Shown in pieces: positions 1-43,710 of a stretch of 43,710 bases of DNA. The notes beneath the pieces are model-generated. The model was given only the letters and a program-made list of their open reading frames with translations, made no database searches and was not told the DNA's origin. Source of the DNA: Sulfurimonas sp. Its GTDB lineage: Bacteria; Campylobacterota; Campylobacteria; Campylobacterales; Sulfurimonadaceae. Position numbers and translations under genes: made by a program. Position 1 is the first letter of the stretch, and every line of letters begins with the position of its first letter. The stretch is taken from NCBI GenBank assembly GCA_027071075.1, contig JALSUU010000026.1, forward strand, positions 1-43,710. Direction: 5' to 3'.

Positions 1-61
1 AGCCATATATTTGATCTATTTTTCATAGTATTACCTTTGAATGTATTCATTGTTTTCATTT

Positions 62-745
62 TTACGGTCTTGTAAACTCTCTTACCAAAATAACCTTGAG
101 GGATGTAGTTATATCTCTTTGCTGTACTACTCCACTCTCCAAATCAACACTCCATGCTTTTGAGTTATCGGCAGCGACCAAAGTACTGGACCAGTACTCT
201 GTTGTATTGCTATCTACAATAGGAAGAGAATAAATATTGTAATAACTATGTCGACTTAGTACATCAGGTGTTCTGCCATACACATCATGATTAATAACAG
301 CAACCCGACACGCTGGATGTCTATAGAGTGAACGCAACTCTTTTAAAGTTGGAACATGCCAATCTGTGTATACTAAACCTTTCGTGTCTGCAGAATCAGT
401 AGTGTCATTTAACTCTTGAGCTTTATTTGAACTAGTTGCCCAATCGTACTCAACAGTAGTCTCAATGATGCAACTCTTTTTATCTTCACTCAAAACTGAA
501 CCAAGAGGACAAGCCATCCACATAAGATTTTTGCTCATATCTACATAAATATTTGCAGGAATGTAGAAATCTTTCCCTTTAATCCTCACAGTCGCTTTTG
601 TATCTGTTTGGTTCACTAGAAATTTTCCTGGACACTGTACTGGATTTTCTGGATTATATTCTACTCTTGCATCACTACTTATAACTGCAAAACTTTTTAC
701 TACAAACACAAAAAACAACATTGAACTTATTATAAATATTTTCAT
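62..745 (-). CDS. Secreted DUF1566 (Lcl C-terminal-like) domain protein
   Basis: 227-aa ORF with N-terminal signal peptide (MKIFIISSMLFFVFVVKSFA) and DUF1566-style motifs: KNLMWMAC, DWHVPTLKELRSLYRHP, EYWSSTLVA, SWSVDLESG-like. 10 bp downstream of the giant ORF, so probably an operon. Confidence 0.75.
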   Translation of the reverse strand: MKIFIISSMLFFVFVVKSFAVISSDARVEYNPENPVQCPGKFLVNQTDTKATVRIKGKDFYIPANIYVDMSKNLMWMACPLGSVLSEDKKSCIIETTVEYDWATSSNKAQELNDTTDSADTKGLVYTDWHVPTLKELRSLYRHPACRVAVINHDVYGRTPDVLSRHSYYNIYSLPIVDSNTTEYWSSTLVAADNSKAWSVDLESGVVQQRDITTSLKVILVREFTRP

Positions 746-755
746 CTTTTTTCCT

Positions 756-3700
756 TTAATTTAGTACTACAAATATTTCTGAACTAAATAAAGTTCGTAT
801 AATATAACTAAAATCTTCATCTTTAGCACCATCATTTTTTCTTACATAAGGATTCACTTGTCCCGCTATTTTTGGATAGATAACATACATTAGTTCACCA
901 TTAAAATAAGGTGCAATTTGCCCAAGAGGAATGTTTCCATTACTTGAATTATTATAAGACGCATTGTAAACATAATTTGTTTGTACGACTCCTACACTTC
1001 CTGTATCTAAGTTAATTGTCGCTAGAGCTTTATTTAGTAAAGTTTGTCTTTGTGCATACGCATATACCAAATCTACTGGTGTATCTTGCAGTGGAAAATT
1101 TATATATCCTGAATTATTGTTACCTAAAGCTTCTAAGTAATCATAATGCTGGATATTAGGGAGTGCATACCAAGCATTCATCTGCCAAGTATTGACATTC
1201 GCATACTCGTTTGTACTATCATACACTCGTCTTTTATTATAACTATCTACTTTCAAAGCCAAGTAAGGTTTTGTAAAATCTAGATTTGGAAAATAGACTT
1301 CATTCACCATTTTTGCACTTTTTGAATAGTCAATAATACTCTGCAGTTCTGTTACTGTTGGTATATTGACATCCTGAGAACCACAATACCCTTGCATTGA
1401 CATGATTTTGTTATTAAGAAGGCGTGTCTTTTTATCTGCAGAATGTTCTCCAAAACTTGCATAAAGAAGATTGTACCCATATTGCGAACTATAACTACTA
1501 CCATCCCAACCAGTTGGATGGTATGCATCGGTTGGAAGATGCTGTTTTATGCGACTTCTTGATGTCCACATAAGACCAGTTAAATCATCTCTAACACATG
1601 CCCAATCTGTTGCATCATCAGCTAAAGCTATCCCATTTAGGTCGAGTTTTGTAAACCTGGATGGTGTTTCATTGAGTGGTGCAAGTTTTACAGACTTAGC
1701 ACTAGCATAGACATTTGCATTAAGAGTATCTCTGCTTTTATCAATATAAGCATCGCCATCCACATTAAGTAGTTTTATTCTGTATTGACGATCAATTTGA
1801 CGATTTGTCTTTGCTTCATTTAAAAACAGCATCTTAGTATCGTTCCATGCATAATAAATTCCTCCACTTTGTCTTTCTCTTTGTAGTACAGTAGAGGAAA
1901 CAGTGGTATTGTTTACATCTTGGGCATCCGTTGGCAACTTAATATTTTCAACTCTATAAGATACAGTATACTGATTTGTATTGTTTGGAGATGGTTTTGG
2001 ATATATATGTACTAGAAATCTTGGGTACTCACTATCTATAGTCTTACTACTCTCTAGCCAAATTGTTGGTTTTACATCAATAGCAAAGTCCGTCTCAGCT
2101 TTTAAATGTTTAGGAGCATAAGTCGAGTTATCAGTAACTCGAATGCTTAAGTTGTAATTGTTTTGTATATTTCCTTCTGCTTTCGGATTTAAACTAATGT
2201 ATCCTTGATTATTAATAGAAAAGTGACCTGCATCATTTCCCGCAATTATCTCATATTTGTAGGTATCTCCAACATCTGGATCTTGTACAACAACCTGAGC
2301 CAACTTAGAATAATCTACAGCTTTAGAATTTCCTCTAATGGTAGCAAAGGTGGAGCTTAATGCATTTGTAGTACTACTGTTAAACTCTTGTGAATCAATC
2401 TCTTTATGTGTTGTTAAAACCTCTATAGAATGTTGTGAATTAACGCCTGTCACTTTAAGATGAAAGCTTGTATCAAAACTCATAAAAGTATCATCACTTA
2501 CATTTACCTTTACAAGATGTATTCCTATGTCATTACGACTTAGAGCCCCTATAATTACTCCATGCTTGTCCATACGCATATGTTGTGGTAATCCAATAGC
2601 TCTAAATTTAAGTTTTGATTTCGCTGTATCAATATCACTAATATACTGTGAAATATCAAGTGTATAACAAGCATTTGTTGTATTACACTCTTTAGAGTTA
2701 TCTTGTAACAACTCTTTATCGGGGATAGTTCCAGTTGGTGCATGATTTGTAATATTTTGTGTAGCATATATTTTTGCTGATTGTTTACTTACACTATCAT
2801 TTGCTATCATTTCACTTATTGGCTGCCATATCTCTTTGTTGATTATAGCTATAAAATTATCTCTGAGATATGTTAAGTCACTTCCAGCTCCAACATCAAA
2901 AGTATACTTCTTCCCTAAGATAACAGTATCTGCTGCTATTCCTATGATAGAGTTCAAGCCAAATCCACCATAGACTTTAAAACTTACTAACTGAAAGAAC
3001 TGATCAACTACATTAGTTGCATACTTCAAAGCATCTTGTAAACCATTAGAAATAGCTTTATAAGACGTAGCCAAATCATTTGCTGCTGCTAAATTTTGCT
3101 TTGCAAGATCCACATTCGCTGCTGCTGCAATAACTTCAGGGTAGGAGTCTACAGGATATACTGTCACTGTCTGTCTCGTTGTCCATAAAACTCCCTCTGC
3201 TACAGAGAGTGCACCCAAATAAACTCCTCGTCCTGCTTTCCAAGGGGCATAAGCCGCCCATCTTTCTGGTGGTGTTGTACAGACCTCTCCAAGCAAAGTA
3301 TCATAACAATTACTCCAGTGACTTGAATACTTATAGTACCAATCGTAGTCATAAGATTTCAAATTATTTTTTGCAGCTTTTACCTTTGCTTCTGCATCAC
3401 GAATTGGTTTTTCTGCCTTGTCTTTGTTCTTCTGTGCTTGTGCTTTTATAGTATTATAATCCGCTTTTGCACGGTCGAGATCTTTTTGTGCCTTATTTAT
3501 AGCCTTTTGAATATCAGTAATTCCTGAATTTATATCGCTAAACATATTGCCTATCTGCTCTCTCATTTTCGCTGCACCTGTATTTGCCGATGCAGAGAGT
3601 TGTTTTGTATCAAAATCCATCTCATAGTCCATACCAGGATCCCATGGTTGTACACTAGAATAGAGTTTGCTATTAACATCCATACCTGCAAACTTCATTA

Positions 3701-6700
3701 AAAAGTCTGATTTTTGTGTCCACGGTGTGATAGTGTATGTTAAGTTTGTATCAGCAGTAAGTATCTTTGCTTTTCCTATGAGTTTAATTTCAATGTCATT
3801 ATATGCTTTTGCAAGACCGACTGCATTTCCCTCAATGAGATTTATAACATTTCTTCCAAAAGTCCCATTTTCATCTACAGAGATATCTGCTCCGCCTACG
3901 ATATCTTTTATGCCTGGAACAGTTACATTTATAGTGAAGTTTGGCATTGTAAAAAGCGAGCCATCTCCAAGAGTAAAATCAGTTGTACTCGCATCAACAT
4001 ATATTCCTGTACCCTTAGAGACTGTAAACTTTCTCACCTCAGCTAAAGATTTTTTAATATCAAAAAGTTGTAAACCAGCGGAGAAATCTACCCCAGATAT
4101 ACCAAGACCACTTGTAACATCAGGGAAAATCTCAAAACTTACTCCTATAGGGTGTCCTAGTTTTTTCTCTTCAGATTCTATCGTCTCACCCTTTGGCAGT
4201 ATTCCAACTAATTTTAATGCATAAGCAGTATTGCCAAAACTATTATGATCAATTTTCGCTCCAGATGTTTCTAGCATATAGGCATAGAGTGTTGCTAAAA
4301 AGTTTAAAGGCAGTTCTCCAATTTTTCCTGGTCCGTCATGAATAGTAAAACCAACAGTTGGAGGAGAAAGAAGAGTGGCAACTGCTGCACCAGATGCACC
4401 TCCTAACAATAATTGATTTGATTGAAAAGTTATAAACTTTCCTAAAAGTTTTGTTTGTGCGAGATATTTTATTGTCAATGCAGCATCAATGGGTGGAACT
4501 TCCACATGCATACCATACCCTTTTGGTCCAAAAGTCAACCAGTTTGCTCCAAAAAGCGGAAAATCTTTATTGTTTAAAATATTAATAGAGACTCTTTTTT
4601 CTTTACTCTGTATAGATGCTGTTTTCAAGGAGACATCTAAGTTTGAGTTTACAGACTTATTAAAAATAGGCATCTCTACATCTGCATCACTTAAAGAGAC
4701 TGTAAAACTACTCTTATCTCTAGAAACATTTAAAACAGGTTGCACATTCAAAGGCTTATTTAAACCCAATACATTAAATCTTATAAACTTACCAAATTGC
4801 AAATTAAATGCATTGACACTTGCGTGAAATTTAAAGGATGGTAGCACAGCCTTGCGTGTAATATCTGTTACACTATTATTGAGAGGTATGTTAACTCTAG
4901 CTGTAGCATCATAAGCATTTGTTCCCGATTTTCCCCACTGCTCATCAGTAGAGACAAGAAATTTGAGTGTTGATCGCATCTCTGGAATATTATTCATATC
5001 TATTTTATTATGTAAAGAGAGTCCTTTGCTTACTTTTAACTTAAAATTATCACCATAAATACCTTTTAAGAGAGTTTGTACCTCATTTGGCATCTGCATT
5101 GCATCTAATGAGAGAGTATTTGAAGCATAAACAAATATTTTTTCCTTTGTAAAACCTAAATCATAAATATCTAATTTTCTTGTTGTAGATTGTTTATCTA
5201 CAGCTGATGGATCTTTAATCCATGCATCATCTGCGATGCACATCATCTTATCTAAAGGAGCAGATATGGTAGCGACAAAAGCAAAATCATTTGTCCCATT
5301 TATATCAAAAGCTATTGCTGTTGTTTCTTCTCCTAAGAGCTGTGTTGTAAACTTTACACCCATAACACCATTAGCATCTTTTACTATAGAAGTATTTTTG
5401 ACTGTTGTTAATTTACTTTTGAGTTTATTTATCAGTGCAGTTGCTTTTTTTGGCATTGTAATTGTAAAAATGGCAGGCTGAAAACTAATTGTGTAGTTTG
5501 GATTAGAAAGAGTTCCTTGTGTTATCGTATAAGTACCTATTTTTTCACCTGCATCACGACTTAATACACCCTGAAAACCTTCTGATGCAATAGAAGTTGT
5601 ATAAGTTAAAATAGGATCAGTGGCCCCATACATCTTACTTTGACCTTTATTTGCAGTAATTGTAATAGGTTTGGGCGTAATTTGAAAATTATCTTTTACA
5701 AAGTTAATTTCATAGTTAGGATTAGAAAGAGTTCCTTGTGTTATCGCATAAGAACCAACATTTTCACCTGCTTCTCGACTCAATACTCCACTCAAAGCTT
5801 CATCAGGAAGAAGATTTGGCGAAATACTATAAGTAAGTTGTGGTTCTATTTCACCATACACTTTGGCTGCCCCAATATCTGCTGTTACTGTTATTGGTTT
5901 TGGAAGAATAGAAAAATTTGCATCTTTAAAAGAAATTATATAATTTGAATTGGCGAGCGTGCCTTGTGTAATCATATAGGAACCAACATCTTCACCTACT
6001 TTTCGATGCATTGATCCACTTAATGTATCATCATAAAATAGTGCAGGAGAAATACTATAAGTCAGGTTACTATCTTGAGTACCATATATCTTACTCTGCT
6101 GAGTATCTGCCTTTACAGTAATTGGCTTCGCTTTAATATCTACTGTAAATGTTGCACTACTTTTTGTGCCGTTAGCTACTATCTTATACCTCGTTTTTGT
6201 AGAAATGACCGCCGCTTCTCCCTCTAATTGACACATGGCATTTGCATTTAAAGAGAGTAAAAATCCTTTAGGAAGAGAGGGTGTACTTGTACAATTTGTT
6301 ATACCTGTTCCCAAATTAGAAAAAACAAGAGTCTGAAGTTTATCTCCATATTCATAACTTTGTATTCCATAATCAACATCACTATACTCCTCATGTATAG
6401 TAATACTTTTTGTACTTTGCACACCACTTCCATCTTTCGCACTTGCTTTAACAACCACTACACCAGAAGAGAGCGCATGTAATACTCCTGAATTACTAAT
6501 AGTTGCAAGTGATATATCATTCAGCGACCATGAAACATTTCTCTCTGTTGCTATCGCAGGTTCTGCTGTCGCTCTTAAAGTAATTGATGTACCAATAAGA
6601 ACTTCATTCACACCATTTATACTAATACCTGTCACTAAAAGGGATTTTTGTTTTTGCTCATTTTGAACAATTTTGTTTGTAATAGCTTCACTTGATACAA

Positions 6701-7502
6701 TATTTTCAGCAACCTTAGAGTTACTGCTTGTTGTGAGTGCTGTAAAAGCTTTGGAGATATTATTTTCTGGTTCATCAAGTTTGCCATCACCTAAATCAAG
6801 TGTCAATTTCTTAATAACACTTTGAGCATCACTAGCGGAGGTACTTTTTGCCATTTGAGAGATAGCTGCTAAAATTAAACCAACTTTTCCTTCTTGTGTA
6901 TCATCTGCTGCTTTATCATTTAAGTCTATAGGTTTAATAGCTACAAGATTTGTAGTCTCAAGACCAAAACTTTTTGCTACATCTTTATTGTAGTTATCTA
7001 TATTACTTGTATCATTATTTTCAACTGCTAACCTGTAAGCAATCTCAGAAAGTGGGGTGGCGACCATAATTAACGGACCTGAAGTATAATTCATAGATGC
7101 GTGAATCGTTGGTGAAGGAGAAATGGTATTTCCTGTTGCTTCATCTACATAAGAGCCACCACTACAAGTTAATGTCACTATGCCTTTTGGAATAACAACA
7201 GTATCAAAATTTACAAAGCCATTTGCATCTGTTACCCTTGTCACAATATTTGGTTTCTCTGGGCTAGACAAAATACACTCAGCACCAACAGTTTTAGCTG
7301 AGTATGCGCCAAAAGTACCTTGTACATAAGTTACTGTACTCGTTTGTGTAGATGTTCCTTCTCTCCCTATTACTGCTGTTGTACTTTTTTCATTGGAATT
7401 AGTACAAGCATTTATAAATATTGTCAGAAAAAGTAGAGTTATTATCCTTAAAAAATCCATCATTAAACTTCTCATGTTATCTCCATTTATCATTCTATTC
7501 AC
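756..7502 (-). CDS. Giant multidomain surface lipoprotein (Ig-like/BIG2, MBG repeats, coiled coil, cadherin-like domains, C-terminal DUF1566-like domain)
   Basis: 2248-aa ORF. Lipobox FINAC after the signal peptide; MBG repeats (KPITVTAD...KVYG...YAITQGTLSNPNYEI); BIG2-like VSWSLNDISLATISNSGVLHALSSG; cadherin/dystroglycan-like repeats; C-terminal LTGLMW...VNIPTVTELQSIIDYS. Likely true start at 7475 (ATGAGAAGTTTAATG, preceded by GGAG). Confidence 0.85.
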   Translation of the reverse strand: MNRMINGDNMRSLMMDFLRIITLLFLTIFINACTNSNEKSTTAVIGREGTSTQTSTVTYVQGTFGAYSAKTVGAECILSSPEKPNIVTRVTDANGFVNFDTVVIPKGIVTLTCSGGSYVDEATGNTISPSPTIHASMNYTSGPLIMVATPLSEIAYRLAVENNDTSNIDNYNKDVAKSFGLETTNLVAIKPIDLNDKAADDTQEGKVGLILAAISQMAKSTSASDAQSVIKKLTLDLGDGKLDEPENNISKAFTALTTSSNSKVAENIVSSEAITNKIVQNEQKQKSLLVTGISINGVNEVLIGTSITLRATAEPAIATERNVSWSLNDISLATISNSGVLHALSSGVVVVKASAKDGSGVQSTKSITIHEEYSDVDYGIQSYEYGDKLQTLVFSNLGTGITNCTSTPSLPKGFLLSLNANAMCQLEGEAAVISTKTRYKIVANGTKSSATFTVDIKAKPITVKADTQQSKIYGTQDSNLTYSISPALFYDDTLSGSMHRKVGEDVGSYMITQGTLANSNYIISFKDANFSILPKPITVTADIGAAKVYGEIEPQLTYSISPNLLPDEALSGVLSREAGENVGSYAITQGTLSNPNYEINFVKDNFQITPKPITITANKGQSKMYGATDPILTYTTSIASEGFQGVLSRDAGEKIGTYTITQGTLSNPNYTISFQPAIFTITMPKKATALINKLKSKLTTVKNTSIVKDANGVMGVKFTTQLLGEETTAIAFDINGTNDFAFVATISAPLDKMMCIADDAWIKDPSAVDKQSTTRKLDIYDLGFTKEKIFVYASNTLSLDAMQMPNEVQTLLKGIYGDNFKLKVSKGLSLHNKIDMNNIPEMRSTLKFLVSTDEQWGKSGTNAYDATARVNIPLNNSVTDITRKAVLPSFKFHASVNAFNLQFGKFIRFNVLGLNKPLNVQPVLNVSRDKSSFTVSLSDADVEMPIFNKSVNSNLDVSLKTASIQSKEKRVSINILNNKDFPLFGANWLTFGPKGYGMHVEVPPIDAALTIKYLAQTKLLGKFITFQSNQLLLGGASGAAVATLLSPPTVGFTIHDGPGKIGELPLNFLATLYAYMLETSGAKIDHNSFGNTAYALKLVGILPKGETIESEEKKLGHPIGVSFEIFPDVTSGLGISGVDFSAGLQLFDIKKSLAEVRKFTVSKGTGIYVDASTTDFTLGDGSLFTMPNFTINVTVPGIKDIVGGADISVDENGTFGRNVINLIEGNAVGLAKAYNDIEIKLIGKAKILTADTNLTYTITPWTQKSDFLMKFAGMDVNSKLYSSVQPWDPGMDYEMDFDTKQLSASANTGAAKMREQIGNMFSDINSGITDIQKAINKAQKDLDRAKADYNTIKAQAQKNKDKAEKPIRDAEAKVKAAKNNLKSYDYDWYYKYSSHWSNCYDTLLGEVCTTPPERWAAYAPWKAGRGVYLGALSVAEGVLWTTRQTVTVYPVDSYPEVIAAAANVDLAKQNLAAANDLATSYKAISNGLQDALKYATNVVDQFFQLVSFKVYGGFGLNSIIGIAADTVILGKKYTFDVGAGSDLTYLRDNFIAIINKEIWQPISEMIANDSVSKQSAKIYATQNITNHAPTGTIPDKELLQDNSKECNTTNACYTLDISQYISDIDTAKSKLKFRAIGLPQHMRMDKHGVIIGALSRNDIGIHLVKVNVSDDTFMSFDTSFHLKVTGVNSQHSIEVLTTHKEIDSQEFNSSTTNALSSTFATIRGNSKAVDYSKLAQVVVQDPDVGDTYKYEIIAGNDAGHFSINNQGYISLNPKAEGNIQNNYNLSIRVTDNSTYAPKHLKAETDFAIDVKPTIWLESSKTIDSEYPRFLVHIYPKPSPNNTNQYTVSYRVENIKLPTDAQDVNNTTVSSTVLQRERQSGGIYYAWNDTKMLFLNEAKTNRQIDRQYRIKLLNVDGDAYIDKSRDTLNANVYASAKSVKLAPLNETPSRFTKLDLNGIALADDATDWACVRDDLTGLMWTSRSRIKQHLPTDAYHPTGWDGSSYSSQYGYNLLYASFGEHSADKKTRLLNNKIMSMQGYCGSQDVNIPTVTELQSIIDYSKSAKMVNEVYFPNLDFTKPYLALKVDSYNKRRVYDSTNEYANVNTWQMNAWYALPNIQHYDYLEALGNNNSGYINFPLQDTPVDLVYAYAQRQTLLNKALATINLDTGSVGVVQTNYVYNASYNNSSNGNIPLGQIAPYFNGELMYVIYPKIAGQVNPYVRKNDGAKDEDFSYIIRTLFSSEIFVVLN
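5450..6135 (-). repeat. Three tandem MBG-type repeats inside the giant lipoprotein gene
   Basis: Protein unit KPITV(K/T)A...YG...LTY(S/T)...GSYAITQGTLSNPNY repeated three times. At DNA level ccttgtgt(t/a)atc recurs near 5515, 5734 and 5962 (spacings about 219 and 228 bp). Confidence 0.8.
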
Positions 7503-7542
7503 TAAAGATAGAACTTCGCTTGGAGCAATTCTAACACTTCGG

Positions 7543-7570
7543 TATTAGATTGATATTAGATTTTATTAGA
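7543..7570 (+). promoter_or_regulatory. Three phased direct repeats TATTAGA (candidate response-regulator binding site)
   Basis: TATTAGA at 7543-7549, 7554-7560 and 7564-7570 (11- and 10-bp periods) between the giant lipoprotein and the histidine kinase genes. Confidence 0.6.
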
Positions 7571-7578
7571 ATTTTTTT

Positions 7579-9468
7579 ATGTTACAATTTCTTTTTTATA
7601 AAGGAGAATTTTTGCTCAAATATTTATTTTTTTTACTCTACTGTACACTTACTCTTCATGCCCAAAATACTGATGTATTAGAACAATCTTACTTTTTAGA
7701 CGCAAAACATAGCGTGAAAGTTAGTGACATCTACTCAAAAAAAGTCGCTCTCATCCCCATGACAAAAAAGAACACTACACTTGGGTTTAAAAAAGAGACT
7801 GTGTGGATTTATGTAAAGGTACGAAACAAAACAAAGCAACAACTCTCAAATGTCATTCAATTTACCTATCCTCTTCATGATTTTATAGATGTTTACATGT
7901 ATGATGACAGTAAAATTACAGAGCGTTACCGCACAGGAGACTTGACAAAATTTCAAACACGCAAGATAAAAACAAATGATTTTATCATTCCCTACAAGAT
8001 AGCACCTAAGGAGACAAAAACAATCATTTTTAAAATAAACTCACAAAGTGCCTTAAATATTGAAATGAATTTTTTATCGCAAAATGAGTACCTCTCTAAA
8101 CTCAACAATAAAAATATTCTCTATGGTATTTACTATGGTGCTGTTCTCATTATGCTTCTTTATAATTTTATACTCTTTTTTATCATCAAAGAGAGAGTTT
8201 ACCTTTACTATGTGGCTTTTCACTTTGCCAATCTTTTTACACAACTTGGTTTAAATGGGCTTGCTTTTGAATATTTTTATCCTGCATACCCTCTTTTAAA
8301 TACTATTTTTATTCCTGTAACATTTGCCTTATCAAACTACTATATTATTAAGTTTGCCTTGAATTTTCTCGAGTTTCAAAAGCTTAAAACAAAATTCTCA
8401 AGATATTTTCAACTTCTTTCATTTCTCTCTATCGTAGCTTTACTCTTCGCTTTTATATTGCCTTATGCGACTATTATTGTTCTGATAGTATTCCTCTCAA
8501 TGATTACTGTTCTTTCACTCTTTATCACTGGAGTTTATATTCTTAAACGCTACAAAACAGAAGCATCAAAATTTTTCGTTATAGCTTGGAGTTTTATGCT
8601 CTTAGGAATTTTTGTAGAAGAAGCTCATAATCTCGGCTTTCTTGCATCTAGTTTTATAACCTCTTATGCTTCACAAATTGGTGCATTTATAGAGTTAACA
8701 CTACTCTCTATAGCTTTAGCATATAGATACAATACCCTTTTTATCTCCCTCACAAAAACAAAAGCTGATTTAGTTATTCTCAATAAATCTTTAGAGGAGA
8801 AGGTACAAGAGAGAACACAAAGCCTAGATGAAAAGAACAAGCACCTACACCTCGAAGTGACAAATAAAAACATACTATTGAGAGAGCTTTACCATAGAGT
8901 AAAAAATAATTTACAAATTATTTCTAGTCTTCTTTCCTTACAATCTAAAAGAATCAAAGACAAAGAGGCAAAAATACTCTTTTTAGAGAGTATTTCGCGT
9001 ATTAAATCAATTGCCATGATACATGAAAAACTCTATGCTTCAGATAATCTACAAGTTATCTCAATGCAAAATTACACACAAGATTTGATTAGTGAGTTGC
9101 AACAGAGTTTTAGTGATAGAGATATCCAATTTAAAATCATGTGTGATACAATTCATCTAAATTTAGAAGTAGGTGTTCCTATAGGTCTCATCATTAACGA
9201 ACTTGTTACAAATTCTCTAAAATATGCTTTTAATGATACACAAGAGAATAAAATCATTAGTATCAAAATGATTCGTAATAGTGATAAATCTTTTACCCTC
9301 ACAATTTCAGATAATGGAAGGGGAGCAAATATTTCAACTATTAAAGATGGTTTTGGTTTTAAACTTTTAGAGTTTCTTGCTTCTTATCAACTCAAAGGAA
9401 AGATTGAAACGAATGGGGGAAGTGGAATAACACATAAAATTACATTTTCAGAGGAATTTTTAATATGA
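7579..9468 (+). CDS. 7TMR-DISM sensor histidine kinase (HisKA_2 / HATPase_c)
   Basis: 629 aa; periplasmic DISMED2-like region, seven-TM block, then ELYHRVKNNLQIISSLLSLQS (HisKA_2) and NELVTNSLKYAF/SDNGRGAN (HATPase). Likely true start TTG 7612. Confidence 0.88.
   Translation: MLQFLFYKGEFLLKYLFFLLYCTLTLHAQNTDVLEQSYFLDAKHSVKVSDIYSKKVALIPMTKKNTTLGFKKETVWIYVKVRNKTKQQLSNVIQFTYPLHDFIDVYMYDDSKITERYRTGDLTKFQTRKIKTNDFIIPYKIAPKETKTIIFKINSQSALNIEMNFLSQNEYLSKLNNKNILYGIYYGAVLIMLLYNFILFFIIKERVYLYYVAFHFANLFTQLGLNGLAFEYFYPAYPLLNTIFIPVTFALSNYYIIKFALNFLEFQKLKTKFSRYFQLLSFLSIVALLFAFILPYATIIVLIVFLSMITVLSLFITGVYILKRYKTEASKFFVIAWSFMLLGIFVEEAHNLGFLASSFITSYASQIGAFIELTLLSIALAYRYNTLFISLTKTKADLVILNKSLEEKVQERTQSLDEKNKHLHLEVTNKNILLRELYHRVKNNLQIISSLLSLQSKRIKDKEAKILFLESISRIKSIAMIHEKLYASDNLQVISMQNYTQDLISELQQSFSDRDIQFKIMCDTIHLNLEVGVPIGLIINELVTNSLKYAFNDTQENKIISIKMIRNSDKSFTLTISDNGRGANISTIKDGFGFKLLEFLASYQLKGKIETNGGSGITHKITFSEEFLI
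7583..7588 (+). promoter_or_regulatory. Candidate -10 element (TACAAT) for the histidine kinase operon
   Basis: TACAAT at 7583-7588, followed by AAGGAG (7601-7606) and a TTG start at 7612. The TATTAGA repeats lie immediately upstream. Confidence 0.4.
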
Positions 9469-10166
9469 ATATAATTATTGTCGAAGATGAAGGAATTACA
9501 GCTTTTTACCTCCAAGAGACACTAAGCAGTTTAGGTTGCCATGTTCAAGGAACTTTTGATAATGCCAAAACAGTACTTGAGTTTTTAGAAACTACTCAAG
9601 CAGAGGTAGTATTTATGGATATTAATATAAAAGGAAATATGGATGGTATACAACTTTCTCAAGTTATTTATACAAAGTATCCAAATGTAAAATTTATATT
9701 TATCACATCCTATAAAGATTCTCAAACCATTTTAGAAGCACAAAGTGTGAAGCCTTTAGGATACCTAATCAAGCCGATTGGAGAGAGTGATTTAGAGGCT
9801 ATACTTATGATTATTCGAGGACAAAGTGGTATAAACTTTCCAAACAAAAACAATGAAGAACTGCAACTTAACAATTTTCGCTATGATTTGAAAGAAAAAA
9901 GGCTCTATAATAAAAAAGGGCTAATCACACTGAGCACTAAAGAGCAACTCTGCTTAGATCTACTAATAAAAAATCGTAATAGTTATGTCTCCATTGAACA
10001 GCTTACAAGTGCAATTTGGGATGATACGAACAATAAAGAAAACTCCTTGCGTGAACTTATTTATAGACTACGAAAAAAGCTCTCTTCACTCTCCATAACT
10101 ACAACACCGAACTTAGGCTATTCTCTTATCGTCAGCGATAACTCTCAGGATAATTGTCCACATTAA
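9465..10166 (+). CDS. Response regulator with receiver and winged-helix (Trans_reg_C) output domain
   Basis: IIIVEDEG, VVFMDINI, KPLGYLIKPI receiver signatures; C-terminal LIKNRNSYVSIEQLTSAIW...LIYRLRKKL...NLGYSL. ATGA overlap with the kinase gene. Confidence 0.88.
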   Translation: MNIIIVEDEGITAFYLQETLSSLGCHVQGTFDNAKTVLEFLETTQAEVVFMDINIKGNMDGIQLSQVIYTKYPNVKFIFITSYKDSQTILEAQSVKPLGYLIKPIGESDLEAILMIIRGQSGINFPNKNNEELQLNNFRYDLKEKRLYNKKGLITLSTKEQLCLDLLIKNRNSYVSIEQLTSAIWDDTNNKENSLRELIYRLRKKLSSLSITTTPNLGYSLIVSDNSQDNCPH

Positions 10167-10209
10167 GCCAAAAGAAGTTTATTTTGTTTAAACTATATTT
10201 AATATTATC

Positions 10210-11430
10210 TTGAGTAATATATCTCTAATTATAAAAATGGATGCAATTATGAAAAAAATACTTATACTTGGTGGTGGTTTTGCGGGTGTTGATGCAGCTA
10301 TTCATCTCAAAAAAATGGATTATGATGTTACTCTTATAAGTGATAGGGACTATTTTTATATTTTTCCTACTTCCATTTGGGTGCCTACTCGTGAGAGTGA
10401 ATTTGAAGATATGTGTGTCGATTTGAAACAACTTCAAGATGCTCATAAATTTAACTTAATTGTGGACAGGGTAAAAGAAATCTCAAAAAAAGAGAACAGT
10501 GTAAAACTGCAGAGTGGAGAGATTTTAAATGATTATGACTATCTCATTCTTGCTATGGGTGCTTCTAAAATGAAACATAAAGGTTTAGAAAATACACTCT
10601 CAATCTGTGGTAATCCTGAACACTCCTTAAAAATTAGAGATGCACTTGATGCACTTATAGAAAAAGGAAGTGGTAAAATAGCTATGGGTTTTGGTGGCAA
10701 TCCAAAGGATAGCTCTGCTGTTCGTGGCGGTCCAGGATTTGAACTTCTTTTTAATGTTCATAACCTTCTCAAGAAAAAAGGAATTCGCGATAATTTTGAG
10801 TTGACTTTTTTTGCACCTATGGCTGAACCTGGGAAAAGAATGGGTCCAAATGCGCTCAAGATGATGGATACAATGTTTAATAAACTTGGGATCAAACAAC
10901 ACTTTGGAAAAAAAATAAAGATTTTTGAAAATGATGGAATTATCTTTGAAGATGACTCCAAACTCGATGCAGATTTTACTATGTTCATTCCTGCGGGAAC
11001 TGGTCACGATGTCATTATTAACTCTGATATTCCAACCAATGATGCAGGTTTTATTAAGATAGATGATTACTCCTGTGTCCTCAATGAAGATAACTCTTTA
11101 AGTAATATCTATGCCATTGGTGATATTGCAGCGATTGAGGGGTATGACTGGAGAGCGAAACAGGGGCATATAGCAGAAGTGATGGCGAAAAATACGGCTT
11201 TTAATATTCAAGAGAGAGATAATGGAAGCGCAAACTTTAAAGGCTATAACGAACACCTAAATATACTCTGTGTGATGGATAGTGGAGATGGTGCGGCATT
11301 TGTCTATAGAGATGAAAAAAGAGCCTTTATGTTACCAATGCCTATTTTTGGTCACTGGCTCAAAAAAGGGTGGGGAGTTTACTGTAGAAACTCAAAATTA
11401 GGAAAAATTCCTCGTTTACCAGGGATGTAA
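10210..11430 (+). CDS. FAD-dependent pyridine nucleotide-disulfide oxidoreductase, sulfide:quinone oxidoreductase-like
   Basis: Rossmann motif KKILILGGGFAGVDAAIHLKK; second FAD motif IYAIGDIAAI; C-terminal layout as in SQR/NDH-2-like enzymes. Likely true start ATG 10249. Confidence 0.8.
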   Translation: MSNISLIIKMDAIMKKILILGGGFAGVDAAIHLKKMDYDVTLISDRDYFYIFPTSIWVPTRESEFEDMCVDLKQLQDAHKFNLIVDRVKEISKKENSVKLQSGEILNDYDYLILAMGASKMKHKGLENTLSICGNPEHSLKIRDALDALIEKGSGKIAMGFGGNPKDSSAVRGGPGFELLFNVHNLLKKKGIRDNFELTFFAPMAEPGKRMGPNALKMMDTMFNKLGIKQHFGKKIKIFENDGIIFEDDSKLDADFTMFIPAGTGHDVIINSDIPTNDAGFIKIDDYSCVLNEDNSLSNIYAIGDIAAIEGYDWRAKQGHIAEVMAKNTAFNIQERDNGSANFKGYNEHLNILCVMDSGDGAAFVYRDEKRAFMLPMPIFGHWLKKGWGVYCRNSKLGKIPRLPGM

Positions 11431-11439
11431 ATCCCTCCC

Positions 11440-12483
11440 TTAACTATTATCCTTCGCTTTTCTTTTTAACTTCATCTTCCTCTTAGCAAGTTCACGCATA
11501 TCTTCAGTAGTGTCACTCTCATCCATAATCTCAACACCTAAGATAGTCTCAACACAATCCTCAAGCGTTACGATTCCCTCCGTTTGATCATAATTGTCCA
11601 TCACTAAAAACATATGATCTTTTTTAGATATAAGCAGATCAAGTGCCTTACTTACTGGTACATTTTCATTGAGTGAAAACATATCTTTTTTAATCTCTTT
11701 GAGCATAACAGAGTCATCAACAAGTGCCTGTTTAAAAATCTTTTTCGTGAGTACTACACCTGTTACATCTTCTATGCTTTCTTTAAAAAGAGGTATTCTT
11801 GAAAACTTAAAGATTGCTTCTTCCGTCTCTACTACTTCTTTAATAGTCATCGTTTCATCTAAAGCAAACACAACACTTCTTGGCGTAAGCACCTCGCCCA
11901 CTTTTATGTTATCAAGATTAAGAATATTTTCAATAACATCAGACTCTTTCTCATCAATGACACCCTCATCTTCACTCTGCAGCATACTCTCTAAAAGTTC
12001 CTCTTTTGTGAGTGAGTTTGCATCAGCCCTACCATGACTTATTTTATTTGTAACGGCAAGAGTTGTTAAAATTATAGGATAGGTTATCCAGATAAATATT
12101 CTGATGAATTGGGCAGCTAATGGGGCTAAAGTTTTCCAGTGAATTGCGCCAATAGTCTTAGGAATAATCTCACTTAAAAATAATATAGCAAAAGTAAGTA
12201 CAACAGAAACTATAACTACTGCATCATTACCAAATACGACAGAAGCTTGCGCTCCCACTGCTGCTGCACCAAGAGTATTTGCGATAGTGTTGAGTATTAA
12301 AATAGAAGCAATAGACTTGTTTATATTCTCTTTTTGTACTCTTAAAAGTGCTCCGATTCGTGGTCTCTCTTTTTCTAAAACTGCTACATAGGACATATTT
12401 ATAGAGAGTAGTACTGACTCTAAAACAGAACAGACAAATGAAACTCCAACAGAGAGCACAAAAAATAGTATGAGTAAATCCAA
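11440..12483 (-). CDS. CNNM (DUF21) + CBS-pair transporter, HlyC/CorC family
   Basis: N-terminal DUF21 membrane domain, LFLSEIIPKTIGA motif, two CBS domains (LTPRSVVFALDE, VTLEDCVETILGVEI). Confidence 0.88.
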   Translation of the reverse strand: MDLLILFFVLSVGVSFVCSVLESVLLSINMSYVAVLEKERPRIGALLRVQKENINKSIASILILNTIANTLGAAAVGAQASVVFGNDAVVIVSVVLTFAILFLSEIIPKTIGAIHWKTLAPLAAQFIRIFIWITYPIILTTLAVTNKISHGRADANSLTKEELLESMLQSEDEGVIDEKESDVIENILNLDNIKVGEVLTPRSVVFALDETMTIKEVVETEEAIFKFSRIPLFKESIEDVTGVVLTKKIFKQALVDDSVMLKEIKKDMFSLNENVPVSKALDLLISKKDHMFLVMDNYDQTEGIVTLEDCVETILGVEIMDESDTTEDMRELAKRKMKLKRKAKDNS

Positions 12484-12497
12484 TTTTTACAAATTCC

Positions 12498-13826
12498 TTA
12501 TAATAATATATATGTTGCAAGACCTAAAAAGCTAAAAAAGCCTACAACATCTGTAACAGTAGTAAGTATTACTGTACTACCGATAGCAGGGTCAACATCC
12601 ATCCTCTTGAGTAAAAGAGGAATTGTCGCACCAAAAAAACCAGCAACAAAGAGGTTTATAACCATACTCAGACCGATAACAACACCCAACATTCCCTTAT
12701 CAAACCAGATGGCAGCTATAACTCCTATGATTATAGCAAAAAGCAGACCATTTAAGAGTGCAATAATCACCTCTTTTTTTATAATCCGAAGGGCATCTCC
12801 TTGTGAAATATCTCCAAGTGCTAACTGACGAACTACAACCGTAAGAGTCTGCGTTCCCGCATTTCCCCCCATGGATGCGACTATTGGCATAAGGACAGCA
12901 AGTGCGACCATGCTCTCTAAAGTATGGGAAAAAAGTCCTATAACTAATGATGCAGCTATAGCAGTAAAAAGATTCAAAGCGAGCCAAGTTGCCCGCTTTT
13001 TTCCAGCAGGGAGAATCTCTTCATCCTCTTCCGCTTCATCATCAACTCCAGCAAGATTATACATCTGCTCTGTTGCATGTTCATTGATAATATCATAAAT
13101 ATCATCTGAAGTGATACGACCAAGTAGCACTCCATAGGCATTGGTAATAGCCAAAACAGAGAGATCATACTGCTCAAATAATCGAACAATATCTTTAATA
13201 TCATCCCTATCAACAGCCTTTATTGGCTCAAAACTCTCTTCACTTGCATCAATGTTCTCAATAACAGTTTTAGAAAAGTCAAAGATAAGCAGGTCATCAA
13301 GACCAACTGCGTACTCTAATTTTTTATCTTTATCTGTAATAAAAAGGTTTTGAACATTCTCAACTTCATTCTCTTTTCTCAGTCTTGCAAAACGCTTAAT
13401 GACATCTTGAACTATCTCATCTTTATAGGCTGTAAAGAGTTCAAGTTGCATATAAGCACCCGCAACACTCTCATCATAGTTTTGAAGTTTTGTAATCTCC
13501 TCTTGATCATCTTCGTGAAGATTTTCAAAAACCTCAGATGCAACTTTTTCATCCACATCCCCAAGCTCTTGCATAAACTCAACTTGGTCATCAGACTCAA
13601 GCTCTGTAACCGCATGAGAGAGTTCATCAACACTTAGATTTTCAACTACATCATCAAAGTACCTATCAGGAAGTGCAAGAGCAACATCACCAACTAAATC
13701 TTTTGGTACAAGTTTGATGGCGGAAGAGAACGCTTCATCATCAAGAGCTCGTAAAATATTAGCAATATCACTTGGATGCATTTCACTTGCATCATGTGCA
13801 TTTAAATAATCTTTTAGTGTATTCAT
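12498..13826 (-). CDS. mgtE: Magnesium transporter MgtE
   Basis: MgtE N domain (HPSDIANILRALDDE), CBS pair, and pore region PIVASMGGNAGTQTLTVVVRQLALG. Confidence 0.95.
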   Translation of the reverse strand: MNTLKDYLNAHDASEMHPSDIANILRALDDEAFSSAIKLVPKDLVGDVALALPDRYFDDVVENLSVDELSHAVTELESDDQVEFMQELGDVDEKVASEVFENLHEDDQEEITKLQNYDESVAGAYMQLELFTAYKDEIVQDVIKRFARLRKENEVENVQNLFITDKDKKLEYAVGLDDLLIFDFSKTVIENIDASEESFEPIKAVDRDDIKDIVRLFEQYDLSVLAITNAYGVLLGRITSDDIYDIINEHATEQMYNLAGVDDEAEEDEEILPAGKKRATWLALNLFTAIAASLVIGLFSHTLESMVALAVLMPIVASMGGNAGTQTLTVVVRQLALGDISQGDALRIIKKEVIIALLNGLLFAIIIGVIAAIWFDKGMLGVVIGLSMVINLFVAGFFGATIPLLLKRMDVDPAIGSTVILTTVTDVVGFFSFLGLATYILL

Positions 13827-13844
13827 AACTGCAATTATATCAGA

Positions 13845-16133
13845 TTATTCTAAGAGTGATTTTTCACCCTTGTCTGCTAAGAGTAAAAGTGCAGGCAGCG
13901 CGACTAAATCCACTACTACTGCGATAAGCAATGCTGATGCAGTAACGATACCAAAATGGTAGTTTGGATTAAAATTACTAAAGACAAAGACTAAAAATGC
14001 CAAAGAGAGTACGATAGTTGTAAAGATAATGGCACTTCCCGCATAACTCATCACATACATCATCGCATCATGTAAGTTATCGCCTCTCTTACGCGCTTCA
14101 ATATACTTCACCATAAAGTGAATTGTATCATCCACAGCCACACCGATAATAATAGCCCCTGCAATAGCCACTCCCATGTCTATATCTATATCTAACCAAC
14201 CCATCACACCTACTACTAAAGCTATTGGAAGAACATTTGGTACGATGAAGAGTGGTAACATTCTCCAGTTTCTAAAGATAAGTAACATCACTAAAGATAT
14301 CATCACAACAGCGATAGTTATAGACTGAATCAGTGTAGCCGTCACATCATGTTGCATATGGGCAAACATAACAGTCTGCCCATTTACAGTTGCACTGTAG
14401 GGTGTTTTTTCCCACCAATCTTCTGCCCATTGAATCATCTCTAAATCTTTTGAAGTATCTACAAGGTTTAGAGATGCACTCACACGAAGCAGTCGCTCAT
14501 CTATATCCATCTTATCATTTATCTCCATCCCTTGAGGAAGAGAGAGCGAATAGAGTAAAAGATACTGTGCTACAAGTTCTTGGTTATCTGGAACACTCTT
14601 AGAGTTGTTCATAACCTCATTAAAAGTTTTTACTACATCAAGTAGAGAGCTTATATGTCTCACATCAGGAAATTTCGCATAAAATTCTTTGTAAAATTGC
14701 TCTACCGTTTTTAAAAACTTTGGATTTTTGATGCCATCATTCGCTTTAGAGTCTACGATAATTTCATAGGACATAGGACCCGTTAGCTTCTTTTGCATCT
14801 CATTGACAGCAACTCTAAAAGGAAAATCCTTTTTAAAGTACTTCACCGTATTAGAGTCAACATTTGCTCTAAATATTCCAGCACCTAAAACTACAAAAAG
14901 CAGTGTCGTAATCACTAAAATAAGCTTTGCATTTTGAGATAAAAAGTGTGTATACCAAACAGCTATTGGGTGATTATTTGCCTCTTGAATATTTGTATCT
15001 GCTTTTATTTTAGGATTTAAAATCGCTAAAAAAGCAGGTACAAAAAGGATAGTCATTACAAAAGCAAGAACTGCTGCACTTGCAGTAGCTATTCCTAAAG
15101 TCTGAATTGGCACAACAGCAGAAACACCTAAGGAAGCAAAACCTATAGCTGTAGTGATAGAGGTGAGTAAAATTGCTAAGAAGTTTTTCTTAACACTATA
15201 CTCTATTGCACTATAATTATCCATCCCTTTTTTTCTAGCCATTGTATAAATCCAAATAAGATGCATAGCATCAGCTATACCAATAGCCACTACAAAAACA
15301 GGAATATTCGCTGTAAAATTGTTGAGTTTAAAGCCCAGTAAAACCTGAATAGAAAGCACAATCAAAAATGTGAATATTACAATAGAAATACTTGCTATCA
15401 TAGATGAAAATTTTCTAAAAATAGCAAAGAGCAGAACCATAGCAACCAAAATAACAGCAGGAGTAAAGATACCTCCATCATGTTGTGCTATCTCGATAAA
15501 GGAGGTATTTATAATTGGTCCACCACCAAGAAAGAAGTGAAACCCTTTTTTCTCCTCTGGGGCTATTATCTTTAATACTGCATCACGAAGTTTAAAACTC
15601 ACTGCTGGGTCATCACCAGCCTTTGGTGTCATGCGTCCAACTATCATCGTTGTTTTTGCATCTTTAGAGATAAGTTTCCCTACGATAATATCTTGTTTAA
15701 GTGCTATCTCTTTTTTCTTAGCTAAATCCTCTGAAGAGTAGGCATCAATATCATCTATAAAATCTTCAACAACTACTTCATCAGGATACTCTGCATCACT
15801 GTGCACATATTGATAGTTTGTAATAGAATCAACTCTAGCTATATACTTTGTCTCCCAAAGCTTACGCGTGATAGCATCAACTGTATGGAGTGCTTTTTTA
15901 CTAAAAACGCCATCTTTACTGCTAAACATAATAGTCACAGCATCATCATTTCCAAAAATAGCTCGAAAGTTATCATAATCTTTTAATATTTTAGACTCTT
16001 TTCCAAACCAGATTCTATAACTTCCCTCGAACTCTAAGTTTTTTAATGAACTCGCCATCATCACAGTAATGAGAGGAATAAGAATAACAATCAACCATCT
16101 CAGTTTTATAACACTCTTTACAAATTTTTGCAT
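13845..16133 (-). CDS. MMPL/RND-family exporter permease
   Basis: 762 aa, two RND halves with TMs; motifs GIADAMHLIW and GVAVDDTIHFMVKY. Confidence 0.88.
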   Translation of the reverse strand: MQKFVKSVIKLRWLIVILIPLITVMMASSLKNLEFEGSYRIWFGKESKILKDYDNFRAIFGNDDAVTIMFSSKDGVFSKKALHTVDAITRKLWETKYIARVDSITNYQYVHSDAEYPDEVVVEDFIDDIDAYSSEDLAKKKEIALKQDIIVGKLISKDAKTTMIVGRMTPKAGDDPAVSFKLRDAVLKIIAPEEKKGFHFFLGGGPIINTSFIEIAQHDGGIFTPAVILVAMVLLFAIFRKFSSMIASISIVIFTFLIVLSIQVLLGFKLNNFTANIPVFVVAIGIADAMHLIWIYTMARKKGMDNYSAIEYSVKKNFLAILLTSITTAIGFASLGVSAVVPIQTLGIATASAAVLAFVMTILFVPAFLAILNPKIKADTNIQEANNHPIAVWYTHFLSQNAKLILVITTLLFVVLGAGIFRANVDSNTVKYFKKDFPFRVAVNEMQKKLTGPMSYEIIVDSKANDGIKNPKFLKTVEQFYKEFYAKFPDVRHISSLLDVVKTFNEVMNNSKSVPDNQELVAQYLLLYSLSLPQGMEINDKMDIDERLLRVSASLNLVDTSKDLEMIQWAEDWWEKTPYSATVNGQTVMFAHMQHDVTATLIQSITIAVVMISLVMLLIFRNWRMLPLFIVPNVLPIALVVGVMGWLDIDIDMGVAIAGAIIIGVAVDDTIHFMVKYIEARKRGDNLHDAMMYVMSYAGSAIIFTTIVLSLAFLVFVFSNFNPNYHFGIVTASALLIAVVVDLVALPALLLLADKGEKSLLE

Positions 16134-16149
16134 ATATTTTTTATCCTAA

Positions 16150-16926
16150 CTATTTTTTCAAGTAGCGTTTATGAAAATCTTTGGGTTTAAGACCATTCTT
16201 TATCTTCTCATCATGCCAAACAAGGATAGTACTCTTATCATTCTGCACATTTTTCATAGTGATTTGTCCTATTCTATAGATACCTTGAAGTTTTTTATAG
16301 TTTGCAAAAGTCTCTACTTTTAAAAGTTCTTTTTTTCTATCGTAAAATTCTACTTTTTGGATTAGAAATGTTTTTGGGTCTACATAGGAGATAAGTTTTG
16401 TATATCCAGAGTATTTTGAGACAGGTTTTGAAGTTGTAACATAGAAACCATTTATCTTTTGTACTGGAGCATCTTCATAAACATATTTTTTGACATTAAA
16501 AGCCGAGAGATCTTCGTATGAAAACTCACTTCCCATAAATGAACCCGATTTATTTTTTGATGCAATTCTTTTTACCCGTTTGAGTGCTGGGAGATAGAGC
16601 CACTGATCATCATCCTTATCCACATGCTCATAACTGAGAAACTTTGTTCCTCTAACATCTGCAGGCGTTAAAAACTCCATTAGTGATTTATCTTCATCCT
16701 TCCCCTCAAGTACTTTCATCTTCATCGTGCGCACTTTTTTTTGTCCAGCAGCGTTAATAAGTGTCATCTCCATAGTAGAGATAGAGTCCTTAAATCCACT
16801 CATTGTATCTTCACTTTTTTGAGCAACCTCAGCATTTGTAAGAGCGAAAAGAGTACCTGATATAAGAAGTAGAGAGCCAAATAGTTTTAACATAAAAATC
16901 CTTTTTTTAAAAGAATATTTTACCAT
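16150..16926 (-). CDS. Outer membrane lipoprotein-sorting (LolA/TP_0789-like) protein
   Basis: Signal peptide plus beta-rich LolA-like sequence (FLSYEHVDKDDDQWLYLPALKRVKRIASKNKSGSFMGSEFSYEDL). Adjacent to the MMPL gene, a common pairing. Confidence 0.82.
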   Translation of the reverse strand: MVKYSFKKRIFMLKLFGSLLLISGTLFALTNAEVAQKSEDTMSGFKDSISTMEMTLINAAGQKKVRTMKMKVLEGKDEDKSLMEFLTPADVRGTKFLSYEHVDKDDDQWLYLPALKRVKRIASKNKSGSFMGSEFSYEDLSAFNVKKYVYEDAPVQKINGFYVTTSKPVSKYSGYTKLISYVDPKTFLIQKVEFYDRKKELLKVETFANYKKLQGIYRIGQITMKNVQNDKSTILVWHDEKIKNGLKPKDFHKRYLKK

Positions 16927-16950
16927 ATAAAATCAATTTTTACTGTTAAA

Positions 16951-17655
16951 CTACAACTTGTCATATGCAGTTAGATGATTTTTCCTTATAATTTTTTCTA
17001 ATTGTTTCACATATAAGTCACCAATTTCAGAATATTTATCTAAACCTTTTATCATGGTATATACATTACAAGTTGCCGTTTTGTACTCTCTAAATTTTTT
17101 ATATGCCTTTGCTCTTCCCATAGTTCTATAATAAGCGTGAACCGACTCTGCGATGCTATCAAACTTTCTCAACCATATAGTATGGGTTCCTCGTTTCATA
17201 CTTGCAGCTATGCGTTTATCATTTTTATTTTTACTCCACATTCCAAACACATTATTTGCTTCACGAAAAAAGCGTGAAGTTCCCCAAGCACTCTCCATTG
17301 CGGCTTGTGCTATTGTTATACTTCTAGGATGTGGTTTGATTGCTACTAATAAGTCTTGATTTGACTCAACATGATAAATAGCTTTTAAAGTTTTCATCTG
17401 ATCAGTCTCTTTACCTGCAAGAACATCATCTCTAATGCGAGTATACTCTACCATTAACTCATGATACACCCTATTTACAGCAGGAACAACAAGATAGTAA
17501 AAGCGTGCTTTTCTCTCTTTTGAAGAGATATTTTTAGGAATATTTGAAACTGTATACTTTACTGGAAAGTGGGAAGAAGCTTCTGATCCAAAAAGGTTCA
17601 TACCTAAAAGCAAAAGAAAAATTTTTCTAATGCAAAGATTATCTTTTAAGTTCAT
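16951..17655 (-). CDS. Bax-like glucosaminidase-domain protein
   Basis: PHPRSITIAQAAMESAWGTSRFFREANNVFGMWS, typical Bax/mannosyl-glycoprotein endo-beta-N-acetylglucosaminidase fold motif. Confidence 0.85.
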   Translation of the reverse strand: MNLKDNLCIRKIFLLLLGMNLFGSEASSHFPVKYTVSNIPKNISSKERKARFYYLVVPAVNRVYHELMVEYTRIRDDVLAGKETDQMKTLKAIYHVESNQDLLVAIKPHPRSITIAQAAMESAWGTSRFFREANNVFGMWSKNKNDKRIAASMKRGTHTIWLRKFDSIAESVHAYYRTMGRAKAYKKFREYKTATCNVYTMIKGLDKYSEIGDLYVKQLEKIIRKNHLTAYDKL

Positions 17656-18466
17656 TCGTCAAATCTATATAAACTTTTGCATACATTCCAGGAAATATCA
17701 TATCATTAGTTTTTTCAAAATGTACACGAATTTTAAAAGTATGCGCCATAGGATTTGCACTTGGTACTATCGCTTTTATATAACCAGATGCTTTATAATC
17801 TAGGGAAGGTATTTGAATCTTTACTACCTTATTTTTTCGTACATATTTTAAGTTAGACTCTGCAACTTCTGCTTCTATTTCAAGGTGATTCATATCTACT
17901 ATCACCATAGTAAGCATACCCGGAGCTACCATATCGCCAACTTGAATTCGCTTCTCAACTATGATGCCATCATTGGGAGCATGAATTTTAAGATACCCTA
18001 CAATAGTTGCAAACTGTTTTGTTTTTTCACTTGCTTGTTCTACCAAAACCTGAGCTGATTCTAAGGATTCACTCGCATCATCTATATTCTCATTTATATC
18101 TTCCATATTGCTACGAAAATCCATAGGAGAAAGAAGCTTTCTATCTCGTTTGAGTTTTCTCTTGTCTTTTTTAAATATATTTACACGCGTTTTATATACA
18201 TCTAACATTAACTTCGCTTGTTCGAGTGCTAAATCAGCCTGAGACTCTAGTATATCAAACTCCGCAGACTCTAGTTCAAAAAGAATATCTTCACGCTGAA
18301 CACTATCCCCAACTTCAAAGTTGATTTTTTTTACATAACCCATATAACGAGCAGGAATCATCTTTTTATTATTTGATATCACTGTTCCAGTTAAAATTAA
18401 CTCACCCGCATTGAGAGAAGCTATTAGTATATAAAAAAGGAAAATATATCTCATAAAGATTACCAA
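17639..18466 (-). CDS. HlyD/MFP-family periplasmic adaptor subunit
   Basis: Biotinyl-lipoyl-like halves (VGDSVQREDILFELE ... APNDGIIVEKRIQVGDMVAPG) around a coiled-coil hairpin; overlaps flanking genes. Confidence 0.85.
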   Translation of the reverse strand: MVIFMRYIFLFYILIASLNAGELILTGTVISNNKKMIPARYMGYVKKINFEVGDSVQREDILFELESAEFDILESQADLALEQAKLMLDVYKTRVNIFKKDKRKLKRDRKLLSPMDFRSNMEDINENIDDASESLESAQVLVEQASEKTKQFATIVGYLKIHAPNDGIIVEKRIQVGDMVAPGMLTMVIVDMNHLEIEAEVAESNLKYVRKNKVVKIQIPSLDYKASGYIKAIVPSANPMAHTFKIRVHFEKTNDMIFPGMYAKVYIDLTNELKR

Positions 18467-18870
18467 TGACGGATTTCTCTATGACACTTCATACATTGTC
18501 CCATAATTTTTGTATATGCCTGTACTGCTTCTGCAGAGTCACCCGCTTTAAATCTTTGAAGTATAGTAAGTGATTTTGTACTTATTTTTTTAACAATTTT
18601 ATTTGTCATTTGGTACTTTTCATCCATAAATTTTTCCATTATGTCTTGCTCTTGTGCCTCTTTTTGGATAGGCTTTACATTTGCAATTGTAGTAGTAAGT
18701 TGATCAACACCTGCCTCAACAGTATCATAGTTGTTATAGAAAAAACCACTTTGGATAATATTCATAGACTCCGCAATTTTATTCATATCTGCTATCCTAT
18801 CTGCTTGAGTATATGGCTTTGCAACAAGTGCCGTGCCAGCTATCATTAGACCTATTATTACTCTTTTCAT
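18460..18870 (-). CDS. Cytochrome c'-like (class II) periplasmic heme protein
   Basis: Signal peptide, mostly helical 136-aa protein with a single C-terminal CMKCH heme-binding motif. Confidence 0.75.
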   Translation of the reverse strand: MKRVIIGLMIAGTALVAKPYTQADRIADMNKIAESMNIIQSGFFYNNYDTVEAGVDQLTTTIANVKPIQKEAQEQDIMEKFMDEKYQMTNKIVKKISTKSLTILQRFKAGDSAEAVQAYTKIMGQCMKCHREIRHW

Positions 18871-18931
18871 TTAAACTCCTTAGTGATGTGATTGCAAATA
18901 TTATAGCCTAATTAATTTTAAATAAATTAGA

Positions 18932-18948
18932 AATTATTTCAAATAATT
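18932..18948. promoter_or_regulatory. AT-rich palindrome AATTATTT-C-AAATAATT (candidate operator)
   Basis: Perfect 8-bp inverted repeat with 1-nt spacer in the divergent intergenic region between the cytochrome c'-like and hendecad-repeat genes. Confidence 0.35.
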
Positions 18949-19091
18949 GAATTCTTTGTTTAATTGTCTCATTATTGTGCAGTATCAAAACATATCTCAA
19001 GGTAATTGACGCAAACAGCTAATTTTAAGTTTTTCTTTAGGCAGAAAGGGTTATAGTTTTCTCAGTTCAATTTCAAATACAGGGGAAAAAT

Positions 19092-20030
19092 ATGACAAAA
19101 AAATTACTACTAAGTACAGTTGCAGCCTTAGCTCTAACTACAAGTTTATCTGCGGATTTTAGTTTCGGTGATATGTTCAAAGACATGAAAGATGGTATGA
19201 CTTCTATGAGTCATGATGCTAGAGATTCTGTTCAGTCTGGTGTTGATGGTGGTGTTGAAGTATCTAAGAGTGGTGAGCGTACTGTTACAAGTGTGAGTCA
19301 CGATGCAAAAGATAGTGCAATAAAATCAAGTGATGACCTTAAAACAAGTGAAATTGCTACTGTAAAATCTGGTTCAGATACAACGAGTGGTATCTCTAAA
19401 GATTTAAGAGACTCAACTATTGAAGTTGCTGAGGACTCTAAAGACTCTGTATCAAATACAACAAGAGATCTTAAAGATAGTTCAACTATGGCAACAAAAG
19501 ACTTTAAAGATTCAGCAGTTACAGTTTCACATGATGTAAATGATGCAACTAAAAATACATCAAACAATATGAATGACTCTACAAAGACTATCTCTAACAA
19601 CATTAATGACTCTGCGAAGACAACTTCAAATAATATGAATGACTCTACCAAGACAATTTCAAATAACATTAATGACTCTGCGAAGACAACTTCAAATAAC
19701 TTGAATGATAGTACAAAAACTACATCAAACAATATGAATGACTCTACAAAGACTATCTCTAACAATATCAACGACTCTGCGAAGACGACTTCAAATAATA
19801 TGAATGACTCTACTAAGACAATTTCAAACAATGCAAATGATAGCACAAAAACTATCTCTAACAATGCAAATGATAGCACAAAAACTATCTCTAACAATGC
19901 AAACGATAGCACTAAAACAGTTTCAAACAATGCAAATGATTCAACAAAGTCAGTTTCAAATAACATCAACTCTGATGATTACCAAGACTACTTAAGATTA
20001 AAAGCAAAGTATGAGAAAGGTGGGCTCTAG
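19092..20030 (+). CDS. Secreted hendecad (11-residue) repeat protein
   Basis: Signal peptide MTKKLLLSTVAALALTTSLSA; about 12 near-identical SNN(M/I/A/L)NDS(T/A)KT(I/T/V) units in the C-terminal half, degenerate 11-mers upstream, unique C-terminus DDYQDYLRLKAKYEKGGL. Confidence 0.9.
   Translation: MTKKLLLSTVAALALTTSLSADFSFGDMFKDMKDGMTSMSHDARDSVQSGVDGGVEVSKSGERTVTSVSHDAKDSAIKSSDDLKTSEIATVKSGSDTTSGISKDLRDSTIEVAEDSKDSVSNTTRDLKDSSTMATKDFKDSAVTVSHDVNDATKNTSNNMNDSTKTISNNINDSAKTTSNNMNDSTKTISNNINDSAKTTSNNLNDSTKTTSNNMNDSTKTISNNINDSAKTTSNNMNDSTKTISNNANDSTKTISNNANDSTKTISNNANDSTKTVSNNANDSTKSVSNNINSDDYQDYLRLKAKYEKGGL
19557..19965 (+). repeat. 33-bp tandem repeat array (11-aa units) with a 165-bp higher-order duplication
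   Basis: 33-bp units such as aacaatgcaaatgatagcacaaaaactatctct (two consecutive identical copies). The segment starting acatcaaacaatatgaatgactctacaaagactatctctaacaa occurs at 19557 and again at 19722, 165 bp = 5 units apart. Confidence 0.9.
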
Positions 20031-20053
20031 TCCTTCCTCTTCTCTTTAGTTTT

Positions 20054-20090
20054 TCTAATGCACAGCTCGTGCATTAGAACTTTTTTTTCT
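20054..20090 (+). terminator. Rho-independent terminator of the hendecad-repeat gene
   Basis: Perfect 10-bp stem TCTAATGCAC/GTGCATTAGA, loop AGCTC, followed by ac and then TTTTTTTTCT. Confidence 0.88.
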
Positions 20091-20234
20091 CACACTTCAA
20101 AACGCTCATCAATTTTTTATTACTTTCATCATATATCTTACTTAGAGACAAAATTCATTAGAGAGTCTACATTCTATCCATCAATTGGGTACAAGTTTAG
20201 AATGACGCTTTGAATGAGTTAGCTGTGCTATGCG

Positions 20235-20267
20235 ACAAAATAGGCTTGTATAAACAAACTATTTTGT
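20235..20267 (-). terminator. Candidate hairpin terminator at the 3' end of the split RND operon
   Basis: 9-bp inverted repeat ACAAAATAG/CTATTTTGT flanking the stop codon of the downstream RND half-gene; U tract weak. Confidence 0.4.
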
Positions 20268-22043
20268 AGGATTACCGTGATGTATTTCGGGTGGAACCTC
20301 TGTGACATCCATATGCTCTTCATCTTTTCCTTCTCCCTCTTTACAAATCATACCACCATTTTGAGGACAAATCGCATCTACTTTTGCCATTAGTACAGGT
20401 ATATAAAAAAGAGAGACAGCTGTTGATGCCATACTTCCAAAAATTAGAGCAATACCAAGACCACCGAAGATAGGATCTGTTGCGAGTAAGAGTGAGCCTA
20501 ATATAATTGCAACAGCAGTAAGCATAATCGGCTTAGAGCGTGTTGCTGTAGAGATTGCTATGGCACGATTTTTTTCTATACCACTCTCAATCAAAGACTT
20601 TGTAAAGTCTATAAGGAGTAGAGAACTTCTTGCACTAATTCCCATCAATGAGATAAATCCTATAAGAGAAGTTGCGGTAAGATAAAAATGCACTCCAGTG
20701 ATAAAGTGTAAAAATACAATATCAGTAATGTAGTGCCCAATAATAACACCGATGATGGATAAAAAGCTCCCCATAAGGACTATTCCACTTAAGGCAAAAG
20801 ATTTATAGTAAACAACCATCAATAGAAACATTAAAACAAGTGCAGAGATAAAAGCACCGCCAAGATCTCTAAAGGTATCAAGTGAGACTTTCATCTCACC
20901 ATCCCATCTCACAAGTATTTTTTCTCCTGTTTTCTTATGAACTAGAGCAAGGTCAAACATGTAAGTACTCGCTCCAGTAAGTCGCTTTACTTCAAAATCT
21001 TTCTCAAGCTTTTTTATTAGTATCTCTCTTGCGTCCATCAAAGGATAGACTTGAGAGACTAAATCACATTCAGCAGTTATAGAGACCTTATTATGCATAT
21101 TTTTCTTAAAAATAGTTGGATCAGCTACCGTCTCTTTAATATCTACAACCTCTCGAACAGGCACCATTATCCCTTGTTTATTTAGTAGCTTTAGCCGAGA
21201 GAGTTTTAACTCTAAATCCATTTTACTTGCTTCTTTAAGTGTCCGTGTTTTCTTATCTAAAGAGACAAAAATTGGAATTTGATCTTGTTGTTGTATAGAG
21301 TTTTTTGTAGCGACCACACTCCCTTTAAAAGCCATGTAAAGTATTTTACTTACCTGATCTACTCCAAGACTTGAATTTATAATTTTTTCCACATTTGGGA
21401 TAATCTCATATTTTGTATAAATATCATCTTGCATAATATCTATATCTACTAATCCCTCTGTCTCTTTAAATGATTGTTCTACTGTGTGTGATGTTTGTCT
21501 TAAAAGAAGAGTATCTTTTCCGTAGAGATTTACAACTATTGTAGCAAAAGTTGGAGGACCGGAGGGCATCTCTACAAATTTTATTGATGTATCTTTATAA
21601 AGATGTTCACACTGGTTTTGAATTACTGGACGAAGTCTATGAACCATCATATAAGATGGCTCGTCTCGTTCATGTTTATCTGTTAGATTTATAACCATTT
21701 CTGCTTGATTTTTCAGTGACTTAAATGCACTCCCTTTCACGAGCCCTGCATAATCAAGTGGAGCACCTTGCCCTAAAAATATCTCTATATTTTTAATAGA
21801 TTCTTCTTGTTTTAAAACTTTTGCCACACACTCTGTAACTTCTCTTGTTTGCTTAATAGTTGAATTTGTAGCAGTGTCAACATAGATACTATAAGTGTTC
21901 GCACTCTTTCCTGGGAGCATTTTTGCTAAAACCATTTTTGTTGGTATCATGGCTATAGCAAAGATTAAAAAACCTAAAACTATAAAACCTACTTTTCTTT
22001 GTGCTTTTTTGGAACTTACAATTTTATATATTCTCTCTTCCAT
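20259..22043 (-). CDS. RND (AcrB-family) permease, C-terminal half
   Basis: TM7 followed by porter-like domain and TM block with SLMGISARSSLLLIDF and RSKPIMLTAVAIILG motifs of the AcrB C-terminal half. Own SD (AAAGGGA) before ATG at 22043. Confidence 0.85.
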   Translation of the reverse strand: MEERIYKIVSSKKAQRKVGFIVLGFLIFAIAMIPTKMVLAKMLPGKSANTYSIYVDTATNSTIKQTREVTECVAKVLKQEESIKNIEIFLGQGAPLDYAGLVKGSAFKSLKNQAEMVINLTDKHERDEPSYMMVHRLRPVIQNQCEHLYKDTSIKFVEMPSGPPTFATIVVNLYGKDTLLLRQTSHTVEQSFKETEGLVDIDIMQDDIYTKYEIIPNVEKIINSSLGVDQVSKILYMAFKGSVVATKNSIQQQDQIPIFVSLDKKTRTLKEASKMDLELKLSRLKLLNKQGIMVPVREVVDIKETVADPTIFKKNMHNKVSITAECDLVSQVYPLMDAREILIKKLEKDFEVKRLTGASTYMFDLALVHKKTGEKILVRWDGEMKVSLDTFRDLGGAFISALVLMFLLMVVYYKSFALSGIVLMGSFLSIIGVIIGHYITDIVFLHFITGVHFYLTATSLIGFISLMGISARSSLLLIDFTKSLIESGIEKNRAIAISTATRSKPIMLTAVAIILGSLLLATDPIFGGLGIALIFGSMASTAVSLFYIPVLMAKVDAICPQNGGMICKEGEGKDEEHMDVTEVPPEIHHGNPTK

Positions 22044-23626
22044 TAATGCGTCCCTTTAGAGCGTTTTATCAGTTTTCGAGCTAAAAATGGTGCAAATACA
22101 TAGGCTACAAAGAGTGATACAGCCAAAGCAACAGGTACATTAAGCGGTATTGGTAGCATAAACTGTCCCATCATACCACCAACAAAAGCCATTGGAATCA
22201 TGGTAAGCATAATGGCAATAGTTGCAATATTTGTGGAAGGACCTATCTCATCAGTTGCTTCGATGACTATTCTGTCAAAACTATGATGTTGAGTCTCTTT
22301 TAAGTGCATACGCCTATGAATATTTTCAATCACAATAATAGCGTCATCAACAATGAGACCCAAAGAGAGCAAGAAAGCAAAGAGCGTAATACGGTTGATA
22401 GTTTGATCGGTTAAAAAAGCGATGAAAAGAGTAGCCGCTAAAATCATAGGTACTGCAATAGTTACAACCAAAGACTCTCTCCAGCCTAAAAATGGGATAA
22501 GTATAAAAGAGATAATAGCAATAGTCAGAACTAAGTGATGGACAAGTTCATTTACAGCCTCATTTGCGCGTTCACCATAATTTCGAGTTATTATATATCC
22601 TAGTCCAAATTTTTCCAATGCATCATTGTTTTCTTCTAAGGTTTTGATTACTTTTTCTGCAAGATGAACAGCATTTGTCCCCTTAAGTTTTGAAATAGTC
22701 ATCGTTACTTGATCTTCATTTTGAGAGAAAGGTTGCCCATCGGCTTTGTAAGAGATAAGGGCTTCTTGAAAGTTTTGAATATCATAAAAGTATTCAACTT
22801 TTGCAAGGTCTTTGAGGTAAATGAGTGAACCCATATATTTTGCAATTATTAAGTTTTGTAAATCTTCTATAGAGTTTATTGCATTCTTTACCCCAAAAAC
22901 AACTAAACGATTGTTTTCTGTTGGCAAATCCACCTCAGGAGCATTTTTAGCAATAGCCTGTATCGAGTGAACAACTTGACCTATGGAGATATGATATGCA
23001 GAGAGTTTATCCAAATCGAGTAAAACATTAAACTGTGGATGCTTTGCACCCTTAAGTGTTGTTTTTGAGATATCTTCAATGGCATTGATATCTTGCTGAA
23101 TATCTTTTATCAGCTTATAGAGTTTAATATGATCAATCCCTAAATCTTTTTTCTTATAAAAAGCAACAGTTACAATAGGAACATCTATATCTATATCAAA
23201 AGGCTTCACAATTGGCATCATCGCCCCATCTGGAGTTGAGTCCATATTTTGCATCACTTTATCATAAAGTTTTAGATTTGAGCTCTCTCTATCTTCGCCT
23301 ATTTTATACTGAACATTGAGCATACCTACATTATTCATCGCAGTAGAGTAGATATCTTTGACACCCTTTATCTCACTGATGCGTCGCTCAAGAGGTTTTA
23401 GGATGGCATTATTTATCTCATCAGGAGATGCTCCTGGCATTGGTACTATGATAGAACCACCACTTACCGCAATTTGAGGATCCTCTTCACGAGGCATAAC
23501 CTCTAAAGAGATATATCCAAGTGCTAAAATAGCAAAGGCTAAAATAGCAGTTAGAGGATTATTTAAAAAATTTCTTGCAAGAATACCTGCAATATTATGT
23601 AATTTGAGTTCAGAATTATCAGCCAT
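22043..23626 (-). CDS. RND (AcrB-family) permease, N-terminal half
   Basis: NPLTAILAFAILALGYISLEVMPREEDPQ start and LSLGLIVDDAIIVIENI motif (TM4 region); ends after the sixth TM at ARKLIKRSKGTH. TAATG stop/start overlap with the C-terminal half. Confidence 0.87.
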   Translation of the reverse strand: MADNSELKLHNIAGILARNFLNNPLTAILAFAILALGYISLEVMPREEDPQIAVSGGSIIVPMPGASPDEINNAILKPLERRISEIKGVKDIYSTAMNNVGMLNVQYKIGEDRESSNLKLYDKVMQNMDSTPDGAMMPIVKPFDIDIDVPIVTVAFYKKKDLGIDHIKLYKLIKDIQQDINAIEDISKTTLKGAKHPQFNVLLDLDKLSAYHISIGQVVHSIQAIAKNAPEVDLPTENNRLVVFGVKNAINSIEDLQNLIIAKYMGSLIYLKDLAKVEYFYDIQNFQEALISYKADGQPFSQNEDQVTMTISKLKGTNAVHLAEKVIKTLEENNDALEKFGLGYIITRNYGERANEAVNELVHHLVLTIAIISFILIPFLGWRESLVVTIAVPMILAATLFIAFLTDQTINRITLFAFLLSLGLIVDDAIIVIENIHRRMHLKETQHHSFDRIVIEATDEIGPSTNIATIAIMLTMIPMAFVGGMMGQFMLPIPLNVPVALAVSLFVAYVFAPFLARKLIKRSKGTH

Positions 23627-23801
23627 TATTATATTTTCCCATTATTTTCCCTTTTCAACTATTCATTTTATATCATTGTCTCTAAAATAATCCCTAAGTT
23701 ATTTCGTATTCCCATAATAAAGTAATATCTTTACATATTTACACATCTTCTAAAAAAATAGTGCTAAATAGTTCTCTTCTCAACAAGCTATATTCAAACT
23801 A

Positions 23802-24461
23802 TTGTTATCCTTACTCACGCAAATGCTTAAAAAGGGAATATATATGAAAAAAAATGCTCTATTTCTTATCTTACTTGTTGCAATGAGTCTTAATCTCTAT
23901 GCTAAAAATATCGATGCTTCTTTACTAGAAAAGGAAAATGGTCTCACTTATGAAAAAAAAGTGCGAACTCCTTTTACAGGAAATGCCTACTACTTTTTCA
24001 AAAGTGGTAAAACAAAAAAAGTGGTACCCTACTATAAAGGTAAAATAGATGGACGACTGACAGAGTGGCGTGAAAACGGCAGTGTGAAAACAGTCGCTTA
24101 TTTTCGTGCTGGAAAACAAGATGGAGAATACATAGGTAGCTATTCAAATGGTAAAAAGTCTATTGTCGCTTACTATAGGAATGGCAAACAAGATGGTGAA
24201 GTTGCAACCTGGTATAAAAATGGTAAGAAAAAAAGTTCTGCTTACTTTAAAAATAATGTAGAAGATGGTGAGTCAAAAACTTGGTACTCAAACGGAAAGC
24301 TTAAATCACAATCATTCTATACAAATGGAAAAAAAGTAGGAATTTTTAAAGAGTGGTATCCAAATGGTCAACTCTCAGCCAAAGCAGAATATAATGACAA
24401 CAAAATTTTTGGTGCACCTCAATTTTGGAAAAAAGATGGTTCAATTATTGCTACAAAGTAA
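23802..24461 (+). CDS. Secreted YwqK-type (MORN-variant) repeat protein
   Basis: Repeated WY(K/S/P)NG(K/Q)xKSxxYFxN motifs. Likely true start ATG 23844 (MKKNALFLILLVAMSLNLYA signal peptide). Confidence 0.82.
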   Translation: MLSLLTQMLKKGIYMKKNALFLILLVAMSLNLYAKNIDASLLEKENGLTYEKKVRTPFTGNAYYFFKSGKTKKVVPYYKGKIDGRLTEWRENGSVKTVAYFRAGKQDGEYIGSYSNGKKSIVAYYRNGKQDGEVATWYKNGKKKSSAYFKNNVEDGESKTWYSNGKLKSQSFYTNGKKVGIFKEWYPNGQLSAKAEYNDNKIFGAPQFWKKDGSIIATK

Positions 24462-24490
24462 TTAAATAATTTACTTTTAATTAGACATTT

Positions 24491-24512
24491 ATAGGGTACA
24501 ATTTTACCCTAT
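24491..24512. promoter_or_regulatory. 8-bp inverted repeat ATAGGGTA-caattt-TACCCTAT upstream of the stator-like operon
   Basis: Perfect 8-bp arms, 6-nt spacer, ending 18 bp before the ATG at 24531; contains TACAAT (24497-24502), a possible -10 element. Confidence 0.45.
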
Positions 24513-24530
24513 TAAATGAGAGGATGAGCA

Positions 24531-25628
24531 ATGCCACAAAACAAAAAATCCCCCCTATGTTTCGCTAACTTTATAGTTATCACACTTATCCCTATAAGTT
24601 TTTTCATCACAATGATTTTTGGATACCTAGGCGTTATTCCTCTGCATGTACCTGTTCACTCACTCGGTGTCATTGGTTTCATACTTTTTATCTTTTTACT
24701 TTTTACAAAACACAATGCGAACTACTCCGTATGTAATATGCGAGCAACACTTACAGATCTTGAAAGCGCTTTAGAGACAGAGTTACAAAAAAACTCTCTA
24801 AGTATAGATAATGAAGCAAAATCTATTTTAGATATTAAAAAATTTCTAAACCAATACTATAAAGATGTGAGAAATGATAACTTTGTCTCTGTTGCATCAT
24901 CTATCTTCCCTATGCTTGGAATTTTAGGAACTTTTGTTGCCATTGCTATCTCTATGCCTAACTTTTCGGTAACCGATACCGAAGCACTTGACCATGAAAT
25001 ATCACTTCTTTTAAGTGGCGTTGGCTCTGCCTTTTTTGCATCAATCTATGGAATCCTTCTCTCTCTTATCTGGACCTACTTTGAAAAAAGAGGACTGAGT
25101 AAAATAGATTTCTACTTCTCTTCTATCATTGCCGACTTTAGCGCACTTGTTTGGAGTCAAGAAGAGCTTACTATTCATAAGTATGTACAACACGATATTC
25201 AAGAGAATAAGTTTATTGATGCACTTAAAGAGACTTTTAATATTCACTTTTTAAAAGAGATAAACGAACAACACCTCGCTAATTTTGCACTTATCTCAGG
25301 GAACCTACAAGAGAGTTCCAAAGAGCTCCAAAAAGCACTCCATGAAATGGATAGAAGTACTTCAGCACTTGATGCACAAAACAACATCAATCAAGTCATA
25401 TCTGAGTTTACTCAAGCAACACACTCTTTTGAGAAGACTACAAAAGTTTTTAGTGCACAACTCAACAACTCTCTTAACCGTACCTTTGAGAAGATAGATA
25501 CAGAAGTGGGTGAGATAGTGATAAAGCTTGCAGACTTTGCAACACATGTCTCTCAAGAGAGTAAAGAGGTTCAAGATTCTATATCAAAGTACCACAATAT
25601 GGTTGCAAACCATGTCAAAATCAAGTAG
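24531..25628 (+). CDS. MotA/TolQ/ExbB-family proton channel subunit (non-flagellar, ZorA-like layout)
   Basis: Two N-terminal TMs, cytoplasmic segment, then FVSVASSIFPMLGILGTFVAIAISMPNF and LLSGVGSAFFASIYGILLSLIWTYFEKR (TM3/TM4 signature of MotA/ExbB), followed by a roughly 170-aa helical cytoplasmic tail. Confidence 0.88.
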   Translation: MPQNKKSPLCFANFIVITLIPISFFITMIFGYLGVIPLHVPVHSLGVIGFILFIFLLFTKHNANYSVCNMRATLTDLESALETELQKNSLSIDNEAKSILDIKKFLNQYYKDVRNDNFVSVASSIFPMLGILGTFVAIAISMPNFSVTDTEALDHEISLLLSGVGSAFFASIYGILLSLIWTYFEKRGLSKIDFYFSSIIADFSALVWSQEELTIHKYVQHDIQENKFIDALKETFNIHFLKEINEQHLANFALISGNLQESSKELQKALHEMDRSTSALDAQNNINQVISEFTQATHSFEKTTKVFSAQLNNSLNRTFEKIDTEVGEIVIKLADFATHVSQESKEVQDSISKYHNMVANHVKIK

Positions 25629-25636
25629 AAAAAGTA

Positions 25637-26752
25637 ATGTTTTACAACAATAAAAAGAATGAAGAGACAAACTTTTGGCTCTCTTATGCCGATTTGATGG
25701 CTGGACTCCTCTTTGTATTTATTCTCTTAATCGGTGCTATTGTTGTAAAGTCTACTGTTTTAAAATCAAACCTAAACTCCAAAGAGAACTCTTTAGAAAA
25801 CTCTTTGAGTATGCTTCTGCTTCGTGACAAGGAGGTGCAAAAGCTCAAAAGGCTTTTGGCTCAAAGGAGTCAAGAACTAAATAGTACAAAAGATGCACTC
25901 CTTATCTCAAAAAATGCTTTTAAACTTAAAACGGAAGAGCTAGTAAACCTCAACAACATTCTGCTCTCTCAAAATATGAAAATAGATGACTTTAACAATA
26001 AAATCATTATTATGCAAAATTTACTCGATGAATCAAATGCAACACTTGCAGAAAAAAACAATAAACTTCAAAATTATAAAAACAAAGTTCTCATCCTTTC
26101 AAATAACCTTACCGCAAAAGAGGATACCCTCAAACTCAAAGATGAGAAGCTACTTACACTTTTGAGAACCATAGAAGCAAAAGAGACAAAGTATGATGCA
26201 CTGATAGCAAAGCTTCAAGCACAAAAAGCAAAAATTAAAAGTCTCACGGGCATAAAAATAAAAGTCATCGCTGAGCTAAAACAGAGTCTTGGAAAAAATG
26301 TAGAGATTGATACAAAGAGTGGTAGTATGCGTCTTAGCTCTAACATACTTTTTGATAAAGGGAGTGCAGAGCTGAAGGAGTCCTCTAAAAAAGAGCTTAA
26401 AAAAGTTTTTATAAACTATATAGGAGCACTTACCTCTAATAGAAACATAAAAGATCATATTGAGCGTATAGTCATAGAGGGTCATACAGATAGTGATGGT
26501 GGGTATCTTTTAAACCTTAACCTCTCACAAAAGAGGGCCTATGCTGTTATGAATTATCTTCTCACACTTGACTTTACTAAGAAAAACAAGATAAAGCCTC
26601 TTCTCGTTGCGAGTGGAAGATCTTATCTTGATGCAATCTATGACAAAGATGGCAAAGAGGATAAAGAGGCATCAAGAAGAATAGAGATAAAGTTCAGACT
26701 TAAAAATGATGATGCAATGAACCAAATAGAGAAGATACTCGACTATGAATAA
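25637..26752 (+). CDS. MotB/OmpA-family stator subunit with extended coiled coil
   Basis: N-terminal NFWLSYADLMAGLLFVFILLIGAIVV (MotB-like TM with ion-pathway Asp), about 150 aa of coiled coil, C-terminal OmpA domain (ILFDKGSAELKESSKKEL ... IVIEGHTDSDGG...NLNLSQKRAYAVMNYL...ASRRIEIKF). Confidence 0.88.
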   Translation: MFYNNKKNEETNFWLSYADLMAGLLFVFILLIGAIVVKSTVLKSNLNSKENSLENSLSMLLLRDKEVQKLKRLLAQRSQELNSTKDALLISKNAFKLKTEELVNLNNILLSQNMKIDDFNNKIIIMQNLLDESNATLAEKNNKLQNYKNKVLILSNNLTAKEDTLKLKDEKLLTLLRTIEAKETKYDALIAKLQAQKAKIKSLTGIKIKVIAELKQSLGKNVEIDTKSGSMRLSSNILFDKGSAELKESSKKELKKVFINYIGALTSNRNIKDHIERIVIEGHTDSDGGYLLNLNLSQKRAYAVMNYLLTLDFTKKNKIKPLLVASGRSYLDAIYDKDGKEDKEASRRIEIKFRLKNDDAMNQIEKILDYE

Positions 26753-26906
26753 CTTTGAGCCAAAGTATATCAAACTAGCTTCTTCATATCTCAGTGAGAA
26801 GCTGGGTCAATTACATATCTCTAAAGAGGAAACAATCGAAGAAGAGAGAGTAGAGAAAAAAGAGGTCTCAAGGTTTCAGAAGATTGTTGCAACTATTTTT
26901 AAATAA
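26745..26906 (+). CDS. Small 53-aa hypothetical protein translationally coupled to the OmpA-like gene
   Basis: Not in the ORF list. ATGAATAA overlap with the upstream stop; reads MNNFEPKYIKLASSYLSEKLGQLHISKEETIEEERVEKKEVSRFQKIVATIFK*. Confidence 0.6.
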   Translation: MNNFEPKYIKLASSYLSEKLGQLHISKEETIEEERVEKKEVSRFQKIVATIFK

Positions 26907-27528
26907 AAGTAAAAAGATACCCACCATCAATCTTTTTTAAAGCATATCTGTAGTAACCATCAAGTTCAATTACTACTCTATAGTAACCATCATGATTTCC
27001 AATTCTTACTTTTGTAATAACACTTTTTTTGTCTTTAATCTTCTTCTCATAACTACGAATAGTTATATCACGACTAAAATCACACACTATTCTATGTGGT
27101 TTTGTAAGTAAAAAGTTCCTCAAAAGTTTATCTTTTGTAAGTAGTTTTAACTCTTCTTTACCCTCAAGAAGTTCTATAAACTTCAGTTTCACTATCTCTT
27201 TAAAAAGTTTTTTTTCACTCTTTGTATCATCAAAAGGAGAAATATAACTCTGAGAAATAAAAATAGGGAGATGCCAATCTACGCTGTTGTGTAACTCAAT
27301 ACTCTTTTTTTCTATAGATCCATCAAGGTTTTTATAACTTACCGTAACACTCTTGATAACTCGAGCAGTTGAAGGAAGGGAGAGTGTTGCTCTTTGCAAA
27401 GGAGAGAGGTCTAACTTCTGGTTTGTAGTCAAGGGAGTATCTATCTCTCCCTCAGATGGGAAAAAAGGATTCTCTCTAGCACCAAGAGAGAGTAAACATA
27501 AGCACAAAACTACAAAAATTTTAATCAT
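26899..27528 (-). CDS. AMIN-domain periplasmic protein
   Basis: Signal peptide; C-terminal RIVCDFSRDITIRSYEKKIKDKKSVITKVRIGNHDGYYRVVIELDGYYRYALKKIDGGYLFTF matches the AMIN pattern. Downstream of the eno/DivIC block as in other Campylobacterota. Confidence 0.75.
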   Translation of the reverse strand: MIKIFVVLCLCLLSLGARENPFFPSEGEIDTPLTTNQKLDLSPLQRATLSLPSTARVIKSVTVSYKNLDGSIEKKSIELHNSVDWHLPIFISQSYISPFDDTKSEKKLFKEIVKLKFIELLEGKEELKLLTKDKLLRNFLLTKPHRIVCDFSRDITIRSYEKKIKDKKSVITKVRIGNHDGYYRVVIELDGYYRYALKKIDGGYLFTFI

Positions 27529-27630
27529 TTTAAACCTAATTATTTTAATAGCTAAATTATACCTACTCTTTTAAAAAAAGGACTTAAATCCAATGCCAAC
27601 TCTAATATTAACAGCAAACTCACTAAAAAA

Positions 27631-29385
27631 TTATATTTTTTTAAGATGAGTTGATTGCCCATCTTTTAGTTCTTTGTAGATATTTTTCATCGGTTTACTG
27701 TGAGCAGCTTTACCATTGTAAAACTTCTGAATCTCTACTAATGCTTTGTAAGCTTTGTTTAACTTAAGTGCTTTACTGTGCGATGGATAGAGTAGAAGTG
27801 TTACATCATTATGTAACTTTGAAATCATACTTTGATTTAAATCACCATTTGGAAGGTGAAACTTCTTGTATGCTTCATTATTTTCTCTAAATTCATCACT
27901 ATATGGATTATACTCGAGATAATGTGAAAGTTCATATTCCCCATTTTCATATCTATATTCAGGAGTGTTTTTTAAATCTTTTTGTGTCGCATGGTACCAA
28001 CCATTTTGGAAATTATCCTCAATTTTTCTAGGAAATGCAAAGGTAGAGTCCGTAAGTACACCTATGCCACTATGACATCCCATACAGTTCAGAGTCTCTT
28101 CATAACTTTGTGGGCGTAAGTCTCCTTTTTTATCTTCTATAAAGCCTTGGTATGTCCAGCCCATGTTATTTCCTAAACCACTTTCCATTGTACCTCGAAA
28201 AGTTTCAAGTTGGTCAGGATTCAGTGACTTTTCTTGAATATCTGCCATACCTTTGTTTTGAAGGTTTGCATAAGTGAGCCATAGATTTTTCTTAGCATAA
28301 CGCAACTCTTTCATTCTAGGAGAGAGTGCTATTTCACCTTCAATGTCGCTCTTTATATAACGCACAGAGTGTAAAAACTCTGTATTTTCAGGGTATAAAC
28401 CTGCAGCAAGATGCAATTTCCCCTCATCGAGCAGTATTTTAGCATAACCAACATAGCTCATATATTTCCCACTATTTGGTGCCCACTCATATACTATTTT
28501 TTCTGCTCTATCAAGTGTCCCATTTTTATTAAGGTCGACACCTACTAGGTTTTCATCTATAGGAGAAGAGAGTGCTATATCTTTCTTTTTAATAACTGCT
28601 TCAACAATGCTCAAGTTTATTGTGTAAAGAGTAGCATTAAAATCTCCACTTTTTGTCGCTCTCATCATAGAGTCATCAAGACGGATAAGTACATCATCAG
28701 TAGATCCATTTGTTGGCCAAAAAGTACCTAAAAATGGCATGTAGCTAAATGCAACCCAGCCCGTTTTATTCCCATCAGGAGCTATGTCAAAACCTAGAGT
28801 ATTAAAATTATAGTAGCAATCTGGAATATATCCACCCCATTTCCCATCACCATCGCTATCCCATAAGTCAGAGAGTTGTTTTAATTGTTCAGCTAGTATA
28901 ATATTTTTATGTTTGTCAAAATAGTTACTTGTGTTAACATACTTAATAATTTCAGTATCACTTATCTCAGAAACTCTCTTAGAAAAGTCTATAAAATTAT
29001 TAAGAAATGGATTTTTAAGCGCTGGTTCTGGAAAATCATAAGCCTCTTGTAAATCATCATCACCCATCACGAAATTTGGTATTTTATTTTGTGTGTGGCA
29101 AGCGAAGCATGGATTATATGTATTGTTTAAATCATCTGTAGTTTTTGTGTAGCACATCTGTGTTATATATGCAGATGGATGATAAGGAGTACTTAGTCTA
29201 ATGTCGTAACCATTTGTATCACTAAGTGTAATGGAACGCAAAGTAACTGAGGTATTTACATCTCTGTTTTTATCTTTTGAAGTATCTGCATAAGAGTTTG
29301 TATCATTTTTATTGCAGGCTGTTGTAAAGATAGCAAGTGTACTTAAAAGTACACTGCTAGTAACTAAAAGTTTTAAAGAGTTCAC
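27631..29385 (-). CDS. Secreted diheme c-type cytochrome-like lipoprotein with EF-hand-like motifs
   Basis: Lipobox TTAC; CFACH and CMGCH heme motifs; DSDGDGKWGG and DLNKNGTLDRAE EF-hand-like loops. GTG start overlapping the upstream stop (TAGTG). Confidence 0.75.
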   Translation of the reverse strand: MNSLKLLVTSSVLLSTLAIFTTACNKNDTNSYADTSKDKNRDVNTSVTLRSITLSDTNGYDIRLSTPYHPSAYITQMCYTKTTDDLNNTYNPCFACHTQNKIPNFVMGDDDLQEAYDFPEPALKNPFLNNFIDFSKRVSEISDTEIIKYVNTSNYFDKHKNIILAEQLKQLSDLWDSDGDGKWGGYIPDCYYNFNTLGFDIAPDGNKTGWVAFSYMPFLGTFWPTNGSTDDVLIRLDDSMMRATKSGDFNATLYTINLSIVEAVIKKKDIALSSPIDENLVGVDLNKNGTLDRAEKIVYEWAPNSGKYMSYVGYAKILLDEGKLHLAAGLYPENTEFLHSVRYIKSDIEGEIALSPRMKELRYAKKNLWLTYANLQNKGMADIQEKSLNPDQLETFRGTMESGLGNNMGWTYQGFIEDKKGDLRPQSYEETLNCMGCHSGIGVLTDSTFAFPRKIEDNFQNGWYHATQKDLKNTPEYRYENGEYELSHYLEYNPYSDEFRENNEAYKKFHLPNGDLNQSMISKLHNDVTLLLYPSHSKALKLNKAYKALVEIQKFYNGKAAHSKPMKNIYKELKDGQSTHLKKI

Positions 29386-31274
29386 TACTCTTTTTCACCT
29401 ATTTGCATATATCCTACATATGATTGTACATCATCAGGATTTTTAACTTTATCTTTGTCTGATTCACCATATGGGTGTTGCGTTACAAAGTTCATATAAG
29501 TGTAACCATTTATTGGCTCTTGAAACATTGGAGATGTAGTTTCAGATCCAAATGGTGTTGTTGCAACACGAGCTTTTAATGTATCTGTTTCTGTGTCAAA
29601 TGCCCAAACCATGTCATTTTGATGGTATCCAGTATCTTCACCGATAATAAGTAGGTTTGAACCTGCCTTGTAAGTAACATTATCTGGACTAGCTATAGAG
29701 TTTACATCACAGCTATTTGCTGCATAAGGGCTGTTTGCATCGTATGTTTTCATTGTACCTGCAATAATAGATTTTGTACTTGTTGCAACATAAGCACTAT
29801 CAATAGCTATATTGTCTGTATCTTTAATACTAGAACTTAGTGCAAGTTCATATACTGCACCACATTTGTCATACTCGAGTTTGATGTCGTTGTTTCCACC
29901 TTTGTCATAACTATCTTTTGATTTACCATACTTTTTAAAGTCTTCCATACCCTTAGCGATTTGACTCTCTGCAGTATAGAGTACATTTTTATCTGGATTG
30001 TAAGTAATACCTTCAAATTTTCTAAACTCTGTTGTAGCACCAAGATAAGCTGCATAACGACGAGTCTCTAAAAAAGCCGCCTCTTTTTCTTTTCCAGCTT
30101 TTACTTTTAAACATTCTAGTCCACCAGAACCACTATTAATTGCTTTAAATCCAGCAGTTGGACACTCGTATGAAGCATTAGCATCTTCACTATCAAAAAT
30201 GTCTGTAAAAAGAGGTTTAGAGTCTACAATAGTTTTAAGTTCAGTATCTGTAGCATGTCCAAGTTTTATCCAAGTATAATCAGCAGCTCCTCCACCAACA
30301 CTACTTGTTTGATTCCATTTTGCTGCATAAAGAGTACCTGCAGTTAATTTACCTGCATTGTCAGCTACATACATATAAAAAGCATCATTTGAACCATCAT
30401 CAGACATATATGCTGTTTTGCTATCAGGCATAACATATGCTAATTCATGAGCAAAGCGTCCCATACTGTAGTGTTTAGTGTAGGTATTGTCTCCAGCTTC
30501 ATTTTCAATAGTTACTTCTGTTATATAACCATAAAAGTAAGGGTTTGCCTTTGTTAAATCACCACCAAAGTATGGTGCAACTAAGTTATAATAATCATCA
30601 ATTTTACCTGTTGCTACATCAAGCCCTCTAGCATTTGGCTCATACTCTTCACTTCCAAGAAATGAGTTCCATGGAGTTTTCATACCTGCACAGTGAACAT
30701 ATCCACCATGATAAGCTTTTTGTGAAATGTATTTTAAATTTTTAGCACTTAGCTTACCTGTACTTGCATCTTGAGTAAGTTCAGCTTGGTAGATTGCACC
30801 AACTTGACACTCAAATTGAGTAATCATAAAGATTTTTGAACCTTTTGTGATAAATTCTGTATGATCTGGACCTGAACCACCAAACTGACCATTACAGATA
30901 TAGTTGCTTCCATCATCAAGTTTTAATGCTGCATCATTTTCATCTTTTAGAAGTCCAAAAGTTTCGCCACCAAGTGTCTTTCCCGTTCTTAAAATAGTAT
31001 TATAAGAGAGAGATTTTTCAGTAAAATCTACATCTATTCCTGTTGCAACACGGATTTTTGCTTTTTCTACATCTGTAATTGGTACACTAACACTGTTTTG
31101 TAGTGCTATAGCATTTGAACCATTAGTGCCGTTTGTTCCATCTGTACCATTAGTACCGTTAATACCGTTTGTTCCATCTGTTCCATTAGTACCGTTTGCT
31201 CCATCTGAGCCATTACAACCAGCCATTGAGACTATTAAAAGTGTACTTGCAGCTAAACTTAACCATGTTTTCAT
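29385..31274 (-). CDS. PhoX/DUF839-like secreted lipoprotein with collagen-like N-terminal repeat
   Basis: Lipobox MAGC followed by NGSDGANGTNGTDGTNGINGTNGTDGTNGTNGSN; downstream DUF839-like features (FEGITYNPDKNVLYTAES, DNVTYKAGSNLLIIGEDTG, MVWAFDTETDTLKARVATTPFGSETTSPMF). Confidence 0.72.
   Translation of the reverse strand: MKTWLSLAASTLLIVSMAGCNGSDGANGTNGTDGTNGINGTNGTDGTNGTNGSNAIALQNSVSVPITDVEKAKIRVATGIDVDFTEKSLSYNTILRTGKTLGGETFGLLKDENDAALKLDDGSNYICNGQFGGSGPDHTEFITKGSKIFMITQFECQVGAIYQAELTQDASTGKLSAKNLKYISQKAYHGGYVHCAGMKTPWNSFLGSEEYEPNARGLDVATGKIDDYYNLVAPYFGGDLTKANPYFYGYITEVTIENEAGDNTYTKHYSMGRFAHELAYVMPDSKTAYMSDDGSNDAFYMYVADNAGKLTAGTLYAAKWNQTSSVGGGAADYTWIKLGHATDTELKTIVDSKPLFTDIFDSEDANASYECPTAGFKAINSGSGGLECLKVKAGKEKEAAFLETRRYAAYLGATTEFRKFEGITYNPDKNVLYTAESQIAKGMEDFKKYGKSKDSYDKGGNNDIKLEYDKCGAVYELALSSSIKDTDNIAIDSAYVATSTKSIIAGTMKTYDANSPYAANSCDVNSIASPDNVTYKAGSNLLIIGEDTGYHQNDMVWAFDTETDTLKARVATTPFGSETTSPMFQEPINGYTYMNFVTQHPYGESDKDKVKNPDDVQSYVGYMQIGEKE
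31110..31215 (-). repeat. Collagen-like Gly-X-Y (NGT/DGT) low-complexity repeat
   Basis: Near-identical 9-bp-phased DNA units (gttccatctgt(t/a)ccattagtaccgtt) encoding GTNGTDGTNG. Confidence 0.85.
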
Positions 31275-31368
31275 TACTATTCTCCTAAATTGAATTTAGG
31301 GAAGTATAGAACTTAAACATTACACAATTAACTCTTTTTAGGAACATGATTGTTACACAGTGTAATCT

Positions 31369-31647
31369 TTACTGCGCACTAATCTCTTTAAGTTCAAAAT
31401 ATTCACGCTGGAGTTCAGCATTTTCTTTTTTTAAGTGTACTATTTCATCTTGTAAATAGGTTTCATACTCTTGCAAGCCATAAAGTATTTCGAGGGAGTT
31501 TGTTCCATAGAGTAGTATGCCTAGATAGATGCCTAGAGATACTACTATGAAAAAAAGGAAAAAGAACTTTCGTAGAGAGAGACCTAAATACCTTTGAGTT
31601 ATACTCTCATTTGTATCGATCTCTTCAAAAAGTTCTTCATTTTGCAT
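31369..31647 (-). CDS. FtsB/DivIC-like septum formation initiator-type protein
   Basis: 92 aa: single TM followed by coiled coil LQDEIVHLKKENAELQREYFELKEI; directly downstream of eno. Confidence 0.65.
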   Translation of the reverse strand: MQNEELFEEIDTNESITQRYLGLSLRKFFFLFFIVVSLGIYLGILLYGTNSLEILYGLQEYETYLQDEIVHLKKENAELQREYFELKEISAQ

Positions 31648-31655
31648 AAAAAGAC

Positions 31656-32936
31656 TTAGTTAAAAAGTGCTGAACCTAAGTACTCGCCATATACAACTTC
31701 GTTTTCTATCTCTAAAAGGCGGTTATATTTAGCAGTTCTTTCACCACGAGCAGTTGAACCTGTTTTTATCTGACCACAGTTAAGTGCTACAGCAAAATCA
31801 GCAATAAAAGCATCTTCACTCTCACCTGAACGGTGACTCATAACACAACTGTAACCATTTCTCTGAGCAAGACGCACAGTTAACATAGTCTCACTTACAG
31901 AACCTATTTGGTTTGGTTTGATAAGAATAGAGTTTGCGATACCCTCACGGATACCTCTTGCTAAGATGTTCGCATTTGTAACAAACAGATCATCACCAAC
32001 GATTTGGATTTTATCTCCAAGCTTCTCAGTCATAAGCTTGAAACCATCCCAATCATCTTCCGCCAATCCATCTTCAATAGACACAATAGGATACTTTTCA
32101 CATAAAGCAGCATAATAATCAACCATCTCAGCACTTGTAAGTGATTTACCCTCACCTGTCAGTTCATATTTTCCATCTTTATAAAATTCACTACTTGCAG
32201 GGTCCATAGCGATAGCTATCTCTTCTCCAGCCTTATATCCAGCTTTTGCTATAGCTTCCATGATAATTTCAATAGGCTCTTCATTTGAACTCAAGTCTGG
32301 TGCAAAACCACCCTCATCTCCGAGTGCTGTTGCATGACCTTTTTCTTTTAATATAGCTTTAAGATTATGATACACTTCAGATGATGCTCTAAGAGATTCT
32401 GCAAAGTCCTCAAAACCTATAGGCATAATCATATACTCTTGAAAATCAACACTATTATCAGCATGGCTTCCACCGTTAATGATGTTTAGCATAGGTGTTG
32501 GCACTACCATCGCATTTGCTCCACCTATATAACGATATAGTGGCATTCCTAAAGATTTTGCTGCCGCACGAGCAATCGCCATTGATACACCAAGAACAGC
32601 ATTCGCACCTAAGTTACCATAGTTCTCAGTGCCATCAAGCTCTTTCATAGTCGCATCTACTACTGCTTGATTAAAAGGACTCATACCAACAAGCGCATCG
32701 TTAATCTCATTGTTAACATGACCAACTGCCTTTAAAACACCCTTACCCATGTAACGCTCATCTGCATCACGAAGCTCTAAAGCCTCACGCTTTCCAGTAC
32801 TAGCACCACTTGGAACTATTGCACTTTCAACTGTTCCATCACTTAATTCAACTGTTGCTTTTACAGTCGGGTTACCACGAGAATCCATCACTTCTATTGC
32901 ACTTACGCTATCTATAAACATATAATTACCTTTCAA
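31656..32936 (-). CDS. eno: Enolase
   Basis: [50 protein letters not shown]. Likely true start 32921 (MFIDSVS). Confidence 0.98.
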
Positions 32937-32995
32937 GTTTTCTATTAATTGTTAGTATTTTATCTAAATTTTACTAATAGAGTGCTTTTTAGTTC

Positions 32996-34033
32996 TTATG
33001 CATCACTGTCCGCTATTTCTGCTGCTTCCATAACCATCACATTACTGATACCCATGGCAACTTTTATTTTCTCTTCTATTTCTGCAGCTAATTCTGGTTC
33101 ATCTTTAAACTTCTGCTTTACATTTTCTCGACCTTGACCAAGTTTACCATCACCATATGCAAACCATGCCCCTGCTTTATCAATGATGTCAAGTTTTACA
33201 CCATAGTCCACCAACTCACCCTCTTTAGAAATACCCTCTCCAAACATAATGTCAAACTCTGCTTGACGGAATGGAGGAGCAACCTTATTTTTGATAACTT
33301 TTGCTTTAACACGGTTACCTATTTGACTCTCACCTTGCTTAAGTGAAGCAATACGACGAATATCAATACGAACAGAAGCATAAAACTTCAGAGCATTTCC
33401 ACCAGTTGTAGTTTCAGGAGAGCCATATCCCATCATCCCGATTTTCATACGAATCTGGTTAATAAAGATGACTGTACAGTTCATTTTACTTAAAACACCT
33501 GTCAATTTACGAAGTGCCTTAGACATTAAGCGCGCTTGCACACCCACTTGCTGATCAGTCATTTCACCCTCTAACTCTACCTTGGGAGTCAGTGCTGCAA
33601 CAGAGTCAATAACAATTAGGTCTATTGCCCCACTTCTAGCAATAGTTTCAACAATATCAAGTGCTTGTTCACCATAATCGGGTTGCGATACTAAAAGGTT
33701 TTCTACATCAACACCAAGATTTTTAGCATACACAACATCAAGTGCATGCTCCGCATCAATAAAAGCACATACCCCACCATTTTTTTGACACTCAGCAGTT
33801 ATCTGAAGTGCTAAAGTGGTTTTACCTGAAGACTCTGGTCCATATATCTCTACAACACGCCCTTGAGGTACACCACCGATTCCAAGTGCTAAGTCAAGTC
33901 CTAAAGAACCTGTACTAATTGACTGAATCGGTTCAATATTTTTATCGCCAAGTCTCATCAAAGCACCTTTTCCAAATGCTTTATCTATCTGCTTCATCGC
34001 TAAGTCTAATGATTTTTGTTTGTTTGCATCCAT
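32996..34033 (-). CDS. recA: Recombinase RecA
   Basis: [10 protein letters not shown] Walker [41 protein letters not shown]. Confidence 0.98.
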
Positions 34034-34196
34034 CTTTGTGGCTCACTTATTTTTAATTTTAGAAATTATAGAGTAAATTTTTGTATTTTTTGAAAAATAT
34101 TGCAAATTGTCATTATTTATTTTGAAATTTCTTTTTATTACGCAAATATTTTAGTGCTAAAGTTAACTGTATGATACTTTTTGCTAAAATATCCCC

Positions 34197-35060
34197 ATGA
34201 AAAAAACTTTAATAGCCCACTCTCCTGATGCAGATGATATTTTTATGTACTATGCCATAAAATTTGGCTGGGTAGATATGAAAGATACTCTCTTTGACAA
34301 CATCGCAAAAGACATTCAAACTCTCAATGAAGATGCACTTAATGGTGTGTATGACATAGTAGCCATAAGCTTTGCACTCTATCCACATATAAAAAACGAG
34401 TATGCACCTCTACGAACTGCTGTCAGTTTTGGTGAGGGGTATGGTCCTAAGGTTATAAAGAAAAAAGGTGTCAAACTCAAACGAAACTTTAAAGTTGCAC
34501 TCAGCGGTGAACACACTACAAATGCCATGCTTTTTCGTATCGCTTACCCTGATGCAAGAGTTGTCTACATGAACTTTTTAGAGATAGAACAAGCTGTTCT
34601 TGATGGAGATGTACATGCAGGTGTTCTCATTCACGAGTCTATCTTAACTTATGCAGATGAGTTAGAAGTAGAGCGTGAGATGTGGGATATTTGGCAAGAG
34701 TTAGCAGGAGATGAGCTTCCTCTTCCTTTAGGGGGTATGGCGATTCGCCGTTCACTCCCACTCAACAAAGCCATCGAATATGAGGCTACACTTACAAAAG
34801 CTGTAAAAGTAGCACGAGATCATAAAGAGAGACTCTCTAAGATGTTAATAGAAAGAGATTTAGTACGCATCGATGCACAGACCCTTGATAAGTACCTTGA
34901 ACTCTATGCAAATGACGACTCTATAACCTTAAACGACATTCAGTACAAAGCAATAGATAAACTCTTTGAGATTGGCTATAAACACGGTTTTTATGATGCA
35001 CCTCTTGAAGTAAAAGATTATCTTATCCCAACTGAGTATACTCAACTTAGGAACTCATAA
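34197..35060 (+). CDS. mqnD: Futalosine-pathway menaquinone biosynthesis protein (MqnD/MqnA-like)
   Basis: MKKTLIAHSPDADDIFMYYAI; GVYDIVAISFALYPHI; GVLIHESILTYADE; ELPLPLGGMAIRR. Confidence 0.75.
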   Translation: MKKTLIAHSPDADDIFMYYAIKFGWVDMKDTLFDNIAKDIQTLNEDALNGVYDIVAISFALYPHIKNEYAPLRTAVSFGEGYGPKVIKKKGVKLKRNFKVALSGEHTTNAMLFRIAYPDARVVYMNFLEIEQAVLDGDVHAGVLIHESILTYADELEVEREMWDIWQELAGDELPLPLGGMAIRRSLPLNKAIEYEATLTKAVKVARDHKERLSKMLIERDLVRIDAQTLDKYLELYANDDSITLNDIQYKAIDKLFEIGYKHGFYDAPLEVKDYLIPTEYTQLRNS

Positions 35061-35063
35061 ACT

Positions 35064-35330
35064 ATGGAAGCAAAACTTGTAGCACTTGGTGTTGAGACCT
35101 TTAAAATAGCACTTATGCTTGCTCTCCCTGGGCTTCTTACGGGTATGTTTGTAGGTCTTGCAGTCTCTATCTTTCAAGCAACTACACAGATAAATGAGAT
35201 GACCCTCTCTTTTATCCCTAAGATTATCGGTGTTGTAATTGTCATCGTTTTAACTATGCCATGGATGTTAAACGAAATGACCGACTTTGCACGCCATGTG
35301 TTTACAATAATGCCGACCTTTATTGAGTAA
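35064..35330 (+). CDS. fliQ: Flagellar export apparatus protein FliQ
   Basis: 88 aa, two TMs, GLLTGMFVGLAVSIFQATTQINEMTLSFIPKI. Confidence 0.96.
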   Translation: MEAKLVALGVETFKIALMLALPGLLTGMFVGLAVSIFQATTQINEMTLSFIPKIIGVVIVIVLTMPWMLNEMTDFARHVFTIMPTFIE

Positions 35331-36118
35331 TGCAAACAAAAACCATCAACTTTTCCAAATACTCCTCTTTTAAAATCGGTGCTTCCTTAGAAGTGGCTCT
35401 TTTAGAGGATAACTTCTCAGATATAGATAACTATTATCTCATAGGCTCTTGTAATAATACCCTCGTAGGAGATAACCCTCCCCCGCTCTTAATGCTCTCT
35501 AAAAAATATGATTATATTAAAATAGAAGAGGGAGTTTTAAAAATAGGAGGTGCAACTCCCTCTGGAAAAGTTGCATCATTTTGTAAAAAGAACGACATTG
35601 CAAACTTTGAGTTTCTCTCTCACCTCCCTGGAAAACTTGGCGGTCTTGTTTTCATGAATGCAGGTCTTAAAGAGTATGAAATGTTTAACGCACTTTTAGA
35701 AATTACGACAACAGAAGGCAAACTACTCAAGCAAGAGATTGAGTATGGATATAGATTTACAAATATAAACAAGCCAATTTTAGAAGTAGGTTTTGAAATC
35801 TCCTCTGGATTCTCTCAAAAAAAAGTAGCAATGTTTAAAAAAATGCGTGCCAACCAACCCTCAACCCCAAGTGCAGGAAGTTGTTTTAAAAATCCTGAGG
35901 GTGATTATGCTGGCCGCCTTATAGAAGAGGTTGGGCTTAAGGGCTTAATGAGAGGAGATATGTGCTTTAGTACAGAACATGCTAACTTTTTAGTAAACAA
36001 TGCAGAGGGAAAGTTTGAAGATGCTCTCTGGCTCATACAAGAGGCGCAAAAAAGAGTCCTTGATAGATTTAATATCTCACTAGAGTGTGAAATAGTTATA
36101 CTTGATAAAAATTACTAA
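35330..36118 (+). CDS. murB: UDP-N-acetylenolpyruvoylglucosamine reductase
   Basis: FSKYSSFKIG, HLPGKLGGLVFMNAG, PSAGSCFKNPEGDYAGRLIEEVGLKG, HANFLVN. Confidence 0.95.
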   Translation: MQTKTINFSKYSSFKIGASLEVALLEDNFSDIDNYYLIGSCNNTLVGDNPPPLLMLSKKYDYIKIEEGVLKIGGATPSGKVASFCKKNDIANFEFLSHLPGKLGGLVFMNAGLKEYEMFNALLEITTTEGKLLKQEIEYGYRFTNINKPILEVGFEISSGFSQKKVAMFKKMRANQPSTPSAGSCFKNPEGDYAGRLIEEVGLKGLMRGDMCFSTEHANFLVNNAEGKFEDALWLIQEAQKRVLDRFNISLECEIVILDKNY

Positions 36119-36145
36119 GAAGAGTTCTCAAAAGACAACTCTTCT
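36118..36145. terminator. Candidate hairpin between convergent murB and OMP genes
   Basis: 9-bp perfect inverted repeat AGAAGAGTT/AACTCTTCT, 10-nt loop; T-rich stretch (TTTTTATC) downstream on the minus strand. Confidence 0.45.
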
Positions 36146-36153
36146 CTCAAGCA

Positions 36154-36921
36154 TTAAAAACGAAGCATCAATCCTGCATACACACCAGCAAAATCCATAT
36201 TCATTCTTGTTTTTTCATCATCACTAATTAAGTCAAACTTTTGGACTCTATAGCCAAGCTCCACTGCAGGTTGCACAACAGGGATAAAATCAAAAGTATA
36301 ATCAACCTTAGCACGAATATCGTAAGCAGTTGAACCATTATATGTTATATATTTTCCATCAGCTTCTAGACCAATATTTGTAACTGGTATTTCTACTCTT
36401 CCTCTTACATATACTAAAGGAAGAGGGATAGACTTTGTATCACTATAACCAGGGAAAGCTAAATTTTGAGATACTTTATAATCTGCTTCCATAATCTTAA
36501 GATCTAAACCAACATCAACTGTCATCCAAAATGTATTATCTAAAAGATTATAGTAAGGGATTATGTCATACTGTTTAACATCAAAACTTGCTGCTGTATT
36601 AGCAGGTGCAGGAGTAGGAAAACCATCAAATGTACCTTTTACTAAACCTGTATCAGTTACATTTGCATACTCAAGTCTTAGATTTGGGATTATAGGTATT
36701 GGATGTTTTATAAGCATCCATACATAAGCATTTGTTTGTGATTCTTCTTTTGAATCATATCTACCTGTAGTAGTTGTAAGTAAAGTAGTATCAGTGTAAG
36801 ACATAAATCCACTTGGAGCTTCTTGCCATGCACCAACACCCATTTCAAGTCGTGCAATATCAGCAGATACAGTTGATGTCAAGACAGCTAATGATGCTAA
36901 AGTTGTAATTATTTTTTTCAT
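36154..36921 (-). CDS. TIGR04219-type outer membrane beta-barrel protein
   Basis: Signal peptide; alternating beta pattern; MGVGAWQ..PSG.. start and terminal aromatic GVYAGLMLRF. Confidence 0.75.
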   Translation of the reverse strand: MKKIITTLASLAVLTSTVSADIARLEMGVGAWQEAPSGFMSYTDTTLLTTTTGRYDSKEESQTNAYVWMLIKHPIPIIPNLRLEYANVTDTGLVKGTFDGFPTPAPANTAASFDVKQYDIIPYYNLLDNTFWMTVDVGLDLKIMEADYKVSQNLAFPGYSDTKSIPLPLVYVRGRVEIPVTNIGLEADGKYITYNGSTAYDIRAKVDYTFDFIPVVQPAVELGYRVQKFDLISDDEKTRMNMDFAGVYAGLMLRF

Positions 36922-37021
36922 AAAAAATTCTCCATATAATTAATGGAAGTATTATAGCAAAGTAATAGTGTTGGATGTCTTAAGTGTTTAGAGAGGGTAT
37001 TTCAAAAAGGGATAAACAAAA

Positions 37022-37090
37022 TGAGCCGAAGCCCATTCTATTATTTTAACAAGCTTGGCTTAACTTTACGATTCGGCATTTAGTGCCTCA
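37022..37090 (-). ncRNA. Candidate structured 3' UTR/terminator element downstream of tpx
   Basis: Nested complementarity on the minus strand: TGAG..GCCGAA..AGCC ... GGCTTCGGCTCA followed by TTTTGTTT. Confidence 0.35.
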
Positions 37091-37106
37091 CTGCATAGTA
37101 ATTTAG

Positions 37107-37610
37107 TTACTGAACAGCAGCTATTGCAGCATCGTAGTTAGGCTCTTCAGTGATTTCTGGAACGATTTCTTTGTAAGTTACAATTCCTTCTTCGTTTACT
37201 GCGAAGATTGCTCTACAAGTAACACCTGCAAGAACAGAACCACCTAAAAGTACTCCGTAAGCATTAGCGAAATCTTTGTTTCTGAAGTCAGAAGTAACAG
37301 TTAAAGCGTCAATTCCTTCAGTTGAACAAAAACGACCAGCAGCAAATGGAAGGTCAAGAGAAACGATAGTTGGTTTAACACCATCTAAAGAAGAAGCTTT
37401 TGCATTGAAGTTACGAGTTTCAGTAGCACATACACCTGTATCTAAAGAAGGAACAACGATGATAAGTTGCTTATGCCCTTGAGCTCCACCAACTGTAACA
37501 TCTCCTAAACCGTCTGAGTTTACAACAGTAACTGCTGGTGCTTTATCTCCAACATTTACCTCATTTCCTAATAATTCTACTTCTGTACCTTTAAATTTTG
37601 TAGTTGCCAT
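37107..37610 (-). CDS. tpx: Thiol peroxidase
   Basis: VPSLDTGVCATETRNFN peroxidatic Cys motif and RFCSTEGIDALTVTSDFRNKDFANAYGV. Confidence 0.95.
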   Translation of the reverse strand: MATTKFKGTEVELLGNEVNVGDKAPAVTVVNSDGLGDVTVGGAQGHKQLIIVVPSLDTGVCATETRNFNAKASSLDGVKPTIVSLDLPFAAGRFCSTEGIDALTVTSDFRNKDFANAYGVLLGGSVLAGVTCRAIFAVNEEGIVTYKEIVPEITEEPNYDAAIAAVQ

Positions 37611-37633
37611 TTTGGCTCCTTGTGTTTAATTTT

Positions 37634-37678
37634 AACGCGATTGCGTTTAACTAAAGAAACATTTTTGCTAAGCAAAAA
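37634..37678 (-). promoter_or_regulatory. Two tandem inverted repeats in the tpx leader
   Basis: AACGC-gatt-GCGTT (37634-37647) and TTTTTGC-taa-GCAAAAA (37662-37678), between a possible -10 (TATACT on the minus strand, near 37710) and the SD. Confidence 0.45.
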
Positions 37679-37778
37679 ACGATTCTCTTGTTTTGTTGAG
37701 AGAAGTATATTTTAAATCGGATAATTTTACTCTTATTTATACGATAACTGTTTTTGGTTAAGGTTTACATAAGGTTAA

Positions 37779-38765
37779 TTACAAGCTACTTCTGGGTGCA
37801 ATATCTAACTCTTCTAAGGAACTAAACATATTTTCCTTATACATATCAGTAGCTACTCTTCCTATCATTGCAGCATTATCAGAGCAGTATTTAAGTTCAC
37901 TTAAAAGAAGTTTCGCATTATGAGGTTTTAAAAGCGCCTCTATCTGAGAACGAAGATAAAGGTTGGCACTCGCTCCACCTACTATGGCAAATGTTTTAGG
38001 TTGTACTGTTTTAAAGTACTTTTTGAGCTTCATTGTTAAGTGTTTTGTTGCGATATGTTCAAATGATGCAGCTATATCTTGAAAGTCTGGCTGCTCTTTC
38101 TTCTCCTCTTCGAGAACAGCTAAACGCACAGCATTTTTAAGTCCTGAGTAACTAAATGCAATGAGAGGTGACTGATGCAGAGGTACTGTAAAGTTATGTG
38201 CAAGTCTATCACCATTTTTAGCAAGTTCTTGAATGACTGGACCACCGGGGTAACCAAGCCCCATCATCTTCGCAACCTTATCAAAACTCTCTCCAAAACT
38301 ATCATCCATACTCTTAGCAATAGTCTCTATCTCTTGGAGATTCTTTACTTCCATCACTTGAGTATGCCCACCTGAAACAAGCAGAACAGTCAGAGGAAAA
38401 ACTGTCTCTTTCTCTATAAAAAGTGAATAAATATGCCCAATAAGATGATTTACCCCAATGATGGGAATATCTAAAGCCACAGCAATAGCCTTCGCCATAG
38501 TCACACCCTCTACAAGAGTAACAGCAAGTCCTGGAGTAGAAGTTACAGCAACGGCTTTTAACTCTTTAAAATAAGGCTCACACTGTTCTAAAATCTTTGG
38601 AAGTGCCTCAGCATGAAGTCTTGCTGCAAGTTCTGGCACAACACCACCATAAACACTATGCTCTATCTCTTGACTTATTTTCTTATGAAAAAGAAGTTTG
38701 TTTGTCGCTATCTCCGTGATGGCAATCGCGCTATCATCACATGAACTCTCTATACTTAGTACCAT
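37779..38765 (-). CDS. tsaD: tRNA N6-adenosine threonylcarbamoyltransferase TsaD
   Basis: [58 protein letters not shown]. Confidence 0.97.
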
Positions 38766-38767
38766 AT

Positions 38768-39835
38768 TTACAGCTCCTTTACAAAGGCTCGTACTTCTGC
38801 ATCAAGTGCAAAAACGTCATCAATATTTTGTGGAATTTCTACAAACTTTTCAAAAGCATTCATTATTTCACTGCTAATATCCATAAATCCTATCTCTTTG
38901 TTTATAAACTTCTCTATTGCAGCTTCATTTGCAGCATTTACAACAAGACCTCTCTGCGGAGTTCTAAGGAGTTCCTCTTTAATCTCCCAAATAGGATACC
39001 TCTCAGAACTTATCTCACGAAATTCTAAACTCCCCACTTTAAGCAAATCAACATGCCCTAAAATATTTTCATTCATCTTTGAATCAAGAGCATAAGCGAT
39101 AGGAAGTTGCATAGAAGCGTGTGCAAAATGTGCCGTTGTTGAGCCATCTTTAAAGTCTATTAGTGCATGGATAAGTGACTTGGTCTCTATAACTGCATCA
39201 TATTTGCCCTCACCAAAAAGCCATCTCGCTTCGAGGAGTTCAAACATCTTGTTTACCATAGTAGCAGAGTCAATGGTGATTTTTTGTCCCATCGACCAGT
39301 TAGGATGTTTTTGAGTATCTGCTAAGGTCGCATTTTTGAGTCGTGAAATATCCCAATCACGAAATGCCCCACCAGAAGCAGTAATAATCATCTTCTCAAC
39401 AGGTCTATCTTGCAGAAGATACCAGAGTCCGAAGTGTTCTGAGTCTATGGGTTGAATCTTTGATGTATCTATAAAAGCACCACAAGCGACAAGCGATTCT
39501 TTGTTCGCTAATGCTACTTTTTTCTCACACTTTAAGGCTTTAAGTGTTGGTCGAAGTCCTAAAAAACCCACAAGGGCATTCACAACAAGCTCACTTTTTG
39601 CATCAGCTATAACCCTGAGTATGGCATCACTTCCAGCATAGACTTTCGTGTGATTTACTTTGGGTATATCTTCTACCTCTGCGACCACTACAACCTGAGG
39701 TTTATGCTCTTGTATCTGCTTATTTAGAAGTGTGATGTTTTTACCACAAACTAAAGCTTCGACTGCAATACCAAACTTTTTTGCGACAAGAAGAGTGTTT
39801 ACCCCTATTGAGCCTGTTGAGCCTAGTAAAATCAA
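38768..39835 (-). CDS. dxr: 1-deoxy-D-xylulose-5-phosphate reductoisomerase
   Basis: [65 protein letters not shown]. Confidence 0.97.
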
Positions 39836-40591
39836 TTAAACAAGTCCACGAAGTAGTACTAACATTACGATACCACCAAATAAATAGCCATCTATTCTAT
39901 CAAGAACGCCACCATGACCGGGAAGTAAATCACCACTATCTTTTACACCCGCTGCACGCTTGAGAGAGGACTCAAACAAATCACCAAAAATAGAACTCAC
40001 AGCCACAGCAAAGCTCACTAAAAATGCCACACCTAAATCCACGATAGAGAGACCAAAAAACATTCCACCAAGTGTTGCAACGGCGATGCCACCTACTACA
40101 CCCTCCATGGTTTTGTTTGGAGAAGTTTCACAAAACTGTGTTTTTCCTATGCTCTTTCCAACGGCATACGCTCCAACATCTGTTAAAGCTACAACCGCTA
40201 AAAGCCATAAAAGAGACATCACACCATACTCTTGGTACATTGTGAACATAAAAAGAAGCCCTGCTGTTGGGTAGATAAAAGGAAAAAAATCCTTCCACTG
40301 TACTTCTTTGTTAAAAGCTACTGCACTCGCATATGCAACACCCGCTAAAACAAAAAGATCATCCCCATAAGGATAGATGCCAGCCACGAGCCAAAGCCCT
40401 ATGGCAAAAGGTAAAAGCCCATCTTTTTCAACTTCAAAAAGTTTTATAGCCTCTTTGAATGCTAAGATATAAATAGCACCAAAAACAAGCCACGTAAGAA
40501 AAAAGTTATCTATAAATCCTATAATAAATACACCCGCTAAAAGTGCTAATCCTGTTGTAACTCGCTCACTGTGTTCCCCAAACATACTCAT
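39836..40591 (-). CDS. cdsA: Phosphatidate cytidylyltransferase
   Basis: SPNKTMEGVVGG, FGDLFESSLKRAAGVKDSGDLLPGHGGVLDRIDGYLF (CdsA signature). Confidence 0.96.
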   Translation of the reverse strand: MSMFGEHSERVTTGLALLAGVFIIGFIDNFFLTWLVFGAIYILAFKEAIKLFEVEKDGLLPFAIGLWLVAGIYPYGDDLFVLAGVAYASAVAFNKEVQWKDFFPFIYPTAGLLFMFTMYQEYGVMSLLWLLAVVALTDVGAYAVGKSIGKTQFCETSPNKTMEGVVGGIAVATLGGMFFGLSIVDLGVAFLVSFAVAVSSIFGDLFESSLKRAAGVKDSGDLLPGHGGVLDRIDGYLFGGIVMLVLLRGLV

Positions 40592-40630
40592 ATAAACTTC
40601 CTCATAAAAATTATTGTAGATTATATCTAA

Positions 40631-40933
40631 TCAGACTTTAATATCTAATTTATGAATCGGTTCCATCTCTGCATCATCTGCATCATCTTCTGCTTTTTCA
40701 CTCCGTTCGTTCTCTCTATCTGCCTCATCACGAGTATGATCTTTATCCTCATTTACTTCTTGATTCTCTTCTGCAGGACGCACTTCTAAAACCTTTTCAT
40801 CTCTCTCTTGAACAGAAGATTGTGCTATCATATTTTGAAAATCTACACGATTTGAGTGTGCATTTTGCGTTGATGATGCAACTGGTGTCATTTGATTTGT
40901 AAATATCGCACTTCCTATGGGTCCTATTGCCAT
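40631..40933 (-). CDS. Small acidic, largely disordered hypothetical protein
   Basis: 100 aa, N-terminus MAIGPIGSAIFTNQMTPVASS then an E/D/R-rich low-complexity tail; 3 bp downstream of the NFACT gene. Confidence 0.6.
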   Translation of the reverse strand: MAIGPIGSAIFTNQMTPVASSTQNAHSNRVDFQNMIAQSSVQERDEKVLEVRPAEENQEVNEDKDHTRDEADRENERSEKAEDDADDAEMEPIHKLDIKV

Positions 40934-40936
40934 CTC

Positions 40937-42265
40937 TCAACTCCTTGTATCAATCTCAATAGTTTTATATTTATTATAGAGAACATTTGCACCACTTTGA
41001 ATGCTTACTTCTCTACGAGGAGTATAATCGACCAAAAACTTATCTTGTGCAGTCGTTGTAAAATCGACACAGAGTCTTGCAGCAGATTGTATAATTTTTT
41101 CGGGAAGATTTTGCTTATCAGTAGTGATGATTACATGACAAGAGGGTCTCTCTTTCATGTGAATCCAAACATCTTTTGCTCTTGCTTTTTGTAAAAGTGT
41201 GACATTTCCCTTCTCATTTTTTCCAAGCTGAACCTTATACCCTTCTATCCAAAAAGTCTCTACACTATCATCTACTTTTATCTTTTTGTTTTGTACTCGT
41301 TTTGGAAAAAGAAGCTCTATCTTCGCAACATCTTTTGCTACGCCAACCGTGTGAATAAAGAGTTCCATATGCTCTACTTTTGAGCGAAGAGACTCCTCTT
41401 CTATATGAAGATTTTTGGCTCTCTGTTTAGACTTTTTGCTTTTGGAGAAGAACATCTCACTTACCATAAAAGGAGAGTGGTACTCTTTGTCAATTTTTAC
41501 TTCAAGTGTAGAGCCATCGTAATCTTGTAAGACTAACTCTTTAGTATATGGTTTAATGTTTTGCACATTTGATAAGACAAGGTTTCCCAAATGCTCAAAC
41601 TCTCTTGCTTCCTCTTCAAGTTTCTCTTTAGATTCTAGTTTATCATAGAGTTTTTGCAATTTTTTAAGCTTTTTATTTAAGAAAGAGATCTTCTGTTTTT
41701 TGAGATTCTCTAACTTAGAGTTCTGCTCTTTTGTGTAAACCTCTTTTAAAAATTCTTCAACATTTTCTAAAGGGTACTCCTTTGCGACAAAGGGAGCATT
41801 TGGTACATCAAGAAGGGTCTGCCCTACCCTCACCTCACGAAAAGAGGAAAACAAATCAACATGACGCAGAGCTTCAAGCACTATGTTATCTGCATCAAGA
41901 ATGATAATGTTAGTATATTTTCCTGTAAACTCTAACTGCAAGTATGTTATCTCCTCTTTATAAGCAGAAGCCATACTTGTTTTGATGCGAATAATCTTAT
42001 CATCATTTACAAGCGAAATATCCAAAATATTTGAACGATTAAAACGCTTTGCAATAATGACATCAAAGGGAGCGTTGTAGACTTTAGAGCGAGGGTACTC
42101 CTCACACTTAAAGATACTAGAGTTTGAACGAGTCATGTTAAAGTAAACATCGTCTCGCTTGTCAAAAGCTATTTTGATGATGGTATCACTCACCCTATGA
42201 ATGGCTGAGATTTTTGTAAATTGTTTTAAATAAATAATAATCTGTTTTAAGTGTGAGAGTTTCAT
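40937..42265 (-). CDS. NFACT-family (RqcH/FbpA-like) RNA-binding protein
   Basis: N-terminal NFACT-N-like region (VFNMTRSNSSIFKCE-type), coiled coil, C-terminal NFACT-R KARAKDVWIHMKERPSCHVIITTDKQNLPEKIIQSAARLCVDFT...VDYTPRREV. Confidence 0.88.
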   Translation of the reverse strand: MKLSHLKQIIIYLKQFTKISAIHRVSDTIIKIAFDKRDDVYFNMTRSNSSIFKCEEYPRSKVYNAPFDVIIAKRFNRSNILDISLVNDDKIIRIKTSMASAYKEEITYLQLEFTGKYTNIIILDADNIVLEALRHVDLFSSFREVRVGQTLLDVPNAPFVAKEYPLENVEEFLKEVYTKEQNSKLENLKKQKISFLNKKLKKLQKLYDKLESKEKLEEEAREFEHLGNLVLSNVQNIKPYTKELVLQDYDGSTLEVKIDKEYHSPFMVSEMFFSKSKKSKQRAKNLHIEEESLRSKVEHMELFIHTVGVAKDVAKIELLFPKRVQNKKIKVDDSVETFWIEGYKVQLGKNEKGNVTLLQKARAKDVWIHMKERPSCHVIITTDKQNLPEKIIQSAARLCVDFTTTAQDKFLVDYTPRREVSIQSGANVLYNKYKTIEIDTRS

Positions 42266-42292
42266 AAGAGTATTTTAGCTAAACTTCGATTT

Positions 42293-42967
42293 ATGAATCA
42301 AAAACTATATATGGTCTCACTTGGACCCGGTGATGTAGAATTACTGACACTCAAAGCACTCAACGCCTTTAAAGCATCTAATGCTATCTGTGTTCCAACA
42401 AAAAGTGAAGATAACTCTTTTAATAAATCTATTTCCTATAAAATAGTGCAAGATGCACTCGCTATTTTAGGTATAGAAAAAACTATAATCCCTGTCTACT
42501 CTCCTATGCACTTTGTCTATGAAGATTGGGTATATGAAGCGAATGTTGTACTTGAAGCCATTCAAAAGTACCAAATTGTCTCTTTTGTTACCCTTGGTGA
42601 TGCAGGTGTGTACTCAAGTATATACTACCTACTTGATATTATAAGAGAGGAGAATGAAGCGCTCTATGAGTCTTGTGAAGTTATAGCAGGTGTAACCTCT
42701 TTTAGTGCCGCCTCAGCCGAGAGTAAAAAAGCACTCTGTTTGGGAGATGAAGCCCTTACTATAAAGCCTATAAACCCCCGCTCAGAGGTACATACAACAG
42801 AGATTTTAATGCGTCCTAAAATTGGTATGGATACAAGCTCTTTAGGAGAGGGAGATTTTTATACCTATGAAAATATGTACCTCAAAGATGCAAAAATCAC
42901 TCCCTCAAAAATAGCGAAAGTAAAAAAATATATGACACTTTTTATAAAGTATGCCCAAAGAGATTAG
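42293..42967 (+). CDS. cobI: Precorrin-2 C20-methyltransferase (CobI/CbiL-like)
   Basis: LYMVSLGPGDVELLTLKALNAFKASNAICVPTKS; FVTLGDAGVYSSIYYL; VIAGVTSFSAASA. Confidence 0.88.
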   Translation: MNQKLYMVSLGPGDVELLTLKALNAFKASNAICVPTKSEDNSFNKSISYKIVQDALAILGIEKTIIPVYSPMHFVYEDWVYEANVVLEAIQKYQIVSFVTLGDAGVYSSIYYLLDIIREENEALYESCEVIAGVTSFSAASAESKKALCLGDEALTIKPINPRSEVHTTEILMRPKIGMDTSSLGEGDFYTYENMYLKDAKITPSKIAKVKKYMTLFIKYAQRD

Positions 42968-42973
42968 ATTAGA

Positions 42974-43710
42974 TTAGTTTACTTTCTTCCACTCACCCTT
43001 TTGAACTCCACTCAAGTCATACTTGTTTAAGTACCCTCGGGGTGTCAGTACTCGCTTATCTTTTGTTAGTTTTGTTGTAGAGTTACCGATGAGAAGCGTT
43101 GTGGACATATTTACATCTACATTTTCAACCCCAGCTTCTACTAACTCCCCAGCAGTTGTGATTTTTATCATCTGGTTTTCGCGTCCCAAATCTCTTGCTA
43201 TAACAACGATTCGCTCACTCCCTAAGGCACTAAGCTGTTCAAGCATACCTCTGTAAGGGTCAAGTCTGCTCTTACTCTTTGGATTATAGATAGATATAAC
43301 AAAATCAGCCTCAAGTGCAAACCTAATACGCTTTTGAATCAGTTCAGCATCCGTTAATCTATCAGAGAGTGAGATAAGACAAAAATCTTGTGAAAGTGGT
43401 GCCCCTACCTCCGATGCAAGAGCAAGAACAGAGCTAATACCAGGTAGTGCCGAATACTCTATTTCCTCCCACAAATCAAGCGTATCTATAAGTTCAACCA
43501 CTAAACTTCCCATAGCGTATACATTTGCATCACCGTTAGAAAGTAGAGCAACTGTACGACCTTTTTTTGCCTCATCTATGGCGTGTTGTACACGCTCTAT
43601 CTCTTTTGTCATAGGTGTAGTAAAGACCTCTTTGTCCTCTACTAACTCAGGTAAATCTTTTGCATACTTTGTATATGCAACGATTAAGTCCGCTTCTCTT
43701 ATAGCATTTA
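42974..43710 (-). CDS. cobJ: Precorrin-3B C17-methyltransferase (CobJ/CbiH-like), 5' end beyond the window
   Basis: VALLSNGDANVYAMGSLVVEL, LPGISSVLALASEVGAPLSQDFCLISLSD, IYNPKSKSR. The frame stays open upstream of the listed Met (AIREADLIVAYTKYAKDLPELVEDKEVFTTPMTKEIERV) to the window edge, so the listed start at 43612 is not the real one. Confidence 0.88.
   Translation of the reverse strand, partial: NAIREADLIVAYTKYAKDLPELVEDKEVFTTPMTKEIERVQHAIDEAKKGRTVALLSNGDANVYAMGSLVVELIDTLDLWEEIEYSALPGISSVLALASEVGAPLSQDFCLISLSDRLTDAELIQKRIRFALEADFVISIYNPKSKSRLDPYRGMLEQLSALGSERIVVIARDLGRENQMIKITTAGELVEAGVENVDVNMSTTLLIGNSTTKLTKDKRVLTPRGYLNKYDLSGVQKGEWKKVN

Follow-up and report, generated by a model that had tools for sequence, protein, structure and literature searches.

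A stator pair with a Zorya-like core and a coupled micro-ORF, a candidate stand-alone envelope motor of Campylobacterota

A stator pair and micro-ORF in Sulfurimonas

Two adjacent genes of Sulfurimonas sp. (GCA_027071075.1, contig JALSUU010000026.1), hereafter A and B, very probably encode a stand-alone motor of the Zorya-core type. With less assurance, we consider it probable that they form a ZorAB-type core within the MotA/ExbB-MotB superfamily, acting as an inner-membrane motor driven by ions that is independent of flagella, Tol and Zorya and may have an envelope role. The fullest reading, of an unrecognised, widely conserved Campylobacterota envelope motor that couples proton flow to the cell wall and has a dedicated cytoplasmic subunit of ~50 residues, is advanced tentatively, as a possibility that falls a little short of even. 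The window, that is, the whole 43,710-nt stretch of DNA that was analysed, contains the following features of the locus.

24515-24530, plus strand: operon leader, in which a GAGAGGA-type stretch resembling a ribosome-binding site precedes the A start codon (direct sequence reading)
24531-25628, plus strand: A subunit, 365 aa, with four TM helices, a beta-hairpin (89-98) in the cytoplasmic loop and a helical C-terminal tail, residues ~186-365 (Pfam, AF2 model)
25637-26752, plus strand: B subunit, 371 aa, with an N-terminal TM helix carrying SYADLMAG (Asp19), a proline-free coiled-coil stalk of ~170 aa and a C-terminal OmpA-like domain
26745-26906, plus strand: micro-ORF, 53 aa, overlapping the B stop by 8 nt (ATGAATAA), predicted to be all-helical, with an N-terminal F-E-P-K motif and a C-terminal amphipathic helix

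These three open reading frames had been proposed in a sequence-only reading of the same DNA, and their coordinates were borne out on reading of the window, as was the start of the micro-ORF inside the end of B. A and B are separated by 8 nt in the window, and the next gene after the micro-ORF, at 26899-27528, is convergent and encodes an AMIN-domain protein. A scan for promoters and terminators revealed nothing above chance.

Fold of the A subunit

Pfam MotA_ExbB (PF01618) matched A at 31.6 bits against a cut-off of 22.9, which places it in the MotA/TolQ/ExbB proton channel superfamily. The AF2 model, built from 93 homologues (pLDDT 80, pTM 0.56), has helices at residues 11-33, 42-59, 116-141 and 150-206, which fits a protein with four TM helices, and the last helix of the tail spans 280-364. 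The domain match and the modelled helices together agree with the earlier description of A as a four-TM MotA/ExbB-type subunit with a helical cytoplasmic tail.

The beta-hairpin of the model sits between TM2 and TM3 and resembles the beta-sheet in the stator domain that a survey of stators lists as unique to Zorya-type proteins (PMC12505986). When the model was compared with the PDB using Foldseek, ranks 1-6 were all ZorA chains (E 5e-05 to 7e-04), with TolQ and ExbB behind them, and ZorA was again the top match in a profile search with A. A thus combines a beta element in the cytoplasmic loop with ZorA as its nearest fold, as expected of a Zorya-type motor core, at TM-scores that are modest (0.45-0.50 by target length). 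Given these scores and the large rmsd, the likeness to ZorA is confined to the core; judged from the model, it is core similarity, not identity.

Stalk and OmpA-like domain of the B subunit

B matched Pfam OmpA at 48.5 bits (cut-off 27.2), and its match to MotB_plug was sub-threshold (18.0 vs 24). The stalk is ~170 residues long (median 171, range 52-259 among homologues), none of the 120 homologues has a proline in it, and its 3.5-residue periodicity in the window B is 0.126, compared with a maximum of 0.103 over 1000 shuffles. The OmpA match, the heptad period and the lack of proline all fit the MotB-type subunit with ion-path motif, long coiled coil and OmpA domain that had been read from the letters. 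If fully helical, the stalk would measure ~25 nm at most (170 x 0.15 nm).

Most copies of B retain the candidate peptidoglycan-binding Arg (LSxxRA), and one subgroup (group-2 B proteins) has Asn in place of the GHTD Asp, a substitution that may weaken or alter peptidoglycan binding there. B also resembles the PRK09039-type 'peptidoglycan-binding protein' (NCBIfam NF006542-NF006546) in having a TM helix, a long linker and an OmpA domain, and NF006543 aligned with residues 6-353. However, at 55.6 bits B fell well short of the cut-off of 305.

Conserved ion-path residues

The Asp of the SYADLM-type motif was present in 128/128 distinct B proteins, and the Thr of GILGTF (T134 in the window A) in 125/125 A proteins. 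The TM4 Ser (S171 in the window A) was found in all A copies with a recognisable motif, where it forms part of a hydrophobic-Ser pattern (Ala/Val/Ile-Ser). The aligned type II ZorA (8VVI) has Ala-Ser, a form described as proton-like (Mariano et al., PMC11890865), whereas Thr-Ser is seen in the type I ZorA with bound Na+ (8VVN). As the pattern in A matches the former and not the latter, protons are likely to be the ion of the A-B pair.

Distribution and inheritance of the pair

A sample of 399 order genomes had orthologous A genes in 183 (32/87 genera), and a phylum sample had them in 129/249, counts that include a handful of weak, ZorA-like matches. Among the relatives of the locus that carry a name, Sulfurimonas and Sulfurovum genomes predominate; we infer the lineage names used beyond these, for example Sulfurovum-type and Campylobacter-type. 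In Sulfurimonas the pair adjoins AMIN, eno and recA. Many Sulfurimonas genomes are without it, and related ones keep the block with other genes at the site of the pair, which indicates that the pair is dispensable there. Its inheritance is therefore chromosomal, with loss or gain at one site, and in Campylobacterota the pair is a vertically inherited, ordinary chromosomal gene set. It was never present on plasmid records, where the matches were mainly proteins annotated as Zorya, or else partial OmpA and MotA-like proteins of other kinds. At one locus (L200; G473:C154) the A-B pair occurs twice in tandem, and the two copies have diverged.

In the Campylobacter-type family (f11), orthologous A and B genes follow nth, a peb4-like gene and fba, and precede a deaminase-like gene that overlaps B and stands where the window has the micro-ORF. 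We take this order to be Cj0595c-Cj0600 of Campylobacter jejuni, and A and B presumably to be Cj0598 and Cj0599, tags that were assigned by gene order and not from a named genome. The literature lists Cj0598 as a hypothetical protein of unknown function (PMC5841378). Our searches found no report on the function of Cj0598/Cj0599, nothing relevant on non-flagellar stators in Campylobacter, and no published study of the A-B-micro operon. Besides the flagellar, Tol and Ton motors, Campylobacterota, apparently including Campylobacter, probably possess one more ion-driven motor that has gone unstudied.

The micro-ORF is a conserved gene

An ORF of 38-75 aa starting between -46 and +10 nt from the B stop was found in 104 of 125 distinct loci, compared with 35 of 611 control genes (5.7%), and several of the loci counted as negative do have a micro-ORF with another start or size. 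The overlap with the B stop is 8, 11 or 14 nt in most loci. Outside the overlap, pN/pS was 0.10-0.47 in nine close pairs, which were chosen afterwards by low pN; the value pooled over all pairs (0.94) was uninformative due to saturated synonymous sites and poor distant alignments. The consensus consists of an N-terminal F-x-P/A-K-x-L/I-K-x-A, a charged linker and a C-terminal amphipathic stretch, and the terminal motifs are common across families. AF2 modelled the micro-protein as one helix (7-52, pLDDT 81), and no TM helix was evident in it.

That the micro-ORF is a chance frame at the 3' end of B, with only the A-B pair of importance, would agree with its absence from Campylobacter-type and g37 Arcobacter-like genomes, which keep A-B, and with the low sequence identity between distant copies. 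Its frequency relative to control genes, the pN/pS of the close pairs and the shared terminal motifs make this scarcely credible, and we reject it: as far as comparison of sequences goes, the micro-ORF is a real, conserved gene under purifying selection. Since it is missing from the Campylobacter-type and one Arcobacter-like lineage with the pair, at least some lineages do not need it for the motor. The distant micro-ORFs (group 2, g10) have the same position and architecture as the window copy, and homology was shown for part of them only. Conservation of both pair and micro-ORF, on which the sequence-only reading depended, was accordingly seen in the order genomes and loci counted above.

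Eight Sulfurimonas genomes without the pair gave no convincing match to the micro-ORF; two marginal matches (E 0.008 and 0.0096), both in one genome, lie inside long unrelated frames. The micro-protein was nowhere found fused to A or B, and the lone candidate, a long ORF at E 0.06, was not credible, being the A gene of another lineage (L181). The micro-protein represents a new small-protein family with an obvious partner.

Relation to flagellar, Tol, Ton and Zorya systems

The pair shares the MotA_ExbB domain, a MotB-like TM motif and an OmpA-like domain with flagellar MotAB and PomAB, and superfamily membership is what would suggest an accessory flagellar or surface-motility stator. However, the host genome has a separate MotA/MotB pair followed by FliP, as well as TolQR with TolB and ExbBD sets, so that A-B is an extra stator. 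No motility genes are near the pair in the window, and of the 51 pair-bearing genomes among 56 searched for FliG, 15 were without it (11 from the Sulfurovaceae-type family f6 and 4 from genus g10, all complete or near-complete). In a tree of the TM3-TM4 core, which bears on whether the pair falls inside flagellar motAB or Tol, the A proteins formed a clade of 58 tips, including three long-tailed paralogues, with a support of 0.88 and to the exclusion of ZorA2, MotA, TolQ and ExbB. The pair therefore neither co-occurs consistently with the flagellar rotor nor groups with MotA; we reject its identity as the flagellar stator and regard an accessory motility role as very improbable. That the pair is a Tol/Ton-like energiser, acting through the long stalk of B to move or stabilise the outer membrane, is rather unlikely. 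A coiled coil of this length could span the periplasm and B ends in an OmpA-like domain, but B is for this reason unlike TolR and ExbD, no conserved TonB/TolA-like third component adjoins the pair, the host owns canonical TolQR-TolB and ExbBD, and A groups outside TolQ and ExbB, leaving only the shared MotA/TolQ/ExbB superfamily. The Tol and Ton identities were rejected on the same grounds.

A further alternative is an anti-phage module, in which a ZorAB sensor motor recruits effectors encoded elsewhere or the micro-protein acts as the effector. It draws on the nearest solved relatives being ZorA and ZorB, on the patchy presence of the pair in Sulfurimonas and on the PADLOC ZorB1 model PDLC00609, which gave the window B 205 bits. 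The likeness to ZorAB of types I and II (8QYD, 8VVN, 8VVI) extends over the core fold, the beta element of the cytoplasmic loop, the ion-path Asp/Thr/Ser, the helical cytoplasmic tail and the OmpA-like C-terminus of B. However, all NCBIfam Zor cut-offs were missed by at least 3-fold: A reached 36.4 of 700 bits for ZorA2 and 33.8 of 100 for the lowest subfamily cut-off, and B 78.3 of 400 for ZorB1. With the PADLOC ZorA models A scored 60 bits, compared with 657 for a genuine Zorya II ZorA, and PDLC00609 is non-discriminating, as B homologues (~190-205 bits) and true ZorB2 score alike. No ZorC, ZorD or ZorE lies beside the pair, whose neighbours are housekeeping or lineage-specific genes; the earlier remark that these effectors and flagellar genes are missing there is correct for the window neighbourhood. 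The A tail is also shorter (~180 aa; by residue ranges in PMC11890865, type I has 461 and type II 279), the pair has a long proline-free B stalk and a micro-ORF partner, and its inheritance is syntenic and lineage-fixed, not that of defence islands. We consider phage defence quite unlikely, and full membership in Zorya was rejected, given the missed cut-offs, the lack of adjoining effectors and the absence from plasmids. The statement that this is not a recognisable Zorya system thus holds for the system, and fails for the motor core, which is closest to ZorA/ZorB by fold and profile. What stands is a stator pair that is neither flagellar nor Tol nor Zorya; it is conserved throughout the order, and the micro-ORF usually accompanies it.

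In 249 genomes of the order, ZorA2 was above the cut-off in none, and one genuine Zorya II was recovered with ZorE. The latter operon (L201; G300:C23) has ZorA, ZorB and ZorE that are all strong in PADLOC. In three loci of family f14 (L206, L208 and L211), a ZorA2-like A with open frames of ~800-930 aa lies directly downstream of exbB-exbD. PADLOC may over-call ZorB in Campylobacterota, and the score of the window B is a warning that ZorB profiles mark non-defence genes.

Proposed mechanism and genomic context

For the favoured stand-alone motor, homology suggests that five A subunits would surround two B helices (5:2). Protons would pass Asp19 of B against the ring of Thr134/Ser171 of A, turning A around the B dimer, and the OmpA-like domain at the far end of the coiled coil would hold B to the cell wall. 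The A tails would assemble into a short bundle, through which torque or a signal reaches the cytoplasm. Translationally coupled to B, the micro-protein would most likely be a small cytoplasmic subunit at the membrane surface, capping or regulating the A-tail bundle. If the fullest reading is true, Zorya would share its core with, or derive from, such housekeeping motors. The combination of a Zorya-like core with housekeeping-type inheritance bears on whether the Zorya motor originated from ordinary envelope machines.

No neighbours beyond A, B and the micro-ORF were conserved across lineages in the neighbourhood comparison. In ~18 related Sulfurovum-type loci, fabZ, lpxA, clpX, mreB, mreC, A, B and the micro-ORF lie on one strand, and mreC overlaps A by 4 nt in one of them (L104). 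The long-tailed paralogue (L053, L054 and L055; G107, G149 and G143), with an A of 592-615 aa, a short B of ~250 aa and no micro-ORF, follows ftsW, murG, DedA-like and bcp-like genes on the same strand in genomes that also hold the window-type pair. Based on these mreB-mreC and ftsW-murG operonic contexts, together with the OmpA-like end domain, a role in upkeep or sensing of the peptidoglycan envelope is preferred over phage defence, a preference we hold with rather low confidence. The pair's neighbourhood in most lineages is without a cell-wall gene (e.g., peb4-fba in the Campylobacter-type), so the proposed role rests on two contexts, one of them from a single Sulfurovum-type group. Little weight was given to the convergent neighbours, the AMIN gene in Sulfurimonas and YceG/MltG in some Sulfurovum.

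Two further features were observed upstream of the pair in the window. An RND-type transporter on the minus strand (20259-23626) is encoded as two consecutive ORFs of 527 and 594 aa; the arrangement repeats in relatives (clusters c7 and c6), which makes a genuine split more probable than a sequencing error. A secreted-looking protein of NNxNDSTKTxS repeats is encoded on the plus strand (19092-20030), and several relatives also have it close to the pair (cluster c17).
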